Shown one piece after another: positions 1-64,000 of a stretch of DNA of 64,000 bases. The stretch comes from Sulfurihydrogenibium subterraneum DSM 15120. GTDB taxonomy: Bacteria; Aquificota; Aquificia; Aquificales; Hydrogenothermaceae. Under the pieces are notes generated by a model. That model was given only the letters and a program-made list of their open reading frames with translations, was not told the origin of the DNA and searched no databases. Both the position numbers and the translations under genes were made by a program. Positions within the stretch are counted from its first letter, which is position 1. Each line of letters starts with the position of its first letter. The stretch is from the NCBI RefSeq assembly GCF_000619805.1, contig NZ_JHUV01000008.1:186001-250000 (forward strand), read 5' to 3'.

Positions 1-1029
1 CACAGAAGACCTTAAGAAAATAACTCCACTGTAAACAACTTCCTCACCTTCTTTTATTCCAGACAGAATAACTGTTTCTTTATCGTCTCTACTACCTATC
101 TGAACTTCCCTTAAAACAAATTTATCTCCCACCCTTACAAAACAGTAATCTTTACCATTTTCTTTAAACACAGAAGAAGAAGGTATAACTAATCCTTTTA
201 CAGAAGAAACAGGAATTTCAACATCTACAAAGAGATTTGGTTTCAATAAATCTCCTACATTGTTAACTACTATTCTAACGTCGTTTCTTCTTGTTTTAGG
301 GTCTATTTCGTGGTTTATGTAAGTAAGGATTCCTTCAACCTTTTTCCCAGTAGGCGTTTTAATATAAACTTTCTGTCCTAATTTAAGATTTTGAGCATCT
401 TGGAAAGGAAGCTGAGCTATAACCCAAAGTCTTTCGTGGGAATGGATATACATTATCTCCTGACCTACATTTACAGGACTTCCTTTTATAGCTTTTAAAT
501 CAGCTATAAAACCATTTATTTTACTCCTTAAAATGACAGAATTTCCCTTAATCTCTCCGTAAGAAGACAGTATTTTTCTCAAAGCGTTTAACTCTCCCAC
601 AGCTTTTTGATACTCTATTTTTGCGTTGTAATACCTAACGTATGGAATAACCTCTTCTTTATAAAGCATCTCTTCTCTGTCTAAAACTTGTCTTGCAGTA
701 TCTACTTTGACTTTTGCCATCTCTATGTTTGCCTGAATATCTACTATCTTTGGAGAGTATAAAGTAAGCAAAACTTGACCTTTTTTAACAAGGTCTCCCT
801 GCTTTACGTATAAATTTTCAACAATACCATCCACACTTGAAGATACGCTGTAAGAAAGTGTTGGGTCTTCGTTTACTACAGCTGGGTAGGTTTTAGTTAA
901 AGAATATTCTTTATACTTTGCAACTACAGTTTTTATGCCAAGTTTTTCAGCTTTATCTTTACTTACAACAACTTCTTGAGAAAAGCTAAAAGAAAATAGC
1001 AATGCAATTAATAAAAGTGCCTTTTTCAT
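1..1029 (-). CDS. RND efflux periplasmic adaptor (HlyD/CusB-like), partial
   Basis: The reading frame is open from an ATG at 1029 to the window edge, giving 343 codons; the C-terminus lies outside. A signal peptide occupies about residues 1-17 (MKKALLLIALLF then SFSFSQ). It is followed by a barrel-sandwich (lipoyl-like) half motif, VDGIVENLYVKQGD, a helical hairpin stretch, and the beta-barrel part of membrane fusion proteins. Such adaptors link an inner-membrane RND pump to a TolC channel. An AGGAGG ribosome site precedes the ATG, which overlaps the stop of the upstream TolC gene (ATGA), so the two are translationally coupled. The resemblance is to CusB/CzcB heavy-metal adaptors. The pump gene is presumably just beyond base 1. 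Substrate metal cannot be told from this fragment. Confidence 0.85.
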   Translation of the reverse strand, partial: MKKALLLIALLFSFSFSQEVVVSKDKAEKLGIKTVVAKYKEYSLTKTYPAVVNEDPTLSYSVSSSVDGIVENLYVKQGDLVKKGQVLLTLYSPKIVDIQANIEMAKVKVDTARQVLDREEMLYKEEVIPYVRYYNAKIEYQKAVGELNALRKILSSYGEIKGNSVILRSKINGFIADLKAIKGSPVNVGQEIMYIHSHERLWVIAQLPFQDAQNLKLGQKVYIKTPTGKKVEGILTYINHEIDPKTRRNDVRIVVNNVGDLLKPNLFVDVEIPVSSVKGLVIPSSSVFKENGKDYCFVRVGDKFVLREVQIGSRDDKETVILSGIKEGEEVVYSGVIFLRSSV

Positions 1030-2186
1030 AATGAACCTCCTATTTCTAAGTATTTACTGTACAGCTGATGTAAGTTTTTGTAGATTTCCAGCTTATATTT
1101 TAAAGTCTCAAAATAAAGGGTTTTTGTATTGAAAAATTCAAAAAGAGAGATTGTTTTTAACTTATAACTTTTTTCTGCTAAGTTTAACTCGTTTTTAGCA
1201 GTCTCAATACTCTCGTTAAGCTGGGAGATTAAATCAAGGTCAGATTTGTAGCTTTCTAAAATAGATGAATACTTAATTTTTAAACTGTTTACTGTGTAAT
1301 CCTTTAAAGAAGTATAGCTTACTTTTTGACTTTTTACAGACACTATCTCACCAAGGTTTCTGTAAAAGACAGGCAGTGTAAAGTTAACCACTAAGCCACT
1401 TTCATACTTGTTATTAGAGTATTCTTTAGCTATTACTCCTACGCTGATCTGTGGATAAGACAATGCTTTATAATACTTTTCTAAAGCTTGTAGAGACCTT
1501 ATCTTCTCATCAAAGCTTTTAACTTCTGGAAGGGATAAAAAGTCTATTTCTTTGATATCTCTAACATGATAAAAATCTCCTTCTACGTCTTTAATTTCAT
1601 ACCCAACCAAAGAAGACAAACATTTAAGACTTTCAAGGTAAAGTAATTTTTGCTGATTTAACTTTGAGACTGAAAGCTGATATTCCCTTTGAGCTTTAAG
1701 TAAATCAAGTTTAGAAGCTTCTCCTAACTTATAAACTTTTTCTGTAAAGTTAAAAATCTCTTTAGACAAGTTAGCCTCATTTTCGGCTATTTTTAAAAGC
1801 TCTTTGTTATAGAGTGCTTCATAGAATGATTGATATAATACTGATAAATACTTTCTTTTAAGAGACTCAAACTGTAAAGACTGATACAGCTTCTCACTTA
1901 CAGCAGATTCTATGTTATACCTTCTCTGATTGTAAAGTTTTAGGGGTTGTGATATGTAAAACTCTGTAATTGTAGCAGAAGAGTTTCCTCCTACAAGTCT
2001 TCCAAACTGTATGTATCCTTCTGGATTAGAAAAAGATTTTGCCTTTATGACTTCTCCTTCGTAAGACTCAACTAAACTTTTGTTGCTTAATATGTAAGGA
2101 TTGTTATCAATTCTGCTTACAATTTCATCAAAAGTCTCTGCTTTGGCAAATACAAAAAATATTAGTATAAAAATAACATACTGCAT
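1026..2186 (-). CDS. TolC-family outer membrane efflux protein
   Basis: The protein has 386 residues with a signal peptide (MQYVIFILIFFVFAKA) and the long amphipathic helical repeats of the outer membrane efflux protein family. Two related halves are visible, each with a long helical stretch rich in Lys, Glu and Ser. It is shorter than E. coli TolC, as is common for CusC/CzcC-type channels. The start at 2186 has a good AGGAGG site. Its stop overlaps the start of the adaptor gene. Together they form the outer-membrane and periplasmic parts of a tripartite exporter. Family assignment is secure; substrate is inferred only from the adaptor's similarity to metal efflux types. Confidence 0.85.
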   Translation of the reverse strand: MQYVIFILIFFVFAKAETFDEIVSRIDNNPYILSNKSLVESYEGEVIKAKSFSNPEGYIQFGRLVGGNSSATITEFYISQPLKLYNQRRYNIESAVSEKLYQSLQFESLKRKYLSVLYQSFYEALYNKELLKIAENEANLSKEIFNFTEKVYKLGEASKLDLLKAQREYQLSVSKLNQQKLLYLESLKCLSSLVGYEIKDVEGDFYHVRDIKEIDFLSLPEVKSFDEKIRSLQALEKYYKALSYPQISVGVIAKEYSNNKYESGLVVNFTLPVFYRNLGEIVSVKSQKVSYTSLKDYTVNSLKIKYSSILESYKSDLDLISQLNESIETAKNELNLAEKSYKLKTISLFEFFNTKTLYFETLKYKLEIYKNLHQLYSKYLEIGGSL

Positions 2187-2227
2187 TTTAAACCTCCTGA
2201 TTTATTTGAGATTGAGACTAAAATTGA

Positions 2228-2572
2228 TTAGTTATATAGAAAAATTGGGGGTTTAAAGATTTCTTTCACAGAAGGTTTGAGAGCTAAAGTTGGAGAGTAT
2301 ATATTTTTTGATGTTTCTTGATTAAAATCTATTTTAATCTGGTTATTTAAAACTAAAAATGGAGAATGTAAAATTTTATGGATATCTACATTTTTATCAC
2401 AGCTGTGATTTAAATCTTCCAAAAGCACTACATCTATTTTTTTATCATCTAAAGCTTGAAGAAAATAGTCGTGGAAAGTGTTAAATACAATAGCAAGTAG
2501 AAAAGTTAACAAAATTTTGCTTTTATGTTTAACCATCATCTGGAAGAGATTCATCATAACCCCATTTTTCAT
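2228..2572 (-). CDS. small membrane-anchored protein of unknown function, upstream of the efflux genes
   Basis: An open frame of up to 114 codons with one hydrophobic segment (about residues 19-38) and a polar C-terminal part ending in FKPPIFLYN. I do not recognise the family. It lies 41 bases before the TolC gene in the same direction and probably belongs to that operon. The first ATG (2572) lies within the zinc-ribbon gene and has no good ribosome site. Internal ATGs at 2557, 2554, 2539 and 2536 are alternatives, with GGGG just before the 2557/2554 pair. The true product may therefore be 102-109 residues. Periplasmic location of the C-terminal part is inferred from the single N-terminal hydrophobic segment. 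Confidence 0.5.
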   Translation of the reverse strand: MKNGVMMNLFQMMVKHKSKILLTFLLAIVFNTFHDYFLQALDDKKIDVVLLEDLNHSCDKNVDIHKILHSPFLVLNNQIKIDFNQETSKNIYSPTLALKPSVKEIFKPPIFLYN

Positions 2573-2690
2573 TTATCTCAGTTTTTTCTCTCTCCTCCCA
2601 ACACACAGCACAAAAGTAAATATCGGGAATATTAGGGTCTTCTTTCAAATCTATTTTACTACCACACTTTAAACATTCTTTTTCTTCCAT
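2529..2690 (-). CDS. 53-residue zinc-ribbon protein
   Basis: A short frame beginning MEEKECLKCGSK and containing CLKC near residues 6-9 and CAVC near residues 27-30. This CxxC-N17-CxxC spacing is typical of small zinc ribbons. The rest is acidic and soluble. The frame ends in TAA at 2529-2531 and overlaps the next gene on the same strand by up to 44 bases. There is a weak GAGG site before the ATG. It would be the first gene of the efflux operon. Function unknown: a metal-binding or protein-binding ribbon is all the sequence supports. Confidence 0.6.
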   Translation of the reverse strand: MEEKECLKCGSKIDLKEDPNIPDIYFCAVCWEEREKTEINEKWGYDESLPDDG

Positions 2691-2779
2691 TTTAATCCTC
2701 ACAAAAATATATTTATAAGTATATGCTTACAAAAATTTAAATTCAAGTGATATAATTTTATAAAAAAGGGAGCTGTAGT

Positions 2780-3691
2780 ATGATTGAAGAGTTTTCTCAG
2801 ATAAAAAAAGATTTTCAATTTACAGAAGAAGATGTAAAGAATATAGTAAAACTTAAACCTATATTTGAAAAGTACCCTGATGATTTTATAGAAAAATTCT
2901 ACGAATTTATTTTAAGATTCCCTCAAGCAAAAGATTTTTTAAAAAACGAAGAAATTATAAAAAGACACAGAGAAAAAGTAAAAAAGTGGTTTTTAGATCT
3001 TTTTAGTGGAAATTATGATTTAGAGTACTTTTTAAAATTAAAAAGAATAGGAGAAGTTCACGTTCAAATAGGGCTTCCTACTCATTACGTAAATGCCAGT
3101 ATGAATTTCGTAAGAAGATACATAATTGATGTTATTGATAAAGAAGTTGAAGACAGAAAAGAAAGGAATTTATATGTAGCTTCAATAGGAAAACTTCTTG
3201 ATATTAATCTTGATATTTTAACTGTTTCTTACAGAGAAGAAGAACTTTCAAAGTATGCTGAAATGACAGCAATGGAAAAAAAGATATACGGTTTTGCTAA
3301 AAAGTTTTCCGATGTAATAGATTTATTTATTTTAATGGCTTTAGTTATAGTAGCTCTATCAGTATTTTTCCTTTTTGGATATGATTTGTATAAACTTACT
3401 TTTAACATCGTTGAACTGGAAGAAGGTATTCTATCTATTTTAGGTAGTCTATTAATTCTTTGGGCTGTTGGAGAGCTTATGACGGAAGAGCTAAGACACC
3501 TTAAAGGTGGTAGGTTTGCCATCACCGTGTTTGTTGGTATCGCATTAGCAGCGATAATAAGAAAACTGTTTATAGCATCTTTAGGCTCGGACTCTGAAAA
3601 AAAAGCTATAGACCTGCTGTCTTACAGTGCTGTAATACTGTCTCTTGGAATTGTATTTTGGCTTATATCTAAACGGGAATCAAAAGAGTAA
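2780..3691 (+). CDS. protoglobin domain fused to a PsiE-like membrane domain
   Basis: Of 303 residues, about 1-165 resemble protoglobins and globin-coupled sensor domains. The block RIGEVHVQIGLPTHYV carries a candidate proximal heme-binding His at residue 94. After a short linker, residues about 180-298 form roughly four hydrophobic segments resembling the PsiE family, including the pair WAVGELMTEEL and VGIALAAIIRKLF. No output domain such as GGDEF or a kinase is present. Protoglobins bind O2, NO or CO, so the arrangement suggests a heme gas sensor in the cytoplasm acting on a membrane domain. The function of PsiE is not established. The start at 2780 has GGGAG upstream. It is followed 50 bases later by cysS and may be cotranscribed with it. 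Confidence 0.75.
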   Translation: MIEEFSQIKKDFQFTEEDVKNIVKLKPIFEKYPDDFIEKFYEFILRFPQAKDFLKNEEIIKRHREKVKKWFLDLFSGNYDLEYFLKLKRIGEVHVQIGLPTHYVNASMNFVRRYIIDVIDKEVEDRKERNLYVASIGKLLDINLDILTVSYREEELSKYAEMTAMEKKIYGFAKKFSDVIDLFILMALVIVALSVFFLFGYDLYKLTFNIVELEEGILSILGSLLILWAVGELMTEELRHLKGGRFAITVFVGIALAAIIRKLFIASLGSDSEKKAIDLLSYSAVILSLGIVFWLISKRESKE

Positions 3692-3741
3692 GTGTGATAA
3701 AATTTTTTTACAATTTAATTTAATTTGGGGAGCTGTCAACT

Positions 3742-5205
3742 ATGAGTTTAAAGATATACAATACTTTAACTGGAAAAAAAGAAGATTTTGCCCCTATCAA
3801 ACCACCACAAGTAAAGATATATACCTGCGGTGTTACAGTTTATGATTACAACCACGTAGGACACGGAAGAAGTCTTATAGTCTTCGATATGATAAGAAGA
3901 TATTTAAGATACTTAGGATACAATGTTATCTTTGTAAGAAACTTTACAGATGTTGATGATAAGATTATAAACAGAGCAAAAAACGAATGTCTTCCCTTCA
4001 CAGTAATATCAGATAAATATATAAAAGAGTACTTTGACGATGCTGAAAAGTTTAGAATAGAACCTGCAGACATAGAGCCAAGAGTAACAACTCACATTCC
4101 AGATATAATCAAATTTATTCAGGAGCTGATTGACAAAGGTTATGCCTACGAAGTTGACGGAGATGTTTACTTTTCTGTTAGAAAGTTTAAAGATTACGGA
4201 AAGTTATCAAAAAGAAGTATAGATGAGCTTTTAGCAGGTGCAAGAATAGAGCCAGGAGAAAAGAAAAAAGACCCTCTTGATTTTGCTCTGTGGAAGTCAG
4301 CAAAAGCAGGAGAGCCATACTGGGAGTCTCCTTGGGGGAAAGGAAGACCAGGATGGCATACAGAATGCTGTGCAATGATATTTAAACATTTAGGTGAAAC
4401 AATAGACATACATGGTGGCGGTCTAGACCTAACTTTTCCACACCACGAAAACGAGATAGCTCAAGCTGAAAGCTTAACAGGAAAACCTTTTGCAAGATAC
4501 TGGATACATAACGGGCTTGTTACTGTTAATGGTCAAAAAATGTCAAAATCCTTAGGAAACTACGTTACTTTAAAAGAGATTTACTCAAGGTATGAGCCAG
4601 ACATTCTAAGACTCCTTGTTTTATCAGTACATTACAGAAGTCCATTAGATTTTTCTTGGGAAAAGATGGAAGAGACTAAAAAAGCCTACGAAAGATTAAA
4701 AAATGCAATACAAGAGTATGAAATACTGCAAAAACTACCTGTAGATGAAAACTTTGAAGGAGATTTATACTCAGCAATCCAAAAAGCACAGTCTGGATTT
4801 TACTCTGCAATGAGTGATGACTTTAACACTCCTGAAGCATTAGCATCTTTATTTGGACTTGTTAGAGAGATGAACATATTGAAAGATAAAGCTATAAAAC
4901 AAGGTGGAATATCAAAAAAAGCACTTAACTCCTACAAAGAAGCTGCAGACACACTTCACAATATAGGTAGAGACATATTTGGATTTTTTGACAGCTTACA
5001 ACCTTGTACAAAAACTGAAGAAATGAAAATAGAAAAACAAGAAGAAAAGTTAGACGAAGACCTTATAAACATACTGATAGAAGTAAGAGATAAAGCAAGA
5101 AAAGAAAAACAGTTTGCCATTGCAGACACGATAAGAGATAAGTTAGCAGAAAAAGGAATAGTAATAGAAGACACACCTTTTGGAACAAAATGGAAAAAAG
5201 CGTAG
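3742..5205 (+). CDS. cysS: cysteinyl-tRNA synthetase
   Basis: 487 residues, close to the usual length. It charges tRNA-Cys with cysteine in the cytoplasm. The class I signatures are clear: HVGH at 38-41 (HIGH equivalent) and KMSKS at 266-270. Zinc and substrate residues are present in [18 protein letters not shown] and FPHHENE. The C-terminal DALR/helical region is complete. Start at 3742 follows GGGGAG. The last 16 bases overlap the methyltransferase gene, so the two are coupled. Nothing unusual seen. Confidence 0.97.
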
Positions 5206-5873
5206 CAGAAAAAATATTTGACAGTGTACATAGAGCCTACGATAAATTTTTAAATCTTGCCACATTTAACAAAATTAACAGCTGGCAAGAAACTTTAATA
5301 AACGCTACACCAAACGGAAAAAACATTTTAGATGTAGGTACAGGAACAGGAGAGATAGTTAAAAAAATACATCAAAAAGTTAACGAAAATTCTTACATAT
5401 ACGCCCTTGATATATCTTTTAACATGTTAAAAGTGGCAAAATCAAAGTTAAACAGTGAAAATATTCTCTTTATAAAGTCAGATGCTTTGAAGCTCCCTTT
5501 TAAAAACAAATCTTTAGATAATGTATATTTTTCGTTAGTTTTTAGACATCTTCCACCTCAGGATATAACAAATCAGCTGAAATTAGTCCTAAAAAAGGAC
5601 GGTTATGTATCAATATTAGAAATCGCAAAACCAAAGAGTAAAATTTTATACAGTTTTATACTTCTATTTGCAGATAAGATTTTTAGACCTATTGGCAGGC
5701 TAATATTCTCAAAACAAGAGTGGGATTACTTTGTAGATTCTATCAAAAACAGCATGACAAAACAGGAGTTATTAGAGTTTTTTAAATCAAACGGATTTGA
5801 TACACATTTTTATCAGTCAAGATTTTTAGGGCTTATTCATATAGCAGTTTTCAAAAAATATACGGAGGATTAA
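5190..5873 (+). CDS. UbiE/MenG-type quinone methyltransferase
   Basis: 227 residues with the class I SAM-binding motif [11 protein letters not shown] near residues 47-57 and post-motifs ALDIS and [12 protein letters not shown]. It resembles demethylmenaquinone methyltransferases, which add the last C-methyl group to the respiratory quinone at the membrane surface. It starts inside the 3' end of cysS with a 16-base overlap and is followed one base later by argD. UbiE-like methyltransferases are easily confused with other small SAM methyltransferases, so the quinone role is probable rather than proven. Confidence 0.75.
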
Positions 5874-5874
5874 T

Positions 5875-7035
5875 TTGATAGAAGAAGCTAATAAATATCT
5901 TTTTCAAAACTATGGAAGATTACCTTATTTTTTCGAAAAAGGTGAAGGTTGCTACCTTTATGACGAAAAAGGGAAAAAGTACTTAGATATGCTATCAGGT
6001 ATAGCCGTAAATGCACTTGGCTACAACCATCCAAAACTTACCGATGCCATCTGTCAACAGGTAAGTAAGATAATCCACATATCTAACTTATTTTACATAA
6101 AGCCACAGATAGAAGTTGCAAAAATACTGTCTGAAAACAGCTTTGGAGGAAAAGTTTTCTTCTGCAACTCTGGAGCAGAAAGCAACGAAGCTCTTATAAA
6201 ACTTGTAAGAAGGTACTTTTACGATAAAAAACAAGACAAATATGAGATAATAACCTTTGAAGGAAGTTTCCACGGAAGAACCCTTGCAACAGTTACAGCA
6301 ACAGCTCAGCCTAAGTACCATGAAGGATTTTATCCACTAGTGGGAGGATTTAAATATGCAAAGTTTAATGATATTAATTCAGTTAAAAATCTTATAACAG
6401 ACAAAACAGCTGCTATTTTAATAGAGTTAGTCCAAGGAGAAGGTGGCGTAAATCCTGCTGATAAGGAGTTTATAAAAGATCTTTATAATCTCTGCAAAGA
6501 AAAAGATATACTTTTTACAGTTGACGAAGTTCAAACTGGAATAGGAAGAACAGGAAAACTGTTTGCTTACCAGCATTTTGAGATACAACCTGATATTATC
6601 TCTCTTGCCAAAGGACTTGGTGGAGGAGTACCTATAGGAGCTATCATAGCAAAAGATAAAATAGCAAAATCTTTTGTCCCAGGAACTCACGCATCTACAT
6701 TTGGAGGAAACTACTTATCAACAGTTGCAGCAAAAGTAGTTTTAGAAGAAGTTTTATCAGAAGGATTTTTAGATAAAGTACAAAAAGTAGGAGATTATCT
6801 AAAAGAGTCTTTAAAAGTATTTGGATACCCTGTAAAAGGTTTAGGTCTTATGGTAGGTATGGATTTACCAAAAGATATTCCTGCAAAAGAAGTTATGAAA
6901 AAAGCTTTAGAAAAAGGATTAATAGTAGGAACGGCTGGAGAAAATACCTTAAGATTTGTTCCACCATTAATAATAACAGAAAAGCAAGTAGATGAAGCTG
7001 TAGATATACTAAAAGAGGTTTTGAATGTCTATTGA
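5875..7035 (+). CDS. argD: acetylornithine aminotransferase
   Basis: 386 residues of the class III PLP aminotransferase family. It converts N-acetylglutamate semialdehyde to N-acetylornithine in arginine synthesis; many ArgD proteins also act in lysine synthesis. The PLP lysine is K246 in SLAKGLGGG. Other family blocks are NSGAESNEAL, SFHGRTLAT and VDEVQTGIGRTG. It begins with TTG at 5875, supported by GGAGG seven bases upstream and the absence of a better ATG. The last 11 bases overlap the Rpn-like gene. Family call secure; acetylornithine versus another omega-amino substrate rests on overall similarity. Confidence 0.9.
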   Translation: MIEEANKYLFQNYGRLPYFFEKGEGCYLYDEKGKKYLDMLSGIAVNALGYNHPKLTDAICQQVSKIIHISNLFYIKPQIEVAKILSENSFGGKVFFCNSGAESNEALIKLVRRYFYDKKQDKYEIITFEGSFHGRTLATVTATAQPKYHEGFYPLVGGFKYAKFNDINSVKNLITDKTAAILIELVQGEGGVNPADKEFIKDLYNLCKEKDILFTVDEVQTGIGRTGKLFAYQHFEIQPDIISLAKGLGGGVPIGAIIAKDKIAKSFVPGTHASTFGGNYLSTVAAKVVLEEVLSEGFLDKVQKVGDYLKESLKVFGYPVKGLGLMVGMDLPKDIPAKEVMKKALEKGLIVGTAGENTLRFVPPLIITEKQVDEAVDILKEVLNVY

Positions 7036-8032
7036 AAAATCTCCTCACGACTGGTTTTTTAAAACAATTTTCTCTAAGGAAGAAAACACAGAGAGATTTT
7101 TAAAAGGCTTTCTACCTAACATTTATAAGATAATAAAACCAAATTCTTTAAAACTTTTACCTACAGAAAAACAAAGTGATAAGAGAGAAAAATTTTTCTT
7201 AGATTTATCCTTTGAGTGTAAACTAAACATAAACTCACCAAATAACAACGCTATACTTTATTTTGTATTTGAACACAAATCTTTTCCAGATAAAAGAACT
7301 CCTTCACAGATAGCATACTATAAAGCATTAATAATGGAAGAAGATGAAAAAAAGTCCAGACCATACACACCAGTAATACCTATAGTCTTTTATCACGGAA
7401 GTAAAGACTGGAACATTCCTAAATCTATACCAGATTTAAAGCCTTATCCATCTAACATGAAATTATACATACATTCATTGGACTATGTCCTAGTGGACTT
7501 AAATAAGATAAGCTCTAAAAGGATAGTTAAAGAATTTTACGACGACATTTGCCTGTTATCAGCTGTTTTAACACTAAAGAATATTTTTAGAGATTTCAAA
7601 GACTTAAAACCTATTCTAAAAAATTTACTTGTTGCAGAAACAAAAAAGTGTATTTATATTATTATTGATTACATCGTACTTGCAAAGAAAGATTTAAAAA
7701 CTGTTGAGAACATCCTTGAAGAAGTAGGAGGGAAAGAAAAAATGATGACCTTAACTGAAAAGTGGAAAATGGAAGGATTAAAAAAAGGATGGGAAGAAGG
7801 ACTACAACAAGGACTACAACAAGGACTAAAGCAAGGGTTAGAGGAAGGAATCAAAAAACAGCTTAAAGATGATATAAAGGAAGCTATAGAAATAAAATTT
7901 GGAGAAGTGATAGAAGATATTTACAAGAAAATTGATAGTATAGATTCTGTTGAAGTATTAAAAAACATCTACAGAAGTATTATAAAGGCATCTAGTTTAG
8001 AAGAATTAGAAAATTACATAAATAACCTATAA
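7025..8032 (+). CDS. Rpn family PD-(D/E)XK nuclease / putative transposase
   Basis: 335 residues. The N-terminus (SPHDWFFKTIFS) and the block DLSFECKL followed by ILYFVFEHKS match the Rpn/YhgA group, with an ExK nuclease half-motif in EHKS. Rpn proteins are DNA endonucleases that promote RecA-independent recombination. A repeat of GLQQ/GLKQ/GLEE units lies near residues 255-275. Such Gly-Leu-Gln repeats are common before the C-terminus in this group and vary in copy number. It overlaps argD by 11 bases and precedes rnr by 9, so it is embedded in a housekeeping operon. No terminal repeats are visible, so it does not look like a mobile insertion in itself. Confidence 0.8.
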   Translation: MSIEKSPHDWFFKTIFSKEENTERFLKGFLPNIYKIIKPNSLKLLPTEKQSDKREKFFLDLSFECKLNINSPNNNAILYFVFEHKSFPDKRTPSQIAYYKALIMEEDEKKSRPYTPVIPIVFYHGSKDWNIPKSIPDLKPYPSNMKLYIHSLDYVLVDLNKISSKRIVKEFYDDICLLSAVLTLKNIFRDFKDLKPILKNLLVAETKKCIYIIIDYIVLAKKDLKTVENILEEVGGKEKMMTLTEKWKMEGLKKGWEEGLQQGLQQGLKQGLEEGIKKQLKDDIKEAIEIKFGEVIEDIYKKIDSIDSVEVLKNIYRSIIKASSLEELENYINNL

Positions 8033-8041
8033 GAGGGGGAA

Positions 8042-10150
8042 ATGTTGGAATTAACACAAGAAAAAGTATTAGAATTATTAAAAAGAAATAAAAAAGGTTT
8101 ATTTTTTAAACAGATAGCCAAAAGTTTTAATTTAGAAAAAAAAGAAGAAAAGCAGCTGAAAAAAATATTAAAAAAATTACAGAAAAACAAAACAATAGTC
8201 TATTCAAAAGGTTTATATAAAATCAAAGGCGAATTAAAAGAAGATAAAAATCTCATAAAAGGTAAAGTAGAAGCTCACGAAAGTGGATTTGGATTTTTAA
8301 TAAGAGAAGATGGAGAGCCAGATTTATTCATTCCTCCAATTGAAATGGATTATCTCTTTGATGGAGATGTAGTCTTAGCAGAAGAAAAGATATACAGAGG
8401 AAAAAAAGAAGCTAAAATAGTTAAAATATTAGAAAGAAGGATTAAGACAGCTGTAGGTAAACTTCAAAAAGAAAAAAACAGGTATTTTATCTATCTTTTA
8501 GATTTTGTAATACCTCACAAAATTTATGTTAACAAAAAAGAAGCTAAAAAGTATCCTCTTGGAAATTATGTAGTTGTTGAAATAACACAGTATCCAGATA
8601 GAAATGTAGAAGCAAAAGGAAGAATAATTAAAGACCTTGGAAATGTTAAAAATACACAGACAGTTGCAGAAATAGTAGCAAGAAAATATGATTTACCTTT
8701 AACTCATAGTGAAGAAGCGATAAAAGAAGCTGAAAGCTTATCTTCAACTGTAAAAATAACAAAAAACAGAAAAAATTTAACAAAACAGATATGTTTTACA
8801 ATAGACCCTGAAAGTGCTAGAGACCACGACGACGCAGTAGCAATAGAAAAAGAAGGAGAAAACTACAGGCTTTATGTTCACATAGCAGATGTTTCTCATT
8901 ACGTAAAAGAAGGATCAGCAATAGATAAAGAAGCATTCCAAAGAGGAAATACTTACTACCTTCCAGAAAGAGCTCTACATATGCTCCCTGAAAGACTTGC
9001 ATCTAATCTTTGTAGTTTAAGACCTTATGAAAAAAAGTACGCATTTACCTGTGAAATGTTAATAAACAAAAAAGGAGAAGTTATAGATTATAAAATCTAT
9101 GAAAGCGTTATAGAAAGTAAAGCAAAATTAACTTATGACCAAGCGCTGGCAATAATACTTGGAGAACCAGAACATGTAAAAGCTTTTCCAGATTTAGTAG
9201 AGCCTCTAAAACATATGGAAGAGCTTGCTAAAATACTTATGAAAACAAAAGAAGAGAGAGGCAGTATAGATTTTGATATGCCAGAATCTCAAATACTGTT
9301 TGACGAAAAAGGAGACCCATACGACGTAGTTCCTTACGAAAGACATTTGGCACACAGAATTATAGAAGAGTTTATGATTATATCAAACGAAACAGTAGCA
9401 AGACACATGGAGAAACATAACTTTCCGTTTATTTACAGAGTCCACGAAAAACCAAAAATAGAAAAAGTAAACGCCTTTGTAGACATAATGGCAGGTCTTG
9501 GCTATAAAGTAGAATATCCAAAAGGTGAAGTAGAACCAAAATTTATACAAAAACTTATAGAGATGGCTGTAGGTACTCCAGAAGAATCTTTAGTAAGATT
9601 TTTAGCTTTAAGAACTATGAAACAGGCAAAGTACTCTCCTTATAACATAGGACACTTTGGACTTGCTTCTGAGTGTTATACTCACTTTACCTCTCCAATA
9701 AGAAGGTATGCTGACGTTTGGGTTCACAGACTGCTTAAAAAATCTATCAAGAAAAAGTTTACTAAAAAAGATTTAGAAGAATTACCAAAAAAATTAGAGA
9801 TTATAGCCCAGCAGTGTTCACAGATGGAGAGAGTTGCAGATGATGCAGAAAGAGATGCCCTTGACATCCTAAAACTTAGAATACTAAAAGAAAAAATTGG
9901 AGAAGAGTTTGAAGGAATAATAACCGGTGTAATGCCTTTTGGTCTGTTTGTAGAGATAGAAAGATACATAATAGAAGGACTTATATCCATCTCTGACTTA
10001 CCAGAAAAGATGAGGTATGACGAAAAAAATCATCAGTTGGTAGGTGAAGAAATAAGATTTAGATTAGGTGATAAAATAAAAGTTAAAATAGCAAAAGTAG
10101 ATGAAGACAGTAAAAAAATAGATTTAAAATTTGTCAGTAAGGAGGTATGA
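8042..10150 (+). CDS. rnr: ribonuclease R (RNB-family 3'-5' exoribonuclease)
   Basis: 702 residues with the standard order: N-terminal winged-helix region, two cold-shock OB domains, RNB catalytic domain, and C-terminal S1 domain (GIITGVMPFGLFVEIE). The metal-binding aspartates are in DPESARDHDDA starting at residue 255. The FTSPIRRYADVWVHR block is also present. It degrades structured RNA processively. RNase II is shorter and lacks the N-terminal helix region, so RNase R is preferred. The start at 8042 follows GAGGGGGAA. The Lys-rich tail typical of some RNase R proteins is short here. Confidence 0.93.
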   Translation: MLELTQEKVLELLKRNKKGLFFKQIAKSFNLEKKEEKQLKKILKKLQKNKTIVYSKGLYKIKGELKEDKNLIKGKVEAHESGFGFLIREDGEPDLFIPPIEMDYLFDGDVVLAEEKIYRGKKEAKIVKILERRIKTAVGKLQKEKNRYFIYLLDFVIPHKIYVNKKEAKKYPLGNYVVVEITQYPDRNVEAKGRIIKDLGNVKNTQTVAEIVARKYDLPLTHSEEAIKEAESLSSTVKITKNRKNLTKQICFTIDPESARDHDDAVAIEKEGENYRLYVHIADVSHYVKEGSAIDKEAFQRGNTYYLPERALHMLPERLASNLCSLRPYEKKYAFTCEMLINKKGEVIDYKIYESVIESKAKLTYDQALAIILGEPEHVKAFPDLVEPLKHMEELAKILMKTKEERGSIDFDMPESQILFDEKGDPYDVVPYERHLAHRIIEEFMIISNETVARHMEKHNFPFIYRVHEKPKIEKVNAFVDIMAGLGYKVEYPKGEVEPKFIQKLIEMAVGTPEESLVRFLALRTMKQAKYSPYNIGHFGLASECYTHFTSPIRRYADVWVHRLLKKSIKKKFTKKDLEELPKKLEIIAQQCSQMERVADDAERDALDILKLRILKEKIGEEFEGIITGVMPFGLFVEIERYIIEGLISISDLPEKMRYDEKNHQLVGEEIRFRLGDKIKVKIAKVDEDSKKIDLKFVSKEV

Positions 10151-10153
10151 AAA

Positions 10154-10705
10154 ATGGCTTTAACATACTCTGTAGACATTCCCCTTGGAAGTAAAATGCC
10201 AGATTTTGAACTAAAAGACCCTTTTGGAAAATTATACAAAAGTGATGAGTTGTATGGAGAAAAAGGGTTATTAGTAGTATTTACCTGCAATCACTGTCCT
10301 TATGCTATTGCAGTATGGCCAAGATTAATAAAACTATCCCAATATGCTAAACAACTTGGAATAAATACAGTTGCAATAAACCCAAACATCCATCCAAACT
10401 ATCCAGACGACGCTCCAGAAAAGATGATAGAAAAGATTGAAGAATGGGGAATACCATTTCCCTATCTTGTAGATGAGACTCAAGAAGTTGCCAAAGCCTT
10501 TAAAGCTCAATGTACTCCAGATATATACCTTTTTGACAAAGACCATAAACTCGTCTATCACGGAAGGATAGACGATAACTGGCTAGATGAAACAAAAGTA
10601 AAAAGAGAGGAGTTAAAAGAAGCTATTACAAACTTAGCAAAAGGAAAACCCATAGACCCTGTTCAGTATCCGTCTATGGGCTGTTCTATAAAGTGGAGAG
10701 ATTAA
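10154..10705 (+). CDS. thioredoxin-like (AhpC/TSA-type) redox protein
   Basis: 183 residues without a signal peptide. The fold is the thioredoxin/peroxiredoxin-like group, with the two-cysteine motif TCNHCPYA (C45 and C48). The segment [15 protein letters not shown] is typical of the family usually annotated 'thioredoxin family protein' and often found alone. A cis-Pro region is seen in [12 protein letters not shown]. It follows rnr by three bases and has an AAGGAGG site. Peroxidase or disulfide reductase activity cannot be distinguished. It converges on the pilus lipoprotein gene with only two bases between stops. Confidence 0.8.
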
Positions 10706-10707
10706 GA

Positions 10708-11565
10708 TTACATAACTTTGGGTACTACTTGGAATTGTATAGGTTGATTTACATCTAAGTGGTCACCGTTGTAAAATTTAACTCTTACCTTAAGTATTGC
10801 ATTAACTATAGTATAATTCTTTCCATTATATAAATGATTTCCTGCATTTACAGAAGGGTTCCAATCATAATGTTTACGTACAGAATACTCTAATTCTATA
10901 TTATTTCCATTCGCCGGTGGATTACTAAAAGTAACGGTAATATTCTGTCCACTTTTTGTTATAGTACATTCCAACGAACTATTCAAAGAACAAGCAAAGC
11001 TTCCATTATTATAAACAGTTATTTCATCGCCGTAGGTTATATATCCTAAATCAGTATCCCTAACGTTTTGCGGTAAAGTATAACCGAAAATAGTTTTATT
11101 CCCATCTCCTGTTCCTATTTGTACCTTAACCGGATTAAGTATTACAGTTGAATCTTCATATGGATTTAATATAATCCAAGGAGATTCAAATTTATGAACT
11201 TTTAATGAAATATCAAACTTTAAACTATCCCCCGGTTTAACTATACCAGAAAGAGGAACAAGGAAGCATTTATTTGTAGGTTCTTCAAAACAAATCTCCG
11301 CATTATCAATCATACCGTCTAAAGGGTTTGTATTTGTAGGTCCATTGTAATATAACGATAAACTTCCAGATATAGTATCCACTGGAAAAGATATTGGATT
11401 TGTAGTATCGTCTATAGCTGGTGAAATAATCTGCGCAGATGTTATATTCATAGATAAGCTATAAAATCCTTTTGCACTTGCACCAGGGGAACTCATTCCT
11501 CCACCACACGATATTAAAAAAGTTGAAGATATTAAACCACAAATTAAACTTTTTTTAGTTAACAT
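10708..11565 (-). CDS. lipoprotein of unknown function, last gene of the pilus operon
   Basis: 285 residues. The N-terminus has a lipobox (FLISC, Cys at about 20), followed by a Gly/Ser-rich linker, so it should be a lipid-anchored envelope protein. The rest is predicted beta-rich, with many Asn, Thr and Gly; I recognise no named domain. AGGAGG precedes the ATG. It lies 15 bases after the secretin gene and is probably cotranscribed with pilM-Q. That position suggests a secretin-associated factor such as a pilotin-like or surface component, but this is inference only. Confidence 0.65.
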   Translation of the reverse strand: MLTKKSLICGLISSTFLISCGGGMSSPGASAKGFYSLSMNITSAQIISPAIDDTTNPISFPVDTISGSLSLYYNGPTNTNPLDGMIDNAEICFEEPTNKCFLVPLSGIVKPGDSLKFDISLKVHKFESPWIILNPYEDSTVILNPVKVQIGTGDGNKTIFGYTLPQNVRDTDLGYITYGDEITVYNNGSFACSLNSSLECTITKSGQNITVTFSNPPANGNNIELEYSVRKHYDWNPSVNAGNHLYNGKNYTIVNAILKVRVKFYNGDHLDVNQPIQFQVVPKVM

Positions 11566-11580
11566 ATTTGTCCTCCTTTT

Positions 11581-13377
11581 TTATTCATATAAAATTTTGG
11601 GTGAAAGAAATATTAAAAGTTCTTTATCTGATAATTGTTTAAAATTGCTTTTAAAAAACCCACCTAATAAAGGAATATTCATCAGTCCTGGAACACCTGT
11701 TTTTTGTTCATCTTCTGTTTTTTCTAAAATACCACCTATTGCTAATACAGAACCATCTTTTGCAACAACTTTACTAGTAACAGTCTTTGTTTGTATAGGT
11801 GGATTACCAAGTAATAGGTTTTTAAAATCTGGTATATCCTGAGTTATAATTAAATCCATGATAATATTTCCATCTGCTGTGGTTCTTGGAGTCACATTTA
11901 ATTTTAATACTGCTTTTTTAAACGATACTGAGGAAACAGTTCCACCACCAGCAGCGACAGCTGTAGTATAAGGTATTTCATAACCTTGTGAAATTTCTGC
12001 TGTTTCCCCATCTATTGTTATAACTGATGGTTTTGATAAAATTTTAGATTTACCAATTTTTTGCAATGCTGATAATCTAACATCTAAATAGTTATTCAAA
12101 TTTCCTAAAACAAAACCAAAAGAAAAACCTCCTAGTGGAACAGAGCTTGTTGCAGGAAAATCTACCGCATAACCACTAGGCATTCCCATTACGCTTGGAG
12201 AATTAGTACCACCTAAAACCATATTTGTACTTTGAACTTGTCCTCCCCATTGAATTCCTAAATCTTTTATGCTTTTACTTTCAATTTGAACAATTCTTGC
12301 TTCAATAGATATTTGGTATGGTCTATCTAAAAGAAATTCAGAGAACTTATATTTTATCTTCTCTACAATATCAGGTCTATCTGTAATACATATCTTTGGT
12401 AATGATGTTATTATTGTTGCTGGTTGAGAAGTTGATTTAGTTAAACCAGCTGTTATACCTGTCTGAGTTCCACCTGTCGTAGATAATTGCCTTGACTCTG
12501 TTCCCCCAACTTCCAATGATTCTTTAGATTTAAATATTACTGTTCCGTTTTCTGATAAATAATTTTCTTTAATATTCATAATAATTTCCCCGGGCTCAAG
12601 TCCTCTAGCATAAAAACATTTTGTTTCAATTTTTTCTTTTGTTGCCTTCCCAATGACTCTCGTGAGGTTAAGAATGTTATCCTTTGTATCTAAAATAGTT
12701 AAGATACCTTTCTCTTTATTATAATCGTATCTACCAAAAGGACCAATATTTTCAATAATTTTATCTTCAATTAATTTGTAATCTTCATAAGATATATTAA
12801 ACTCTTTTTTTACAAGTTGACCTTGCTCTTTTTGCAGTTTTGCAATCTCTTCAGCTTGCTTTTTTAAATTATCTAAATATGCTGAAACTATATTCTTTAT
12901 CTTATAGACGTTGTCTTTTTGATCTTTTAAATACACCGTATAAGTATTCCTATCTGCCTCTATCAAAGCAGATGAAGAAGCATTCTTTTTAATAGTTAAA
13001 ACAATCTCATCAAAAATATCTTTTCCTAATGTTTTTATAACTTCTGGAGGAATAGATACAAAATATTCATCAGATAATCTAATTTTATAAACATCTCCTT
13101 CTCTAATTGCAATAAGTCCATTTTCTATCAAAATTAAATTTAAAAGCTTTTCTACATCATAAGGCTTTTTTATAGATACATACACTAACTTATCTTTTTG
13201 TGCTATAGCATCCTTATCCCAGATTACATTTATACTGGAAACTTGTGAAATAGCATCAACAACTGTTGATAACTTGGCATTGTTAAGTTCTATAGAGATT
13301 TTTTCTGCAAAAGATAAAGATAATGGTGTTACTGAACCTATTGCTAGGGCTAATAAATAATTCTTTACTTTCTTCAT
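11581..13377 (-). CDS. pilQ: type IV pilus secretin (PilQ/MshL-type)
   Basis: About 598 residues. A signal peptide is followed by an STN-like domain (ISIELNNAKLSTVVDAIS), an N-domain region, and the C-terminal secretin domain with GVPGLMNIPLLGGFF and ELLIFLSPKIL. It forms the outer-membrane gate for pili. I chose the ATG at 13377 (MKKVKNYLL) over the one at 13389 because GGAGAGAGTC, a good ribosome site, lies just before it; the longer form begins MERV and has no site. The gene follows the PilP-like gene directly. Confidence 0.88.
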   Translation of the reverse strand: MKKVKNYLLALAIGSVTPLSLSFAEKISIELNNAKLSTVVDAISQVSSINVIWDKDAIAQKDKLVYVSIKKPYDVEKLLNLILIENGLIAIREGDVYKIRLSDEYFVSIPPEVIKTLGKDIFDEIVLTIKKNASSSALIEADRNTYTVYLKDQKDNVYKIKNIVSAYLDNLKKQAEEIAKLQKEQGQLVKKEFNISYEDYKLIEDKIIENIGPFGRYDYNKEKGILTILDTKDNILNLTRVIGKATKEKIETKCFYARGLEPGEIIMNIKENYLSENGTVIFKSKESLEVGGTESRQLSTTGGTQTGITAGLTKSTSQPATIITSLPKICITDRPDIVEKIKYKFSEFLLDRPYQISIEARIVQIESKSIKDLGIQWGGQVQSTNMVLGGTNSPSVMGMPSGYAVDFPATSSVPLGGFSFGFVLGNLNNYLDVRLSALQKIGKSKILSKPSVITIDGETAEISQGYEIPYTTAVAAGGGTVSSVSFKKAVLKLNVTPRTTADGNIIMDLIITQDIPDFKNLLLGNPPIQTKTVTSKVVAKDGSVLAIGGILEKTEDEQKTGVPGLMNIPLLGGFFKSNFKQLSDKELLIFLSPKILYE

Positions 13378-13390
13378 GACTCTCTCCATT

Positions 13391-13630
13391 TTACTTTATT
13401 TCGGATTTTTCTATCAATTTTTTAGGGTTTGTTTTTACTTTAACTAACTTTGTTCCTTCTGGAGTTTCTACTACAATAAATTTTTCTCCATTCTCTTTTT
13501 GAATATAACCAACAGCATTTTCCAAACCAACAAAAGGAGTCACATCCTGAATTGGTGGCAAATTCAGATTTTCAGCTTTCCCAATTAAAAAATAAAAAGC
13601 CGTTATAGATAGAATGAATTTTAATTTCAT
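13391..13630 (-). CDS. short PilP-like pilus assembly protein
   Basis: 79 residues with an N-terminal signal-type segment (KFILSITAFYFLIGKA) and a short soluble part ending in VKVKTNPKKLIEKS. It sits exactly where pilP is found in pilMNOPQ operons, between pilO and the secretin, and overlaps pilO by four bases. Canonical PilP proteins are about twice this length with a lipobox, so this would be a minimal version. Direct sequence similarity is weak; the assignment rests mainly on position. Confidence 0.55.
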   Translation of the reverse strand: MKLKFILSITAFYFLIGKAENLNLPPIQDVTPFVGLENAVGYIQKENGEKFIVVETPEGTKLVKVKTNPKKLIEKSEIK

Positions 13631-14319
13631 TGATTTACCTCCTCAGGCATATAGTAAATAACATAGTTTACATTAAAGTTTAATGACTTAGAAACCTCTT
13701 TTTTAATAGATAGAGATTCAACTATTATAAGCCTTTCAGAGTTTGATAAATAATTCAAAAAGTTCCTAACCTGATTTATTCCTCCACTTAAGTTTGATGA
13801 AAGATAAACTTTTTTCACAGTTAAAGCCTCTTTTGGAATTGGTTGAGTTGACTCTTTAGCATTCCCTGTTTCTTGTTTTTTAGAAACTGTTTTTAAAGTA
13901 TCACTTTCTTTATCATAAAACAAGTAAACATCTTCTTCTTTTTCTATTTTAAAAGAGTTTATTACCAAACCAGATGACAATGCAAAATTTGTTATTGATC
14001 TCAACACATCTTCTATTTTTGGATCAGAGGGTATTATTTTTGATAAATCAACTAATTTTTTATTGTTTTCATCTATTTCTTTTTTTAAAGTTTCTAATTT
14101 TAATTTAAGAGCTTCTTCTTTTTTTACATTAGAAATAGCTTTTAAATTATTAAGAGTACTTTCTAAATTATTTACTTCCTGTTCTAAGTTCGAGTATTCT
14201 TCTAATTTTGGAGAAATAAAAGACGCGAAAATCAAATACGCTATCGCTCCAAAGGTGGCCAATACTAAGAAAATCTTTTGCCATTGTGGTGTTGATTCCC
14301 ATTGTTGCTTTATATCCAT
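13627..14319 (-). CDS. pilO: type IV pilus inner-membrane platform protein PilO
   Basis: 230 residues. A single membrane segment lies near residues 17-34 (IFLVLATFGAIAYLIFAS). It is followed by a coiled-coil region and a C-terminal ferredoxin-like part (the usual PilO plan). PilO pairs with PilN in the alignment complex that connects PilM to the secretin. The gene overlaps the PilP-like gene by four bases. A short insert rich in Thr and Gln (about residues 140-155) is not typical but not alarming. Confidence 0.85.
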   Translation of the reverse strand: MDIKQQWESTPQWQKIFLVLATFGAIAYLIFASFISPKLEEYSNLEQEVNNLESTLNNLKAISNVKKEEALKLKLETLKKEIDENNKKLVDLSKIIPSDPKIEDVLRSITNFALSSGLVINSFKIEKEEDVYLFYDKESDTLKTVSKKQETGNAKESTQPIPKEALTVKKVYLSSNLSGGINQVRNFLNYLSNSERLIIVESLSIKKEVSKSLNFNVNYVIYYMPEEVNQ

Positions 14320-14330
14320 ACTTATTCACC

Positions 14331-14933
14331 TCACTTCTGTTTAAAACCTTTTAAATTAAATTCAAAGCTATAATAAATATTATTAATAGGTGATACTTTT
14401 TTTTCAGTTCCGTTAAAACTAATGATGTTATAAAAAGCATTTAAATTTTTATAATAAACAGATATGTTTTCTGGATTTAGACTGTTACCTTTCACTTTTG
14501 CTTCTGCGAAAGCTAACTCTATATTTTCTAACCAAACTCCATCCGGTAAACTTTGTACTAATAAATTTAATTTAGGAGTTAAAGGTTTTTTATATTGAGA
14601 AACGTATTCAAAAGTTTTGATTTTCAATAAAAGTTTTTCTTTTTGTTGTTCTAATGAAGAAACAAGTTTTTCTATTTCTTTTAATTTTTTTTCATATTCT
14701 TTTAATTTACTAATTTCTGATCCTATTTGTATTTTTTTCTCTTGCAAGGAAGATATCCTATTACTTAAATAAAATAGATAAGCAAATTCCATTAATATAA
14801 AAGATATTCCTCCAACAATTACAATTAAAAAACTATTTTTTCCTATTTCTGGTAGTTTTAGAGCTGGTATTTGGATTTTTTTTAAAGGAATTGCTTTCTT
14901 TTTTCTTTTTGGATTTAAATCTATTTTTATCAT
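14331..14933 (-). CDS. pilN: type IV pilus assembly protein PilN
   Basis: 200 residues. It begins MIKIDLNP, close to the PilN N-terminal motif that binds PilM (INLNP). This is followed by a basic stretch, a membrane segment at about 37-56, a coiled coil and a C-terminal domain. PilN bridges cytoplasmic PilM and periplasmic PilO. The start overlaps the pilM stop by four bases. The order M-N-O-P-Q supports the call. Confidence 0.87.
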   Translation of the reverse strand: MIKIDLNPKRKKKAIPLKKIQIPALKLPEIGKNSFLIVIVGGISFILMEFAYLFYLSNRISSLQEKKIQIGSEISKLKEYEKKLKEIEKLVSSLEQQKEKLLLKIKTFEYVSQYKKPLTPKLNLLVQSLPDGVWLENIELAFAEAKVKGNSLNPENISVYYKNLNAFYNIISFNGTEKKVSPINNIYYSFEFNLKGFKQK

Positions 14934-15862
14934 AGCAAACCTCTATATGCTAAACTTATTACGTTGTTATAAATCCCTAAAGGAAATGAACCTTGATAGT
15001 TTATGTTCAAAGCTAAAACCGGATCTAAATCTTCTAATACAAACCTTGTAGAAAATTTAAGTTGCATATACGCTTTTATCTCAGGGTACTTTGCAAAGTA
15101 TCCGGATGTATATATTATTCTAGGTTCGTTAATAGTTAAGAAAAAATAGTTAATTTCGTTTATTAGTCTTATAACCTCCTGTTCTTTTTCATCCGGATTA
15201 AAGTTTTCATACATTCTAGGATTAAAATCCAAAGGTTGAAGAACTAAATTATTATTAGAAAAAATCATAAATGAGTCATTTTTGTCAAGATGAATAATAC
15301 ATATATTTTTTTCTTCTCTATTTTTTTCAATCTTCCCTTTTTGCATTAATGCTAAATTTAATAAAGAAGTACCAACAGTGTCAATAATATCTACACCAAC
15401 ACCAGAAACTTCAGAAATTTCTATAATTCTTTCTATGGCTTCTTTTTTAGTAATAACTACTAAAATATTCAAAAATTCACTATCTGATGAAATAATATCC
15501 CAATCATAGTGGGTTTCCGCTTTAAAATTTTCTATGTCTTCTTTTATATTCCATTCTATAGCATCGATTAACTCTTTCTCACTAACTTTGGGAAGATGTA
15601 AGGTTTTATATAAAACAGATGACATAGGTATACTAAAAGATGCAGATTTTATCTTTAAACCTCTTCTTTCCAACTCATCTTTTAAGATTCTACCATCTTG
15701 GTTATTATCTCCAGTTACTTCAAACTCAAAAGGCATTATAGGGATTTCTATGATTTCATTTTCTTTTTTTAAGATCCCTACTCTTACATAATCAGTATCA
15801 ACTTCTATACCGTTATAAAAATCACTGGATCTCCCTAATCCTATTTTAGGTAGATTAATCAT
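14930..15862 (-). CDS. pilM: type IV pilus assembly ATPase-fold protein PilM
   Basis: 310 residues of the actin-like PilM/FtsA fold. Recognisable blocks are HLPKVSEKELIDAIEWNIKE, typical of PilM, and the late phosphate-binding region IIYTSGYFAK. It is cytoplasmic and binds the PilN N-terminus. It is the first gene of the minus-strand pilus operon. The promoter should lie in 15863-15937, where a TTGACG element is visible on the minus strand but no convincing -10. No obvious Shine-Dalgarno beyond GAGGAT. Confidence 0.85.
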   Translation of the reverse strand: MINLPKIGLGRSSDFYNGIEVDTDYVRVGILKKENEIIEIPIMPFEFEVTGDNNQDGRILKDELERRGLKIKSASFSIPMSSVLYKTLHLPKVSEKELIDAIEWNIKEDIENFKAETHYDWDIISSDSEFLNILVVITKKEAIERIIEISEVSGVGVDIIDTVGTSLLNLALMQKGKIEKNREEKNICIIHLDKNDSFMIFSNNNLVLQPLDFNPRMYENFNPDEKEQEVIRLINEINYFFLTINEPRIIYTSGYFAKYPEIKAYMQLKFSTRFVLEDLDPVLALNINYQGSFPLGIYNNVISLAYRGLL

Positions 15863-15938
15863 TTTTGCATATCCTCTATTCTATTTTTATTTTTTTAATC
15901 TTATTTATACTTTCGTCAAAATTTCTGTAAACTTTACA

Positions 15939-15963
15939 AAAGGAGGGATATTTACCCTCCTTT
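15939..15963 (-). terminator. intrinsic terminator after ppsA
   Basis: A hairpin with arms AAAGGAGGG and CCCTCCTTT and a 7-base loop lies 5 bases after the ppsA stop. On the minus strand it is followed by a short T run (TTTTG). Confidence 0.75.
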
Positions 15964-15967
15964 AAAT

Positions 15968-18391
15968 TTACTTTCCTAACTTTTGTTCTATCTCGTGAAT
16001 TGCGATTGTTGTTTTTATTATTGAATCTGGGTTTATGGATATAGTATCTATTCCTTGCTCTACTAAAAATTGTGCAAACTCTGGATAGTCAGACGGTCCT
16101 TGACCACATATTCCTATCTTTTTACCTTTTTCTTTTGCTACTTTTATAACCTGTGCTATCATTCTTTTAACAGCTTCGTTTCTCTCGTCGTATAAATGAG
16201 CTACTAAGGAGGAGTCTCTGTCTAATCCAAGAGTTAACTGTGTTAAGTCGTTAGAGCCTATTGAAAATCCATCAAAATACTCTGCAAATTGGTCTGCAAG
16301 TATAACGTTAGATGGAAGCTCACACATTACGTATACTTGTAAACCGTTTTCTCCTTTTTTGAGACCATACTCTTCCATTACTTCTAGGACCTTCTTTGCT
16401 TCTTCAGGAGTTCTACAGAAAGGAACCATAACTATAACGTTTTTTAATCCCATCTTGTTTCTTACTCTTAAAATAGCTTTACACTCTAATCCGAAAGCTG
16501 GTTTAAAGAAGTCTGAATAATACCTTGAAGCTCCTCTAAATCCTATCATTGGGTTTTCTTCTTCTGGTTCAAAATATTTTCCACCTAAAAGGTTTGCATA
16601 CTCGTTTGATTTAAAGTCAGAGAATCTTACTATTACAGGTTTTGGATAGAATGCTGCTGCTATTTTTGCTATACCGTAAGATAGTTTTTTAACGTAATAC
16701 TCTTCTTTGTTTTCATATCCAAATGTCAAGTCTTCTATTTTTTCTGCTAACTGTGGGTCTTTTTGTTTTATTTCGTCAAACTTAATAAGAGCAAGAGGGT
16801 GTATTGATATGTAGTTGTTTATTATAAATTCTTCCCTTGCAAGTCCTACACCCGCATTAGGTAAAAATGAAAAGTCAAATGCTCCTTCTGGCGATGCAAC
16901 GTTCATCATAATAGGAGTTTTTGTTTTTGGAAGATTTCTTAAGTCAAATTCCTCTATTTCATACTCAACTTTTCCTCTATATACATATCCTCTTTCACCT
17001 TCTGCACATGATACGGTTACTTTATCTCCATTTTCAAGTACTTCAGTTGCATTACCAGCCCCTACAACTGCTGGAACACCTAATTCTCTTGCAACAATAG
17101 CTGCGTGGCACGTTCTTCCCCCTTTGTTTGTAACTATTGCAGCAGCTTTTTTCATTATAGGTTCCCAGTCTGGGTCTGTCATATCTGTCACTAATACTTC
17201 TCCTGGTTGAAAATCTTTCGCATCTTCTAAGTCATGAAGTATTCTAACTTTACCAAAGGCTACTTTATCTCCAACAGCTATTCCTTCTATAACTCTTTTA
17301 TTTATCCTTGATTCGTAAGGCTCTGTTATTTTGTATGTTACTATTTTAGAGTGGTCTTTTTGAGAATGAACTGTTTCTGGTCTTGCCTGAACTATAAATA
17401 ACTCATTTAACTCTCCATCTTTTGCCCATTCTACGTCCATTGGAGTCCATTTTCCGTACTTGTTAGAGTAATACTCTTCAATTGCCATAACCCATCTGGC
17501 AAGTTTTAAAACTTCTTCGTCTGTAAGAGAAAACTTCATCTGTTCTTCTTTTGAAACAGCTACTATCTTTGTTCTTTCATCTGGAGTTGTTCCGTAGACC
17601 ATTTTATGGGTTTTTCTACCTAACTTTTTCTCTATAATTGCTTCATAACCTTCTTTTAAGGTTGGTTTAAATACTAAAAACTCATCTGGAGTAACAGCAC
17701 CCTGAACTACCATCTCACCAAGTCCGTAAGAAGCGTTTATAAGGACTACGTCTTTAAATCCACTGTCAGAGTCTATTGAGAAAGATACACCAGAAGATGC
17801 AAGGTCTGACCTAACCATCTTTTGAACGCCAACAGCAAGACCTATTGCAAAGTGGTCAAACTTAAATGCCTCTCTGTAAGAGATAGCTCTATCTGTAAAT
17901 AAAGATGCAAAACAACTTTTAATGGCAGACAGTAAAGTTTCGTCTCCTTTTATGTTAAGGTAAGTATCCTGCTGACCTGCAAAAGATGCGTTTGGTAAGT
18001 CCTCAGCTGTGGCGGAAGACCTAACAGCAACATCAACTCTAAATTGGTTGTACATCTTACTTAACTCTTCATAAGCTTTTAAAATTTCATTTTTTAAATC
18101 TTCAGGAAAAGTTCCACCTTTTATAAGCTCTCTTATTGTAAGCCCTCTTTTTGACAAATCTCCTATATTGTTTGGATCTAAGCCCGTTAAAATTTCTCTA
18201 ATTTTGTCCCTGAGATTATTGTGATCAACAAAATGCCAGTAGGCCGCTGAAGTTACGACAAAGCCCATAGGAACTTTGATTCCGATAGAAGAAAGACCTT
18301 TAATCATCTCTCCTAAAGAAGCATTTTTACCACCAACAAGCTCTATATCTTCCATTCCTACTTCATTAAGCCACATTACTAACTTTTTCAT
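15968..18391 (-). CDS. ppsA: phosphoenolpyruvate synthase
   Basis: 807 residues. It converts pyruvate and ATP to PEP, AMP and phosphate. In a reductive TCA organism it feeds PEP made from pyruvate into gluconeogenesis and anaplerosis. Domain order is ATP-grasp nucleotide binding (LVGGKNASLGEM, VAVRSSATAEDLPNASFAGQ), phosphohistidine swivel domain (GGRTCHAAIVAREL, catalytic His), and PEP/pyruvate-binding barrel (GSNDLTQLTLGLDRDS, GICGQGPSD). The ATG at 18391 is preferred over a TTG two codons upstream because AGGAGG has the right spacing to it. It follows glyS by two bases. Confidence 0.96.
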   Translation of the reverse strand: MKKLVMWLNEVGMEDIELVGGKNASLGEMIKGLSSIGIKVPMGFVVTSAAYWHFVDHNNLRDKIREILTGLDPNNIGDLSKRGLTIRELIKGGTFPEDLKNEILKAYEELSKMYNQFRVDVAVRSSATAEDLPNASFAGQQDTYLNIKGDETLLSAIKSCFASLFTDRAISYREAFKFDHFAIGLAVGVQKMVRSDLASSGVSFSIDSDSGFKDVVLINASYGLGEMVVQGAVTPDEFLVFKPTLKEGYEAIIEKKLGRKTHKMVYGTTPDERTKIVAVSKEEQMKFSLTDEEVLKLARWVMAIEEYYSNKYGKWTPMDVEWAKDGELNELFIVQARPETVHSQKDHSKIVTYKITEPYESRINKRVIEGIAVGDKVAFGKVRILHDLEDAKDFQPGEVLVTDMTDPDWEPIMKKAAAIVTNKGGRTCHAAIVARELGVPAVVGAGNATEVLENGDKVTVSCAEGERGYVYRGKVEYEIEEFDLRNLPKTKTPIMMNVASPEGAFDFSFLPNAGVGLAREEFIINNYISIHPLALIKFDEIKQKDPQLAEKIEDLTFGYENKEEYYVKKLSYGIAKIAAAFYPKPVIVRFSDFKSNEYANLLGGKYFEPEEENPMIGFRGASRYYSDFFKPAFGLECKAILRVRNKMGLKNVIVMVPFCRTPEEAKKVLEVMEEYGLKKGENGLQVYVMCELPSNVILADQFAEYFDGFSIGSNDLTQLTLGLDRDSSLVAHLYDERNEAVKRMIAQVIKVAKEKGKKIGICGQGPSDYPEFAQFLVEQGIDTISINPDSIIKTTIAIHEIEQKLGK

Positions 18392-18393
18392 AA

Positions 18394-20427
18394 TCAACCT
18401 CCTACTATTTTTGTAAAATCTCCTATGTATTTAAATAAATCGTCTATCTGTTTTAATAGGGCTAATCTATTTTGCTTTACTTTTTCATCTTCTACCATAA
18501 TCATAACGTTGTCAAAAAATCTGTCTATAAACGGTTTTAACTCTATCAACTTTCCCAAGGCTTCTTCGTAGTTTTTATTTTCAATTAATTTTAAGTATTC
18601 ATCTTTTACAACTGATACTTTATCGGAGAGTTCTTTTTCATAAGGATTTTGTAGTAAAGATTTATCCAAATCTGCTTTAAAACCTTCTGGAATTATATTT
18701 CCAACTCGTTTAAACACTTGAATAATACTTTCATAATCAGGTAGATTTGTGATTTTACTTAAGGCATTTACCTTTAGATAATTTCTGTAAAGGTTAGCAT
18801 CTTTCAAAGATATGACTGCGTTTATAATATCAGTTCTATAGCCTTTACCTTGAAGATAGCTTTCAAGTCTTCCTATTAGAAAGTCTAAAACTTTTTCATC
18901 TTTTATGATGTTAGATAAGTCTATATCTATTTCTTTTTCTACAAGTAGTCTAACTATACCTATTGCATTTCTTCTGACTGCAAATGGGTCTGCTGAAGCT
19001 TTTGGTATTTCACCTATACTAAAGAATGACACCACTGTATCTATTTTATCTGCAAGGGCAAGGATTGTTCCAAGGATTGTCTGAGGAAGGTCATCATCTG
19101 CTGTCTTAGGTAGATAATGCTCGTATATTGCCTTTGCAACTTCTTCATCTTCCCCTTGTTTTAGTGCATAGTACATTCCCATTATTCCTTGAAGCTCATC
19201 AAACTCTTTAACCATATTTGTAAGTAGGTCTGCTTTAGAAAGTAAAACAGCTCTTTCTATTTTTGCTTCTTCTTTATAACCCAGCTCCTTTGCTATAGTT
19301 TTAGCAAGCTGTAGGTTCCTTAACACTTTATCGTAAAGAGAACCTAACTTTTCGTGGAATTGAATACCTTTTAACTTTTCTATGTTTTCTTCAAGCTTTA
19401 CTTTTAGGTCTTCTTTGTAGAAGAATAATGCATCTTCAAGTCTTGCTCTTAAAACCTTTTCATATCCGTTTTTTATAATATCCCTATCTTTTACAGCTAT
19501 GTTTGAAAAGGCTAAGAATTTTGGAATTAATCTTCCATTTTTCTTAAAATTTAAGTATCTTTGGTGGTGTTTACACACTGTTATAATAACCTCATCAGGC
19601 AATGTAAGATACTCTGGAGAAAAATCTCCTAATATACCTACTGGAAATTCTGTTAGGCAGGTTATCTCATCTATTAAATCGCTATCTTCTATAATTTGAG
19701 CGTCTAAAGACCTTGCAAAACCTTCGTATTGGGTTTTTATAGCGTTTTTTCTATCTTCAAAATTTGCTATTATAAATCCAAGTTTTGTTATCTCTTCATA
19801 CTCAAGACTGTGGTTTATCTGTTTTTTCTCTCCTCTTCCAACGGAAGCTGTCATAAATCTGTGAAGATGCGTGTATCTATCTGCGTTTACACCTGCAACA
19901 GAAAAGGGAATAACTTCATCGTCTAAAAGGGACACAATCCATCTAATCGGTCTTGGGAATCTATATCCTGAATCGTTCCAAACCATAGATTTAAGTTGTG
20001 GAAAACTTTTAAACAGATTAGGGATAACTTCTGATACGTGGTGTTTTAAATCTTTACCTTCTTGCAGTATTACAGCTCCTAAGTACTCACCTTTTTCGTT
20101 TTGGATTTTTTGAAGATTTTCAAGAGGAATGTTGTTTTTCTGGGCAAAGGATAGAGCTGCTTTTGTAAACTTACCTTCTTGGTCAACTGCTACTTTATAA
20201 GGAGGTCCAAGTATTATTTGCTGTTTTGGTGGTTGTTTTTCTTTTAGGTTTTTTATTAAGACTGCTAATCTTCTTGGAGTTGCAAAAATTTTTATATTCT
20301 CTGGAGAACCATACTCAAAAAATTCTTTAAAAGATTCTTCTGCATATTGTTTTAAAAACTCTTTATATGTTAGAATTACTTTTGGAGGTAATTCTTCACA
20401 ACCTATTTCAAGCAGGTACGTTTTCAT
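18394..20427 (-). CDS. glyS: glycyl-tRNA synthetase beta subunit
   Basis: 677 residues, the usual length. It is the tRNA-binding and partly HD-like subunit of the alpha2beta2 bacterial enzyme. Recognisable blocks are [12 protein letters not shown] at the N-terminus, [13 protein letters not shown], and the HD-like [16 protein letters not shown] with [16 protein letters not shown]. It overlaps glyQ by 20 bases, consistent with coupled synthesis of the two subunits. Confidence 0.96.
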
Positions 20428-21307
20428 TACTGCTCCTTGACTTTTTTATTAAAGGATAACCAAGTTCTTCTCTGTGGGATACAAAGGCTTTTGCACACTC
20501 TTTTGCAAGGTTTCTAACCCTTGCTATATACCTTGCCCTTTCGTTTACAGATAGAGCTCCCCTTGCATCAAGAAGATTAAACGTATGAGAACATTTTAAA
20601 GCATAATCATATGCAGGTATTGGAAGATTTTTTTCTATAAGTTTATAGCCCTGCTGTTCGTACATATCAAAAGTCTTATACAGAAACTCAATATCTACAA
20701 CTTCAAAGTTATGAATAGACCACTGTCTTTCAGCTTCTTTATAAATATCTCCGTAGGTAAGTCCTTCACTCCAGACTATATCGTAAACGCTGTCAACTTT
20801 TTGTAGGTAAGTTGCTATTCTTTCAAGACCATAAGTTATCTCTACACTAATTTGAGGAAGGTCTAAACTACCTGCTTGTTGGAAGTACGTAAACTGGGTT
20901 ATCTCCATTCCGTCAAGCCAAACTTCCCATCCAAGTCCCCAAGCTCCAAGAGTTGGACTTTCCCAGTCATCTTCTACAAATCTAATGTCGTGTTTTGTAA
21001 GGTCTATTCCAAGGTGTGTAAGACTTTCTAAGTATAACTCTTGAGGATTTTCAGGAGCTGGTTTTAAAATAACTTGAAATTGGTAGTAGTGTTGTAATCT
21101 ATTTGGATTTTCTCCGTATCTTCCGTCCTTAGGTCTTCTTGAAGGTTCTACGTAGCAAACGTTCCAAGGCTCTGGTCCTAACACTCTTAAAAAGGTAGCT
21201 GGGTTCATCGTTCCAGCTCCTACCTCTATATCGTAAGGTTGCCATAAGATACATCCCTTATCCACCCAGAACCTTTGTAATGACAGTATAATATCCTGAA
21301 ATGTCAT
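20408..21307 (-). CDS. glyQ: glycyl-tRNA synthetase alpha subunit
   Basis: 299 residues. It is the class II catalytic subunit that makes glycyl-adenylate. Clear blocks are [51 protein letters not shown] and [21 protein letters not shown], cut here into shorter pieces: [14 protein letters not shown]. Length and sequence match the family throughout. It begins the glyQ-glyS-ppsA run. The 71-base gap upstream probably holds a promoter, but no strong -35/-10 is evident. Confidence 0.97.
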
Positions 21308-21378
21308 AATTTTTCTCCAAGATTCTCAAAATACTTTTAAAATATTTTAACACATTTAGATTTTATGATTTTGATATG

Positions 21379-22302
21379 TTAAACTGCTTTTATGAATTTT
21401 AAGTTAGCTACAGAGTAGATTTTAAGCTGATTTTGAGATAGAAGCTCTGATATGTACTTTTTCGTTTCCTCATCAAACAATGTTTCTATATCGTTTTCGG
21501 TATAAGCTCTATTTTTAAAAGTTTTTATAATGTCTTCTTTGTCTAAGTGAACTTTTTGGACTAATCCACCTGCTTTTCTTGTTGCAACGTTTACGTTTAA
21601 ACCTTCAAACATTTTAGCAATTTCGTAAAGGGTTTGATTGTCCACTGGAAAAACTCTGTAAGCAGGAGGTCTATCCACTGTAGATATATCTATTCTGTCT
21701 GGATTTATCTTTTTAGCAGTTTCTACTATCTTTTCTATCACTTCTTTTTTATCGTTAATATGTTTTACTACAAGGACTTCTAAGATAAGGCTTCCCTTAT
21801 ACTCTTTTCTAAAAGATATCATTCCTTTAATAATATCATCTATCTTTATTCCTTTTAATGGTCTGTCTATTTTTTCAAATGTTTTTTGGTCTGCTGCATC
21901 TAAAGAAAGTTTTACTATATCAAACTTTTTAAGAGCTTCTCTTACAGTAGGGTTATTTATTGTGCTACCGTTTGATAAAATTAAAGTTTTTGATGAACCT
22001 TTTATCTTATTTAACTTATCTATAAGCTCGTTTAATCTGGTGTAAAGAGTAGGCTCTCCATTTGCTGTTGTTGTAATAACGTCAGGATACTGATTTTTAG
22101 AAAGATAGTCCTGTATTTCTTTTATAATATCATCTGGTGGTGGCTCTTTTTCTATTTTATCAACGGGTTTTGCTTTTTCAAGCTCACAGTATAAACAGTC
22201 AAAGTTGCAACTTTTTTTCTCGGGAGAAAGGTCTATCCCGAGAGATAAACCAAACCTTCTTGATAAAACAGGTCCAAATATGTATTTATACATAACATTC
22301 AT
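21379..22302 (-). CDS. radical SAM protein (COG0731-like)
   Basis: 307 residues with the radical SAM cluster motif CNFDCLYCELE near residues 32-42 and the GEPTLY block typical of this family. The N-terminus KYIFGPVLSRRFGLSLGID is characteristic of a widespread bacterial and archaeal group related to TYW1-type enzymes. Its substrate is unknown. The start could be 22302 or the ATG three codons later; GGAG lies rather far upstream. It stands 42 bases after metH in the same direction and may share its transcript. Confidence 0.8.
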   Translation of the reverse strand: MNVMYKYIFGPVLSRRFGLSLGIDLSPEKKSCNFDCLYCELEKAKPVDKIEKEPPPDDIIKEIQDYLSKNQYPDVITTTANGEPTLYTRLNELIDKLNKIKGSSKTLILSNGSTINNPTVREALKKFDIVKLSLDAADQKTFEKIDRPLKGIKIDDIIKGMISFRKEYKGSLILEVLVVKHINDKKEVIEKIVETAKKINPDRIDISTVDRPPAYRVFPVDNQTLYEIAKMFEGLNVNVATRKAGGLVQKVHLDKEDIIKTFKNRAYTENDIETLFDEETKKYISELLSQNQLKIYSVANLKFIKAV

Positions 22303-22344
22303 TTTAAAACTTTTATTCTCCTTTTAATATATGCTAAATTTAAT

Positions 22345-25300
22345 TTAAACGCTAAAGTATGTTGCTTCAGGATGGTAAACAACTATAGCATCTGTAGACT
22401 GCTCTGGAACTATGAGGTGGTTTTCTGTAAGGGTTATTCCGTACTCCTGCGGTTTTAGTATATCAAAGATTATATCGTTGATAGACAAGTCAGGACAAGC
22501 AGGATAACCAGGAGAATACCTTGCACCTTGATAGTTTCTTATTTGCCAGTTAACATCGTATAAAGATTCTCCTTCCTCTTTTGCAATACCAAGTTCAATT
22601 CTGATTTTTTTATGTACTATCTCAGCAAGAGCCTCAGCCAGTTCAACTCCAAGACCGTGTATAAGATGGTAATCTTTATATTTACCTTGTTTAAATAGCT
22701 CCCTTTCGTATTCTGATAGATTTATTCCAGCAGAAACCACCGTAAACGCGACTAAGTCGTGTCTATCATAGTGAAAGTAATCAGGTAAAGACCTGTAAGA
22801 AGGTTTTGAAGACCTTGGAAAATCTATTTTTTTGTAAACTCTATCTAAAATATTTTCTAAAGGTTCTCTGTTTAAACCTTCTTCACTCTTCCAACCTTCT
22901 TGAGGAGAGAATACAAGTAAAGATGATTCTTTATTATCGTTATTTTTTAACCTTATAGGAAAGTCAGACCTGCAAGGATAATATCCGTATATTATTATTG
23001 GTGTAAATAAATCTTCTTCTATCAATAATTTTTTCAATCTTTCAAAATTAGGTAGTATCTCTTCTTTTTTTAATCTTTCATACTCTTCTCTTGATTTGTC
23101 TCCTCTGGTGTATCCCCAAGCTCTTTTAAAGAGAGATCCTTTATTTATCCAGCTAAAAGCAAGTTCCCTTATTTCCTCGTATTCTGGACTGTCTGGATGT
23201 ATCCATACTTTTCTACCCCAAAAAGGAGGCGTTGGTACAACAATGTCCATAGGGGGCATTTTTATATCTTTTAAAGGAGGTATCTCTACTTTTTCTTCAA
23301 CTCTTACCTTAGACTCTTCCTCTTCTTTATAACCTAAGTCTGCATCAAAAATACCTTTTTCTATTCTGGTCATTGCCTCTATTCCATCAAAGGCATCTCT
23401 ACAGTAAAAGATAGTACCATCGTAAACGGGTCTACAGTATTCATCTACAAATTTTTTGTTTAAAGCAGCTCCTCCAAGTAAAACAGAGATTTTTATTCCT
23501 CTTTTCTGCATCTCTTCAAGGTTGTTTTTCATCTCAAGGGTTGATTTTACAAGTAATCCACTCATTCCTATGGCATCGGCTTTATGCTCTTCAACTGCTT
23601 TTAAAAACTGTTCAAGTTCTACTTTTATTCCAAGATTTACCACATTAAAACCATTATTTGTTAGTATTATATCAACAAGATTTTTTCCTACATCATGAAC
23701 GTCTCCTTTTACTGTACCAAGTACAAGGGTGGTTTTTTTCTTTTTGGTTGTTTTTGGTAAATATTGATTTAGGTAATCAACCGCTGCTTTCATGCTTTCT
23801 GCCGACTGTAGGACAAAAGGAAGCTGCATTTTTCCTTCTCCAAAAAGGTCTCCTACAGTCTTCATCGCATCTATAAGTATTTCATTAATAATCTTTTCTG
23901 GTGGAATCTTATGTCTTGCTTCTTCTACAGCTTTTATAAGTTTTTCTTTCTCTCCATCTATCAAGAGTTTTTTTATTTTTTCTTCTATAGGAAGATTTTC
24001 AAAGTCTTTACTTTCTTCATTTGATGTTGTTTCTTTCTTTTTAGAAAAGTAGTTGATAAATTCAAAAAGTGGGTCTTTTCCGTTTTCCCAAACATTAAAT
24101 AGAAGGTTCTCACAGATTTTTCTATCTTCTTCTGATATTTTATGAAATGGAATAAGATGTTTTGGGTTTACTATAGCCATAGTTAAGCCAGCTTCTACAC
24201 AGTGGTGTAAAAAGACAGAGTTTAAGTACTTTCTGGCATGCATATCAAGACCAAAAGAAACGTTAGATATCCCAAGAACAGCTCCAACTTTTGGATGTCT
24301 TTTTCTTAACTCTCTGATAGCTTCTATTGTTTGAACTGCTGCATCTCTGTACTCTGGGTCTCCACTTCCAACTGTAAATGTAAGTAAGTCAAAAACTAAA
24401 TCTTCTGGGTCTAACCCGTGAACTTTTGTTGCTCTTTCATACATTCTCTCTGCAACTTCTAACTTCCTTTCTTTTGTCTTTGCCATTCCTTGTTCATCTA
24501 TGGTTAAAAGGACTAAAGAAGTTCCAAATCTCTTTGCAAGTTGACAGATTTTATCAAACTTCTCTTCTGAGTCCTCTAAATTAGCTGAGTTTATGATTGG
24601 TTTTCCGCCTATATGTTTTAATCCAGCTTCTACAGCTTTTGGCTGGGTAGAGTCTACCATTAAAGGTATAGGAATTTTTTCGTTAAATCGTTTTATAATC
24701 TCCTTCATATCTTTTATTTCATCTCTACCTGCATAGTTAACAGAGACGTCAAGAGCGTGGGAACCTGATTTTACCTGTTCCTGAGCTATTGATAATATTC
24801 CATCATAATCTTCTTTTAATAGAAGCTCCCTAAATTGTTTAGAGCCTGTTGCGTTTGTCCTTTCTCCTACTAAAAATGGTGGTGGGTCTTGTTTTAAAGG
24901 TTGTGTCATAAATAGTGAAGCAAGAGATTTAGGTTGTTTTCCTACAGGTTTCTTTGGCTTTCTACCTTTTACCTTTTCATAAAGTGCTTTTATATGTGCA
25001 GGAGTTGTTCCACAACATCCTCCTACTATAGCAACTCCATCTATATCTAAGAACTTACTTTCTTTTTCCGCAAACTCTTCAGCATTCATTGGATAGTATG
25101 TCTGTCCTCCTCTGTTTTCTGGAAGTCCAGCGTTTGCGTGTACTGATATATATCCTTTCCATACTTGAGACAACTTTCTTAAATGTTGTTCTACCTGGTC
25201 TGGACCTGTTCCACAGTTAAAACCAAGGGTGAGAATGTCAAAAGGTTCCATTATAGTTGCCAGCGTCTGTGCATCTGTTCCTATAAGCATAGTTCCTGTA

Positions 25301-25875
25301 AGTTCTATTGTTGCCGAAACCATAATAGGTATATCTCTTCCTTTTTCCCTTGAAGCATCTTGAAGAGCGTGAAGTGCTACTTTTATTTGAAGAGGGTCTT
25401 GACAGGTTTCAACAAGAAAAACATCTACACCACCATTTATTAACCCGTAAGCTGCAACTTTATATCCTTCATACATAGTATCGTAATCTATATGACCAAG
25501 CGAAGGAAGCTTTGTTCCTGGTCCTAAAGAACCTGCTACAAATCTTGGTTTTTCTTTTGTTGAGTACTTTTCACATAACTGTTTAACTAATGAAGCTCCT
25601 GCTTTTGCAAGTTCATAGGCTTTATCAGCAATATCGTACTCCTCAAGTACCCACGATAATGCCCCAAACGTATTTGTTTTTATAATATCAGCTCCTGCTT
25701 GTAAGTACTTTTCGTGGATGTTTTGTATTATTTTGGGTGCAGTTATGTTTAAAATCTCATTACAGCCTACCTTTCCATCCCAAGCAGACATAGGGATAAG
25801 GGTAGACTGTATCATAGTTCCCATTGCACCATCTATAACCAAAACTCTCTCTTTTATTAACTCTCTTAAATCCAT
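22345..25875 (-). CDS. metH: cobalamin-dependent methionine synthase
   Basis: 1176 residues with all four modules. These are the homocysteine-binding barrel (zinc ligands in GFNCGTGPDQ and GGCCGTTPAH), the methyltetrahydrofolate pterin domain (GERTNATGSKQF), the B12 cap plus cobalamin domain (KGDVHDVGKNLV, His as lower ligand, with MSGLLVKST), and the C-terminal SAM reactivation domain (RYSPGYPACPD). It transfers methyl from methyl-THF to homocysteine. It begins immediately after the yjbQ stop. No cobalamin or SAM riboswitch is visible upstream, where the yjbQ gene leaves no room for one. Confidence 0.97.
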   Translation of the reverse strand: MDLRELIKERVLVIDGAMGTMIQSTLIPMSAWDGKVGCNEILNITAPKIIQNIHEKYLQAGADIIKTNTFGALSWVLEEYDIADKAYELAKAGASLVKQLCEKYSTKEKPRFVAGSLGPGTKLPSLGHIDYDTMYEGYKVAAYGLINGGVDVFLVETCQDPLQIKVALHALQDASREKGRDIPIMVSATIELTGTMLIGTDAQTLATIMEPFDILTLGFNCGTGPDQVEQHLRKLSQVWKGYISVHANAGLPENRGGQTYYPMNAEEFAEKESKFLDIDGVAIVGGCCGTTPAHIKALYEKVKGRKPKKPVGKQPKSLASLFMTQPLKQDPPPFLVGERTNATGSKQFRELLLKEDYDGILSIAQEQVKSGSHALDVSVNYAGRDEIKDMKEIIKRFNEKIPIPLMVDSTQPKAVEAGLKHIGGKPIINSANLEDSEEKFDKICQLAKRFGTSLVLLTIDEQGMAKTKERKLEVAERMYERATKVHGLDPEDLVFDLLTFTVGSGDPEYRDAAVQTIEAIRELRKRHPKVGAVLGISNVSFGLDMHARKYLNSVFLHHCVEAGLTMAIVNPKHLIPFHKISEEDRKICENLLFNVWENGKDPLFEFINYFSKKKETTSNEESKDFENLPIEEKIKKLLIDGEKEKLIKAVEEARHKIPPEKIINEILIDAMKTVGDLFGEGKMQLPFVLQSAESMKAAVDYLNQYLPKTTKKKKTTLVLGTVKGDVHDVGKNLVDIILTNNGFNVVNLGIKVELEQFLKAVEEHKADAIGMSGLLVKSTLEMKNNLEEMQKRGIKISVLLGGAALNKKFVDEYCRPVYDGTIFYCRDAFDGIEAMTRIEKGIFDADLGYKEEEESKVRVEEKVEIPPLKDIKMPPMDIVVPTPPFWGRKVWIHPDSPEYEEIRELAFSWINKGSLFKRAWGYTRGDKSREEYERLKKEEILPNFERLKKLLIEEDLFTPIIIYGYYPCRSDFPIRLKNNDNKESSLLVFSPQEGWKSEEGLNREPLENILDRVYKKIDFPRSSKPSYRSLPDYFHYDRHDLVAFTVVSAGINLSEYERELFKQGKYKDYHLIHGLGVELAEALAEIVHKKIRIELGIAKEEGESLYDVNWQIRNYQGARYSPGYPACPDLSINDIIFDILKPQEYGITLTENHLIVPEQSTDAIVVYHPEATYFSV

Positions 25876-26289
25876 TTATGCTCCTATAATTTTTATTATT
25901 ACTCTTTTAGGTCTTTGTCCATCATACTCTGCATAAAATATTTCCTGCAAAGGTCCAAGGTCAAGTCTTCCATTTGTTATAGGTAAAACTACTTGAAGAT
26001 GTGTAAGAAGATTTTTTAAGTGTGCATCTGCGTTATCTTCGCCAGTTTTATGATGGTTGTAATCTGGTTTAAAAGGTGCAAGAGTATCAAGCCATTTCCA
26101 TATATCTTCGTGTAATCCTTCTTCATCATCTTGAATAATTACAGATGCAGTAAGATGCATGGCAGAAACTAAGCATAAACCTTCTTGCACTGTAGATTCC
26201 TTTACAGCCTGCTCAACATCTTTAGTTATTTTTATCAACTCCCTTCTATATTTTGTATTGAAAGTTAAATACTTTGTATAAGTTTTCAA
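25876..26289 (-). CDS. YjbQ family protein (UPF0047)
   Basis: 137 residues. The family signature is complete: [18 protein letters not shown], the histidine-rich [15 protein letters not shown], and [20 protein letters not shown]. YjbQ proteins have been linked to a secondary thiamine-phosphate synthase activity, though the physiological role is unclear. AGGAGG precedes the start. The stop codon abuts the metH start with no spacer, so expression is coupled. Confidence 0.88.
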
Positions 26290-26369
26290 ATCAAACCTCC
26301 TAAAATAAATGTATAATATATTTTAAACTTTTGCCGAAAAGATATTATAAAAATTTAGGAGTGAGAGAA

Positions 26370-26666
26370 ATGGTTAAAAAGGTAGTTGCAGTTTTAATGG
26401 TTATTTTTGGGTTTAGTTTTGCCTTAGAAAAGAATATAACAATGTCGGAGTATCTTGATGAAGCTCAGAAAGCTTTAAAGATAGCATACGAATCGGGAGC
26501 TCACATAAAAGCTCAGTATGAATACGGAAAAGCTCTTGGATTTTATAACATAGCAAAAGAACAGGCTTCAGACTTTCAAACAGAAAATGCAATAGAAGCT
26601 GCTAAAGAATCAATTGAGTGGTCATTAAAAGCCTTAGAAAAAACAAATACAGGAGAGATAAAATGA
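26370..26666 (+). CDS. small exported DUF4398-like protein
   Basis: About 98 residues beginning MVKKVVAVLMVIFGFSFA, a cleavable signal peptide with no lipobox Cys. The mature part is helical, with regularly placed Ala, Tyr and Glu (YEYGKALGFYNIAKEQ), as in DUF4398 proteins, which are often paired with OmpA proteins. The ATG at 26370 is chosen over one 39 bases upstream because GGAGTGAGAG precedes it and the signal peptide starts there. Its TGA overlaps the next ATG. A TATAAT lies at 26312-26317 as a possible -10. Confidence 0.7.
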   Translation: MVKKVVAVLMVIFGFSFALEKNITMSEYLDEAQKALKIAYESGAHIKAQYEYGKALGFYNIAKEQASDFQTENAIEAAKESIEWSLKALEKTNTGEIK

Positions 26667-27592
26667 GAAAAGGAATTTTAATTACTGGATTATTAACTTG
26701 CTTAACCTTTCCTTCCTTTGCTGATACTGATTTTAACCTTGAAGAAGTAGAAAAAAAGTTAGAAATCTTAAAAGAAAAACATGCCCTTGAATGCTCTCCT
26801 ACTGAAGTTGGTATGCTTGAAAGTTATATTGAGAGTTTAAAAGATGAAAAAAAGATAGAAAATGGAAAAGTAGAGACGTATACTGTCCAATCAAAGATAA
26901 AAAAATGTGATAATCCATTAGAAAATAGATATGTTGAACACTGTTTAGAAGAATATAAAGTGAAAAAAAACGCTCAAGATTCAAGATTTATAAAAATAGA
27001 AGGAGTTAGCACTGTAAATTATCCAGTTAAGATAAAATATTTATTGTCTGTTATTGAAAAAAACATAAACAGTGATAAAGATGGTGATGGTATTCCTTGT
27101 TATAAAGAGATAGAGCTTGGTTTAAATCCAAATACACCTGATAAATTACAAAATGAAGTCAAAGTAGTAAAAGAACCACAAGAGACAAAATCAACAGAAG
27201 TCATTACAGAAACTAAAACTAAAGAAAAATTAAAGCAAACTCAAGCTATAGAAGAACCTGTAAGAGTTCACTTTCATTTTAACAAAGCTTCAATTAAAAA
27301 AGAGTACCTTCCTTACTTAAATTTAGTAGCTAAATATTTAAAAACACATCCTGATGTTAAAGTTAAAATTGTAGGGTACACAGATAACATAGGGTCTAAA
27401 TCTTATAACGATAAATTAGCTTTAAAAAGAGCTCAAGCTGTTAAAAAACATTTAGTTAAGATGGGTGTAGAGCCAACCAGAATAGTTATAGAAGGTATTG
27501 GAAAAGATAAATACATAGTGTCTAACAAAAACGAAATAGATAGATTTACAAATAGAAGGACAGAATTTTACGTTATAAACTTAGCGGAGTGA
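26663..27592 (+). CDS. OmpA-family outer membrane / peptidoglycan-binding protein
   Basis: 309 residues. A signal peptide (MRKGILITGLLTCL) is followed by a Cys-containing N-terminal region and a calcium-binding-like loop DKDGDGIPCYKEIELGLNP near residues 140-158, as in thrombospondin type 3 repeats. The C-terminal OmpA domain (VRVHFHFNKASIKK; GYTDNIGSKSYNDKLALKRA) binds peptidoglycan. There is no obvious eight-strand barrel, so it is more like a periplasmic OmpA-domain protein. The ATG at 26663 has GGAGAG upstream and overlaps the preceding stop. Confidence 0.85.
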   Translation: MRKGILITGLLTCLTFPSFADTDFNLEEVEKKLEILKEKHALECSPTEVGMLESYIESLKDEKKIENGKVETYTVQSKIKKCDNPLENRYVEHCLEEYKVKKNAQDSRFIKIEGVSTVNYPVKIKYLLSVIEKNINSDKDGDGIPCYKEIELGLNPNTPDKLQNEVKVVKEPQETKSTEVITETKTKEKLKQTQAIEEPVRVHFHFNKASIKKEYLPYLNLVAKYLKTHPDVKVKIVGYTDNIGSKSYNDKLALKRAQAVKKHLVKMGVEPTRIVIEGIGKDKYIVSNKNEIDRFTNRRTEFYVINLAE

Positions 27593-27595
27593 GGT

Positions 27596-28090
27596 TTGGC
27601 AAGCGGGAAAACTCACGATATAGTAAATCTTTTAGTTTTGCCTCCCGCTGTTTATTTTCTCCAACCTAACGATTTTTTTGGTTTTACTGCAGGATACTTA
27701 GTAGGTACCTTTTTTTTAACTCCAGATAACGATATATACTTATCAAAACCAAACAAAAGATGGAACATTTTAAAGATAGTATGGTATCCTTATACAAAAA
27801 TTTTTAAACACAGAGGTGTTTCTCACATTCCTATTTACGGAACAGTTTTTAAGATATTGTACTTGTCAGCTATTTTTCTACTAATTTTAATCGGTTTTAA
27901 ATACTTATTTGAGCAAATTTATCCAGAAAAACGGTTCTTTTTTAATTTAAACGATTTTAAATCTCTACTTTTAAATCAATTTACTCTATCTTTCTTTCCA
28001 GGTATAGTTTTAGCAGAAATTGTTCATATATTTACTGATATAATTTACTCTACATTTAAAAAGTTTTTACCTAAAAGAAGGAAAAGATGA
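27596..28090 (+). CDS. DUF2227 putative metal-binding membrane protein
   Basis: 164 residues starting from TTG at 27596, with GGAGTGAGG directly upstream. The sequence SGKTHDIVNL with later TPDNDIY, KHRGVSHIP and AEIVHIFTDI matches DUF2227, an uncharacterised family with conserved His/Asp residues and membrane segments. Two to three hydrophobic segments are visible. It lies between the OmpA gene (3 bases) and the site-2 protease gene (overlap of four bases). Role unknown; related hydrolase-like membrane proteins exist but no activity is shown. Confidence 0.7.
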   Translation: MASGKTHDIVNLLVLPPAVYFLQPNDFFGFTAGYLVGTFFLTPDNDIYLSKPNKRWNILKIVWYPYTKIFKHRGVSHIPIYGTVFKILYLSAIFLLILIGFKYLFEQIYPEKRFFFNLNDFKSLLLNQFTLSFFPGIVLAEIVHIFTDIIYSTFKKFLPKRRKR

Positions 28091-29211
28091 ATTTTAGCGG
28101 AATAAAGCTTTTTAGAATTTTTGGAATAGAAATTAATCTGGATTATAGCTGGTTTATTGCTTTTTTTCTAATAACAATAACGTTAGCTGAAGGCTTCTAT
28201 CCTTCAATCTATCCTGATTCACCAAAATTAAACTATTATTTAGTTTCTATATTATCAGCTTTTGCTCTTTTTATATCTGTACTTCTTCACGAACTTTCCC
28301 ACTCATTAGTAGCAATTAGGTATGGAATACCAGTAAAAGACATATACCTGTTTATATTTGGTGGAGTAGCTCTGTTTCAAGATGAACCTAAAACCTCTTC
28401 CCAAGAATTTAAAATAGCTTTAGCAGGACCTTTAATGAGCTTTTTTTTAGCATCTTTGTTTTTTACAATAGTCTCTTTTTACCCTAAAAATGACCTTTTT
28501 AACGGTTTTTTAAACTATGTATTTATGGTTAACTTTTTTTTAGGAGCTTTTAATCTTATTCCAGCTTTTCCGTTAGATGGTGGAAGAATTTTTAGGTCAA
28601 TACTATGGCACAAATACGGCATACTAAAAGCTACAGAGATAGCATCAAAGTTAGGAAATATTTTTGGAATAATTCTTATTCTAATTGGAATTTTTAGCCT
28701 ATTTACAGGAAATGTAGTAAATGGTATATGGCTTTCATTTTTAGGATTTTTTATAAAGAGAGCTTCTAGGGAAGCTCTAATGTCAACAAAATTAAATTAC
28801 ATACTATCAAAATTTAGAGTAGAGAATATAATGAACGTTATGAATCCTGTACCTGCCCAGCTGCCTTTATTAGAGTTTATCACATATGAGAGACCTATTA
28901 CAAGACTTTATCCCGTTTTACTGAAAGATGGAAGAATACTATTTTTAGATACAAGAGATTTAACTACAATACCTTACTACAAACAGGAAGAATTAACCTT
29001 AACCGATGTTGCAAAACCTATAGATATATATGTTTCACCAGATGAAAGATTATCAAGAGCATACAGCTATATGAGGAAAAACAATCTTGAAGAAATTCCT
29101 GTTAAGTACAACAATACATTTTTAGGAATACTAAGAAGATCAGATATAGAAGATATAATAACAAGATTTTTGAGGGATATAAATGAAAGTTCTAATCATA
29201 GAAGACGATAA
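28087..29211 (+). CDS. site-2 protease (M50) with C-terminal CBS-like region
   Basis: 374 residues. The zinc metalloprotease motif is HELSH at 68-72, with the second half NLIPAFPLDGG at 156-166 (Asp164). About five or six membrane segments surround them. Residues from about 240 on resemble paired CBS motifs, as in Rip3-like M50 proteases, which can sense nucleotides. Such enzymes cut membrane-embedded regulators. The last 29 bases overlap the response regulator gene, so protease and two-component system are made together. Confidence 0.88.
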   Translation: MNFSGIKLFRIFGIEINLDYSWFIAFFLITITLAEGFYPSIYPDSPKLNYYLVSILSAFALFISVLLHELSHSLVAIRYGIPVKDIYLFIFGGVALFQDEPKTSSQEFKIALAGPLMSFFLASLFFTIVSFYPKNDLFNGFLNYVFMVNFFLGAFNLIPAFPLDGGRIFRSILWHKYGILKATEIASKLGNIFGIILILIGIFSLFTGNVVNGIWLSFLGFFIKRASREALMSTKLNYILSKFRVENIMNVMNPVPAQLPLLEFITYERPITRLYPVLLKDGRILFLDTRDLTTIPYYKQEELTLTDVAKPIDIYVSPDERLSRAYSYMRKNNLEEIPVKYNNTFLGILRRSDIEDIITRFLRDINESSNHRRR

Positions 29212-29857
29212 AGAGCTTTCCCATCTTATAGCAAAAAGACTTAAAGAAGAAGGTTTTACCGTTCAGCAGGCATTTGATGCAGAAGAAGGTATAAGTTATA
29301 CTACTTACGAAGAGTACGACGTTATAGTCTTAGATATAATGCTTCCTAAAATGTCAGGTTATGAAGTAATAAGACAGTTAAGAAAAAAGAAAATCAAAAC
29401 CCCTATTTTAGTTTTAAGTGCAAAAGGAGAAATAGAAGACAAAGTAAAAGGATTACAGCTTGGAGCTGATGATTATCTTACAAAACCTTTCAGCTTCCCA
29501 GAGCTTATAGCAAGGATAAACGCACTTATCCGTAGAACAAAAAACATAGAAGAGATATCTAAGCTTAAATATGCAGACATTACCATAGATTTACTAAAAA
29601 AAGAAGTATACCGTAATGGAAAAAAGATAAACCTTACAGCAAAAGAATTTGAACTTTTAAAATACTTAGTTGAAAATGCAGAAAGGATTATTACCAGAAA
29701 TATGATTTTGGAAAATGTTTTTGATATAGACTTTGATATAGATAGCAACGTAGTAGACGTTCATATCCATAGATTAAGAGAGAAAATAGATAAAGGATTT
29801 GAAAAAAAACTTATTCATACAGTCCGTGGATTTGGTTATGTTTTCAAATCTGATTAA
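29183..29857 (+). CDS. OmpR/PhoB-family response regulator
   Basis: 224 residues. Receiver domain with acidic pair EDD at 7-9, phosphoacceptor Asp51 (VIVLD) and Lys in GADDYLTKPF. The C-terminal winged helix is complete (INLTAKEFELLKYL and VDVHIHRLREKID). It should be phosphorylated by the kinase encoded just downstream, with which it overlaps by 20 bases. A plausible target is the direct-repeat DNA at 31229-31261. Confidence 0.93.
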   Translation: MKVLIIEDDKELSHLIAKRLKEEGFTVQQAFDAEEGISYTTYEEYDVIVLDIMLPKMSGYEVIRQLRKKKIKTPILVLSAKGEIEDKVKGLQLGADDYLTKPFSFPELIARINALIRRTKNIEEISKLKYADITIDLLKKEVYRNGKKINLTAKEFELLKYLVENAERIITRNMILENVFDIDFDIDSNVVDVHIHRLREKIDKGFEKKLIHTVRGFGYVFKSD

Positions 29858-31235
29858 ATTTTTTAACAAAATATCTATAAAGATAATTCTTCTATACTCT
29901 CTTACATTACTTATCTCCCTTTTAATATCTTTTTTTATGGTTTACTCTTTCTTTGAACTTTACTTAGAAAATAAAACAAAAGAAGAACTTATAGAAAAAG
30001 CAAAAGCTTATAAAATATTATTCAAACAAGAAGGAATAAACGGACTTAAAAACCAAATAACAAAAGAAGCTGAAATAATAAAAAGTGTTGAGCTGTTTTT
30101 TAAAATTTACGACAAAAAAGGCGATGTTATACTAAATACAAACACTGGGATTCGTACAAGGGACTTAGTCATAAATTTGGAAAACTATGGAAAACTAAAA
30201 CCTGATACATACACTTTAGCAACCATAGAGTACTTTGATGTAATAATATATAAATTATCTAACAAGTATATACTTGTAATAGGAAAATCAAAGTTAGACA
30301 ATAACAAACTATTAAATCGTCTTATGGAAATATTCTACGTATCAGGTATTATTGTATTTTTCTTATCTCTTACAGGTGGAATTATTATAACAAACTCAAT
30401 AACAAAGAAGATAAAAAACATATCAAACACTGCAAAAGATATCACATCTAGTATGAAACTTGACAAGAGAGTGGCAATTACAGGCAGTAAAGATGAGTTA
30501 GATGATTTAGCTTTGCTTATAAATGATTTGTTAGATAGAATAGAGACACTTATAAGAACTTTAAAAGAAACTACAGAAAGTATAGCTCACGACTTAAAAA
30601 CACCCATAACAAGAATAAGAAGCTCTGCAGAAAATCTTTTAATGAAAGGTAATTTATCTAACGATTGCGGAAACTTGCTAATTTACATTATAGAAGAGAC
30701 AGACTCTTTGACTCAAATGATAGAAGATTTACTTACCATTTCAAAGTTAGAATCTGGAACATTTCAGCTACAAAAAGAAAAGATAAACCTGTCTAAAATA
30801 GTAAAAAAAATATACAACCTTTTTAAAGATTATGCCCAAACAAAAAAGATAGACATAATCCTAGATATTCAAGAAAATATTTACATCTATGGAAATGAAA
30901 AGTATATTTCAAGAGCAATAGCTAATTTGTTAGACAACGCAATTAAGTTTAATAAAGAAAATGGTTATGTAAAAATTAACCTACTTGAGAACGAAAAAGA
31001 AGTAGTCCTTAAAATAGAAGACTCAGGAATAGGAATACCACAGGAGAAGATAGACAAAATTTTTGAAAAGTTTTATAGAGTTGACGAAAGCAGAGGAGTA
31101 TATGCTGGAAGCGGTCTTGGACTTAGTTTAGTAAAAGCGATATTAACTCAACACGATGCAAAAATAGAAGTTTTTAGTGAAGAAAATGTTGGAACAACTT
31201 TTATAATTACTTTTCCAAAAATTACAAATTTGTAA
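29838..31235 (+). CDS. membrane sensor histidine kinase
   Basis: 465 residues from the ATG at 29838, chosen over an in-frame ATG 39 bases upstream because the first gene's overlap is then short and GGATTTGG lies before it. Two membrane segments (about 10-32 and 167-190) flank a periplasmic sensor of about 130 residues. HAMP, HisKA (SIAHDLKTPITRI, phosphorylated His) and HATPase (NLLDNAIKFN, DSGIGIP, GSGLGLSL) follow. The domain plan matches CusS/heavy-metal or OmpR-type kinases. The stimulus is unknown. Its stop lies within the palindrome at 31221-31236. Confidence 0.92.
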   Translation: MFSNLIKFFNKISIKIILLYSLTLLISLLISFFMVYSFFELYLENKTKEELIEKAKAYKILFKQEGINGLKNQITKEAEIIKSVELFFKIYDKKGDVILNTNTGIRTRDLVINLENYGKLKPDTYTLATIEYFDVIIYKLSNKYILVIGKSKLDNNKLLNRLMEIFYVSGIIVFFLSLTGGIIITNSITKKIKNISNTAKDITSSMKLDKRVAITGSKDELDDLALLINDLLDRIETLIRTLKETTESIAHDLKTPITRIRSSAENLLMKGNLSNDCGNLLIYIIEETDSLTQMIEDLLTISKLESGTFQLQKEKINLSKIVKKIYNLFKDYAQTKKIDIILDIQENIYIYGNEKYISRAIANLLDNAIKFNKENGYVKINLLENEKEVVLKIEDSGIGIPQEKIDKIFEKFYRVDESRGVYAGSGLGLSLVKAILTQHDAKIEVFSEENVGTTFIITFPKITNL

Positions 31236-31261
31236 TTTTATTTTAATTGATTTGTAATTTT
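31229..31261 (+). promoter_or_regulatory. direct repeats, candidate response-regulator site
   Basis: TTTGTAATTTT occurs at 31229-31239 and again at 31251-31261, i.e. two copies 22 bases apart with a degenerate 11-mer between. An 11-base repeat period is typical of OmpR/PhoB-class regulators. A TATTTA at 31274-31279 could be the -10 for the small lipoprotein gene. Whether the neighbouring regulator binds here is inference. Confidence 0.4.
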
Positions 31262-31306
31262 TTTAAAGTAAAGTATTTAATGTAAATTAAAAAAGGAGGT
31301 ACTGTA

Positions 31307-31474
31307 ATGAAAAAATTAGTACTTGGCTCTGTAGCAGCTGTATTATCAGCATCTTTACTTTTCAGCTGCCAAAAGAAAGAAGAACAACCAGCTGAGCAAC
31401 CAGCACCAGCTGAGCAACAAGCAGCACCAGCTCCAGCTGAGCAACAACCTGCTCAACAACCAGCAGGCAAATAA
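31307..31474 (+). CDS. 55-residue Pro/Ala/Gln-rich lipoprotein
   Basis: Begins MKKLVLGSVAAVLSASLLFS with lipobox Cys at 21 (LLFSC), then QKKEE and a low-complexity tail of Gln, Pro, Ala and Glu. It has no folded domain. AGGAGG precedes the ATG at a good distance. Such small anchored, extended peptides may act as envelope spacers. It follows the histidine kinase gene by 71 bases and is followed by the Lys/Glu-rich protein. The lipobox plus strong ribosome site make this a real gene despite its size. Confidence 0.75.
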   Translation: MKKLVLGSVAAVLSASLLFSCQKKEEQPAEQPAPAEQQAAPAPAEQQPAQQPAGK

Positions 31475-31501
31475 TTTAAATCTTTTATAGGAGGTAGTAG
31501 T

Positions 31502-31732
31502 ATGAAGAAGTTAGTATTATCAGCACTTTCAGTAGCAGTTTTAGGTCTTGGATTTGCATCTATCGCTGAAGAAAAAGCAGCTCCAGCAGCAGAAGGAGCA
31601 AAACAAGAAGCTCCAGCTAAAGAAGAGAAAAAAGCTGAAAAGAAACACATAAAGAAAGCTGAGAAAAAAGCTGAGAAAAAAGAAGAAAAGAAAGAAGAGA
31701 AAAAAGAAGAAAAGAAAGAAGAGAAGAAGTAA
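31502..31732 (+). CDS. 76-residue exported Lys/Glu-rich repeat protein
   Basis: Signal peptide MKKLVLSALSVAVLGLGFASIA, then a strongly biased tail of Ala, Lys and Glu ending in several EEKK units. The mature part should be a charged, possibly helical, extended peptide. AGGAGG lies 8 bases before the ATG. It shares its first residues (MKKLVL) with the preceding lipoprotein, which suggests a common origin of the signal regions. A strong terminator follows. The function is unknown. Confidence 0.75.
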   Translation: MKKLVLSALSVAVLGLGFASIAEEKAAPAAEGAKQEAPAKEEKKAEKKHIKKAEKKAEKKEEKKEEKKEEKKEEKK

Positions 31733-31738
31733 TCTCAT

Positions 31739-31762
31739 ACAGGGGCTTTATGCCCCTGTTTT
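31739..31762 (+). terminator. intrinsic terminator after the Lys/Glu-rich gene
   Basis: Arms ACAGGGGC and GCCCCTGT with a short TTTAT loop, followed by TTTT. It ends the lipoprotein pair and probably the whole operon from 26370. Confidence 0.85.
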
Positions 31763-31874
31763 CAAATCATATAATCCATAATCATCTTCATAAATCTTAA
31801 GATATCCAAAAAAATCCTTGATAATTCTGTTAAATCGGTATATTATCTTTATAAGTAAACTTTAGGTTTAAAAA

Positions 31875-34013
31875 ATGAAAACAATAGAATTTAAAGAAGC
31901 AAAAGAGCTTATTGATAAGATAAATTATTTACCTGACAATGAAAAAGAAGAAGTAATAGAAACTATAGACTTTATAGTGGAGAAACATAAAGATCAATAC
32001 AGAAAATCAGGAGAACCATACTACATTCATCCAATAGAAGCTGCAAAAATACTAGCAGATTTAAAATTAGATAAAATATCAATAATATCAGCACTTTTAC
32101 ACGATATAGTTGAAGATACAGATACAACCATTCAAGATATAGAAGAAAAGTTTGGTAAGAAAGTTGCACAGATAGTTAACGGTGTTACGAAAATAGGAAA
32201 GTATAACTTTGAAAACTTAGAAGATGCAAAAATAGAAAATTTTCGTAAATTAATAATCTCAACATCAAACGACATTAGAGTGATACTTGTTAAACTTGCA
32301 GATAGACTACACAATTTAAGAACGCTTCATTATCTTAGAGAGGATAAACAAAAAAGGATAGCAAAAGAAAGTCTTGAAATATACTCACCTTTAGCAGGAA
32401 GATTGGGTCTATGGAATATAAAAAGAGAAATTGATGACCTGTCTTTTATGTATCTTCATCCAGAAGAGTATAAAAAAGTAGTCTCTTACTTTGCTACTTC
32501 AAAAGAAAAAAGTGAAAAGTATCTAAAAGAAAAAGTAATTCCTCAGATAGAAAAAGTGTTAAAAGAACATGACATAAATGCAACAATCCAGTATAGGTCA
32601 AAACACATATACAGTATATACGAAAAAACTTTAAGAAAAAATCTCAAACTTAGCGATATTTATGACATTTTTGGGGTAAGAATATTAGTAGAAGATATAA
32701 AGGACTGTTATTTAGCACTTGGACTTATACATTCTATCTGGACACCTGTTCCTGGAAAGTTTAAAGATTACATCTCACTTCCTAAATCAAACTTTTATCA
32801 AGCCCTTCATACAACTGTAGTAGCTCCAGATGGTAAGTTTGTTGAAATACAGATAAAAACTTATCAAATGCACAAAATCGCAGAAGAAGGTATAGCAGCC
32901 CATTGGAGATATAAAGGGGGAAATCATCTAACTGAAAAAGACGTTGAAGCATTTAACTGGTTAAAAAATATAGTAGAAACCTTAAAAGAAACAAAAGACT
33001 CTAAAGTTTTAGAAGATATTAGTACAGATTTATCTTCAGAAGAGATATATGTATTCACTCCAAAAGGAGATTTAATAAAATTACCTACAGGTTCTACGAT
33101 TGTTGATTTCGCTTATGCCATTCACACAATGGTAGGTCATAAAGCAGTTGGAGGAAAAGTAAACGGAAAGTTTGTTCCTCTTGATACTAAACTTAAAAGT
33201 GGTGATTTAGTAGAAATAATAACAAAAGAAGGACATTACCCTTCAAGAGATTGGTTAAAATTTGTAGTTACTTCTAAGGCAAAAACAAATATAAAACAGT
33301 TCCTATCAAAAATAGAAAGAGAGAAAAGCTTAAAGTTTGGAGAAAAACTACTAGATAAATTTTTAAAAAAGGTTAACTTGAAAATCTCCTCTTTAACAGA
33401 GGAAGATAAGCAGAAAATACTATCAAAGTATAACTACAAAAGCTTTGAAGACCTATTAATTGCAGTAGGTGATGGAAAAATATCACCAATAAAAATAGTA
33501 AACATATTTAAAGAAGAAAAACAAAGTCAAACACCAGAAAAACTAACAACTCAAGAAAAATCAAAAAAAGAAATATCTATAGAAGTAGATGGAATAAATA
33601 ATGTTTTAAGCTTTATAGCAAAATGTTGTAATCCTATACCAGGAGATGATATTGTAGGTATAATAACAAAGGGAAAAGGGATAGCCATTCACAATAAGGA
33701 ATGTAATAATGTTAAAGTTGTTGAAAACACAGAACCTGAAAGATTAGTTAACGTTGTATGGAGCCCAAATGAAAAAATAAAATATTTGACAAATATAAAA
33801 GTAATAGCTGAAGATAAGCCAGGAGTTTTAGCAAATATATCTAATGCTATAGCATCTGCAGGATCAAATATTAAAAACGTTAAAGTTTCAGATTTAAAAG
33901 ATAAAAAGGCATTAATAAAATTTTCATTAGAAGTAAAAGACAAAAACCATTTAAACACCATATTAAACTCAATAAAAAGTTTCTCTGATGTAATTAAAGT
34001 AGAAAGAATTTGA
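31875..34013 (+). CDS. spoT: bifunctional (p)ppGpp synthetase/hydrolase (RelA/SpoT homologue)
   Basis: 712 residues. The N-terminal HD hydrolase domain is intact (YYIHPIEAAK, ALLHDIVEDT, LADRLHNLRTL). The synthetase domain follows (YDIFGVRILVEDIKDCY; KDYISLPKSNFYQALHTTVV), then TGS (YVFTPKGDLIKLPTGST), a helical/zinc-finger-like part (AKCCNPIPGDDIVG), and an ACT domain at the end. It both makes and degrades the stringent alarmone. No second homologue is seen here. The ribosome site is weak (AGGTTT), so initiation may be modest. Confidence 0.95.
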   Translation: MKTIEFKEAKELIDKINYLPDNEKEEVIETIDFIVEKHKDQYRKSGEPYYIHPIEAAKILADLKLDKISIISALLHDIVEDTDTTIQDIEEKFGKKVAQIVNGVTKIGKYNFENLEDAKIENFRKLIISTSNDIRVILVKLADRLHNLRTLHYLREDKQKRIAKESLEIYSPLAGRLGLWNIKREIDDLSFMYLHPEEYKKVVSYFATSKEKSEKYLKEKVIPQIEKVLKEHDINATIQYRSKHIYSIYEKTLRKNLKLSDIYDIFGVRILVEDIKDCYLALGLIHSIWTPVPGKFKDYISLPKSNFYQALHTTVVAPDGKFVEIQIKTYQMHKIAEEGIAAHWRYKGGNHLTEKDVEAFNWLKNIVETLKETKDSKVLEDISTDLSSEEIYVFTPKGDLIKLPTGSTIVDFAYAIHTMVGHKAVGGKVNGKFVPLDTKLKSGDLVEIITKEGHYPSRDWLKFVVTSKAKTNIKQFLSKIEREKSLKFGEKLLDKFLKKVNLKISSLTEEDKQKILSKYNYKSFEDLLIAVGDGKISPIKIVNIFKEEKQSQTPEKLTTQEKSKKEISIEVDGINNVLSFIAKCCNPIPGDDIVGIITKGKGIAIHNKECNNVKVVENTEPERLVNVVWSPNEKIKYLTNIKVIAEDKPGVLANISNAIASAGSNIKNVKVSDLKDKKALIKFSLEVKDKNHLNTILNSIKSFSDVIKVERI

Positions 34014-34070
34014 AATTAACCACCTTGAAATAATCAATCTAAATCTTAAATTATTAATCAGGTGATAACT

Positions 34071-34370
34071 ATGAGAAAAAGTGAAAAGATTTTAATTTTT
34101 ACTATCATTTTCTTAATAATTTTCTCTATAGGAACAGCAATAGTTATAAGAGCTTTACAAGAATTTAAAGAAGGTTCAGATCTTGCACCTTTCTTAGTAG
34201 TAGTTTTTGCCAGACTTTCTACACTACTGGGTTTTTTGGCTATAATGTCCGCATTGTTTTTAAGAGGTGCTTTTAGAAATATAGAAAAACCAAAAACAGA
34301 TCTTTTAGAATTAGAAGAAAAAATTCAAAATGCAGAGAAAGAAAAAAGGGAGCATAAAAGCTCCCAGTAA
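34071..34370 (+). CDS. small two-helix membrane protein, unknown
   Basis: About 99 residues. Two hydrophobic segments (about 8-28 and 43-64) are followed by a charged, coiled-coil-like tail (LEEKIQNAEKEKREHK). The ATG at 34071 is preferred over a GTG three codons upstream because AGGTGAT serves as its ribosome site. I recognise no family. The 3' end contains the hairpin that also terminates the convergent por operon, so the last codons are constrained by that structure. Confidence 0.6.
   Translation: MRKSEKILIFTIIFLIIFSIGTAIVIRALQEFKEGSDLAPFLVVVFARLSTLLGFLAIMSALFLRGAFRNIEKPKTDLLELEEKIQNAEKEKREHKSSQ
34348..34365 (-). terminator. intrinsic terminator of the por operon
   Basis: GGGAGC and GCTCCC arms around a 6-base loop. 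On the minus strand the hairpin is followed by TTTTTTC. It lies inside the 3' end of the plus-strand small membrane protein gene and may work in both directions. Confidence 0.75.
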
Positions 34371-34373
34371 AAT

Positions 34374-35408
34374 TTATTCTTCTCCTTTTTTATCTTCAGG
34401 ATTGGCAAATAAAGCTTCGTAATCTATACCTTCTTTCTCAGCTAAAGCTTTAGACATCTCTTCTAAAGCTAAGAGATGATTCCACTTATCATCAATTTCT
34501 TTTTGAATTTGAGCTACAATTTCTGGATATTTTAAAACGTGTCTCCATCTTGGTTGGGCTTCTATATATTCTTCTATAGGTTTTGGTCTTTTTGGCTTAA
34601 CATTTACTTTCCAGTACTTTCCATTTATAACTTCATAAACAGGCCAGTATCTTGTCTCAACTGCTAATTTTGCAAGTCTCATTGTATCTTCTGGAGCAAA
34701 TCTCCATGAAAGTGTACAAGGCTGTAACGTATTTATAAACTTCGGACCTTTAAACGTCATTGCTTTTTTAACTTTTCTTGTTAAGTCTCTGTAAATATGT
34801 GGTGATGCTTGAGCAACGTACGGTATTCCATGTGCAGCCATAATCATAGTAAGATCTTTTCTAGGCTCTTGCTTTCCTATTTTTTCTTTACCAACAGGAG
34901 TTGTTTTTGTATATGCTCCTATTGGAGTAGCGGAAGATTTTTGATATCCTGTGTTTTGATATCCTTCATTGTTATAACATACGTATAAAAAGTCATGTCC
35001 TCTTTCAACAGCAGCAGAAAGTGATTGGAAACCGATATCATATGTTCCACCATCTCCACCAAATGCTACAAATGCTATGTCCTCATTTATCAAACCTTTT
35101 TTCTTTAAAACTTTGTAAGCTGCTTCTACACCACCTATTGCAGCTGCTGCAGATTGGAAGTTAACGTGTATCCATGGAGTATTCCATGCAGTATAAGGAT
35201 AAACACCTGTTGTAACTTCAAGACATCCTGTTGCAGTAGATACAACAGTTGGTTTATCTATAGCAAGCAGAACCTCATTTACAATAGGTGGAATACCACA
35301 TCCAATACACATTCTGTGTCCAGGAGCAAGTGGGTTATGACCGTGGAACTTTTCATCTCTTTCTTGAGCTAAATCTGCTAAAACTTGTATAGTTACTTTT
35401 TTTGCCAT
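34374..35408 (-). CDS. porB: 2-oxoacid:ferredoxin oxidoreductase beta subunit (pyruvate type)
   Basis: 344 residues. The thiamine pyrophosphate subunit: HRMCIGCGIPPIV near the N-terminus, GDGGTYDIGFQ with YNNEGYQNTG for TPP-Mg binding, and CTLSWRF late. With its partners it makes pyruvate from acetyl-CoA and CO2 using reduced ferredoxin, a carbon-fixing step of the reductive cycle. It is the last gene of a gamma-delta-alpha-beta cluster and follows porA by two bases. Pyruvate rather than 2-oxoglutarate is inferred from sequence type; a For-type complex is the alternative. Confidence 0.88.
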   Translation of the reverse strand: MAKKVTIQVLADLAQERDEKFHGHNPLAPGHRMCIGCGIPPIVNEVLLAIDKPTVVSTATGCLEVTTGVYPYTAWNTPWIHVNFQSAAAAIGGVEAAYKVLKKKGLINEDIAFVAFGGDGGTYDIGFQSLSAAVERGHDFLYVCYNNEGYQNTGYQKSSATPIGAYTKTTPVGKEKIGKQEPRKDLTMIMAAHGIPYVAQASPHIYRDLTRKVKKAMTFKGPKFINTLQPCTLSWRFAPEDTMRLAKLAVETRYWPVYEVINGKYWKVNVKPKRPKPIEEYIEAQPRWRHVLKYPEIVAQIQKEIDDKWNHLLALEEMSKALAEKEGIDYEALFANPEDKKGEE

Positions 35409-35410
35409 GA

Positions 35411-36601
35411 TTACGCCCTCACTTGTAAGTATTCTACTAAATTATCTCTTGTTTCAACACCTTTTTCTAATCTTTCAACTCTATCGAAGGCTTTTATAAA
35501 TTCTTCTTCGTGTATTTCTCTTCCACCAAGACCGTATATAAAGTTATGAACAAGTGATCTATTTTGATTATGTAAAATAGCTGTACATACGTCTTTAAAT
35601 AATGGCCCACCGATACCATCAAATGAATCTGCCCTATCTAAAACTGCAATACCTTTTGCTTTAGATAAAGCCTGTGCTAACTCTTTTACAGGGAATGGTC
35701 TGTATAATCTAATTTTAATTGCCCCTACTTTTCTTCCCTGAGCTCTAAGAGTATTAACAGCATCTTTTAATGTCCCGAAAGATGATCCCATAGAAATACC
35801 AATGTACTCTGCATCTTCTGTCATATACTCTTCTATAAAGTCATAACGTTTACCGCTTATTGACTCAAATTCGTTAAATACTTCTCTTACTATATCGTAA
35901 ACTTTTAAGAAATCTACGTGTTGTTGATATTTACATTCAGTATAATAATCTGGCTGTGCTGTTGCACCATAAGTTACTGGTTTTGAGACATCTAATAAAG
36001 GATAAGGAATTCTATGTATTCCTGAAGGTCCAACAAACTCTCTTACAGTTTCATCATCAAATATTTCAACGTTTTCTATTGAGTGGGACACTATATAACC
36101 ATCGTAGTTAACAATTACAGGGAACATTGCTTTTTCTGCAATTTTTACTGACATTATAAGGTTATGATAAGCTTCCTGTGCATTTTCTGAGAATAGAGAT
36201 ATCCAGCCTGAATCTCTTGTAAGCATTGAGTCGCCATGATCACAGTGTATTGATAAAGGTGCTGATAAAGCCCTATTTACATCTATTAAAACGATAGGAA
36301 GTCTCATTCCAGAGGCTATATATAAGTTTTCTACCATGTAAGCAATTCCAGGACCTGCAGATGCAGTTATAACCCTTGCTCCAGCAGCAGCAGCACCTAT
36401 ACAAGCAGCCATAGCTGAGTGTTCACCTTCGACTGCAACCATATCAGTATCTACTTCACCATTTGCAACATACTCAGCAAAAAATCCCATAAGTTCTGTT
36501 TGAGGAGATATTGGATAAACTGCTGCAACATCAAAGTTGATTTGTCTCATAGCTTCAGCAGCAGCTTGGTTACCTGTTAACGCAATTACTTTTGTTGACA
36601 T
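35411..36601 (-). CDS. porA: 2-oxoacid:ferredoxin oxidoreductase alpha subunit (pyruvate type)
   Basis: 396 residues. Typical alpha blocks are GNQAAAEAMRQ, AAVYPISPQTELMGFF and ITASAGPGIAYMVE. It forms the substrate-binding half of the TPP site. The C-terminal transketolase-like domain (GSSFGTLKDAV; AVLDRADSF) is present. It lies between the delta and beta genes with short spacers. AGGAGG precedes the ATG. Length matches four-subunit Por enzymes. Confidence 0.9.
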   Translation of the reverse strand: MSTKVIALTGNQAAAEAMRQINFDVAAVYPISPQTELMGFFAEYVANGEVDTDMVAVEGEHSAMAACIGAAAAGARVITASAGPGIAYMVENLYIASGMRLPIVLIDVNRALSAPLSIHCDHGDSMLTRDSGWISLFSENAQEAYHNLIMSVKIAEKAMFPVIVNYDGYIVSHSIENVEIFDDETVREFVGPSGIHRIPYPLLDVSKPVTYGATAQPDYYTECKYQQHVDFLKVYDIVREVFNEFESISGKRYDFIEEYMTEDAEYIGISMGSSFGTLKDAVNTLRAQGRKVGAIKIRLYRPFPVKELAQALSKAKGIAVLDRADSFDGIGGPLFKDVCTAILHNQNRSLVHNFIYGLGGREIHEEEFIKAFDRVERLEKGVETRDNLVEYLQVRA

Positions 36602-36618
36602 ATTTAATCCTCCTAATA

Positions 36619-36924
36619 TTACTCAAGCTCTTTTAGTTTAATTTCCATTTCTGGAACCATTTCTAATGCATCGTAAGGACATTCTACTGCACATATTCCA
36701 CAACCTTTACAGTATTGAAAATCAGTTTCAAATCTTTGTTCTCTGTTAACAGGTATACTGTCATCAGGACAGAATATCCAGCAGATAAGACAGTTTGTAC
36801 ACTTTTCTGTATTCAAAACTGGTCTAAGCATTCTCCATGAGCCTGTATTGTTCATCATACTTGAACCAGCTTCTGAAACTATTGAACCTATAGGAATTTC
36901 AAACCACTTTTTTAACTGATACAT
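36619..36924 (-). CDS. porD: 2-oxoacid:ferredoxin oxidoreductase delta (ferredoxin-like) subunit
   Basis: 101 residues with two [4Fe-4S] motifs, CTNCLICWIFCP and CKGCGICAVECP. It carries electrons between ferredoxin and the TPP centre. The ATG at 36924 is preferred over an upstream TTG because AGGAGG is then well placed. It lies 17 bases before porA. N-terminal residues about 1-40 form the typical extension with WRMLRPVLN. Confidence 0.92.
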   Translation of the reverse strand: MYQLKKWFEIPIGSIVSEAGSSMMNNTGSWRMLRPVLNTEKCTNCLICWIFCPDDSIPVNREQRFETDFQYCKGCGICAVECPYDALEMVPEMEIKLKELE

Positions 36925-36946
36925 AATAATCAACCTCCTGTTTTAA

Positions 36947-37543
36947 TTAGGTTTTGTAAACCTCTTCGTATCCTCTTCTTAAAGCTTTTAAGTTTTGATC
37001 TAACACGTTTCTTAACTTAGAACTCGCACCAAAAGCATCTTTAATTTCTTCTTCTAAGGCTTCTAAATCAACTATACCTGTTGCTTTTGCTACAGCTCCT
37101 AAAACAGCAGTATTTGGTATATTTCTTCCAAACTCTTCCAGAGCTATTTTTGAAGCATCTACTATCCAAAGTTCATTATTTCCTATTCCTAAAATTTGTC
37201 TAACTTTTTCTGGTGGAAAGTTTGTATTTACAACGAAAACAGTATTTTCATCTGTTCCACTTACTATTATATCCCTTATAGTAAATATCAAAGAAGGATC
37301 TGTTATAATAACTACTTCTGGATTGTCAACAGGCGCTCTCGTATTTATAGGTTTATCAGATATTCTTGTTGAAACCTTAACAGGTGTTCCAGATCTTTCT
37401 AGTCCGAATTCTGGCATTGCTTGTCCGTATTTACCTCTAATAATTGCTGCAGAAGCAAGCATTTTAGCAGCAGTAACTGTTCCTTGTCCTCCTCTACCGT
37501 GCCATCTGATTTCTTTTGTAGCTTTATATGTTGCGGTTGTCAT
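36947..37543 (-). CDS. porG: 2-oxoacid:ferredoxin oxidoreductase gamma subunit
   Basis: 198 residues: EIRWHGRGGQGTVTAAKML at the N-terminus and YGQAMPEFGLERSGTPV are diagnostic of gamma subunits. It is first in the operon. AGGAGG precedes the ATG. The promoter and palindrome at 37565-37610 lie just upstream. Together with delta, alpha and beta it makes a complete four-subunit enzyme. Confidence 0.92.
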   Translation of the reverse strand: MTTATYKATKEIRWHGRGGQGTVTAAKMLASAAIIRGKYGQAMPEFGLERSGTPVKVSTRISDKPINTRAPVDNPEVVIITDPSLIFTIRDIIVSGTDENTVFVVNTNFPPEKVRQILGIGNNELWIVDASKIALEEFGRNIPNTAVLGAVAKATGIVDLEALEEEIKDAFGASSKLRNVLDQNLKALRRGYEEVYKT

Positions 37544-37564
37544 TGTAAAACCTCCTAAAATTTA

Positions 37565-37579
37565 TAAAACAGTGTTTTA
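37565..37579 (-). promoter_or_regulatory. palindromic operator upstream of porG
   Basis: A perfect inverted repeat TAAAAC-AGT-GTTTTA. It sits immediately downstream of the likely -10, where a repressor would block transcription. The same motif recurs before kor and mdh (see 40548-40596 and 46325-46366). Confidence 0.6.
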
Positions 37580-37581
37580 AT

Positions 37582-37610
37582 AATTTATCATTAAAACAAT
37601 AAAAAATCAA
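37582..37610 (-). promoter_or_regulatory. por operon promoter
   Basis: On the minus strand TTGATT (37605-37610) and TAAATT (37582-37587) are 17 bases apart, matching a housekeeping-sigma promoter reasonably. A second TATAAT at 37637-37642 is another -10 candidate. Confidence 0.45.
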
Positions 37611-37762
37611 CTTATTTCTTGGTCTTACGTATTAAAATTATAACCTATTTTTTCCTTGAAGTAATGATAAAAAGCATAAAAAAAAGTATTATCTTAAAAA
37701 AGATGATATTTTTTGAAAATAGAATATAATATAACGAGAAAACTATAAGATTTAAGAGAAAA

Positions 37763-37777
37763 CCCCCAGAAAGGGGG
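37763..37777 (-). terminator. intrinsic terminator of the kor operon
   Basis: CCCCC and GGGGG arms around AGAAA. On the minus strand the hairpin is followed by TTTTC. It lies 10 bases after the korB stop. Confidence 0.8.
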
Positions 37778-37787
37778 CTTTGATGTG

Positions 37788-38693
37788 TTATGGTCTATAT
37801 TTCTCTAAAATTTTATCCCAATCAGGATTATCAGAAGCACCGTATTTTTGTTTTAACGCCAAGACTTTATCTTCAAAAGTAGGCTTTTCTATCTTTAAGA
37901 ATATACCTAAAGGTACTTTTGCGTTTGGATCTTTATCGTGGTCTAATGCATGACTTGCAAGTTCAACCGCTTTTACATAATCTGAAGGATCGTGTCCTAA
38001 TTCTTTATTTATATCAATAGTTCTTCCTTTATAATATTGGAATGTATCAATTTTATTGAAAGTTGGACAAGGAGATAGTATATTAACAAATGAAAATCCT
38101 TTATGTTCAACAGCGGCTTGTAAAATTTCTGCTTCATGTTTTGGATTTCCTGAATATGTTTGAGCTACAAACGTTGCACCACAAGCAATAGCAAAAGCAA
38201 TTGTGTTTATAGGTTCTTCAATGTTTCCGTAAGGTGTTAAAGAACCTTTATATCCACTTCTTGAAGTGGGAGATTGTTGATTTTTAGTAAGAGCGTACAT
38301 TCTGTTATCCATACATATTACAGTTAAGTCAAAATTCTTTCTTGCAGCGTGAGGAAAGTGTTCCATACCTATAGAGAATAAGTCTCCATCACCAGCTGTA
38401 ACTACAACTGGAATTTCAGGCTTTGCAAGTCTTGCTCCTACTGCAGCTGGAATAGCTCTTCCGTGGCAAGTGTGCATACCAAAAGCGTTCATCCAAAGAG
38501 GCAATCTTGACGAACAACCAATTCCAGATACGAGAGTTAAAGCAGTTGGATCAAACTGTTCTTCACTAAAAACTTTGGCAAGTCCAGAAACGACACCAAA
38601 GTCTCCACAACCAGGACACCATGTAGGCTCAATATTACTTCTGTAGTCTTTTGGTTGTAGCTTTTCTTGTAGTTTTATAAACTGATATGACAT
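37788..38693 (-). CDS. korB: two-subunit 2-oxoacid:ferredoxin oxidoreductase, beta subunit (2-oxoglutarate type)
   Basis: 301 residues. TPP-binding blocks are WCPGCGDFGVVSGL, GDGDLFSIGMEHF and MDNRMYALTKNQQSPTS. This is the beta subunit of the short two-subunit class that includes Hydrogenobacter Kor. With korA it would carboxylate succinyl-CoA to 2-oxoglutarate in the reductive cycle. Substrate is inferred from that similarity. It follows korA by 25 bases with AGGAGG before the ATG. Confidence 0.87.
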   Translation of the reverse strand: MSYQFIKLQEKLQPKDYRSNIEPTWCPGCGDFGVVSGLAKVFSEEQFDPTALTLVSGIGCSSRLPLWMNAFGMHTCHGRAIPAAVGARLAKPEIPVVVTAGDGDLFSIGMEHFPHAARKNFDLTVICMDNRMYALTKNQQSPTSRSGYKGSLTPYGNIEEPINTIAFAIACGATFVAQTYSGNPKHEAEILQAAVEHKGFSFVNILSPCPTFNKIDTFQYYKGRTIDINKELGHDPSDYVKAVELASHALDHDKDPNAKVPLGIFLKIEKPTFEDKVLALKQKYGASDNPDWDKILEKYRP

Positions 38694-38718
38694 GATATTT
38701 ACCTCCTTTTAAAATTAA

Positions 38719-40506
38719 TTAAGCGTTTACTTTACTTCCAACTAACTCTTCTATTTTAGCTTCTATTTCAGCAGGTATGAATGGCTCTCCTCTGTAAATA
38801 TTGTACTGAACTGGTTTAACATCGGTATACATTCTAATAAATCTTGCAAACTGACCTGTGTAGTTAGCCTCAGGAACTAGAGCAATATCTGACATACTTG
38901 CAACTTTTTCAATAGCTTTTACAGGAACTGGATATAGTAATTTAGGATAGAGGGCAGCTATCTTGTATCCTTTCTTTCTTAACCTTTGGATTGCTTCTTT
39001 AGTAATTGATGCTGTTAGACCCCAAGCAATAACAGATATATCTGCTTTCTCCCCTTCTTGAAGATCTCCTAAATCCCATTCTAAAAGATGTTGATTTTCA
39101 TCTTCTATATTTTTTAACTTTCTAAATCTTTTTTCCATCATCATTACTCTAACATCAGGTCTTGTTCTTGGAGAGGAGTCTTCTCCGTGCTCTAATCCTG
39201 TTGCAGTATAAGGTTTAGGAGATACTTCTGGTGCAAGCATAGGAGATATTCCTGTATCTGTTACTTTATATCTGAGGAGTTCATCTAAGTTTACATCCAT
39301 ATCTTTAGTTATAAGAGGTCTATTTATAAGTCTAGATTGAATTTCTTTTATTTTAGGAGTAGAAATAGCTTCTGCCCTTAGAGATAATGAAGCATCTGTT
39401 AAGAATAAAACTGGACATTGGTACCTTTCTGCAAGGTTAAATGCTTCTATAGTCAAATAAAAGTTTTCTTCAACGTTAGTAGGAGCTATAACTATTCTTT
39501 GACCATCGCCGTGACCACCTATTGCTGCAGCATAGAGGTCTGCCTGGTCGTGTTTTGTAGGCATTCCTGTTGATGGTCCACCCCTTTGAACATCTACAAC
39601 CACACACGGAATTTCAGTCATTGAAGCAAGACCTATCAATTCCTGCATTAATGATATACCAGGTCCAGAAGTTGCTGTCATAGCTTTTACCCCGGAGAAG
39701 GAAGCACCTATCACTATCGCCATAGAAGATATTTCGTCCTCTGCTTGATAAACATAGCCGTTTGCCTTCAATATAATTTCAGATAAATAGTTACCTACCG
39801 TTGTAGCTGGTGTAATAGGATATGCTGCAAACACTTTACAACCTGCAACAGCTGCACCTAAAGCTATCGCTTCATTACCTTCTAATATAATAACATCTTT
39901 TTGTGGTCTTCTTTCTGGTAATCTGTAAGGGTCTACTTTTTTAATATTGTTTTTAACCCAGTTAATACCAGCATCTAAAGCTTTAAAGTTTAAATCAACT
40001 ACATCTTGTCCTTTTTTGGAGAATTTAGAAATAATTTGCTGTTTATAAACATCTATTGGAATATTAAATAATTCTGAAGCTGCTCCCAAGGCTACCATAT
40101 TTTTTGTTATGTATGCACCTACTTCTTCTTTTGCCAACTTAGACATAGGAACTGCATAAGCTATTACACCTTGTTTTTCTAACCAATCAAATTCAGGTTC
40201 AAAATCTCCACCTTCTGGACCATCCCATACTAAAACTGTTCCTGGCTTTAATAAGGGTTTATTTACTTCATATGCTTCACCATTAAATGCAAAAAGTATT
40301 TGAAATCCATCACCTTGAGATAATATCTTTTCATCAGACATTCTTACCTGTGAAAGCGCATATCCACCTTTAATCTCAGCTGGGAAGCTTTTAAATGTTA
40401 CAACCTCAAGCCCAAGGTAGGTAGCAGCTCTCATAGTAAAGTCACCTGCAGATATTACACCTTCTCCACCTTCACCTGCAAACTTAATTGTTAAATCAAA
40501 CGCCAT
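38719..40506 (-). CDS. korA: two-subunit 2-oxoacid:ferredoxin oxidoreductase, alpha (gamma-alpha fused) subunit
   Basis: 595 residues. About 1-190 form a gamma-like domain (IKFAGEGGEGVISAG) and the rest an alpha domain (GNEAIALGAAVAGCKVFAAYPITPATT, GVKAMTATSGPGISLM). The fused arrangement is characteristic of Kor-type enzymes and contrasts with the split por genes next door. It starts the kor operon, with AGGAGG nearby and a regulated promoter at 40546-40596. Confidence 0.9.
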   Translation of the reverse strand: MAFDLTIKFAGEGGEGVISAGDFTMRAATYLGLEVVTFKSFPAEIKGGYALSQVRMSDEKILSQGDGFQILFAFNGEAYEVNKPLLKPGTVLVWDGPEGGDFEPEFDWLEKQGVIAYAVPMSKLAKEEVGAYITKNMVALGAASELFNIPIDVYKQQIISKFSKKGQDVVDLNFKALDAGINWVKNNIKKVDPYRLPERRPQKDVIILEGNEAIALGAAVAGCKVFAAYPITPATTVGNYLSEIILKANGYVYQAEDEISSMAIVIGASFSGVKAMTATSGPGISLMQELIGLASMTEIPCVVVDVQRGGPSTGMPTKHDQADLYAAAIGGHGDGQRIVIAPTNVEENFYLTIEAFNLAERYQCPVLFLTDASLSLRAEAISTPKIKEIQSRLINRPLITKDMDVNLDELLRYKVTDTGISPMLAPEVSPKPYTATGLEHGEDSSPRTRPDVRVMMMEKRFRKLKNIEDENQHLLEWDLGDLQEGEKADISVIAWGLTASITKEAIQRLRKKGYKIAALYPKLLYPVPVKAIEKVASMSDIALVPEANYTGQFARFIRMYTDVKPVQYNIYRGEPFIPAEIEAKIEELVGSKVNA

Positions 40507-40545
40507 CGTAAATCCTCCTAATTAAATTTCACTTACTACTTAAAG

Positions 40546-40575
40546 AATATAACACTGTTTTAATCTCTGTGTCAA
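40546..40575 (-). promoter_or_regulatory. kor operon promoter
   Basis: On the minus strand a consensus TTGACA (40570-40575) precedes TATATT (40546-40551) by 18 bases, or TTATAT by 17. The spacer is filled by the palindrome at 40548-40562. Confidence 0.6.
40548..40562 (-). promoter_or_regulatory. palindromic operator 1 of kor
   Basis: TATAAC-ACT-GTTTTA on the plus strand, overlapping the -10 and spacer of the kor promoter. It shares AAAACAGTGTT with the por operator. Confidence 0.6.
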
Positions 40576-40581
40576 GAATTT

Positions 40582-40596
40582 TATAACGCTGTTATA
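40582..40596 (-). promoter_or_regulatory. palindromic operator 2 of kor
   Basis: TATAAC-GCT-GTTATA, with perfect six-base arms, just upstream of the -35. It is 34 bases from operator 1, centre to centre. Confidence 0.55.
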
Positions 40597-40633
40597 TTTT
40601 TAACTATGATTTTTATCTTATTCTATTGATTTA

Positions 40634-41518
40634 TCAAGTATTTCCTTTTAAAACTTTTTCAACAGTTTCCCCTATTATTGATGGGTTTTTAACAGTGATA
40701 ACGCCAGCTGATTCTAAGGCTTTGTACTTTTCTGCAGCTGTTCCTTTTCCTCCAGCTATTATAGCTCCCGCATGTCCCATTCTTTTTCCTGGTGGTGCTG
40801 TAACTCCTGCTATGTAAGCCACAACTGGTTTTTTAACGTAAGATTTTATAAATTCTGCTGCTTCTTCTTCTGCTGTTCCACCAATTTCTCCAATCATAAC
40901 GATAGCTTCTGTCTCTGGGTCGTCTTGAAACCATTTTAGTACATCTGCAAAAACTGTTCCCGGTATAGGGTCCCCCCCTATTCCTACTGCTGTTGACTGT
41001 CCTATTCCTCTTGTTGTAAGCTGGTAAGCAGCTTCATAGGTAAGTGTTCCACTTCTTGATACTATTCCAACGTTTCCTTTTTTAAATATATGTCCTGGCA
41101 TTATGCCTATTTTAGCTTCTTCTGGAGTTATAACGCCGGGACAGTTTGGTCCTATTAAAACTGTGTCTGGATAGTACTTTTTAATGTACTGCTTAACTGG
41201 AAGCATATCGTTTACAGGTATTCCTTCTGTTATACAGATAACAGTTTTTATTCCTGCGTCTACAGCTTCTAATATTGCATCTGCTGCAAATGGTGGTGGT
41301 ACGAAGATTAAAGAGCAATCAGCTCCCGTTTCTGATACTGCTTCTTTTACTGTATCAAAAACTGGAATTCCTTCTACATTTTCTCCTTTTTTTCCCGGTG
41401 TAACACCTGCTACTACTTGAGTTCCATATGCTTTACACTGTGTAGCGTGAAAAGACCCTTCTCTTCCTGTTATTCCTTGTACTACTACTTTTGTATTTTT
41501 ATTTACTAAAACGCTCAT
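40634..41518 (-). CDS. sucD: succinyl-CoA synthetase alpha subunit
   Basis: 294 residues. The CoA-binding Rossmann domain ([15 protein letters not shown]) is followed by the ligase domain with the phosphohistidine region [14 protein letters not shown]. In the reductive cycle it activates succinate to succinyl-CoA. It is the last gene of the mdh-fum-suc run, separated from sucC by a Uma2-like gene. Citryl-CoA synthetase is a related alternative in some Aquificota, but the length and sequence fit SucD. Confidence 0.93.
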
Positions 41519-41532
41519 TTTAACCTCCTTGT

Positions 41533-42069
41533 TTAAATTATTTTAGACATATCTAAATTAATCTTACATTTTTGTAAGTCTACTTGATAAACTCCTTCAA
41601 AACCTTCAAAATCTTTTTTGTAAACATCTCCTTCAAGTTTGTAAACTCTAACTTTTTTCAACCCTTGAGGATAAACCAAAATGTAATACTTAACCTTTTC
41701 TCGTTGATATAACTCATATTTAATACGCTCATCCATTTTTACAGATGATGGTGAAACAATTTCAAATATGACATCTGGCACTAATGTTAATCTATCTTCA
41801 AGTTTTTGGCATACTATAACAGCATCAGGTCTAACTACTGTGTCTTGAGATATGTAATAATCTATATCAGCAAGTACCTCACATTCATTAGAACATTCTT
41901 CTAAGCTATTTCTAACTTGATAAATTATGTTAGTCAACACTCTTTGATGAATAATAGAAGGAGAAGCAAGGGCGTAAGGAATACCTTCTATGAGTTCCCA
42001 GTCTCCTTCCCATTTATCTCTCTCTTCAACCGTGTAGTAAGGAAGGTATTTATCTGTGAAATATCCCAT
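41533..42069 (-). CDS. Uma2/DUF820 family PD-(D/E)XK nuclease-like protein (between sucC and sucD)
   Basis: 178 residues. The family pattern is clear: [22 protein letters not shown] at the start, here seen as ELIEGIPY and ASPSIIHQ, then [20 protein letters not shown], and a Lys in the following helix. The Asp, Glu and Lys fit the nuclease core of DUF820. The biological role of Uma2 proteins is unknown. It lies 3 bases after sucC and 14 before sucD, so it is transcribed with central carbon genes. No terminal repeats are seen. Confidence 0.82.
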
Positions 42070-42072
42070 TTT

Positions 42073-43239
42073 TTACCCTTTGTTTGCAGCTTCCACTGCT
42101 TTTAAAGCTCCTTCCCACATTGTATCAGCAGTTATAAGTGGTAAACCTGACTCTTGGAGCATCTTTTTACCTAATTCTACGTTTGTTCCTTCCATTCTTA
42201 CTATAACAGGAACATTTATAGATACTTCTTTTGCAGCTGTAATGATACCTTCTGCAAGTCTATCACATCTTAAGATTCCACCGAAGATGTTTATAAAGAT
42301 TGCTTTTACGTTAGGGTCAGAGAGTATTATTTTAAATGCGTTTGCTATTTGTGTTGCGTTTGCAGACCCGCCTACATCAAGGAAGTTAGCTGGCTCTCCT
42401 CCTGCCAACTTAATTGTGTCCATTGTTGACATTGCAAGTCCTGCACCGTTAACCATACAAGCGATGTTTCCATCAAGTTTTATGTAATTAAGGTTAAACT
42501 TTTTAGCTTCTACTTCTAACGATGATATTTGGGTTGGATCATCCATCTCCATTATTTCTGGATGCCTAAACAGTCCGTTATCGTCAAAATCTATTTTTGC
42601 GTCTAAAATTACTAAATTACCATCTTTTGTAAGTACTAACGGGTTGATTTCTACCATTGAAGCGTCAAGCTCTATATAAATTTTGTATAAAGTCATGAAT
42701 AAGTTAGCTGCTTTGTTTAAAAGATTTTTAGGAAGTCCTAACTTTAAGGCTAACTCTCTTGCGTGATAACTTCTAAGTCCTATAAAAGGTTCTATTGTAT
42801 GGGTTATTATAGCTTCTGGGTTTGTTGCTGCAACTTCTTCTATTTCCATTCCACCTGCAGCTGAAACCATTATTATAGGCTTTGATTTACTTCTATCTAA
42901 TGTAATTGCTACGTAATATTCTTTATCAATAGCTGTTCCTTCTTCGATGTATAATCTGCTTACTGGTAAACCTTCAGGACCTGTTTGGAACGTAGCTAAC
43001 CTTTTTCCTAAAAGCTGAGATGCTATCTCTTGAACTTCTTCTATAGATTTTGCAAGTTTTACGCCTCCAGCTTTACCTCTTCCTCCTGCGTGGATTTGAG
43101 CTTTTACAACTACTGGCCAAGTTCCAAGCTCTTCAGCTGCTTCTACCGCTTCTTTTACATCAAAAGCTGGATAACCTCTTGGCACTGGAAGACCATACTT
43201 TCTAAAAATCTCTTTTGCCTGATGCTCGTGTACTTTCAT
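42073..43239 (-). CDS. sucC: succinyl-CoA synthetase beta subunit
   Basis: 388 residues. ATP-grasp domain with [21 protein letters not shown] at the N-terminus, here [30 protein letters not shown], and the C-terminal ligase domain [10 protein letters not shown]-like block [12 protein letters not shown]. It pairs with SucD. Nucleotide specificity (ATP or GTP) cannot be assigned by eye. AGGAGG precedes the ATG, 17 bases from fumB. Confidence 0.94.
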
Positions 43240-43256
43240 CTGTTAACCTCCTGCTG

Positions 43257-43820
43257 TTATATTACTAATTTTCTGTATTTTTTTTGCCCTTCTTCAAAAA
43301 CATCACCACCGTAAATATCGTTTGCTACAATAACTGGAAAGTTTTCAAAGTAAAGTTTTCTAATAGCTTCAGGTCCTAAATCTTCGTAAGCAACCATCTC
43401 AACTTTTGTTATATGTTTTGACAGTAAAGCTGCAGTTCCGCCATACGCTGCAAAATAAACTGCTTTATACTTTTTCAAAGCTTCTTTTACTTCAGATCCT
43501 CTCCATCCTTTTCCTATTGTTCCTTTTAGACCAAGCTCTAAAAGTTTAGGAGTATATTTATCCATTCTATAGGCTGTAGTAGGTCCAGCTGAGCCTATAA
43601 CCTGTCCGGGCTTTGCAGGAGTAGGTCCAACGTAGTATATAATCTGACCTTTGATATCAAAAGGTAGTTTTCCAGTTTTTTCGTACTCTTCAAGCATTCT
43701 TTTGTGAGCTGCGTCTCTTGCGGTATAAACCCAACCAGTTATTAAAACTTTCTCTCCAGCTCTTAATGTTTCTATCACTTCATCTGTTAAAGGGGTAGTT
43801 ATTCTTTTTACATCACCCAT
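43257..43820 (-). CDS. fumB: class I fumarase, beta (C-terminal) subunit
   Basis: 187 residues. GEKVLITGWVYTARDAAHKR, here recognised by VYTARDAAHKRM, together with YVGPTPAKPGQVIGSAGPTT, marks the C-terminal half of iron-sulfur fumarases. With the alpha subunit it hydrates fumarate to malate, run in the reverse direction in this cycle. The ATG overlaps the Uma2-like stop by eight bases. The symbol follows two-subunit usage and not E. coli FumB. Confidence 0.9.
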   Translation of the reverse strand: MGDVKRITTPLTDEVIETLRAGEKVLITGWVYTARDAAHKRMLEEYEKTGKLPFDIKGQIIYYVGPTPAKPGQVIGSAGPTTAYRMDKYTPKLLELGLKGTIGKGWRGSEVKEALKKYKAVYFAAYGGTAALLSKHITKVEMVAYEDLGPEAIRKLYFENFPVIVANDIYGGDVFEEGQKKYRKLVI

Positions 43821-44427
43821 TTTCTTCTTCCTCTTTTATTAGTTTTTCTATATTCATTTTCAAGTTATCTAAAACTGGAATGTCGTAATTCCAATCAACA
43901 ATAAGCCATGGTTCATTCGGATGAGCTATCCATACTTTCTTATCCTGAGTAAATATCCATATAACTTTTTTAACTCCTACATTTAATAGATCTTGAGTTT
44001 TTTTATGAAAATAGTCTTGTGAATTTTCAAACTTTCTCAAGTCTGCTTTTGTATCTACTTCTATTACTAATTCAGGAGGAACGGGAATAAGTTTATTTTC
44101 TTTTAAATACGGTTTTATCTTTTCTTTTTCCCAAATTGCTATATCAAGGTTATACCAACTTTTTTTAGCAAACTTAAATCCTACTTCGTTTGAAAGAACT
44201 TCGTATTGTTTATTTAAACCTTTGAGTAAGAACTTTAAAATAATCTTTATCAACCATGCCTGTAATCCACTACTTCCCATAACCGCCTCTAATGAAATTT
44301 CTCCTTTTAGCACTTTATCATAGTCCTTGTAATAAATAGGGGAGCCATAACGCATCTCGTATATAAGAGCTCTGGGAATTCCTGTTTTTTTCTTATTTAA
44401 AAGTTTCTTTTTTGTAGAAACTTCCAT
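43813..44427 (-). CDS. Uma2/DUF820 family nuclease-like protein (between fumarase subunit genes)
   Basis: 204 residues. The family core is seen in NLDIAIWEKE, PPELVIEVDTKADL and the helix YFHKKTQDLLNVGVKKVIWIF, giving the Asp-Glu-x-Asp and Lys set of the DUF820 fold. It overlaps fumA by one base (TAATG) and fumB by eight, so it is translationally coupled between the two subunits of one enzyme. It is only distantly like the second Uma2 copy at 41533-42069. Role unknown. Confidence 0.8.
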   Translation of the reverse strand: MEVSTKKKLLNKKKTGIPRALIYEMRYGSPIYYKDYDKVLKGEISLEAVMGSSGLQAWLIKIILKFLLKGLNKQYEVLSNEVGFKFAKKSWYNLDIAIWEKEKIKPYLKENKLIPVPPELVIEVDTKADLRKFENSQDYFHKKTQDLLNVGVKKVIWIFTQDKKVWIAHPNEPWLIVDWNYDIPVLDNLKMNIEKLIKEEEENG

Positions 44428-45272
44428 TAAATTTCTATCTCCTTATGTCTTGCTGCGTGGCATTGAATATTAACAGCAACAGGTAAAGATGCTATATGGC
44501 AAGGTGCAATTTCTATCTTAACATCTACAGCTGTAGTAGTTCCACCAAATCCTAATGGTCCTACACCAAGTTGATTGGCAAGGTTTAAAAGTTCTTCTTC
44601 TAATGCCGCTATTCTTGGGTCGGGATGTCTTTCTCCTATGTGTCTAAAAAGTGCTTTTTTTGCAAGCACTGCAGAGTAGTCAAAAGTTCCGCCTATTCCA
44701 ACTCCTACTGTAAATGGTGGACAGGCGTTTGGTCCTGCATTTGCTATAGTCTGTAAAACAAACTTTTTAACTCCTTCAAGACCATCAGCAGGTTTTAACA
44801 TTGCTTGCTTACTTTGATTTTCAGAACCTCCACCTTTTGCTGCAAATTTTATCTTTATTTTATCTCCTTCTACAATATCAAAGTATATTAAGGCAGGTGT
44901 GTTATCTTGAGTATTTTTTCTATCAAAAATAGGGTCGTATGCCAGAGAAGCTCTTAAATAGCCTTCTTTTGTTGCTCTTCTTACTCCTTCGTTTATAGCC
45001 TCCCTTAGACTTCCACCTACAATTTTTACGTCTTGTCCTACTTCTACAAAGAAAACTGGATAACCTGTATCCTGACAGTATGCAACTTGCTCCTTTTCTG
45101 CCACTTCTGCATTTTTAAGTATTTCTTGAAGTATCTCTTTTCCTAGTGGTGATTCTTCTTTTTCTACGGCTACTTTTATCGCCTGAATAAAATCTTGAGG
45201 GAGATTATACTCACTGTCCATTACTAAGTTTTTTACTTTTTCTACTATTTCATCAACATGCACTTCTCTCAT
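44427..45272 (-). CDS. fumA: class I fumarase, alpha (N-terminal) subunit
   Basis: 281 residues with the [4Fe-4S] cysteines: [35 protein letters not shown] and [18 protein letters not shown], in short pieces CQDTG, NACPPF and QCHAARH. The block [17 protein letters not shown] is typical. It is oxygen sensitive in known homologues. It follows mdh by 17 bases. The split into two subunits is usual in archaea and many anaerobes. Confidence 0.92.
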
Positions 45273-45289
45273 CTTTTACCTCAAAGTTT

Positions 45290-46288
45290 TTATATTAATT
45301 TTAACTCTTTTATTCTTTCAATGCCTTCTTTTACAGATTTTACTGACTTTTGCCACATCTGTTTTTCTTCTTCTGAAAGATTTATTTTAATAACCTCTTC
45401 CCAGCCGTGAGCTCCTACTTTTACCGGTAGTCCTACACAAACATCGTAAGCCTCATAAAATCTTGCATCTTCTCCATCAAGATATACAGAGCAAGGCATA
45501 ATAGCTTTTTTATCTTTCAAAATAGCTTCAATCATTTGAACCACAGATGCACCCGGAGCATGGTAAGCGGAAGTTCCCATTAGGTTAACAATCTCCCCTC
45601 CCCCGAATTTTGTTCTATTTATAAGCTCTTCTAACTTTTCCTTTGTAAATAAATCTTTAAGTGGAGTTCCTCCTACGTTTGATACAGAAAGAAGTGGAAC
45701 CATATCATCACCGTGTCCACCTATTACAAAACAGTTAATATTTGATATAGATACTTTTAACTCTTGAGATATAAAAGTTTTAAACCTTGCAGTGTCTAAA
45801 ACTCCTGCCATTCCAATAACTTTATTTTTTGAAAATCCCGTTATTTTTAATGCTGCATAAGTTAAAACATCAACCGGATTAGAAACTACAATAACAACAG
45901 CGTTAGGAGCGTAAAGAGCAACTCTCTCTGCGATTACTCTAATAATGTTAACATTTGCGGTTAAAAGGTCATCTCTACTCATTCCCGGTCTTCTTGGAAA
46001 TCCAGCTGTAATAACGACTATATCTGAATCTTTTAAAGGTTCATATCCTTGCCCATCAGCAGTTACGTTATAGCCTCTAACGTCAACATCTACTCCTATT
46101 GCTGCAGCCATCTGTTTTATATCTAAAGCTTTTCCTTTTACGACTTCAAAAGTTTTATCATCTATTTTCCTTGGTAAATCAAAAAGTCTAACGTTTGCAA
46201 GTTCTCTTATGGCTATTAAGTTTGCCACGTGTTCACCTACGTTCCCCGCTCCTACTATTGATACTGTAGGTCTTTTATAGTCTGCCAT
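45290..46288 (-). CDS. mdh: malate dehydrogenase
   Basis: About 332 residues from the ATG at 46288. This was chosen over one 27 bases upstream because AAGGAGG lies before it and the protein then begins MADYKRPTVSIVGAGNVG. The Rossmann motif GAGNVGEHVANL, the catalytic His in IGGHGDDMVPL and the substrate arginines (GFPRRPGMSRDDL) are seen. In the reductive cycle it reduces oxaloacetate to malate. It is the first gene of the mdh-fum-suc operon. Confidence 0.93.
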   Translation of the reverse strand: MADYKRPTVSIVGAGNVGEHVANLIAIRELANVRLFDLPRKIDDKTFEVVKGKALDIKQMAAAIGVDVDVRGYNVTADGQGYEPLKDSDIVVITAGFPRRPGMSRDDLLTANVNIIRVIAERVALYAPNAVVIVVSNPVDVLTYAALKITGFSKNKVIGMAGVLDTARFKTFISQELKVSISNINCFVIGGHGDDMVPLLSVSNVGGTPLKDLFTKEKLEELINRTKFGGGEIVNLMGTSAYHAPGASVVQMIEAILKDKKAIMPCSVYLDGEDARFYEAYDVCVGLPVKVGAHGWEEVIKINLSEEEKQMWQKSVKSVKEGIERIKELKLI

Positions 46289-46320
46289 AAAATTCCTCCT
46301 TGATGATTTTTGCATACATT

Positions 46321-46349
46321 AGAATATAACGACATTATAAATTTGTCAA
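46321..46349 (-). promoter_or_regulatory. mdh-fum-suc operon promoter
   Basis: On the minus strand consensus TTGACA (46344-46349), a 17-base spacer and TATTCT (46321-46326). This is a near-ideal housekeeping promoter overlapped by two palindromes. Confidence 0.75.
46325..46339 (-). promoter_or_regulatory. palindromic operator 1 of mdh
   Basis: TATAAC-GAC-ATTATA, one mismatch from a perfect copy, lying across the spacer and the -10 edge. Confidence 0.45.
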
Positions 46350-46366
46350 TCAAACAGTGTTTGATT
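46348..46366 (-). promoter_or_regulatory. palindromic operator 2 of mdh
   Basis: AATCAAAC-AGT-GTTTGATT, a perfect 19-base inverted repeat overlapping the upstream end of the -35. It contains the AAACAGTGTTT core shared with por and kor. Confidence 0.65.
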
Positions 46367-46389
46367 TTTATTTAAACAGAAAAATAAAA

Positions 46390-46409
46390 AAGGGAGCTTT
46401 TGCTCCCTT
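46390..46409 (-). terminator. intrinsic terminator of the copper receptor gene
   Basis: AAGGGAGC and GCTCCCTT arms with a TTTT loop, followed on the minus strand by TTTTTATTTT. It separates the receptor gene from the mdh promoter. Confidence 0.85.
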
Positions 46410-46442
46410 GAATCAAGTTAGGAGGTTATTAGCCGCAGCAGG

Positions 46443-48527
46443 CTAAAACCTGTATGATACGTTTGCGTATATAAATCTTCCCGGTTCTGGTATTTTAACA
46501 GGCACTCCAGATTGAGAAATTCCTCTAAATGGGTCTCTTACATAAGAGAGGTAGTTGTAGTAAAACTTGTCAAATACGTTATCAACACCAACTCCAACAA
46601 AAAGTCTGTTAGCATAAGTGTATCCAGCTTTTACGTTCATTATAAACCAGCTTCCTGTTTTTTGCTCTTTTAAATCAGAGTCTACTTTTGATTGTTTTCC
46701 AGAGTATATTCCTTCTATTAGTCCGTAAAATGTTCCATCATCGTATTTAACAGCAGCTCTCACTTTTAAAGGTGGCATTTCAACTAAATCACTATCTGTA
46801 TATATACCTTTTTTACTTGTCTTTTTACCTACTTGATACGCAAGTCCAAGCTCTGCCGATATTTTATCGTTAAATCCATAAACGCCGTTTATATCACCGC
46901 CGTATATGGCTGCATCAATGTTTTTATAAGTTGTGTAAGTAGTAGTACCAATTTTATACTGATACAAATAAATGTAATCTTTTAAACTACTGTAAAAGAG
47001 ATTAGCTCTTATACCTAAATTGTTAACAGGGAAAAACTCTCCACCTAAATCAAGCTCTGTGTTTTTAGTAGGTTTTAAATCTGGATTACCATACCAAGGA
47101 GACATTCCTGATAATGCTATAAATCTCTCTTCAGGGTCAGGAGCTCTTACAGTGTGTCCTAATCCTACGTAAACGTTATCTTTTTTGTTAAAGTTATACT
47201 TTCCTATTACATATCCAGATAGATAGTTATCACTGTTGGAAAATTTATTACCGTTTTTAGAGATAAATAAATTTCTGTTACTTGCACTCATAGAGTTAGG
47301 GTCTGCTTTTGAATAGTTATAATCATACCTTAATCCTGCTGATAAAGTCCATCTATCTATGTTTTTACTACCTTTTACAAATAGTCCTATATCTTTAATG
47401 TTAACGTCTGGAATCATACCATTATTTACGTTAGAACCACCATTCTGCACGTTATCGGCAAGCCAGTTTCTTAAATAAGAGTCAAGTCCTACTGTAGCAT
47501 CAACTCCAAAAAGATTTAAATCTTTAGACAGTTTCCAGCCAAACATTTTAGACTCTGCATAGGTTTTCATACTGTATCCAAGAGCAGGGAAAGGATTAGA
47601 AGTAGTTCTGAAGGTATCTCTCATATCGTGTTTTACTTCGTTGTAATAGATACTAAATTTTAATCCTATATCTTTTAATGTAAAATCACCGTTTAACCTA
47701 TTTGTTCTATCATAAAGAGCATCCATCTTTAAAGCTGGGTATAAAACATTCCTTGCATTTTCAAAAGCGTAAGAAAATTTAATTTCTGCGTTATCGTTAG
47801 GTGTTAAAATAGTTTTAAACCAAACCCTGTCTATATTAAACGCTTTATCATTTATGTATTGTGGTTTATATCTTCCCGCAGTTGGTCCAGCAGGTGTAGA
47901 ATAAACGGCATACTCAGTTAATTTCTTTCCTTCTCCACTTTCATAAGGTTTAGAGTACTGGTTAGAAGCTCCTACTAACACTTTTATAAACTTATTTCCA
48001 GCATACCCCCAGCCGTAAAGCGTCCTATAACTCCAGCTTCCATAAGTTCCCCCCAACTCTCCCCCTACTCCTTCTTTGGGGTCTTTTGTCTTAACGTTTA
48101 CAACAGCTCCCAACGAACCAGCGTTTTCTACATCAAATGGACCTTCTTTAATTGTTATTTTATCTATTTGTGGACTTGAAACGTGAAAAGCAGGTGGGTC
48201 CATTCTGTTAGGACATGCACCGTAGATTTTTGAGTTATCAATTAAAACGTTAATGTTATCCTTTGAAAATCCTCTTATGTACAGGTCGTTAGCAATTCCT
48301 GCCTTTCTCATGAACCATATTTCTGGATAAAACTCAGACAAAATCTCACCAAGGTCTATCTGCCTTGTAATTTTCGCCTCTTCTTGGGTAAGCTCTTTTT
48401 TAGATGCAACTTCTTCCTTAGAAACTTTCTCTTCAACTGTGATTTTTTCAATTCTAATACCTTCTGCCTGTGAATAATACACAATTGCTGTAGTAGACAA
48501 CAACACTCCTAAAGCCAACCTTTTCAT
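46443..48527 (-). CDS. TonB-dependent copper receptor (NosA/OprC-like)
   Basis: 694 residues with a signal peptide (about 1-21), plug domain and C-terminal beta-barrel ending in aromatic (VSYRF). The plug contains YGACPNRMDPPAFHVS, the copper-binding Cys/Met/His motif of NosA and OprC receptors. NosA in Pseudomonas supports loading of nitrous oxide reductase with copper. Its place beside nosZ and its Fnr-type box at 48630-48643 fit that role. A recognisable TonB box at the N-terminus is not obvious. Iron-siderophore receptor is the less likely alternative. Confidence 0.85.
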   Translation of the reverse strand: MKRLALGVLLSTTAIVYYSQAEGIRIEKITVEEKVSKEEVASKKELTQEEAKITRQIDLGEILSEFYPEIWFMRKAGIANDLYIRGFSKDNINVLIDNSKIYGACPNRMDPPAFHVSSPQIDKITIKEGPFDVENAGSLGAVVNVKTKDPKEGVGGELGGTYGSWSYRTLYGWGYAGNKFIKVLVGASNQYSKPYESGEGKKLTEYAVYSTPAGPTAGRYKPQYINDKAFNIDRVWFKTILTPNDNAEIKFSYAFENARNVLYPALKMDALYDRTNRLNGDFTLKDIGLKFSIYYNEVKHDMRDTFRTTSNPFPALGYSMKTYAESKMFGWKLSKDLNLFGVDATVGLDSYLRNWLADNVQNGGSNVNNGMIPDVNIKDIGLFVKGSKNIDRWTLSAGLRYDYNYSKADPNSMSASNRNLFISKNGNKFSNSDNYLSGYVIGKYNFNKKDNVYVGLGHTVRAPDPEERFIALSGMSPWYGNPDLKPTKNTELDLGGEFFPVNNLGIRANLFYSSLKDYIYLYQYKIGTTTYTTYKNIDAAIYGGDINGVYGFNDKISAELGLAYQVGKKTSKKGIYTDSDLVEMPPLKVRAAVKYDDGTFYGLIEGIYSGKQSKVDSDLKEQKTGSWFIMNVKAGYTYANRLFVGVGVDNVFDKFYYNYLSYVRDPFRGISQSGVPVKIPEPGRFIYANVSYRF

Positions 48528-48601
48528 GGCAAACCTCCTTGTTAATTTAACTTAAAAATTATAATTTATTATATAATAAAAATAAACAAATTTTAAACAA
48601 A

Positions 48602-48643
48602 ATTGTAAAACTCTTTTAAATAAAAATCATTGATTTAAATCAA
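48602..48643 (-). promoter_or_regulatory. Fnr/Dnr-type box and -10 for the copper receptor gene
   Basis: TTGAT-TTAA-ATCAA at 48630-48643 is a perfect Fnr consensus. On the minus strand TACAAT (48602-48607) begins exactly 22 bases after it, the spacing of class II activation. Confidence 0.7.
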
Positions 48644-48652
48644 AAAATAAAT

Positions 48653-49420
48653 TTAGAAATCTTTTTTAAGAAACTTGAGAAGGGAAAGAGTAATAAAAAG
48701 AATATTCCATCCTAAAAGTAAAAATATTGGAAAGAATGGATATTTTTGAATAAATTCAGATAAGATAATCCCTGATACACCCAAAAGTTCAGAAAGACCA
48801 AGATTGTAAAAAATATAGATTCTAACTAAATCAAGAGGATTAAACATTATTAAAAATCCAATGAATTTTTCAATAGGATAATCTGAAAAGAAAACAACTA
48901 TGTAAAAAATCAAAGAATCAAAAATTACCAAAAAGAAAAACCATAAAATCAGTGAAACACCTATTCCAACCACTCTATCGTCATTTAAAATAGCAATAAA
49001 ATAGCCGATAGAAGTAAATATAAACGTTAATACTATCTGACTAATAAAGTAAATTATAAATTTATCATATATATATCCATAAAAAGCAAAAGGAACTATG
49101 CTACCAATTCCAAAAGCTAAAGATAAAGAGAGTGCTACAGAAAAATAGTCAGATAAATATATTATTTTTCTATTTATAGGTTGTGTTAAAAGAACTTCTA
49201 TAAATTGTCTATTTGAATAGAAATAAGTTAATGAAAAAATTAAACTTATCAAAGGTACTATAATTATATCTATGTTTGTTAAACTAACAACTACTTTGTC
49301 AAGATCATCGGAGGATTTTAATAAAACCATTTCTATCAATCCAACCAAAACTGTATAAAAAAGAATCCAAAAACTACGAGTAATATTATAAATTTCGTAT
49401 TTTAAGAGTTTAACAAACAT
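48653..49420 (-). CDS. nosY: ABC transporter permease (NosY-like)
   Basis: 255 residues with about six hydrophobic segments and an N-terminal LLKYEIYNITRSF, as in ABC-2 permeases. With NosF and NosD it forms the complex that supports maturation of the copper centres of nitrous oxide reductase. It overlaps nosF by 19 bases. The function rests on position and family. Confidence 0.85.
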   Translation of the reverse strand: MFVKLLKYEIYNITRSFWILFYTVLVGLIEMVLLKSSDDLDKVVVSLTNIDIIIVPLISLIFSLTYFYSNRQFIEVLLTQPINRKIIYLSDYFSVALSLSLAFGIGSIVPFAFYGYIYDKFIIYFISQIVLTFIFTSIGYFIAILNDDRVVGIGVSLILWFFFLVIFDSLIFYIVVFFSDYPIEKFIGFLIMFNPLDLVRIYIFYNLGLSELLGVSGIILSEFIQKYPFFPIFLLLGWNILFITLSLLKFLKKDF

Positions 49421-50106
49421 ATTATTGCGTCCTCCAGACTTTCTCTTTGTGTTTTTTCTTTTAAATCTATAATTGTACCCGCAAATGTTAATTTTCCTTC
49501 TACCATAAAAACGATATTATCAGCCAATGACTCTATTTCATTAACAATATGGGAAACAAATATTATAGTTTTGCCTTCCTCTTTCTCTTTAGATATTATT
49601 TTTTTTAATTTAATAGCCGTAACAGGATCTAAACCGACAGTTGGTTCATCAAATATCAATATATCTGGGTTAAACATTAAAGATAAAATAGCGTTTACTT
49701 TTTGTTTAGTACCACCAGATAAATTTTTTATTTTTTTATTTAAATGGGGTATTAAATCCAAAATTTCTATTAACTCACTTAATTTTTTTTCGTTTTTCTT
49801 ATTTCTAATATCTTGCATCATACTAAAGAATTCTCTGACAGTTACATTTTCAGGGAAATTAGCAATCTGCGGCATATAACCTATCTTTTCTCTGTAGTTA
49901 TAGTTTTTTTTAATATCTACTCCATCTATATATATTTTCCCTTTTGTGGGTATTACAAGACCAAGAATTGATTTTATCAGTGTTGTTTTTCCACTCCCGT
50001 TGGGTCCTATGATAGAAGTTATTTTTCCTTTTTCTATTTCTATATTTATATTTTCTAAAGCAACAAATTTTCCAAATCGTTTTTGTAAATCTTGTATTTT
50101 TATCAT
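49402..50106 (-). CDS. nosF: ABC transporter ATP-binding protein (NosF-like)
   Basis: 234 residues: Walker A GPNGSGKTT, signature LSGGTKQKV, Walker B ILIFDEPTVGLDP and the switch His in IFVSHIVNE. It energises NosY-NosD. It overlaps nosD by four bases and nosY by 19, so all three are coupled. Confidence 0.92.
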   Translation of the reverse strand: MIKIQDLQKRFGKFVALENINIEIEKGKITSIIGPNGSGKTTLIKSILGLVIPTKGKIYIDGVDIKKNYNYREKIGYMPQIANFPENVTVREFFSMMQDIRNKKNEKKLSELIEILDLIPHLNKKIKNLSGGTKQKVNAILSLMFNPDILIFDEPTVGLDPVTAIKLKKIISKEKEEGKTIIFVSHIVNEIESLADNIVFMVEGKLTFAGTIIDLKEKTQRESLEDAIICLLNS

Positions 50107-51344
50107 TTTATCACCTTTAACGATGGTTTATCATCACTTAATGTAGTTGGTGTTAAAGTTGGAACAACTCTTTCGGACAAATCTAACAAATACATGAAAA
50201 AACTTTTTAGGAGGATAAATAAAGGTGGATATTTTTCAAATAGATAAGATGATAAAGTAACAGGCTTATAAGGTAAATCTCCAAATCCATCTTTATTCAA
50301 ATCAAATCCTTCATAACTACTCCAGTAATTTTCCGATAAAACGTTTCCATAATTTTGCCTACTGTTTGTCGTAACATCAAATATATTATTAATAAAATTA
50401 TTTTTCTTAAAAACATTATTTTCACAATTTGCAAGTAATCTTACAGCAGAACCGTTTTCTTTAAATGTATTTCTTTCAAAATAACTTCGGTTTGAATCTT
50501 CCATATAGACACCAATAGTGTTTTTATAAAAAAGATTCTCTTTAAGTTCACTATTTACTATTTCTTTTAACAACAACCCATAGTTGGCAGGTCCTCGGTT
50601 ATATATATATTTATTTTTATACATTTTTATGTTTTTAGAATACATAACAGCAACACCTGCTCCATTGTTTTTAAAAGTGTTGTTAATATATACATCGTTA
50701 TCTGAGAACATAAAATGAAGACCGTATCTTAAGTTTTTTTCAGAAAAGTTGTTTTCAATTTTACTATCAAGGACGAATTCAAAGTATATCCCATCTCTAT
50801 GTCCTTTTACATAATTATTAAAAACGTAAATATTTTTCGAATTCCAAATGTGAATTCCATTTCCAGAAGATCCTTCTGATTTTGCTTGACCTATAATCCT
50901 ATTTCCTATTAATTTACAATTGTATACACTTGCAAGATACAAAGCAAAAAAATTGTTATAGAATTTATTGTTAGAAATTTCACAATTCCCACTTTCTTCG
51001 ATCTTCAATCCTGCAATATCATCCACATAACTCATCCCTGAATTTCTAATATCAAAACCTATTATTTTAAAACCGTATACATTTTTAACTGTTATATTTT
51101 GATACTTTAATTCTCCATCTATTATTGGATAATCTTCTCCTATTAAAGAAACAGGTTTGTCTAATAATATCTTTTCTTTATAGATACCTTTTTTTACTAT
51201 TACTTTATCTCCCGGCATAGAAACATCTATTGCATATTGTATACTATCTGTATCACACCCAGATTTACAGACAGTAATCTCATTTCCATATCCTAACATA
51301 ACCAAAATACAAAAAACAATCAAAGTTAGATTATACCTATACAT
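50103..51344 (-). CDS. nosD: nitrous oxide maturation protein NosD
   Basis: 413 residues. A signal peptide precedes a right-handed beta-helix of many repeats with Asn-rich rungs (NSKNIYVFNNYVKGHRDGIYFE is one such stretch, shortened here to KNIYVFNNYVKGH). The late ENYWSSYEGFDLNKDGFGD block is typical of NosD. It is periplasmic and needed for copper-site assembly. The hydrophobic C-terminal end after KYPPLFILL may anchor it, as in longer NosD proteins. It precedes nosF with a four-base overlap. Confidence 0.9.
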   Translation of the reverse strand: MYRYNLTLIVFCILVMLGYGNEITVCKSGCDTDSIQYAIDVSMPGDKVIVKKGIYKEKILLDKPVSLIGEDYPIIDGELKYQNITVKNVYGFKIIGFDIRNSGMSYVDDIAGLKIEESGNCEISNNKFYNNFFALYLASVYNCKLIGNRIIGQAKSEGSSGNGIHIWNSKNIYVFNNYVKGHRDGIYFEFVLDSKIENNFSEKNLRYGLHFMFSDNDVYINNTFKNNGAGVAVMYSKNIKMYKNKYIYNRGPANYGLLLKEIVNSELKENLFYKNTIGVYMEDSNRSYFERNTFKENGSAVRLLANCENNVFKKNNFINNIFDVTTNSRQNYGNVLSENYWSSYEGFDLNKDGFGDLPYKPVTLSSYLFEKYPPLFILLKSFFMYLLDLSERVVPTLTPTTLSDDKPSLKVIK

Positions 51345-51363
51345 AACCTTTCTCTATATAAAT

Positions 51364-51843
51364 TTAATGCATATGTAAATGCATATTGCTAAACCTTGGT
51401 ATATAATCTGTTTGAATTACAACCAAAAGTCCTTCCCAATCATATATTTTACCACCTTTTTCTTTTTGCATCTTTTGTGCATCGTCTAAGGATTTGTATG
51501 CTGAAACATTAAGTCCCATAGGACTTCTAAGGTTATCACTTATTAAATAGTAAGCCTTTTCTGCTTCTAAAAATTCATTAGGATTAAGATAGTTTGGAAC
51601 ATATACATGTTTAATACTGTCTTTTTTTGCCAAGTAATCTGCTCCTGCACATTCTATAGAGTCATACTTATAAATTTTACCAGTTTTGGTTATTGTTTCA
51701 GCAGCAAATTTTATATCTGTTATTACCATTTTACAGTATTCACATACATCTTTACCCGGAATTACAGGCTCAGGACCTCTTTGTGAGCATGAAAATAGCA
51801 GGATAAAATTCATAAAAAAGGCAAATATAAGAACCTTCTTCAT
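51364..51843 (-). CDS. nosL: NosL-type copper chaperone lipoprotein (first copy)
   Basis: 159 residues. Lipobox LLFSC (Cys19), then CEYCKM (C34, C37, M39), the NosL copper site. The body with NPNEFLEAEKAYYLI and SPMGLNVSAYKS is conserved in the family. The C-terminus ends in NMHLHMH, a likely extra metal-binding tail. NosL delivers Cu(I) to nitrous oxide reductase at the membrane. It overlaps the membrane protein gene upstream by four bases and is 20 bases from nosD. A related copy lies at 55216-55689. Confidence 0.9.
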   Translation of the reverse strand: MKKVLIFAFFMNFILLFSCSQRGPEPVIPGKDVCEYCKMVITDIKFAAETITKTGKIYKYDSIECAGADYLAKKDSIKHVYVPNYLNPNEFLEAEKAYYLISDNLRSPMGLNVSAYKSLDDAQKMQKEKGGKIYDWEGLLVVIQTDYIPRFSNMHLHMH

Positions 51844-52409
51844 TTTTTTCTACCTTCTCTAAAATATAGAAATACAGAGATCCAACCAAGTATTATAGCA
51901 ATACCAAGTAAAATACCACCAATGTGAGGATAAGAGTAAATATCAAAATTTAAAAAAGGTTTATGTCCGATAAAGGCTGGCTGAAAAGGTTCAACTTTTA
52001 TAGGCGCGGAAGGGTCCAAATTATGTCCATAATTATACTCCCATATATAAAAATCTACCAAACCAGCAATTCCAAGTATCGTGGTTGTTAATGTCCACAT
52101 TAAAGCAACAAATTTTTTGTTAATTAAGACAGTTACAAAAGCAAAAAAGATTAAAAATGCACCTATGTATGGCATTATTTTCAATTCCGGAATCAAATTC
52201 TCGTCTATGATTGCCATACCTATATAATGATTTAAATCGTTGATAATTTCAATATCATGTTCATGTAATCCACCAATTTTATTTATATAAATAAGCATTC
52301 CTAAACCTTCAGGATACTGAGGTGCATAAAATTTTATTATCCATAAAGGAAAAAAATAAACTCCTATAAGTAAGAAACCTGCCAATCCAATCAATATTCT
52401 TTTAATCAT
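51840..52409 (-). CDS. nosB: NosB-like integral membrane protein
   Basis: 189 residues with about four to five membrane segments and the stretch FFPLWIIKFYAPQYPEGLGM, here shortened to FYAPQYPEGLGM, which is typical of the membrane protein found just after nosZ in clade II clusters. Its role is unknown. It follows nosZ after 76 bases that include a terminator, and overlaps nosL by four. AGGAGG precedes the ATG. Confidence 0.72.
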   Translation of the reverse strand: MIKRILIGLAGFLLIGVYFFPLWIIKFYAPQYPEGLGMLIYINKIGGLHEHDIEIINDLNHYIGMAIIDENLIPELKIMPYIGAFLIFFAFVTVLINKKFVALMWTLTTTILGIAGLVDFYIWEYNYGHNLDPSAPIKVEPFQPAFIGHKPFLNFDIYSYPHIGGILLGIAIILGWISVFLYFREGRKK

Positions 52410-52456
52410 TTTTAATCCTCCTTGGTTAGTATATATTAACCTAAAATAAAAAAAAA

Positions 52457-52476
52457 GAAGGGGAAAATTCCCCTTC
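52457..52476 (-). terminator. strong hairpin between nosZ and nosB
   Basis: GAAGGGGAA and TTCCCCTTC arms, followed on the minus strand by a run of nine T. It lies 10 bases after the nosZ stop and probably reduces read-through into nosB-L-D-F-Y. Confidence 0.8.
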
Positions 52477-52485
52477 TTAGATAAT

Positions 52486-54444
52486 TTACTTTCCAGTTGA
52501 ATATTTTATCTCAGGATTTGTTCCAGCTGGAGATACTCTCACATAGCCTTGCATTTCTTGGTGTAAAGCAGAACAGAAGTCAGTACAGTAGAATGGATAT
52601 ACGCCTGGTTTTTTAGGCTCCCATACCAATGTTTGAGTTTGCCCTGGTTTAACAAGTAATTCTGCGTTATTATTTCCAAGAATAGCAAAACCGTGAGGTA
52701 TATCCCAATCTTGCTCTAAATTTGTAATATGGAAGTAAACTTTATCTCCAACTTTTACACCTTCTATGTTGTCGGGAGTGAAGTGAGATCTTATCATTGT
52801 TAAGTAAACATGAACTTCGTTAGGTCCTTTCCTTACAACTTTTGCATCAGCTTCAGATTTAACTGCTTCTGGGTGTGCATTTGTCTTCAAGTCATAAATT
52901 TTTAAAGATCTATTTTTAACTAAATCAGCAGCTATACCTTGAGCATAGTGAGGTTCGCCTATTGTAGGGAAATCAAGGAGCATTTTCATTTTATCTCCAC
53001 TAATATCAATCAATTGGGCTGATTGGTTTAATTCCGGACCAGTTGGTAAATACCTATCTTTAGTTATTTTATTCATAGCAAGAAGGTATTTACCCCATGG
53101 CTTAGCTGAATCTCCACCCGGGATCATTAAATGGCCTATTGAGTAGTAAACAGGTATTCTATCAACCACTTTACAAGCTTTATAGTCGGTTTTAATTACT
53201 TCAGATGATACGAAACAAGATGTATAAGCATATCCTTTTCCGTCAAATTCGGTATGTAATGGACCAAGACATGGTTTTGGAACCTCACAATAATTAACAG
53301 CTTCATACTTTATAACAGGAATACCATCCACTTCTTTTTCAAACTGTTTATTTTCTATTGCTTTTAACATTTTAGAGAATGAATGAATTGGTAAAACTGT
53401 TGCAAGTTTACCACCACCTATTATATATTCTCCGGTTGGATCTACATCAACACCGTGTGGAGATTTAGGAGTAGGCAGGTAATATATAGATCCAGGACAA
53501 TCTTGTGGAGTTAGCATTTTAACAGATTTAAGTACTTCGGATTTAGCCATATGTTTTGTATGGTCATAAATGTTATGATAATATTCAGCAGGAAAATCTT
53601 TTCCTTTTCCTTCTGCAACACACTGTTCAAGTTTTTTCCAGTTAACTGCAGCAATATAATCTTTATCATTTTTAGAAGCGTTTATTTCAAGTAACGTATG
53701 TGCCTGTTCTGTATTATAGGATGTAAAGAAACACCAATCATGGGAAGGTCCTTTACCACAGTGTGCAAGGTCATAGTTATATCCCGGTACAAGAAGTTGG
53801 AAAGCCAAACTCATATGTCCCTCTTTTGGATCTACTTTTATAAAAGAGATAGTTCCTTTAAAATTTTCTGCATAAGATGCTATAGAAACATCTTTTTGAG
53901 ATATTGGAACACTAAAACGAGTTGATGCTGTTATATATTCTGTATTTTCTGTCGTAAAGGATGAGGCATGATTACCACCTGAATTAGGTATTTCTATAAT
54001 TTCTTCAGTTTCAAAAGTATCTAAAGAAATTCTTGCAATTCTTGGGGTGTTATTCGCGTTGATAAAAACCCATCTACCATCGGGAGCACCGTTAGTTTGA
54101 GACAATTCTGGATGGTGAGAATCATCCCATGGAACAAATCCCCAAGATGTCATAAGCATAGGCTTTGTTTCTTCTGAATATCCATATCCATTTTCAGGAA
54201 ACTGTGAAAAAACCGGTATAATTTTTAATAACCTACCAGAAGGTAATCCATAAACTGTAAGCTGTCCAGAAAAACCCCCAGAAACAAATGCGTAAAATTC
54301 ATCATACTGACCTGGCGGTACATAAACCTTTCTTGCTGCATCTTCTGCACCTGCTCCGGACTGCACCTGTTCCTTTTTTGGACAACCAAAAAGGAATAAA
54401 GAGGAGAGGGCTAATATCCCACCTCCTAAAATCAATTTCTTCAT
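52486..54444 (-). CDS. nosZ: nitrous oxide reductase, clade II type
   Basis: 652 residues. It reduces N2O to N2 in the periplasm. The CuZ ligands include the DDSHHPELS pair. The CuA domain at the C-terminus has FYCTDFCSALHQEMQG (two Cys, His, Met). The signal lacks twin arginines and instead reads LSSLFLFGC with Cys21, a lipobox, so it is Sec-type and possibly lipid-anchored. That matches clade II in export route. AGGAGG precedes the ATG. Regulated by the box at 54508-54521. Confidence 0.95.
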   Translation of the reverse strand: MKKLILGGGILALSSLFLFGCPKKEQVQSGAGAEDAARKVYVPPGQYDEFYAFVSGGFSGQLTVYGLPSGRLLKIIPVFSQFPENGYGYSEETKPMLMTSWGFVPWDDSHHPELSQTNGAPDGRWVFINANNTPRIARISLDTFETEEIIEIPNSGGNHASSFTTENTEYITASTRFSVPISQKDVSIASYAENFKGTISFIKVDPKEGHMSLAFQLLVPGYNYDLAHCGKGPSHDWCFFTSYNTEQAHTLLEINASKNDKDYIAAVNWKKLEQCVAEGKGKDFPAEYYHNIYDHTKHMAKSEVLKSVKMLTPQDCPGSIYYLPTPKSPHGVDVDPTGEYIIGGGKLATVLPIHSFSKMLKAIENKQFEKEVDGIPVIKYEAVNYCEVPKPCLGPLHTEFDGKGYAYTSCFVSSEVIKTDYKACKVVDRIPVYYSIGHLMIPGGDSAKPWGKYLLAMNKITKDRYLPTGPELNQSAQLIDISGDKMKMLLDFPTIGEPHYAQGIAADLVKNRSLKIYDLKTNAHPEAVKSEADAKVVRKGPNEVHVYLTMIRSHFTPDNIEGVKVGDKVYFHITNLEQDWDIPHGFAILGNNNAELLVKPGQTQTLVWEPKKPGVYPFYCTDFCSALHQEMQGYVRVSPAGTNPEIKYSTGK

Positions 54445-54479
54445 GGCACATAAACCTCCTAATGTTAATAGTTAGTATC

Positions 54480-54521
54480 AATTTACTTTTATAAAAGCAA
54501 ATTTACCTTGATTTATGTCAA
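54480..54521 (-). promoter_or_regulatory. Fnr/Dnr-type box and -10 for nosZ
   Basis: Plus-strand TTGAT-TTAT-GTCAA at 54508-54521, one base off consensus. On the minus strand TAAATT (54480-54485) begins exactly 22 bases after the box. The leader would be about 30 bases. Confidence 0.65.
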
Positions 54522-54662
54522 AAATCATAGATTTTATTCAACATTAAATTATTGAAAAATATATATTTTAAATTCATGTTAATTTAACATAACGATAATA
54601 ATCTTAGGAATCCTTAGTATTACAGTATTTAAAAATGTTATTTATGAGTTAAAAAGTGAATT

Positions 54663-54680
54663 TCCCACCATAAGGTGGGA
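54663..54680 (-). terminator. hairpin after the cytochrome c gene
   Basis: TCCCACC and GGTGGGA arms with an ATAA loop, 11 bases after the cytochrome gene stop on the minus strand. The T run is short and interrupted. The rest of the 246-base gap up to nosZ holds the nosZ promoter and otherwise nothing I can identify. Confidence 0.6.
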
Positions 54681-54690
54681 GATAAGGATA

Positions 54691-55191
54691 TTATTTTGAC
54701 TGTTGGTCAATCGATCTTAAATACTCAAGAACTGCTCTTGCTTCTTGCTCTGTAAGGTTTTGAGGTGTCATTTGGGTTAAGTATGTTTCATATAGTGCTT
54801 TTGCAACAGGATCTTTTTGAGTCATCTCAACAGGATTAAGGATCATATTCATTATCCATTCTGGTTTCATTGCTAAGGTGACTCCTCTAAGTGCTGGTCC
54901 TACATAATTTTCATCGATTTTATGGCACATACTACACTTCATTTTAAATATTTCTTCGCCTTTTTTAACCATCTCTTTGTCTATGGAGGTACTTATTTCA
55001 ACTTTTTTGATTGGACCAATTCCTATATCCGATGTTGGTGGTTGTGTTTGTGAAGTAGGAGATGTAGAGGGTTGAGATGTTTGTGTTTGTGAAGGTTTTT
55101 CGGGTTCTTTTGGTTGTGTTGTTTCTTCTTTCTTTTGGCACGAAAGGAACAAGATAGATGAACATAAAGCACTAATAAGAATTTTTTTCAT
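54691..55191 (-). CDS. membrane-anchored cytochrome c (nos-associated)
   Basis: 166 residues. Lipobox LFLSC (Cys18), then a flexible Pro/Thr/Ser/Gln linker (about 20-55), then one class I cytochrome c domain with CSMCH (C86, C89, H90), VGPALRGV, and Met residues in the late loop as axial ligand candidates. A likely role is passing electrons to NosZ. It follows the second NosL gene by 24 bases and shares its promoter. Confidence 0.88.
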   Translation of the reverse strand: MKKILISALCSSILFLSCQKKEETTQPKEPEKPSQTQTSQPSTSPTSQTQPPTSDIGIGPIKKVEISTSIDKEMVKKGEEIFKMKCSMCHKIDENYVGPALRGVTLAMKPEWIMNMILNPVEMTQKDPVAKALYETYLTQMTPQNLTEQEARAVLEYLRSIDQQSK

Positions 55192-55215
55192 AGTATACCT
55201 CCTGCAAATAATTTT

Positions 55216-55689
55216 TCAGTGATGATGCATCTTATGTTGGAATCTTGGCAAAAAACCCTCTTTTATTGCGTTTTGTAATTCTTCCCAATTCATTATTTTA
55301 CCACCATACTCTTTTTGCATTTTCAATGCATCTTCTTTTGTTTTATATGCTGATATATTCATCCCCATTGGGGTTTTTAATTTTTCACTTTGAAGATATA
55401 CAGCATCTTTAGCATCTAAAAACTCAGAAGGATTTAGATAATTTGGCACTTTCAACTGTTTTATAGTGTCTTTATTTTGAATATAATAGCCTACTGCACA
55501 TTCAATGGTACAGAATGTTAATTTTTTCCCATCAGCAGTTATTGCCAAACTTCCAACTTTTCCATTTTTTACAGGCATAGAACAAAAGCTACATTTGTCT
55601 TTTCCATAGTCAATTAGGATTTTTTCTCCCGCAAAACTTCCTATAACGATGAACATTAAAATTAAGATTAAACTTTTTAGAGTTTTCAT
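55216..55689 (-). CDS. second NosL-like protein
   Basis: 157 residues, clearly a paralogue of the nosL product: CSFCSM (C33, C36, M38), VPNYLNPSEFL, TPMGMNISAYK and KMQKEYGGKIMNWEEL. Here the N-terminus is a cleavable signal peptide (ending SFAG) without a lipobox, so it should be soluble in the periplasm. The C-terminal HKMHHH is an added metal-binding tail. It is the first gene of the unit with the cytochrome. It may serve another copper protein or a shuttle step. Confidence 0.85.
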   Translation of the reverse strand: MKTLKSLILILMFIVIGSFAGEKILIDYGKDKCSFCSMPVKNGKVGSLAITADGKKLTFCTIECAVGYYIQNKDTIKQLKVPNYLNPSEFLDAKDAVYLQSEKLKTPMGMNISAYKTKEDALKMQKEYGGKIMNWEELQNAIKEGFLPRFQHKMHHH

Positions 55690-55721
55690 GTTTCTCCTCC
55701 TGTGAAATAAATTTTAAACTA

Positions 55722-55763
55722 ACTTTAATTCATATAAACTGTTTTTTCATTGATTAATGTCAA
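55722..55763 (-). promoter_or_regulatory. Fnr/Dnr-type box and -10 for the second NosL gene
   Basis: Plus-strand TTGAT-TAAT-GTCAA at 55750-55763, overlapping the crp stop. On the minus strand TAAAGT (55722-55727) begins 22 bases after it, again the class II distance. Confidence 0.6.
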
Positions 55764-56376
55764 TTTCCTCTAATTCCTCTTTGATGAATTCGTAAAGTAG
55801 TTTTCTATCTATAAATGTTTTGTTTTTTATAATTCCTCTGTCTTTAAACTCTTTTAGCGTTCGAGACAAAGTTTCAGGTGTTAATCCAAGAATTGATGCC
55901 AGTTTACTTTTATTAAGTTTTGAGTAAATATCTCCATGACCTATAAGAAATCTAGCAATTTTAATTTTTGCATTTTTCAAAGATTTTTCCTCTGTATAAG
56001 AGTAAACGTACTTGATTTCATTAGACATTATTTTTATAATATTTATTAGATTTTTAACGTCATTCATAAATACTTTCCTAAATTGAGAATCTTCTATTAC
56101 TAAAACTTTACCTTTAGTTTCAAATCTGGCCGAAACATTATACGGAATATTTAAAAAATTACAATATTCCCCTACAAATGAAATTGGTAAAAGATAGTTT
56201 ACAACTATTTCTTTTCCATCAAACCTTAATTTATGCAGGCTAACCAAACCTTCTAAAAGTATGTAAACATTGATAGAATTGTCGTTTTCCCTAAAAATAA
56301 CCTCGTTTTTTTCAAAGATTTTTATGTTTCCTATAGTTTTTGCTTTGTCTAAAAATTCATTAATGATTTCCATCAT
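55747..56376 (-). CDS. Crp/Fnr family regulator (candidate nos activator)
   Basis: 209 residues: cyclic-nucleotide-type beta-roll (about 15-115), dimer helix, and helix-turn-helix (LNKSKLASILGLTPETLSRTLKEF, here KLASILGLTPETLSRTL). Only one Cys is present, so it cannot hold an Fnr iron-sulfur cluster. It is more like Dnr/NnrR, which sense NO, probably with heme. The recognition helix ETLSRTL matches regulators that read TTGAT-N4-ATCAA. The gene has no ribosome site and appears leaderless (see the -10 at 56383-56388). Confidence 0.82.
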   Translation of the reverse strand: MMEIINEFLDKAKTIGNIKIFEKNEVIFRENDNSINVYILLEGLVSLHKLRFDGKEIVVNYLLPISFVGEYCNFLNIPYNVSARFETKGKVLVIEDSQFRKVFMNDVKNLINIIKIMSNEIKYVYSYTEEKSLKNAKIKIARFLIGHGDIYSKLNKSKLASILGLTPETLSRTLKEFKDRGIIKNKTFIDRKLLYEFIKEELEEIDINQ

Positions 56377-56382
56377 AAAATT

Positions 56383-56424
56383 ATTTTAACATATAAGTTA
56401 ATATTTTTGGTTAATTTATATTAA
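56383..56424 (-). promoter_or_regulatory. leaderless promoter of the crp gene with a weak box
   Basis: TTAAT-TTAT-ATTAA at 56411-56424 has the same layout as the Fnr boxes with A for G. On the minus strand TAAAAT (56383-56388) follows at 22 bases, and the ATG begins about 7 bases further. Confidence 0.4.
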
Positions 56425-56449
56425 TACAAATTAATTTCAAGAGGACGGT

Positions 56450-57166
56450 TTGATAGTTAAAATTTTAAGGTCTGATGGAAACGTAAAGAAAACATTCAAT
56501 TATGAAATAACAAATATAGAAAAAAGAACAACAATTTTAGAGGTTTTAGATTACATAAAAAACTACTTAGACACAAGTCTATCTTACAGGTCTCAATGTA
56601 GGGCTTCTATATGTGGAACTTGTGCTGTAAAAGTAAACGGTAAGCCTGTTTTGGCATGTAAAACAAAAGCTTTAGATTTAGCAGAAAATAACACTTTACA
56701 GATAGAACCTGTTGATAACATGGCAATTATTAAAGACTTGGTTGTAGACCAAGACGAGTACCTAAACAAACTAAAAAAAGCAAAAGCGTGGTTAGAGCCT
56801 AAAGATAACTTTGAAAAAGTATATCCAGAAGATTTATCTTTGTTTGAAAAAGAGACAGACTGTATCCTGTGTGGAATATGCTACAGCGTTTGCCCTGCAT
56901 TTCAAAATGATAAAAATTTTGGTGGACCTATTAACTTTGTAAAAATTTTTAGATTTTGGAAAGATAAAAATGATGCTCTTGGCGACATTAGAATTGAGAT
57001 TGCAAAAGAAAACAACATTACTTCCTGCATACACTGTAAGTACTGTACTTTTTCCTGCCCAAAAGAAATTCCAGTAGAATCAGACATAATGCAGATAGAG
57101 TTTTTTGGAAAACAAAAAGGGATTATACAATCACAAGATAACTTCGGATTTAACTTTGGTTTTTAA
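56450..57166 (+). CDS. frdB: fumarate reductase / succinate dehydrogenase iron-sulfur subunit
   Basis: 238 residues. [2Fe-2S] cysteines at 50, 55, 58 and 70 (CRASICGTCAV). Then C138, C141, C144 and C148P for a [4Fe-4S], and C193, C196, C199 and C203P for a third cluster. The extra Cys196 replaces the usual non-Cys residue of the [3Fe-4S] site. It starts with TTG at 56450 after GAGGACGG. The flavoprotein subunit is not in the window. In the reductive cycle it would reduce fumarate to succinate. Its stop overlaps the convergent permease stop. Confidence 0.88.
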   Translation: MIVKILRSDGNVKKTFNYEITNIEKRTTILEVLDYIKNYLDTSLSYRSQCRASICGTCAVKVNGKPVLACKTKALDLAENNTLQIEPVDNMAIIKDLVVDQDEYLNKLKKAKAWLEPKDNFEKVYPEDLSLFEKETDCILCGICYSVCPAFQNDKNFGGPINFVKIFRFWKDKNDALGDIRIEIAKENNITSCIHCKYCTFSCPKEIPVESDIMQIEFFGKQKGIIQSQDNFGFNFGF

Positions 57167-58227
57167 TCGGAAATGTTATACCTTTTTTTATAAAGCATTA
57201 TAAAAGCATCTATTATCGCGACTATAACAGGAGCTATAAATATTCCTAAAAACCCAAACGCCTTTAAGCCACCTAATATAGCGAAAAACAAAATCATAGG
57301 ATGAATATCTATCTTACTTCCTACAACTATAGGTCTTATAATGTTATCAACTGTGCTTATCACAAAAGTTCCATATAAGAAAAATAATAATCCTGTAATA
57401 AAGCTTTTAGTAGTAAAAAGGTAAATTGAAACAGGAATCCATACTAAAGAAGCTCCTCCAAAAGGTATAAAAGCAGCCAAGAATGTGATAAAAGCAATTA
57501 TTATTGCGTAATCTACTCCAGCTACTATTAAACCTACTAACGTCGCAACAGCCTGAGCTACTGCAACAAAAACACTTCCTAAGATAACAGCCTGAACTGC
57601 TAAGTAAGAATTTTTAAACAGATAATCCTTTTCTTCTTTATCCAATGGTATTACGGAATAAACCAACTTGTAGAGCTTCTCACCGTCTTTAAAAAGAAAG
57701 AAAATGTTTAAAATCAAAATAAAAATACCTATGGAAAACAATACTAAGTTTGTTAAAAATCCTTTTGCAATATCAAAAAATGTAGAAGCAAAACCTTTTA
57801 GATAATTTATAAAATTTTCGTATAGATTACTATTTACCTTATTAACTAATTCATTTTGAACTTTTAAATATAAATCGTATAAATATGGCACAGATTTTAA
57901 CTTTTCAACAAAATAGTTTAAATTGGATATATACTCAGATACCAATGGGTATAAGTCTATTATCTCTTTTGTCAAGAAAAACACAATCAAGCTTAAAGGT
58001 AGAAGTATAAAAGTTAAAATTATTAAAGTTGATATCAAAGAAGATAAAATATCATTTTTCACCTTCGATTTAATTTTAAGATGAAATGGATAGAAGATTA
58101 CCACAAAAAGAAGAGATACAAGTATTAATCCTACAAAAGGACTAAATATAATATAACCTAAAAAAAGAAAAAGAAGAAAGGAAATAATAAAAAATATATT
58201 TCCTAACTTCTCATAATTAGAAAACAA
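57163..58227 (-). CDS. AI-2E family transporter (YdiK/TqsA-like)
   Basis: 354 residues with about eight membrane segments: two to three at the N-terminus, a long soluble part with FVEKLKS, and the conserved C-terminal AFIPFGGASLVW and DNIIRPIVVG. Members have been linked to autoinducer-2 export or Na+/H+ antiport, so the substrate is not fixed. It follows the 32-residue peptide gene by 15 bases. No other odd features. Confidence 0.85.
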   Translation of the reverse strand: MFSNYEKLGNIFFIISFLLFLFLGYIIFSPFVGLILVSLLFVVIFYPFHLKIKSKVKNDILSSLISTLIILTFILLPLSLIVFFLTKEIIDLYPLVSEYISNLNYFVEKLKSVPYLYDLYLKVQNELVNKVNSNLYENFINYLKGFASTFFDIAKGFLTNLVLFSIGIFILILNIFFLFKDGEKLYKLVYSVIPLDKEEKDYLFKNSYLAVQAVILGSVFVAVAQAVATLVGLIVAGVDYAIIIAFITFLAAFIPFGGASLVWIPVSIYLFTTKSFITGLLFFLYGTFVISTVDNIIRPIVVGSKIDIHPMILFFAILGGLKAFGFLGIFIAPVIVAIIDAFIMLYKKRYNISD

Positions 58228-58242
58228 TCAATCTCCTTTTTA

Positions 58243-58341
58243 TTATTCTTCTCCTTTCTTTAAAGCTCCACCAACAAAAGCAATAATACCTGTTAAGATT
58301 GTAAAAGCTGTCATAATGATAAACGCTAACCAAGCTTCCAT
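58243..58341 (-). CDS. 32-residue single-helix membrane peptide
   Basis: An ATG at 58341 with GGAGGTGTGTGTG upstream opens a frame beginning MEAWLAFIIMTAFTILTG and ending ALKKGEE. It is one membrane helix with a charged cytoplasmic tail. Size and plan resemble small subunits or regulators of membrane complexes (CydX/CcoQ-like in form only). It precedes the AI-2E permease by 15 bases. The strong ribosome site and clean membrane helix argue that it is a real gene. Confidence 0.6.
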   Translation of the reverse strand: MEAWLAFIIMTAFTILTGIIAFVGGALKKGEE

Positions 58342-58392
58342 CACACACACCTCCTTGAATATTTACTCAAAATTATAATTCATAATTACTTT

Positions 58393-59199
58393 TTAAGCAA
58401 CATTTTTCATAAAATTTAAAGCTTCTTCTACACTTATACCTTCGTGAACTATTTTAGCCAACACAGAAGTTATTAAAGGTACGTTGTCATGCTGGAATAT
58501 GTTTCTTCCTATAGATAGTCCTGCACATCCAGCTACTACAACAGCATCGTAAACCATTTTTAAAAGAGCTTCATCAGAATCTACTTTAGGACCTCCAGCT
58601 ATCACAACTGGAACAGGGCATCCTTCCACAACCTCTCTAAAAGATTCAGGGTCTCCTGTGTAAGGAACTTTTACTATGTCAGCTCCCAGCTCTGCTGCTA
58701 TTCTTGCTATATGAGCTATTGCTTTAGGGTCATAAGGGTTTTTTACTTCTGGACCTCTATAGTACATCATAGCAAGAAGAGGCATCTGCCATTCAAGGCA
58801 TTTTTTAGATACTTCTCCAAAATCTTTTAACATCTGTTTTTCATCTTCAGCACCTATGTTTACATGTATAGAAACTCCATCAGCTCCTAACTTTATAGCT
58901 TCTTCTACAGTGCATACTAAGACTTTATCATTTTTTCTTAAGGATAAATCAGTAGATGCAGACATGTGGATGATAAGACCTAAATCTTTACCTTTACCTC
59001 TGTGTCCTGCTTCTACCATACCTTTATGTAGTATTATTGCATTTGCACCACCTTCTGCTATCTTTTGAACTGTTTCTTTTAAGTTTACAATTCCTTTCAT
59101 TGGACCAGAGCTAACACCATGGTCCATAGGAACTAAAACAGTTTTTCCTGTATCTCTATTTATAAGTCTTTCTAATCTAACTCTCTTACCTATGGACAT
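58393..59199 (-). CDS. DhnA-type class I aldolase (ADTH synthase or fructose-bisphosphate aldolase)
   Basis: 268 residues. [26 protein letters not shown], in short [15 protein letters not shown], plus VKVPYTGD with the Schiff-base Lys and GRNIFQHD match the DhnA family, closely resembling archaeal 2-amino-3,7-dideoxy-threo-hept-6-ulosonate synthase. That enzyme begins an archaeal route to dehydroquinate. In other lineages the family acts as class I fructose-1,6-bisphosphate aldolase. Which applies is not decidable here. It is followed by no related gene. Ribosome site GGAGG. Confidence 0.8.
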
Positions 59200-59228
59200 T
59201 TATTCCTCCATGTATGATTTTTTTATTA

Positions 59229-59552
59229 TTATACACTACTTTGAGAGTTTTCTTGTTGATTTGCTAAATTCTTGCTTTGCATTAAAACTTGCTTTTCTTT
59301 TTCACAGTTTTGAAGCTGTTTGTTTAGTTTACTTATTTCCATTTTAAACTTAATCCAGTCTCCTATTGTTAAAGTTAAGGCAAATATTGCACCTATAACA
59401 GCACTAAAAATAATAACTATAGATAAAGGCATAGGGACGGTTTGGTATCCTGGAATAAGGTTAACACTTACAGAAGTAGTATTCATCGCCACAAAATACG
59501 CCACCAACAATAAAATAATCAGCCATATAACGAATCTTATCTTACTCAACAT
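59229..59552 (-). CDS. LapA-domain small membrane protein
   Basis: 107 residues with two hydrophobic segments (about 4-24 and 41-63), Thr/Ser-rich in the loop (MNTTSVSVNLIPG), and a coiled-coil tail. This is the layout of the LapA (YciS-like) domain found in LPS assembly proteins. The gene overlaps the HIT protein stop by 11 bases. Function is inferred from domain only. Confidence 0.75.
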   Translation of the reverse strand: MLSKIRFVIWLIILLLVAYFVAMNTTSVSVNLIPGYQTVPMPLSIVIIFSAVIGAIFALTLTIGDWIKFKMEISKLNKQLQNCEKEKQVLMQSKNLANQQENSQSSV

Positions 59553-60030
59553 TTTTTAACCCTTCTTTTAATTTGTAATAAATTTCTTTTAAATCTTGTG
59601 ATATAACTCTAACTTCCCCTAAAACTGGCATAAAGTTTGTGTCTCCGTTCCATCTTGGGACTATGTGATTGTGAATGTGGGTCTCAAGACCTGCTCCTGC
59701 TGACCTTCCTATATTATAACCAATGTTAAAACCATCTGGATTAAGTACTTTTTTAAGCAGTTTTACCATTTTTTGAGTTAGCAAAGATATTTCACACATA
59801 GTCTCTTTATCTATTTGCGTAAAATCTCCTATATGGTCGTTTGGACATACCATCAAATGCCCTGCATTGTAAGGAAAAAGGTTCATTATAACAAAGGCAT
59901 TTTTTCCTCTGTAAAGCACAAGATTTTTTTCATCGTCATTTTCTTTAAAAGCTCTACAGAGAAAACATTCATCAGATTTACTAAGACCTTCTATGTACTG
60001 AGACCTCCAAGGAGAATACAGCCTTTCCAT
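59542..60030 (-). CDS. HIT family nucleotide hydrolase/phosphorylase
   Basis: 162 residues. The N-terminus LYSPWRSQYIEG with CFLC fits the Ap4A-type HIT group. The triad motif is HIHNHIVPRW. Such enzymes cut dinucleoside polyphosphates or AMP-amides. The start at 60030 follows a GGAGG-type site. It overlaps the LapA-like gene and converges with nothing upstream; hemH is divergent. Confidence 0.88.
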   Translation of the reverse strand: MERLYSPWRSQYIEGLSKSDECFLCRAFKENDDEKNLVLYRGKNAFVIMNLFPYNAGHLMVCPNDHIGDFTQIDKETMCEISLLTQKMVKLLKKVLNPDGFNIGYNIGRSAGAGLETHIHNHIVPRWNGDTNFMPVLGEVRVISQDLKEIYYKLKEGLKNVE

Positions 60031-60129
60031 CTCATAAACCTCCGTTTCATATACAAATTTTTACATTTTGTATGTTTTTAAACTATCTTGTATGGTATAA
60101 ATTATAACAACAAAAATAAGAGGTAAGCA

Positions 60130-61131
60130 ATGAAAAAGATAGGTGTAATTTTACTCAATATGGGTGGTCCTGATAGCTTAGATGCTATACAGCCATTCTT
60201 ATACAATCTATTTTCCGACCACGACATTATACAGATACCAAAACCAATACAAAAACCAGTTGCTTTTTTAATATCAAAGATAAGGTCAAAAAAGACAAAA
60301 AAATACTATGAAATAATAGGAGGAAAATCTCCTCAAAAGGAACAAACCTTACAGCAAGCTTCAGCTTTACAGGAAGCTCTTGGAGAAGATTACAAGGTAG
60401 TTGTTGCAATGAGATATTGGCATCCGTTTACACACGAAGCATTGGAAGAATTATTTAAGTATGATTTAGAGAAAATGATACTGCTACCTCTATACCCTCA
60501 ATACAGCAGGACAACCACTGGTTCATCTTTTAATGAGTTTGACAGACAGATAAAAAAGTATATAAAAGCAGGAAAATACACCGTCTTATCAACATTAAAA
60601 GGTGTAAAAAACTCTTACTACTACCCTTCAAACATTCCCATCAAAAAAATTAACTGTTATTACAACAATCCAGAATATATAAATGCTATGGTAGAAAATA
60701 TAAAAGAAAATCTGCCAAAAGATTATCAAAAATATTACTTTCTATTTAGTGCCCACAGCCTTCCAGAAAAGATAATTTTAGATGGAGACCCATACAAACA
60801 TCAGACAGAAGAAACTGTAAAGCTGATAATGGAAAACTTTAAAGGGGTTAGCTACTCTCTGGCGTATCAGTCTAAAGTTGGACCAGTAAAGTGGTTAGAG
60901 CCTTTTACAGACCAAGAAATAGAAAGGTTAGCAAAAGAAGGAGTAAAAAATTTAGTTGTAATACCTGTAAGCTTTGTTTCCGAACATTCTGAAACGCTGT
61001 ATGAACTTGATTATCAGTACGGCAACCTTGCCAAAGAATTAGGCATAGAAAACTATATAAGAATTCCAACCCTAAAAACCCACCCTAAATTTATACAAAC
61101 ATTAAAAAATTTAGTTTTACAGTGTGGTTAA
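60130..61131 (+). CDS. hemH: ferrochelatase
   Basis: 333 residues. It inserts iron into a porphyrin for heme, needed for the cytochromes and protoglobin here. Blocks: VILLNMGGPDSLDAIQPFLYNLF, in short LLNMGGPDS, YPQYSRTTTGSSF, and the catalytic His in FSAHSLPEKI, with GPVKWLEPFTDQ and PVSFVSEHSETLYELD, in short FVSEHSETLYE. Start at 60130 after AAGAGG. Complete. Confidence 0.95.
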   Translation: MKKIGVILLNMGGPDSLDAIQPFLYNLFSDHDIIQIPKPIQKPVAFLISKIRSKKTKKYYEIIGGKSPQKEQTLQQASALQEALGEDYKVVVAMRYWHPFTHEALEELFKYDLEKMILLPLYPQYSRTTTGSSFNEFDRQIKKYIKAGKYTVLSTLKGVKNSYYYPSNIPIKKINCYYNNPEYINAMVENIKENLPKDYQKYYFLFSAHSLPEKIILDGDPYKHQTEETVKLIMENFKGVSYSLAYQSKVGPVKWLEPFTDQEIERLAKEGVKNLVVIPVSFVSEHSETLYELDYQYGNLAKELGIENYIRIPTLKTHPKFIQTLKNLVLQCG

Positions 61132-61277
61132 AAACTAAATATTAAACTAATACGATGTTATAAAAGTTTATAAATAGTATTTTTAGTAAATTATGAAAAA
61201 CAAGTGCAAGTTCTTAAAAATTTTAATATAATATTTATTCATTAAAATGAAAAAATGAACTATGGGAGGTTAAAAAA

Positions 61278-61655
61278 ATGTTAAAAGGATTCAAAGAGTT
61301 CATTATGCGTGGGAATGTTCTGGACTTGGCAGTAGCAGTAATTATAGGTGCAGCTTTCAACAAAATTGTTGAATCGATGGTTGCAGACGTTTTAACTCCA
61401 TTAATAGGAGCTTTATTTGGAGCTCCAGACTTTTCAGCAATCAAATTAGGACCGATAGCGTTAGGTAAATTCATCAACGCAGTAGTTAACTTTCTAATCG
61501 TAGCAGGAGCAATATACTTCTTTGTAGTAGTTCCTATGAATGCTATTAAACAAAGAAGAGAGAAAGAACAAGAACAAACACCTCCTCCACCACCTGAGCC
61601 ATCAGAAGAAGTAAAGCTTTTAAGAGAAATATTAGAAGAATTAAGAAAGAAATAA
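61278..61655 (+). CDS. mscL: large-conductance mechanosensitive channel
   Basis: 125 residues. [29 protein letters not shown], in short [17 protein letters not shown], is the MscL signature. Two membrane helices and a Pro-rich/charged C-terminal bundle ([10 protein letters not shown]) follow. It opens on membrane tension to release solutes. GGGAGG precedes the ATG. The 146-base gap upstream contains a TATAAT-like AT stretch but no strong promoter that I can fix. A terminator follows. Confidence 0.96.
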
Positions 61656-61688
61656 AAAGGAATAATATATCCAAGTTTTTTTATACAG

Positions 61689-61716
61689 GTTGTTACCCAC
61701 TAAAACGGGTAGCAAC
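61689..61716 (+). terminator. intrinsic terminator after mscL
   Basis: Arms GTTGTTACCC and GGGTAGCAAC (one G-U pair) with an 8-base loop, followed by TTTATTTTTT. It lies 33 bases after the stop. Confidence 0.85.
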
Positions 61717-61743
61717 TTTATTTTTTAATCCTTAGTTCTTTAT

Positions 61744-63717
61744 CTAAAAACTACTTGGGTTTATTTCTATTATTACCCTAACATTTGACTTATTAAGTGT
61801 TTTTTCATAAAAATCTTTAAATACTTTTTTATCCTCTTCAGTTTTGTACTCAAATACGTACATAAGATAATTGTCTAAAACTACTTTTTTGATAATTTTT
61901 AACCCTTTAAAAAACTCTTCTACATAATTAGAAAATAATGAGCTTTTTAAATTTTTTGTAAATATTTCTAATTTTATAGTTTTTATAAACGGAGGAAGAT
62001 TCAGTTTTTTTCTTTTCCTCAACTCCCAAGTCAAAAATTTATAAATATCAAAGTTAAAATTCTTTATTTCCTTCTCTTGATTTGTAATTATAACGTAATT
62101 TTTTTCACAAACTGTTATAGGAAGCATTACTTTTTTGAAAAATTCATATTCTGACCTAAAATCTGGAAAATCTAATACAAAATCTGGGTAAACATTTATA
62201 ACTGTCTCAAACTTTCCTATCGTTAAAGTTTTCAGTTCTAAACTGCTGATTACCTTAAACTTATTCCATAAGTTAGCTGGAAGAGATTTTTTTAAATAAA
62301 GTTCTACTTTTTCTTTTCCAAATCCTGTTTCTGTAGTCTTAAAATCACACTCAGGACATAAAGAAAAATACTCATACCTTGCTTTACATCTGCCACATTC
62401 TAAGTATTTCTTTCCATCTTTTAGATGAACATTTAGGTGATAACCACATTTTTGACAAACAGCTTGCCAGCCACATCTTTCACATACAAGTAAACTTGAA
62501 TAGTAGCTTTTATTTGCCACAATTAGACAGCTTCTGCTTTTTGTAATAAAGTCTTTTATTATGTATAAATCGTTATTTATATTTTTATGAGGTATAGTTT
62601 GAATATTAAGTGGATTTATTTGGGGTTTCTTATTTAAATGTAAAATCTGCTTTTTTTGTAAAGATAAAAAGCTTTCTATTGATGGAGTAGAAGATGCAAA
62701 TATAATTGGAATTTTTTTCTCTTTATTAATATAATAGGCAACTCTTTTGATGTCTATTTTAGGCGTTCTTTTGGTTTTGTAGACTTTTGACTCTTCCTCC
62801 TCTATGATTAAGACTTTCAAGTTTTTTACAGGTACAAGTGCAGATGAAACGGTTCCTATAAGAATAACATTTTCTTCCATAGCTCTTTTCCATATCTGCC
62901 ACTGGATAGAAGGAGAGATTGAGTCATTATAAACAAAAACATTCTTAAAACTCTTAAAAAGAACTTTATAATAAATATTACAAAGCTCAACAGAAGGAAG
63001 TATTATATGAATACTACCATTTTTTATTTTATGTGCCAGCTGTAAATAGTAGTTCAACCTTTTTTCTGGATAGAATTCATCAAAAAGATAGATTTTGTCT
63101 TTTAGTATGTTAATCCCATCATAAACTTCTTTGTATTCAGAAAAGACAAAAGAATCTTTTACTATACTCAAACCTTCTTTTACTTCAATATATCCTTTAT
63201 CCATCAAAGATTTTATAGTTTTTTTATCAAATCCTAACTCTCTAAGTTCTTCATAGGTTAGATAGTCATTTTCAGAGAGTAATTCTAACAACTCTTTTTG
63301 TTTTAAACTTAATTTTTTTACTTCAAAATCTTCTTTTAAGAAAAAAACTTTTCCGATAAAAGGGTCTTTTATATTTTTTTCTCTTATTTTATTTGGTACA
63401 AAATAATCAACTGTTAAACCTATCGGTGAAATATAGAATTGTGAGATATCTTTTATTATGTTTATCTCTTTTTCTGTAAAAACTTTATCTTCTACAGAGA
63501 AAACATTTTTTATTTGAGGTAAATCAGAGCGACTTTTTACATCTAAAATTATTCCGTAATGTTTTTTTGATTTAAAAGGGACTTTTACTTTTCTGCCTAT
63601 AAGGTCTGTTTTATTTAAGTGTAAAGGTATTTTGTAAATAAAAGCATTAAAAATAGGGACTGGGACTGCAACTTCTACAAAAATTTCTTCCAAGATTTCT
63701 CTACTGAATCTCTTCAA
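61744..63717 (-). CDS. priA: degenerate primosomal protein PriA (ATPase motifs lost)
   Basis: 657 residues. The N-terminal DNA-binding domain, the [22 protein letters not shown] stretch (E306-E309 at the DEEH site), the SSTPSIES motif, and eight zinc cysteines (412, 415, 421, 424, 441, 444, 454, 457) align with PriA. However, the Walker A GSGKT is absent (residues about 209-220 read [11 protein letters not shown]), the DEEH is EEEE, and the late GTQM and GRAGR helicase motifs are not seen. It should bind forks without unwinding. Overlaps hslV by 17 bases. Confidence 0.85.
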
Positions 63718-64000
63718 TAATAAAGTTTGTGTTTGTGTATATACAGATTTCTCCAGCTATCTTCATAGCTTCTTCTACTATCTTCCTTGCGTCTAAATCT
63801 GTATTTCTATACAGTGCAAGTGCTGCAGACCTTGCATAATCTCCTCCAGACCCAATAGCCAAAACTGGTTCATCTGGCTCTATAATGTCTCCGTTTCCTG
63901 ATAAAAGCAGTATATTTTCTTTGTCAGCTGCAATCATAACAGCTTCTAACCTTCGTAAGTATTTATCAAGTCTCCAATCCTTTGCAAGTTCTACAGAAGC
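63701..64000 (-). CDS. hslV: ATP-dependent protease subunit HslV (5' end cut)
   Basis: The frame runs on past the window edge. The visible 99 residues include [42 protein letters not shown], in short SGNGDIIEP and [16 protein letters not shown], and [12 protein letters not shown] at the end, all diagnostic of HslV (ClpQ). The N-terminal Thr lies outside. With HslU it forms a proteasome-like peptidase. The stop lies inside the start of priA, which it overlaps. Confidence 0.93.

Follow-up and report, generated by a model that had tools for sequence, protein, structure and literature searches.

A gene in the 64,000-nucleotide stretch of Sulfurihydrogenibium subterraneum DSM 15120 analyzed here (the window) encodes a protoglobin fused to a PsiE membrane domain, and this protein is, with a probability of roughly 0.6, a globin-coupled sensor with a membrane output. 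The fusion is far beyond chance: in Pfam searches, Protoglobin (PF11563) matches residues 4-155 with 107.1 bits (cut-off 25, E 1.1e-30), PsiE (PF06146) matches residues 181-300 with 78.8 bits (cut-off 23.9, E 4.9e-22), and no other family scores over its cut-off; the protein has no enzymatic domain. A preliminary description of this DNA had proposed a globin within residues 1-165, with His94 as candidate proximal heme ligand, followed by a four-helix PsiE-like membrane half devoid of enzymatic output; these assignments are supported by the domain matches, by the fold of the globin, by the conservation of His94 and by four membrane segments (Table 1). In the host genome, the fusion is the only protoglobin gene and one of three PsiE-domain genes. 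The two others are globin-less (L003 and L004, at G000 C10:139486-139815 and C11:82691-83044), and in L004 the glutamate that is invariant in the fusions is apparently missing.

Table 1. Features of the globin-PsiE fusion gene and of the gene that follows it, in positions of the window.
Feature	Position	Strand	Basis
Globin-PsiE fusion, whole gene	2780..3691	+	ORF of 303 aa, ATG start
Protoglobin / globin-coupled-sensor domain, residues 4-155	2789..3244	+	Pfam, 2W31 match, fold match
Tyr41, B10 distal position	2900..2902	+	94/119 homologues; also in 2W31
His63 at E7, candidate distal ligand, one turn before E11	2966..2968	+	70/119 homologues
His94, proximal F8 heme ligand (predicted)	3059..3061	+	113/119 homologues; aligns with 2W31 His93
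Linker from globin H helix to TM1, residues 156-180	3245..3319	+	K138-L188 spacing; model
Membrane domain of PsiE type with four TM helices, residues 181-300	3320..3679	+	Pfam PF06146, hydropathy, model
Glu232, inner end of TM2	3473..3475	+	119/119; also kept in PsiE-only genes
Arg261, TM3	3560..3562	+	119/119; also kept in PsiE-only genes
cysS, next gene, 50 bp downstream of fusion	3742..5205	+	likewise downstream of the fusion at related loci in this family

The fusion is a widespread family across three phyla and no local oddity. A search for it in other genomes had been proposed in the preliminary description, and whole-genome searches with the protein have located the full-length form in about 75 of 136 Aquificota genomes (a count from the listed places), and, in two further phyla to which a delta-proteobacterial and a Nitrospirae relative belong, in 50 of 395 and 58 of 296 genomes, respectively. 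Plasmid and viral carriers of the fusion were looked for and none was found. The homologue L005 is 87% identical to the window protein. When residue conservation was counted in 119 distinct aligned homologues, the proximal His94 was present in 113, including the window protein, and this F8 histidine is kept by all members of the delta and Nitrospirae groups. Trp70 is invariant (119/119), His102 occurs in 114 and Tyr41 in 94 sequences. In the PsiE half, Gly222, Leu225, Glu232, Leu233, Phe251 and Arg261 are found in all 119 homologues. Between close relatives, dN/dS is about 0.03-0.09 for both halves, which indicates purifying selection.

Two variants were also observed. At one locus in the genus of the window (L141, in the one-contig genome G100), one frameshift interrupts the PsiE half within TM3, the remainder of the domain running on in another frame; either the function is truly lost or the sequence contains an error. 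In the genomes of one family (f5, L117-L127), the globin contains an insertion of ~33 residues between the F8 histidine and Lys138 which was found nowhere else in the family.

Among solved structures, the nearest to the globin in sequence is 2W31, which represents this domain in GsGCS from Geobacter sulfurreducens and aligns ungapped over 154 residues (6-159) with 38% identity (E 4.5e-36). An AlphaFold monomer was modeled from the window protein and three relatives. Structure prediction had been suggested in the preliminary description for both halves: the modeled globin, with pLDDT of about 80-93 over much of the domain, superposes on 2W31 with a TM score of 0.92 at 1.5 A, whereas the membrane half, drawn as four helices (164-207, 213-239, 245-266 and 272-301), has a pLDDT of about 41-74, too poor for its fold to be interpreted. 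No relative of the PsiE half was found by sequence among the solved structures of the PDB.

The topology of the protein was examined from mean hydropathy and charge profiles of 120 homologues, which delineate four membrane segments in the C-terminal half. The region preceding TM1 and the C-terminal tail are richer in Lys and Arg than in Asp and Glu, the opposite being true of the TM1-TM2 loop, and because of this charge pattern the globin most likely resides on the cytoplasmic side. In the model, the linker is broken near residues 160-163, with low confidence, and is not a single unbroken helix. Counted from Lys138 (H helix) to Leu188 (TM1), the spacing amounts to 51 residues in 106 sequences out of 120 and to 50 in another 10. 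Such nearly constant spacing across three phyla is the pattern expected of domains which are coupled and not merely tethered.

In a genus of the same order (g16), the gene occupies one conserved site across genomes. This site is flanked upstream by what we take, from reading the sequences, to be GTP-cyclohydrolase-like and ABC transporter genes and downstream by a presumed HesB/IscA-like gene. One genome carries the full fusion (L095), two carry a 274-aa form whose N-terminal part has no globin score and no F8 histidine (L108 and L109), and in seven others (L110-L116) the PsiE domain only is encoded, in most cases by an ORF about 145 aa long. In a PsiE-domain tree, the shrunken and PsiE-only forms are nested among full fusions and L107 represents a separate, second shrinkage. 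The tree counts alone give no direction of change, but every outgroup is a full fusion and remnants of the H helix are still recognizable in the shrunken forms. L108 and L109 share 45% identity in their N-terminal remnants and 79% in the PsiE part, and dN/dS is about 0.05-0.1 between the PsiE-only genes. What is new here is a gene series along which the globin appears to shrink, to lose its predicted heme ligand and to vanish within one Aquificota genus, with PsiE staying under purifying selection. Decay of the globin with PsiE constrained points to PsiE as the retained, selected function and to the globin as a modifiable or removable regulator. That several lineages have lost the globin half and kept the membrane half suggests that the globin acts as a gas or redox switch controlling PsiE; the control of PsiE by the globin which the preliminary description had put forward thereby gains indirect support.

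It could alternatively be considered that PsiE is a mere anchor and that the protein is a membrane-tethered globin enzyme which, close to the respiratory chain, performs NO dioxygenation, acts as a peroxidase or scavenges O2. Protoglobins do bind O2, CO and NO in vitro (PMC3680402), and a few neighboring genes point in the same direction: a cbb3-like oxidase pair (COX1 and FixO) lies just downstream of the fusion, on the opposite strand, in three genomes of a single genus (g4; L143, L144 and L147), and three loci in the family of the window (L130, L132 and L141) have SCO1 immediately upstream. These genes hint at a link with aerobic respiration in few lineages only. However, a mere anchor is not expected to carry an invariant Glu and an invariant Arg in its helices, nor to remain under strong purifying selection after globin loss; moreover, the oxidase neighbors are confined to few lineages, and both a reductase domain and a partner gene are absent. 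We therefore regard a tethered enzyme as unlikely.

More generally, the genomic context of the fusion is that of housekeeping genes. Clustering of the neighbors in 98 loci revealed no conserved operon partner, only lineage-specific housekeeping genes: cysS adjoins the fusion in the window's family, and the others are presumably dapA and dapB in f5, purH and purD in the Nitrospirae group, and ndk and rlmN in the delta group. No RNA regulator was found near the fusion gene. Two further genes of the window were noted: a gene for an Rpn-family nuclease or putative transposase (7025-8032, + strand) within the housekeeping run starting at cysS, and a divergent gene for a predicted protein of 114 aa (2228-2572, - strand), located between the fusion and a TolC-type outer membrane efflux gene, which has no family match over cut-off.

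The preliminary description had also related the fusion to the handling of N2O by a microaerophile. As a general explanation, a link with N2O or denitrification is not supported. The Sec-dependent NosZ gene of the window (52486-54444) lies 49 kb from the fusion, no denitrification gene recurs as a neighbor among the 98 clustered loci, and the f5 genomes keep the F8 histidine, have cytochrome bd and give no COX1-superfamily match, which implies that they have no NorB of that family. A link with heme-copper respiration fares no better, since f5 retains the ligand histidine without a COX1-superfamily gene and the f3 genomes have lost both; these patterns leave no simple rule tying the globin to heme-copper respiration.

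In the same f3 genomes (L104-L106), the globin fold is kept and still matches Pfam at 1e-20, while the proximal histidine is replaced by Phe and B10 is Ser or Thr. Judging by these substitutions, heme is probably not needed there, and the three proteins are probably heme-less globin-PsiE fusions. This observation, along with a weak similarity of the window protein to Rsbr_N, is what could be invoked for a regulatory globin which operates independently of heme throughout the family, as in Bacillus RsbR, in response to a stimulus other than gas. The F8 histidine is nevertheless present in 113 of 119 homologues, among them the window protein and every member of the delta and Nitrospirae groups, and such a heme-independent module appears quite improbable.

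On the distal side of the pocket, the numbering of E7 and E11 was derived from the ungapped alignment to His66(E11) of 2W31, which is the distal ligand of that domain according to a published account (PMC4476040). In the window protein, E11 is Val67 and the histidine is His63, at E7. Among the 119 homologues, a histidine occupies E7 in 70 and E11 in 7, never both, and 42 have neither. In the Nitrospirae group, Tyr at B10 is replaced by His or Ser in many members (within L076-L080, L083, L084 and L087), with Gln at E11 and the F8 histidine kept, which makes for an unusual distal pocket. The distribution of the distal histidines invites a special form of the sensor reading, in which His63(E7) would bind the iron, leaving the heme bis-histidyl at rest, and rupture of the His63-iron bond would report redox state or NO, by analogy with the E11 histidine of the Geobacter domain. 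Hexacoordination by Geobacter His66(E11) is reported in the same account, with reference to Pesce 2009 (PMC4476040). Yet 42 homologues have neither histidine, the E7 histidine may merely stabilize a bound ligand, and the E7 and E11 patterns follow clades and hence reflect few events, so that we hold a redox switch to be a tentative refinement with rather less than even odds.

A plausible mechanism for a globin-coupled sensor with membrane output can be outlined. The cytoplasmic globin would hold heme through His94 (F8), its distal side being occupied by Tyr41 (B10) and His63 (E7), and would change state upon binding of a diatomic gas or upon oxidation or reduction. This change would travel from the H helix through the length-fixed linker of ~25 residues to TM1 of the PsiE four-helix bundle, where it would alter the bundle with its invariant Glu232 and Arg261 and thereby a putative transport, channel or partner-binding activity. 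The computations show the two domains, the ligand residues, the topology, the constant spacing, the conservation and the persistence of PsiE after globin loss, whereas heme binding, switching, the direction of the signal, the ligand and the activity of PsiE are steps which we infer; O2 and NO, the candidates of the preliminary description, and redox are possible stimuli. Weighing against a sensor are the lack of a partner gene common to the lineages, the absence of the F8 histidine in f3, the low confidence and broken helix of the modeled linker, the poor model of the membrane half and the absence of a PsiE relative among sequence matches to solved structures.

The fusion was also compared with known systems. 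GsGCS, the closest solved globin domain, shares with it the F8 histidine and the B10 tyrosine, and differs in the distal histidine, which is at E11 in GsGCS and at E7, with Val at E11, in the window protein. Since the Geobacter-like homologue L060, whose globin is 64% identical to 2W31 with His at E11, carries a PsiE half, GsGCS probably has the same globin-PsiE architecture, with an output domain that we infer to be PsiE from this resemblance. HemAT, AfGcHK and DosC/BpeGReg have in common with the fusion the N-terminal globin fold, the proximal histidine and the order of N-terminal sensor then C-terminal domain; their outputs are MCP, kinase and GGDEF domains, in contrast to PsiE, a distinct four-TM domain which is neither enzymatic nor chemotactic and is not known to signal. 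The single-domain protoglobin of the archaeon Methanosarcina acetivorans belongs to the same Pfam Protoglobin family and fold but has no membrane half and gives a weaker match (E about 1e-3). In Bacillus subtilis RsbR, a globin-derived sensor domain has lost heme and kept its output (PMC4476040); this loss parallels the f3 genomes and the g16 decay series, the RsbR output being a STAS domain within a soluble stressosome. E. coli PsiE and the PsiE-like proteins of tLST/LHR islands share the PF06146 domain and the four TM helices, while the fusion additionally carries a globin and, at 24.4 bits, stays well below the cut-off of 138 for the NCBIfam PsiE equivalog. PhoB control of E. coli psiE is disputed (PMC10294691), and the phosphate label of PsiE consequently says little. 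PsiE from stress-tolerance islands has been detected as expressed (PMC7010813) and was named by low similarity (PMC8290217).

No description of a globin-coupled sensor or protoglobin joined to PsiE was found in the literature searched, which took in only a minority of subscription papers, so that an earlier account may exist; domain databases will list the architecture. PsiE occurs from E. coli to archaea and also on transmissible stress-tolerance islands, and to our knowledge no function has been established for any PsiE. It is possible, though we would put it below even odds, that PsiE is an effector under heme-based control, the fusion being a transporter, channel or docking protein of the membrane that is gated by gas or redox state and represents an output class of its own among globin-coupled sensors, and that standalone PsiE proteins, in E. 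coli and on stress-tolerance islands, perform the same activity ungated. Because nature has joined PsiE to a sensor type whose ligands are known, the fusion offers a handle on PsiE, as O2, CO, NO or dithionite could switch the globin while the membrane half is monitored. The decay series at one locus, from fusion to heme-less stump to PsiE alone, shows which half is retained and provides natural controls, and the fusion would extend the known outputs of globin-coupled sensors by one in the membrane.
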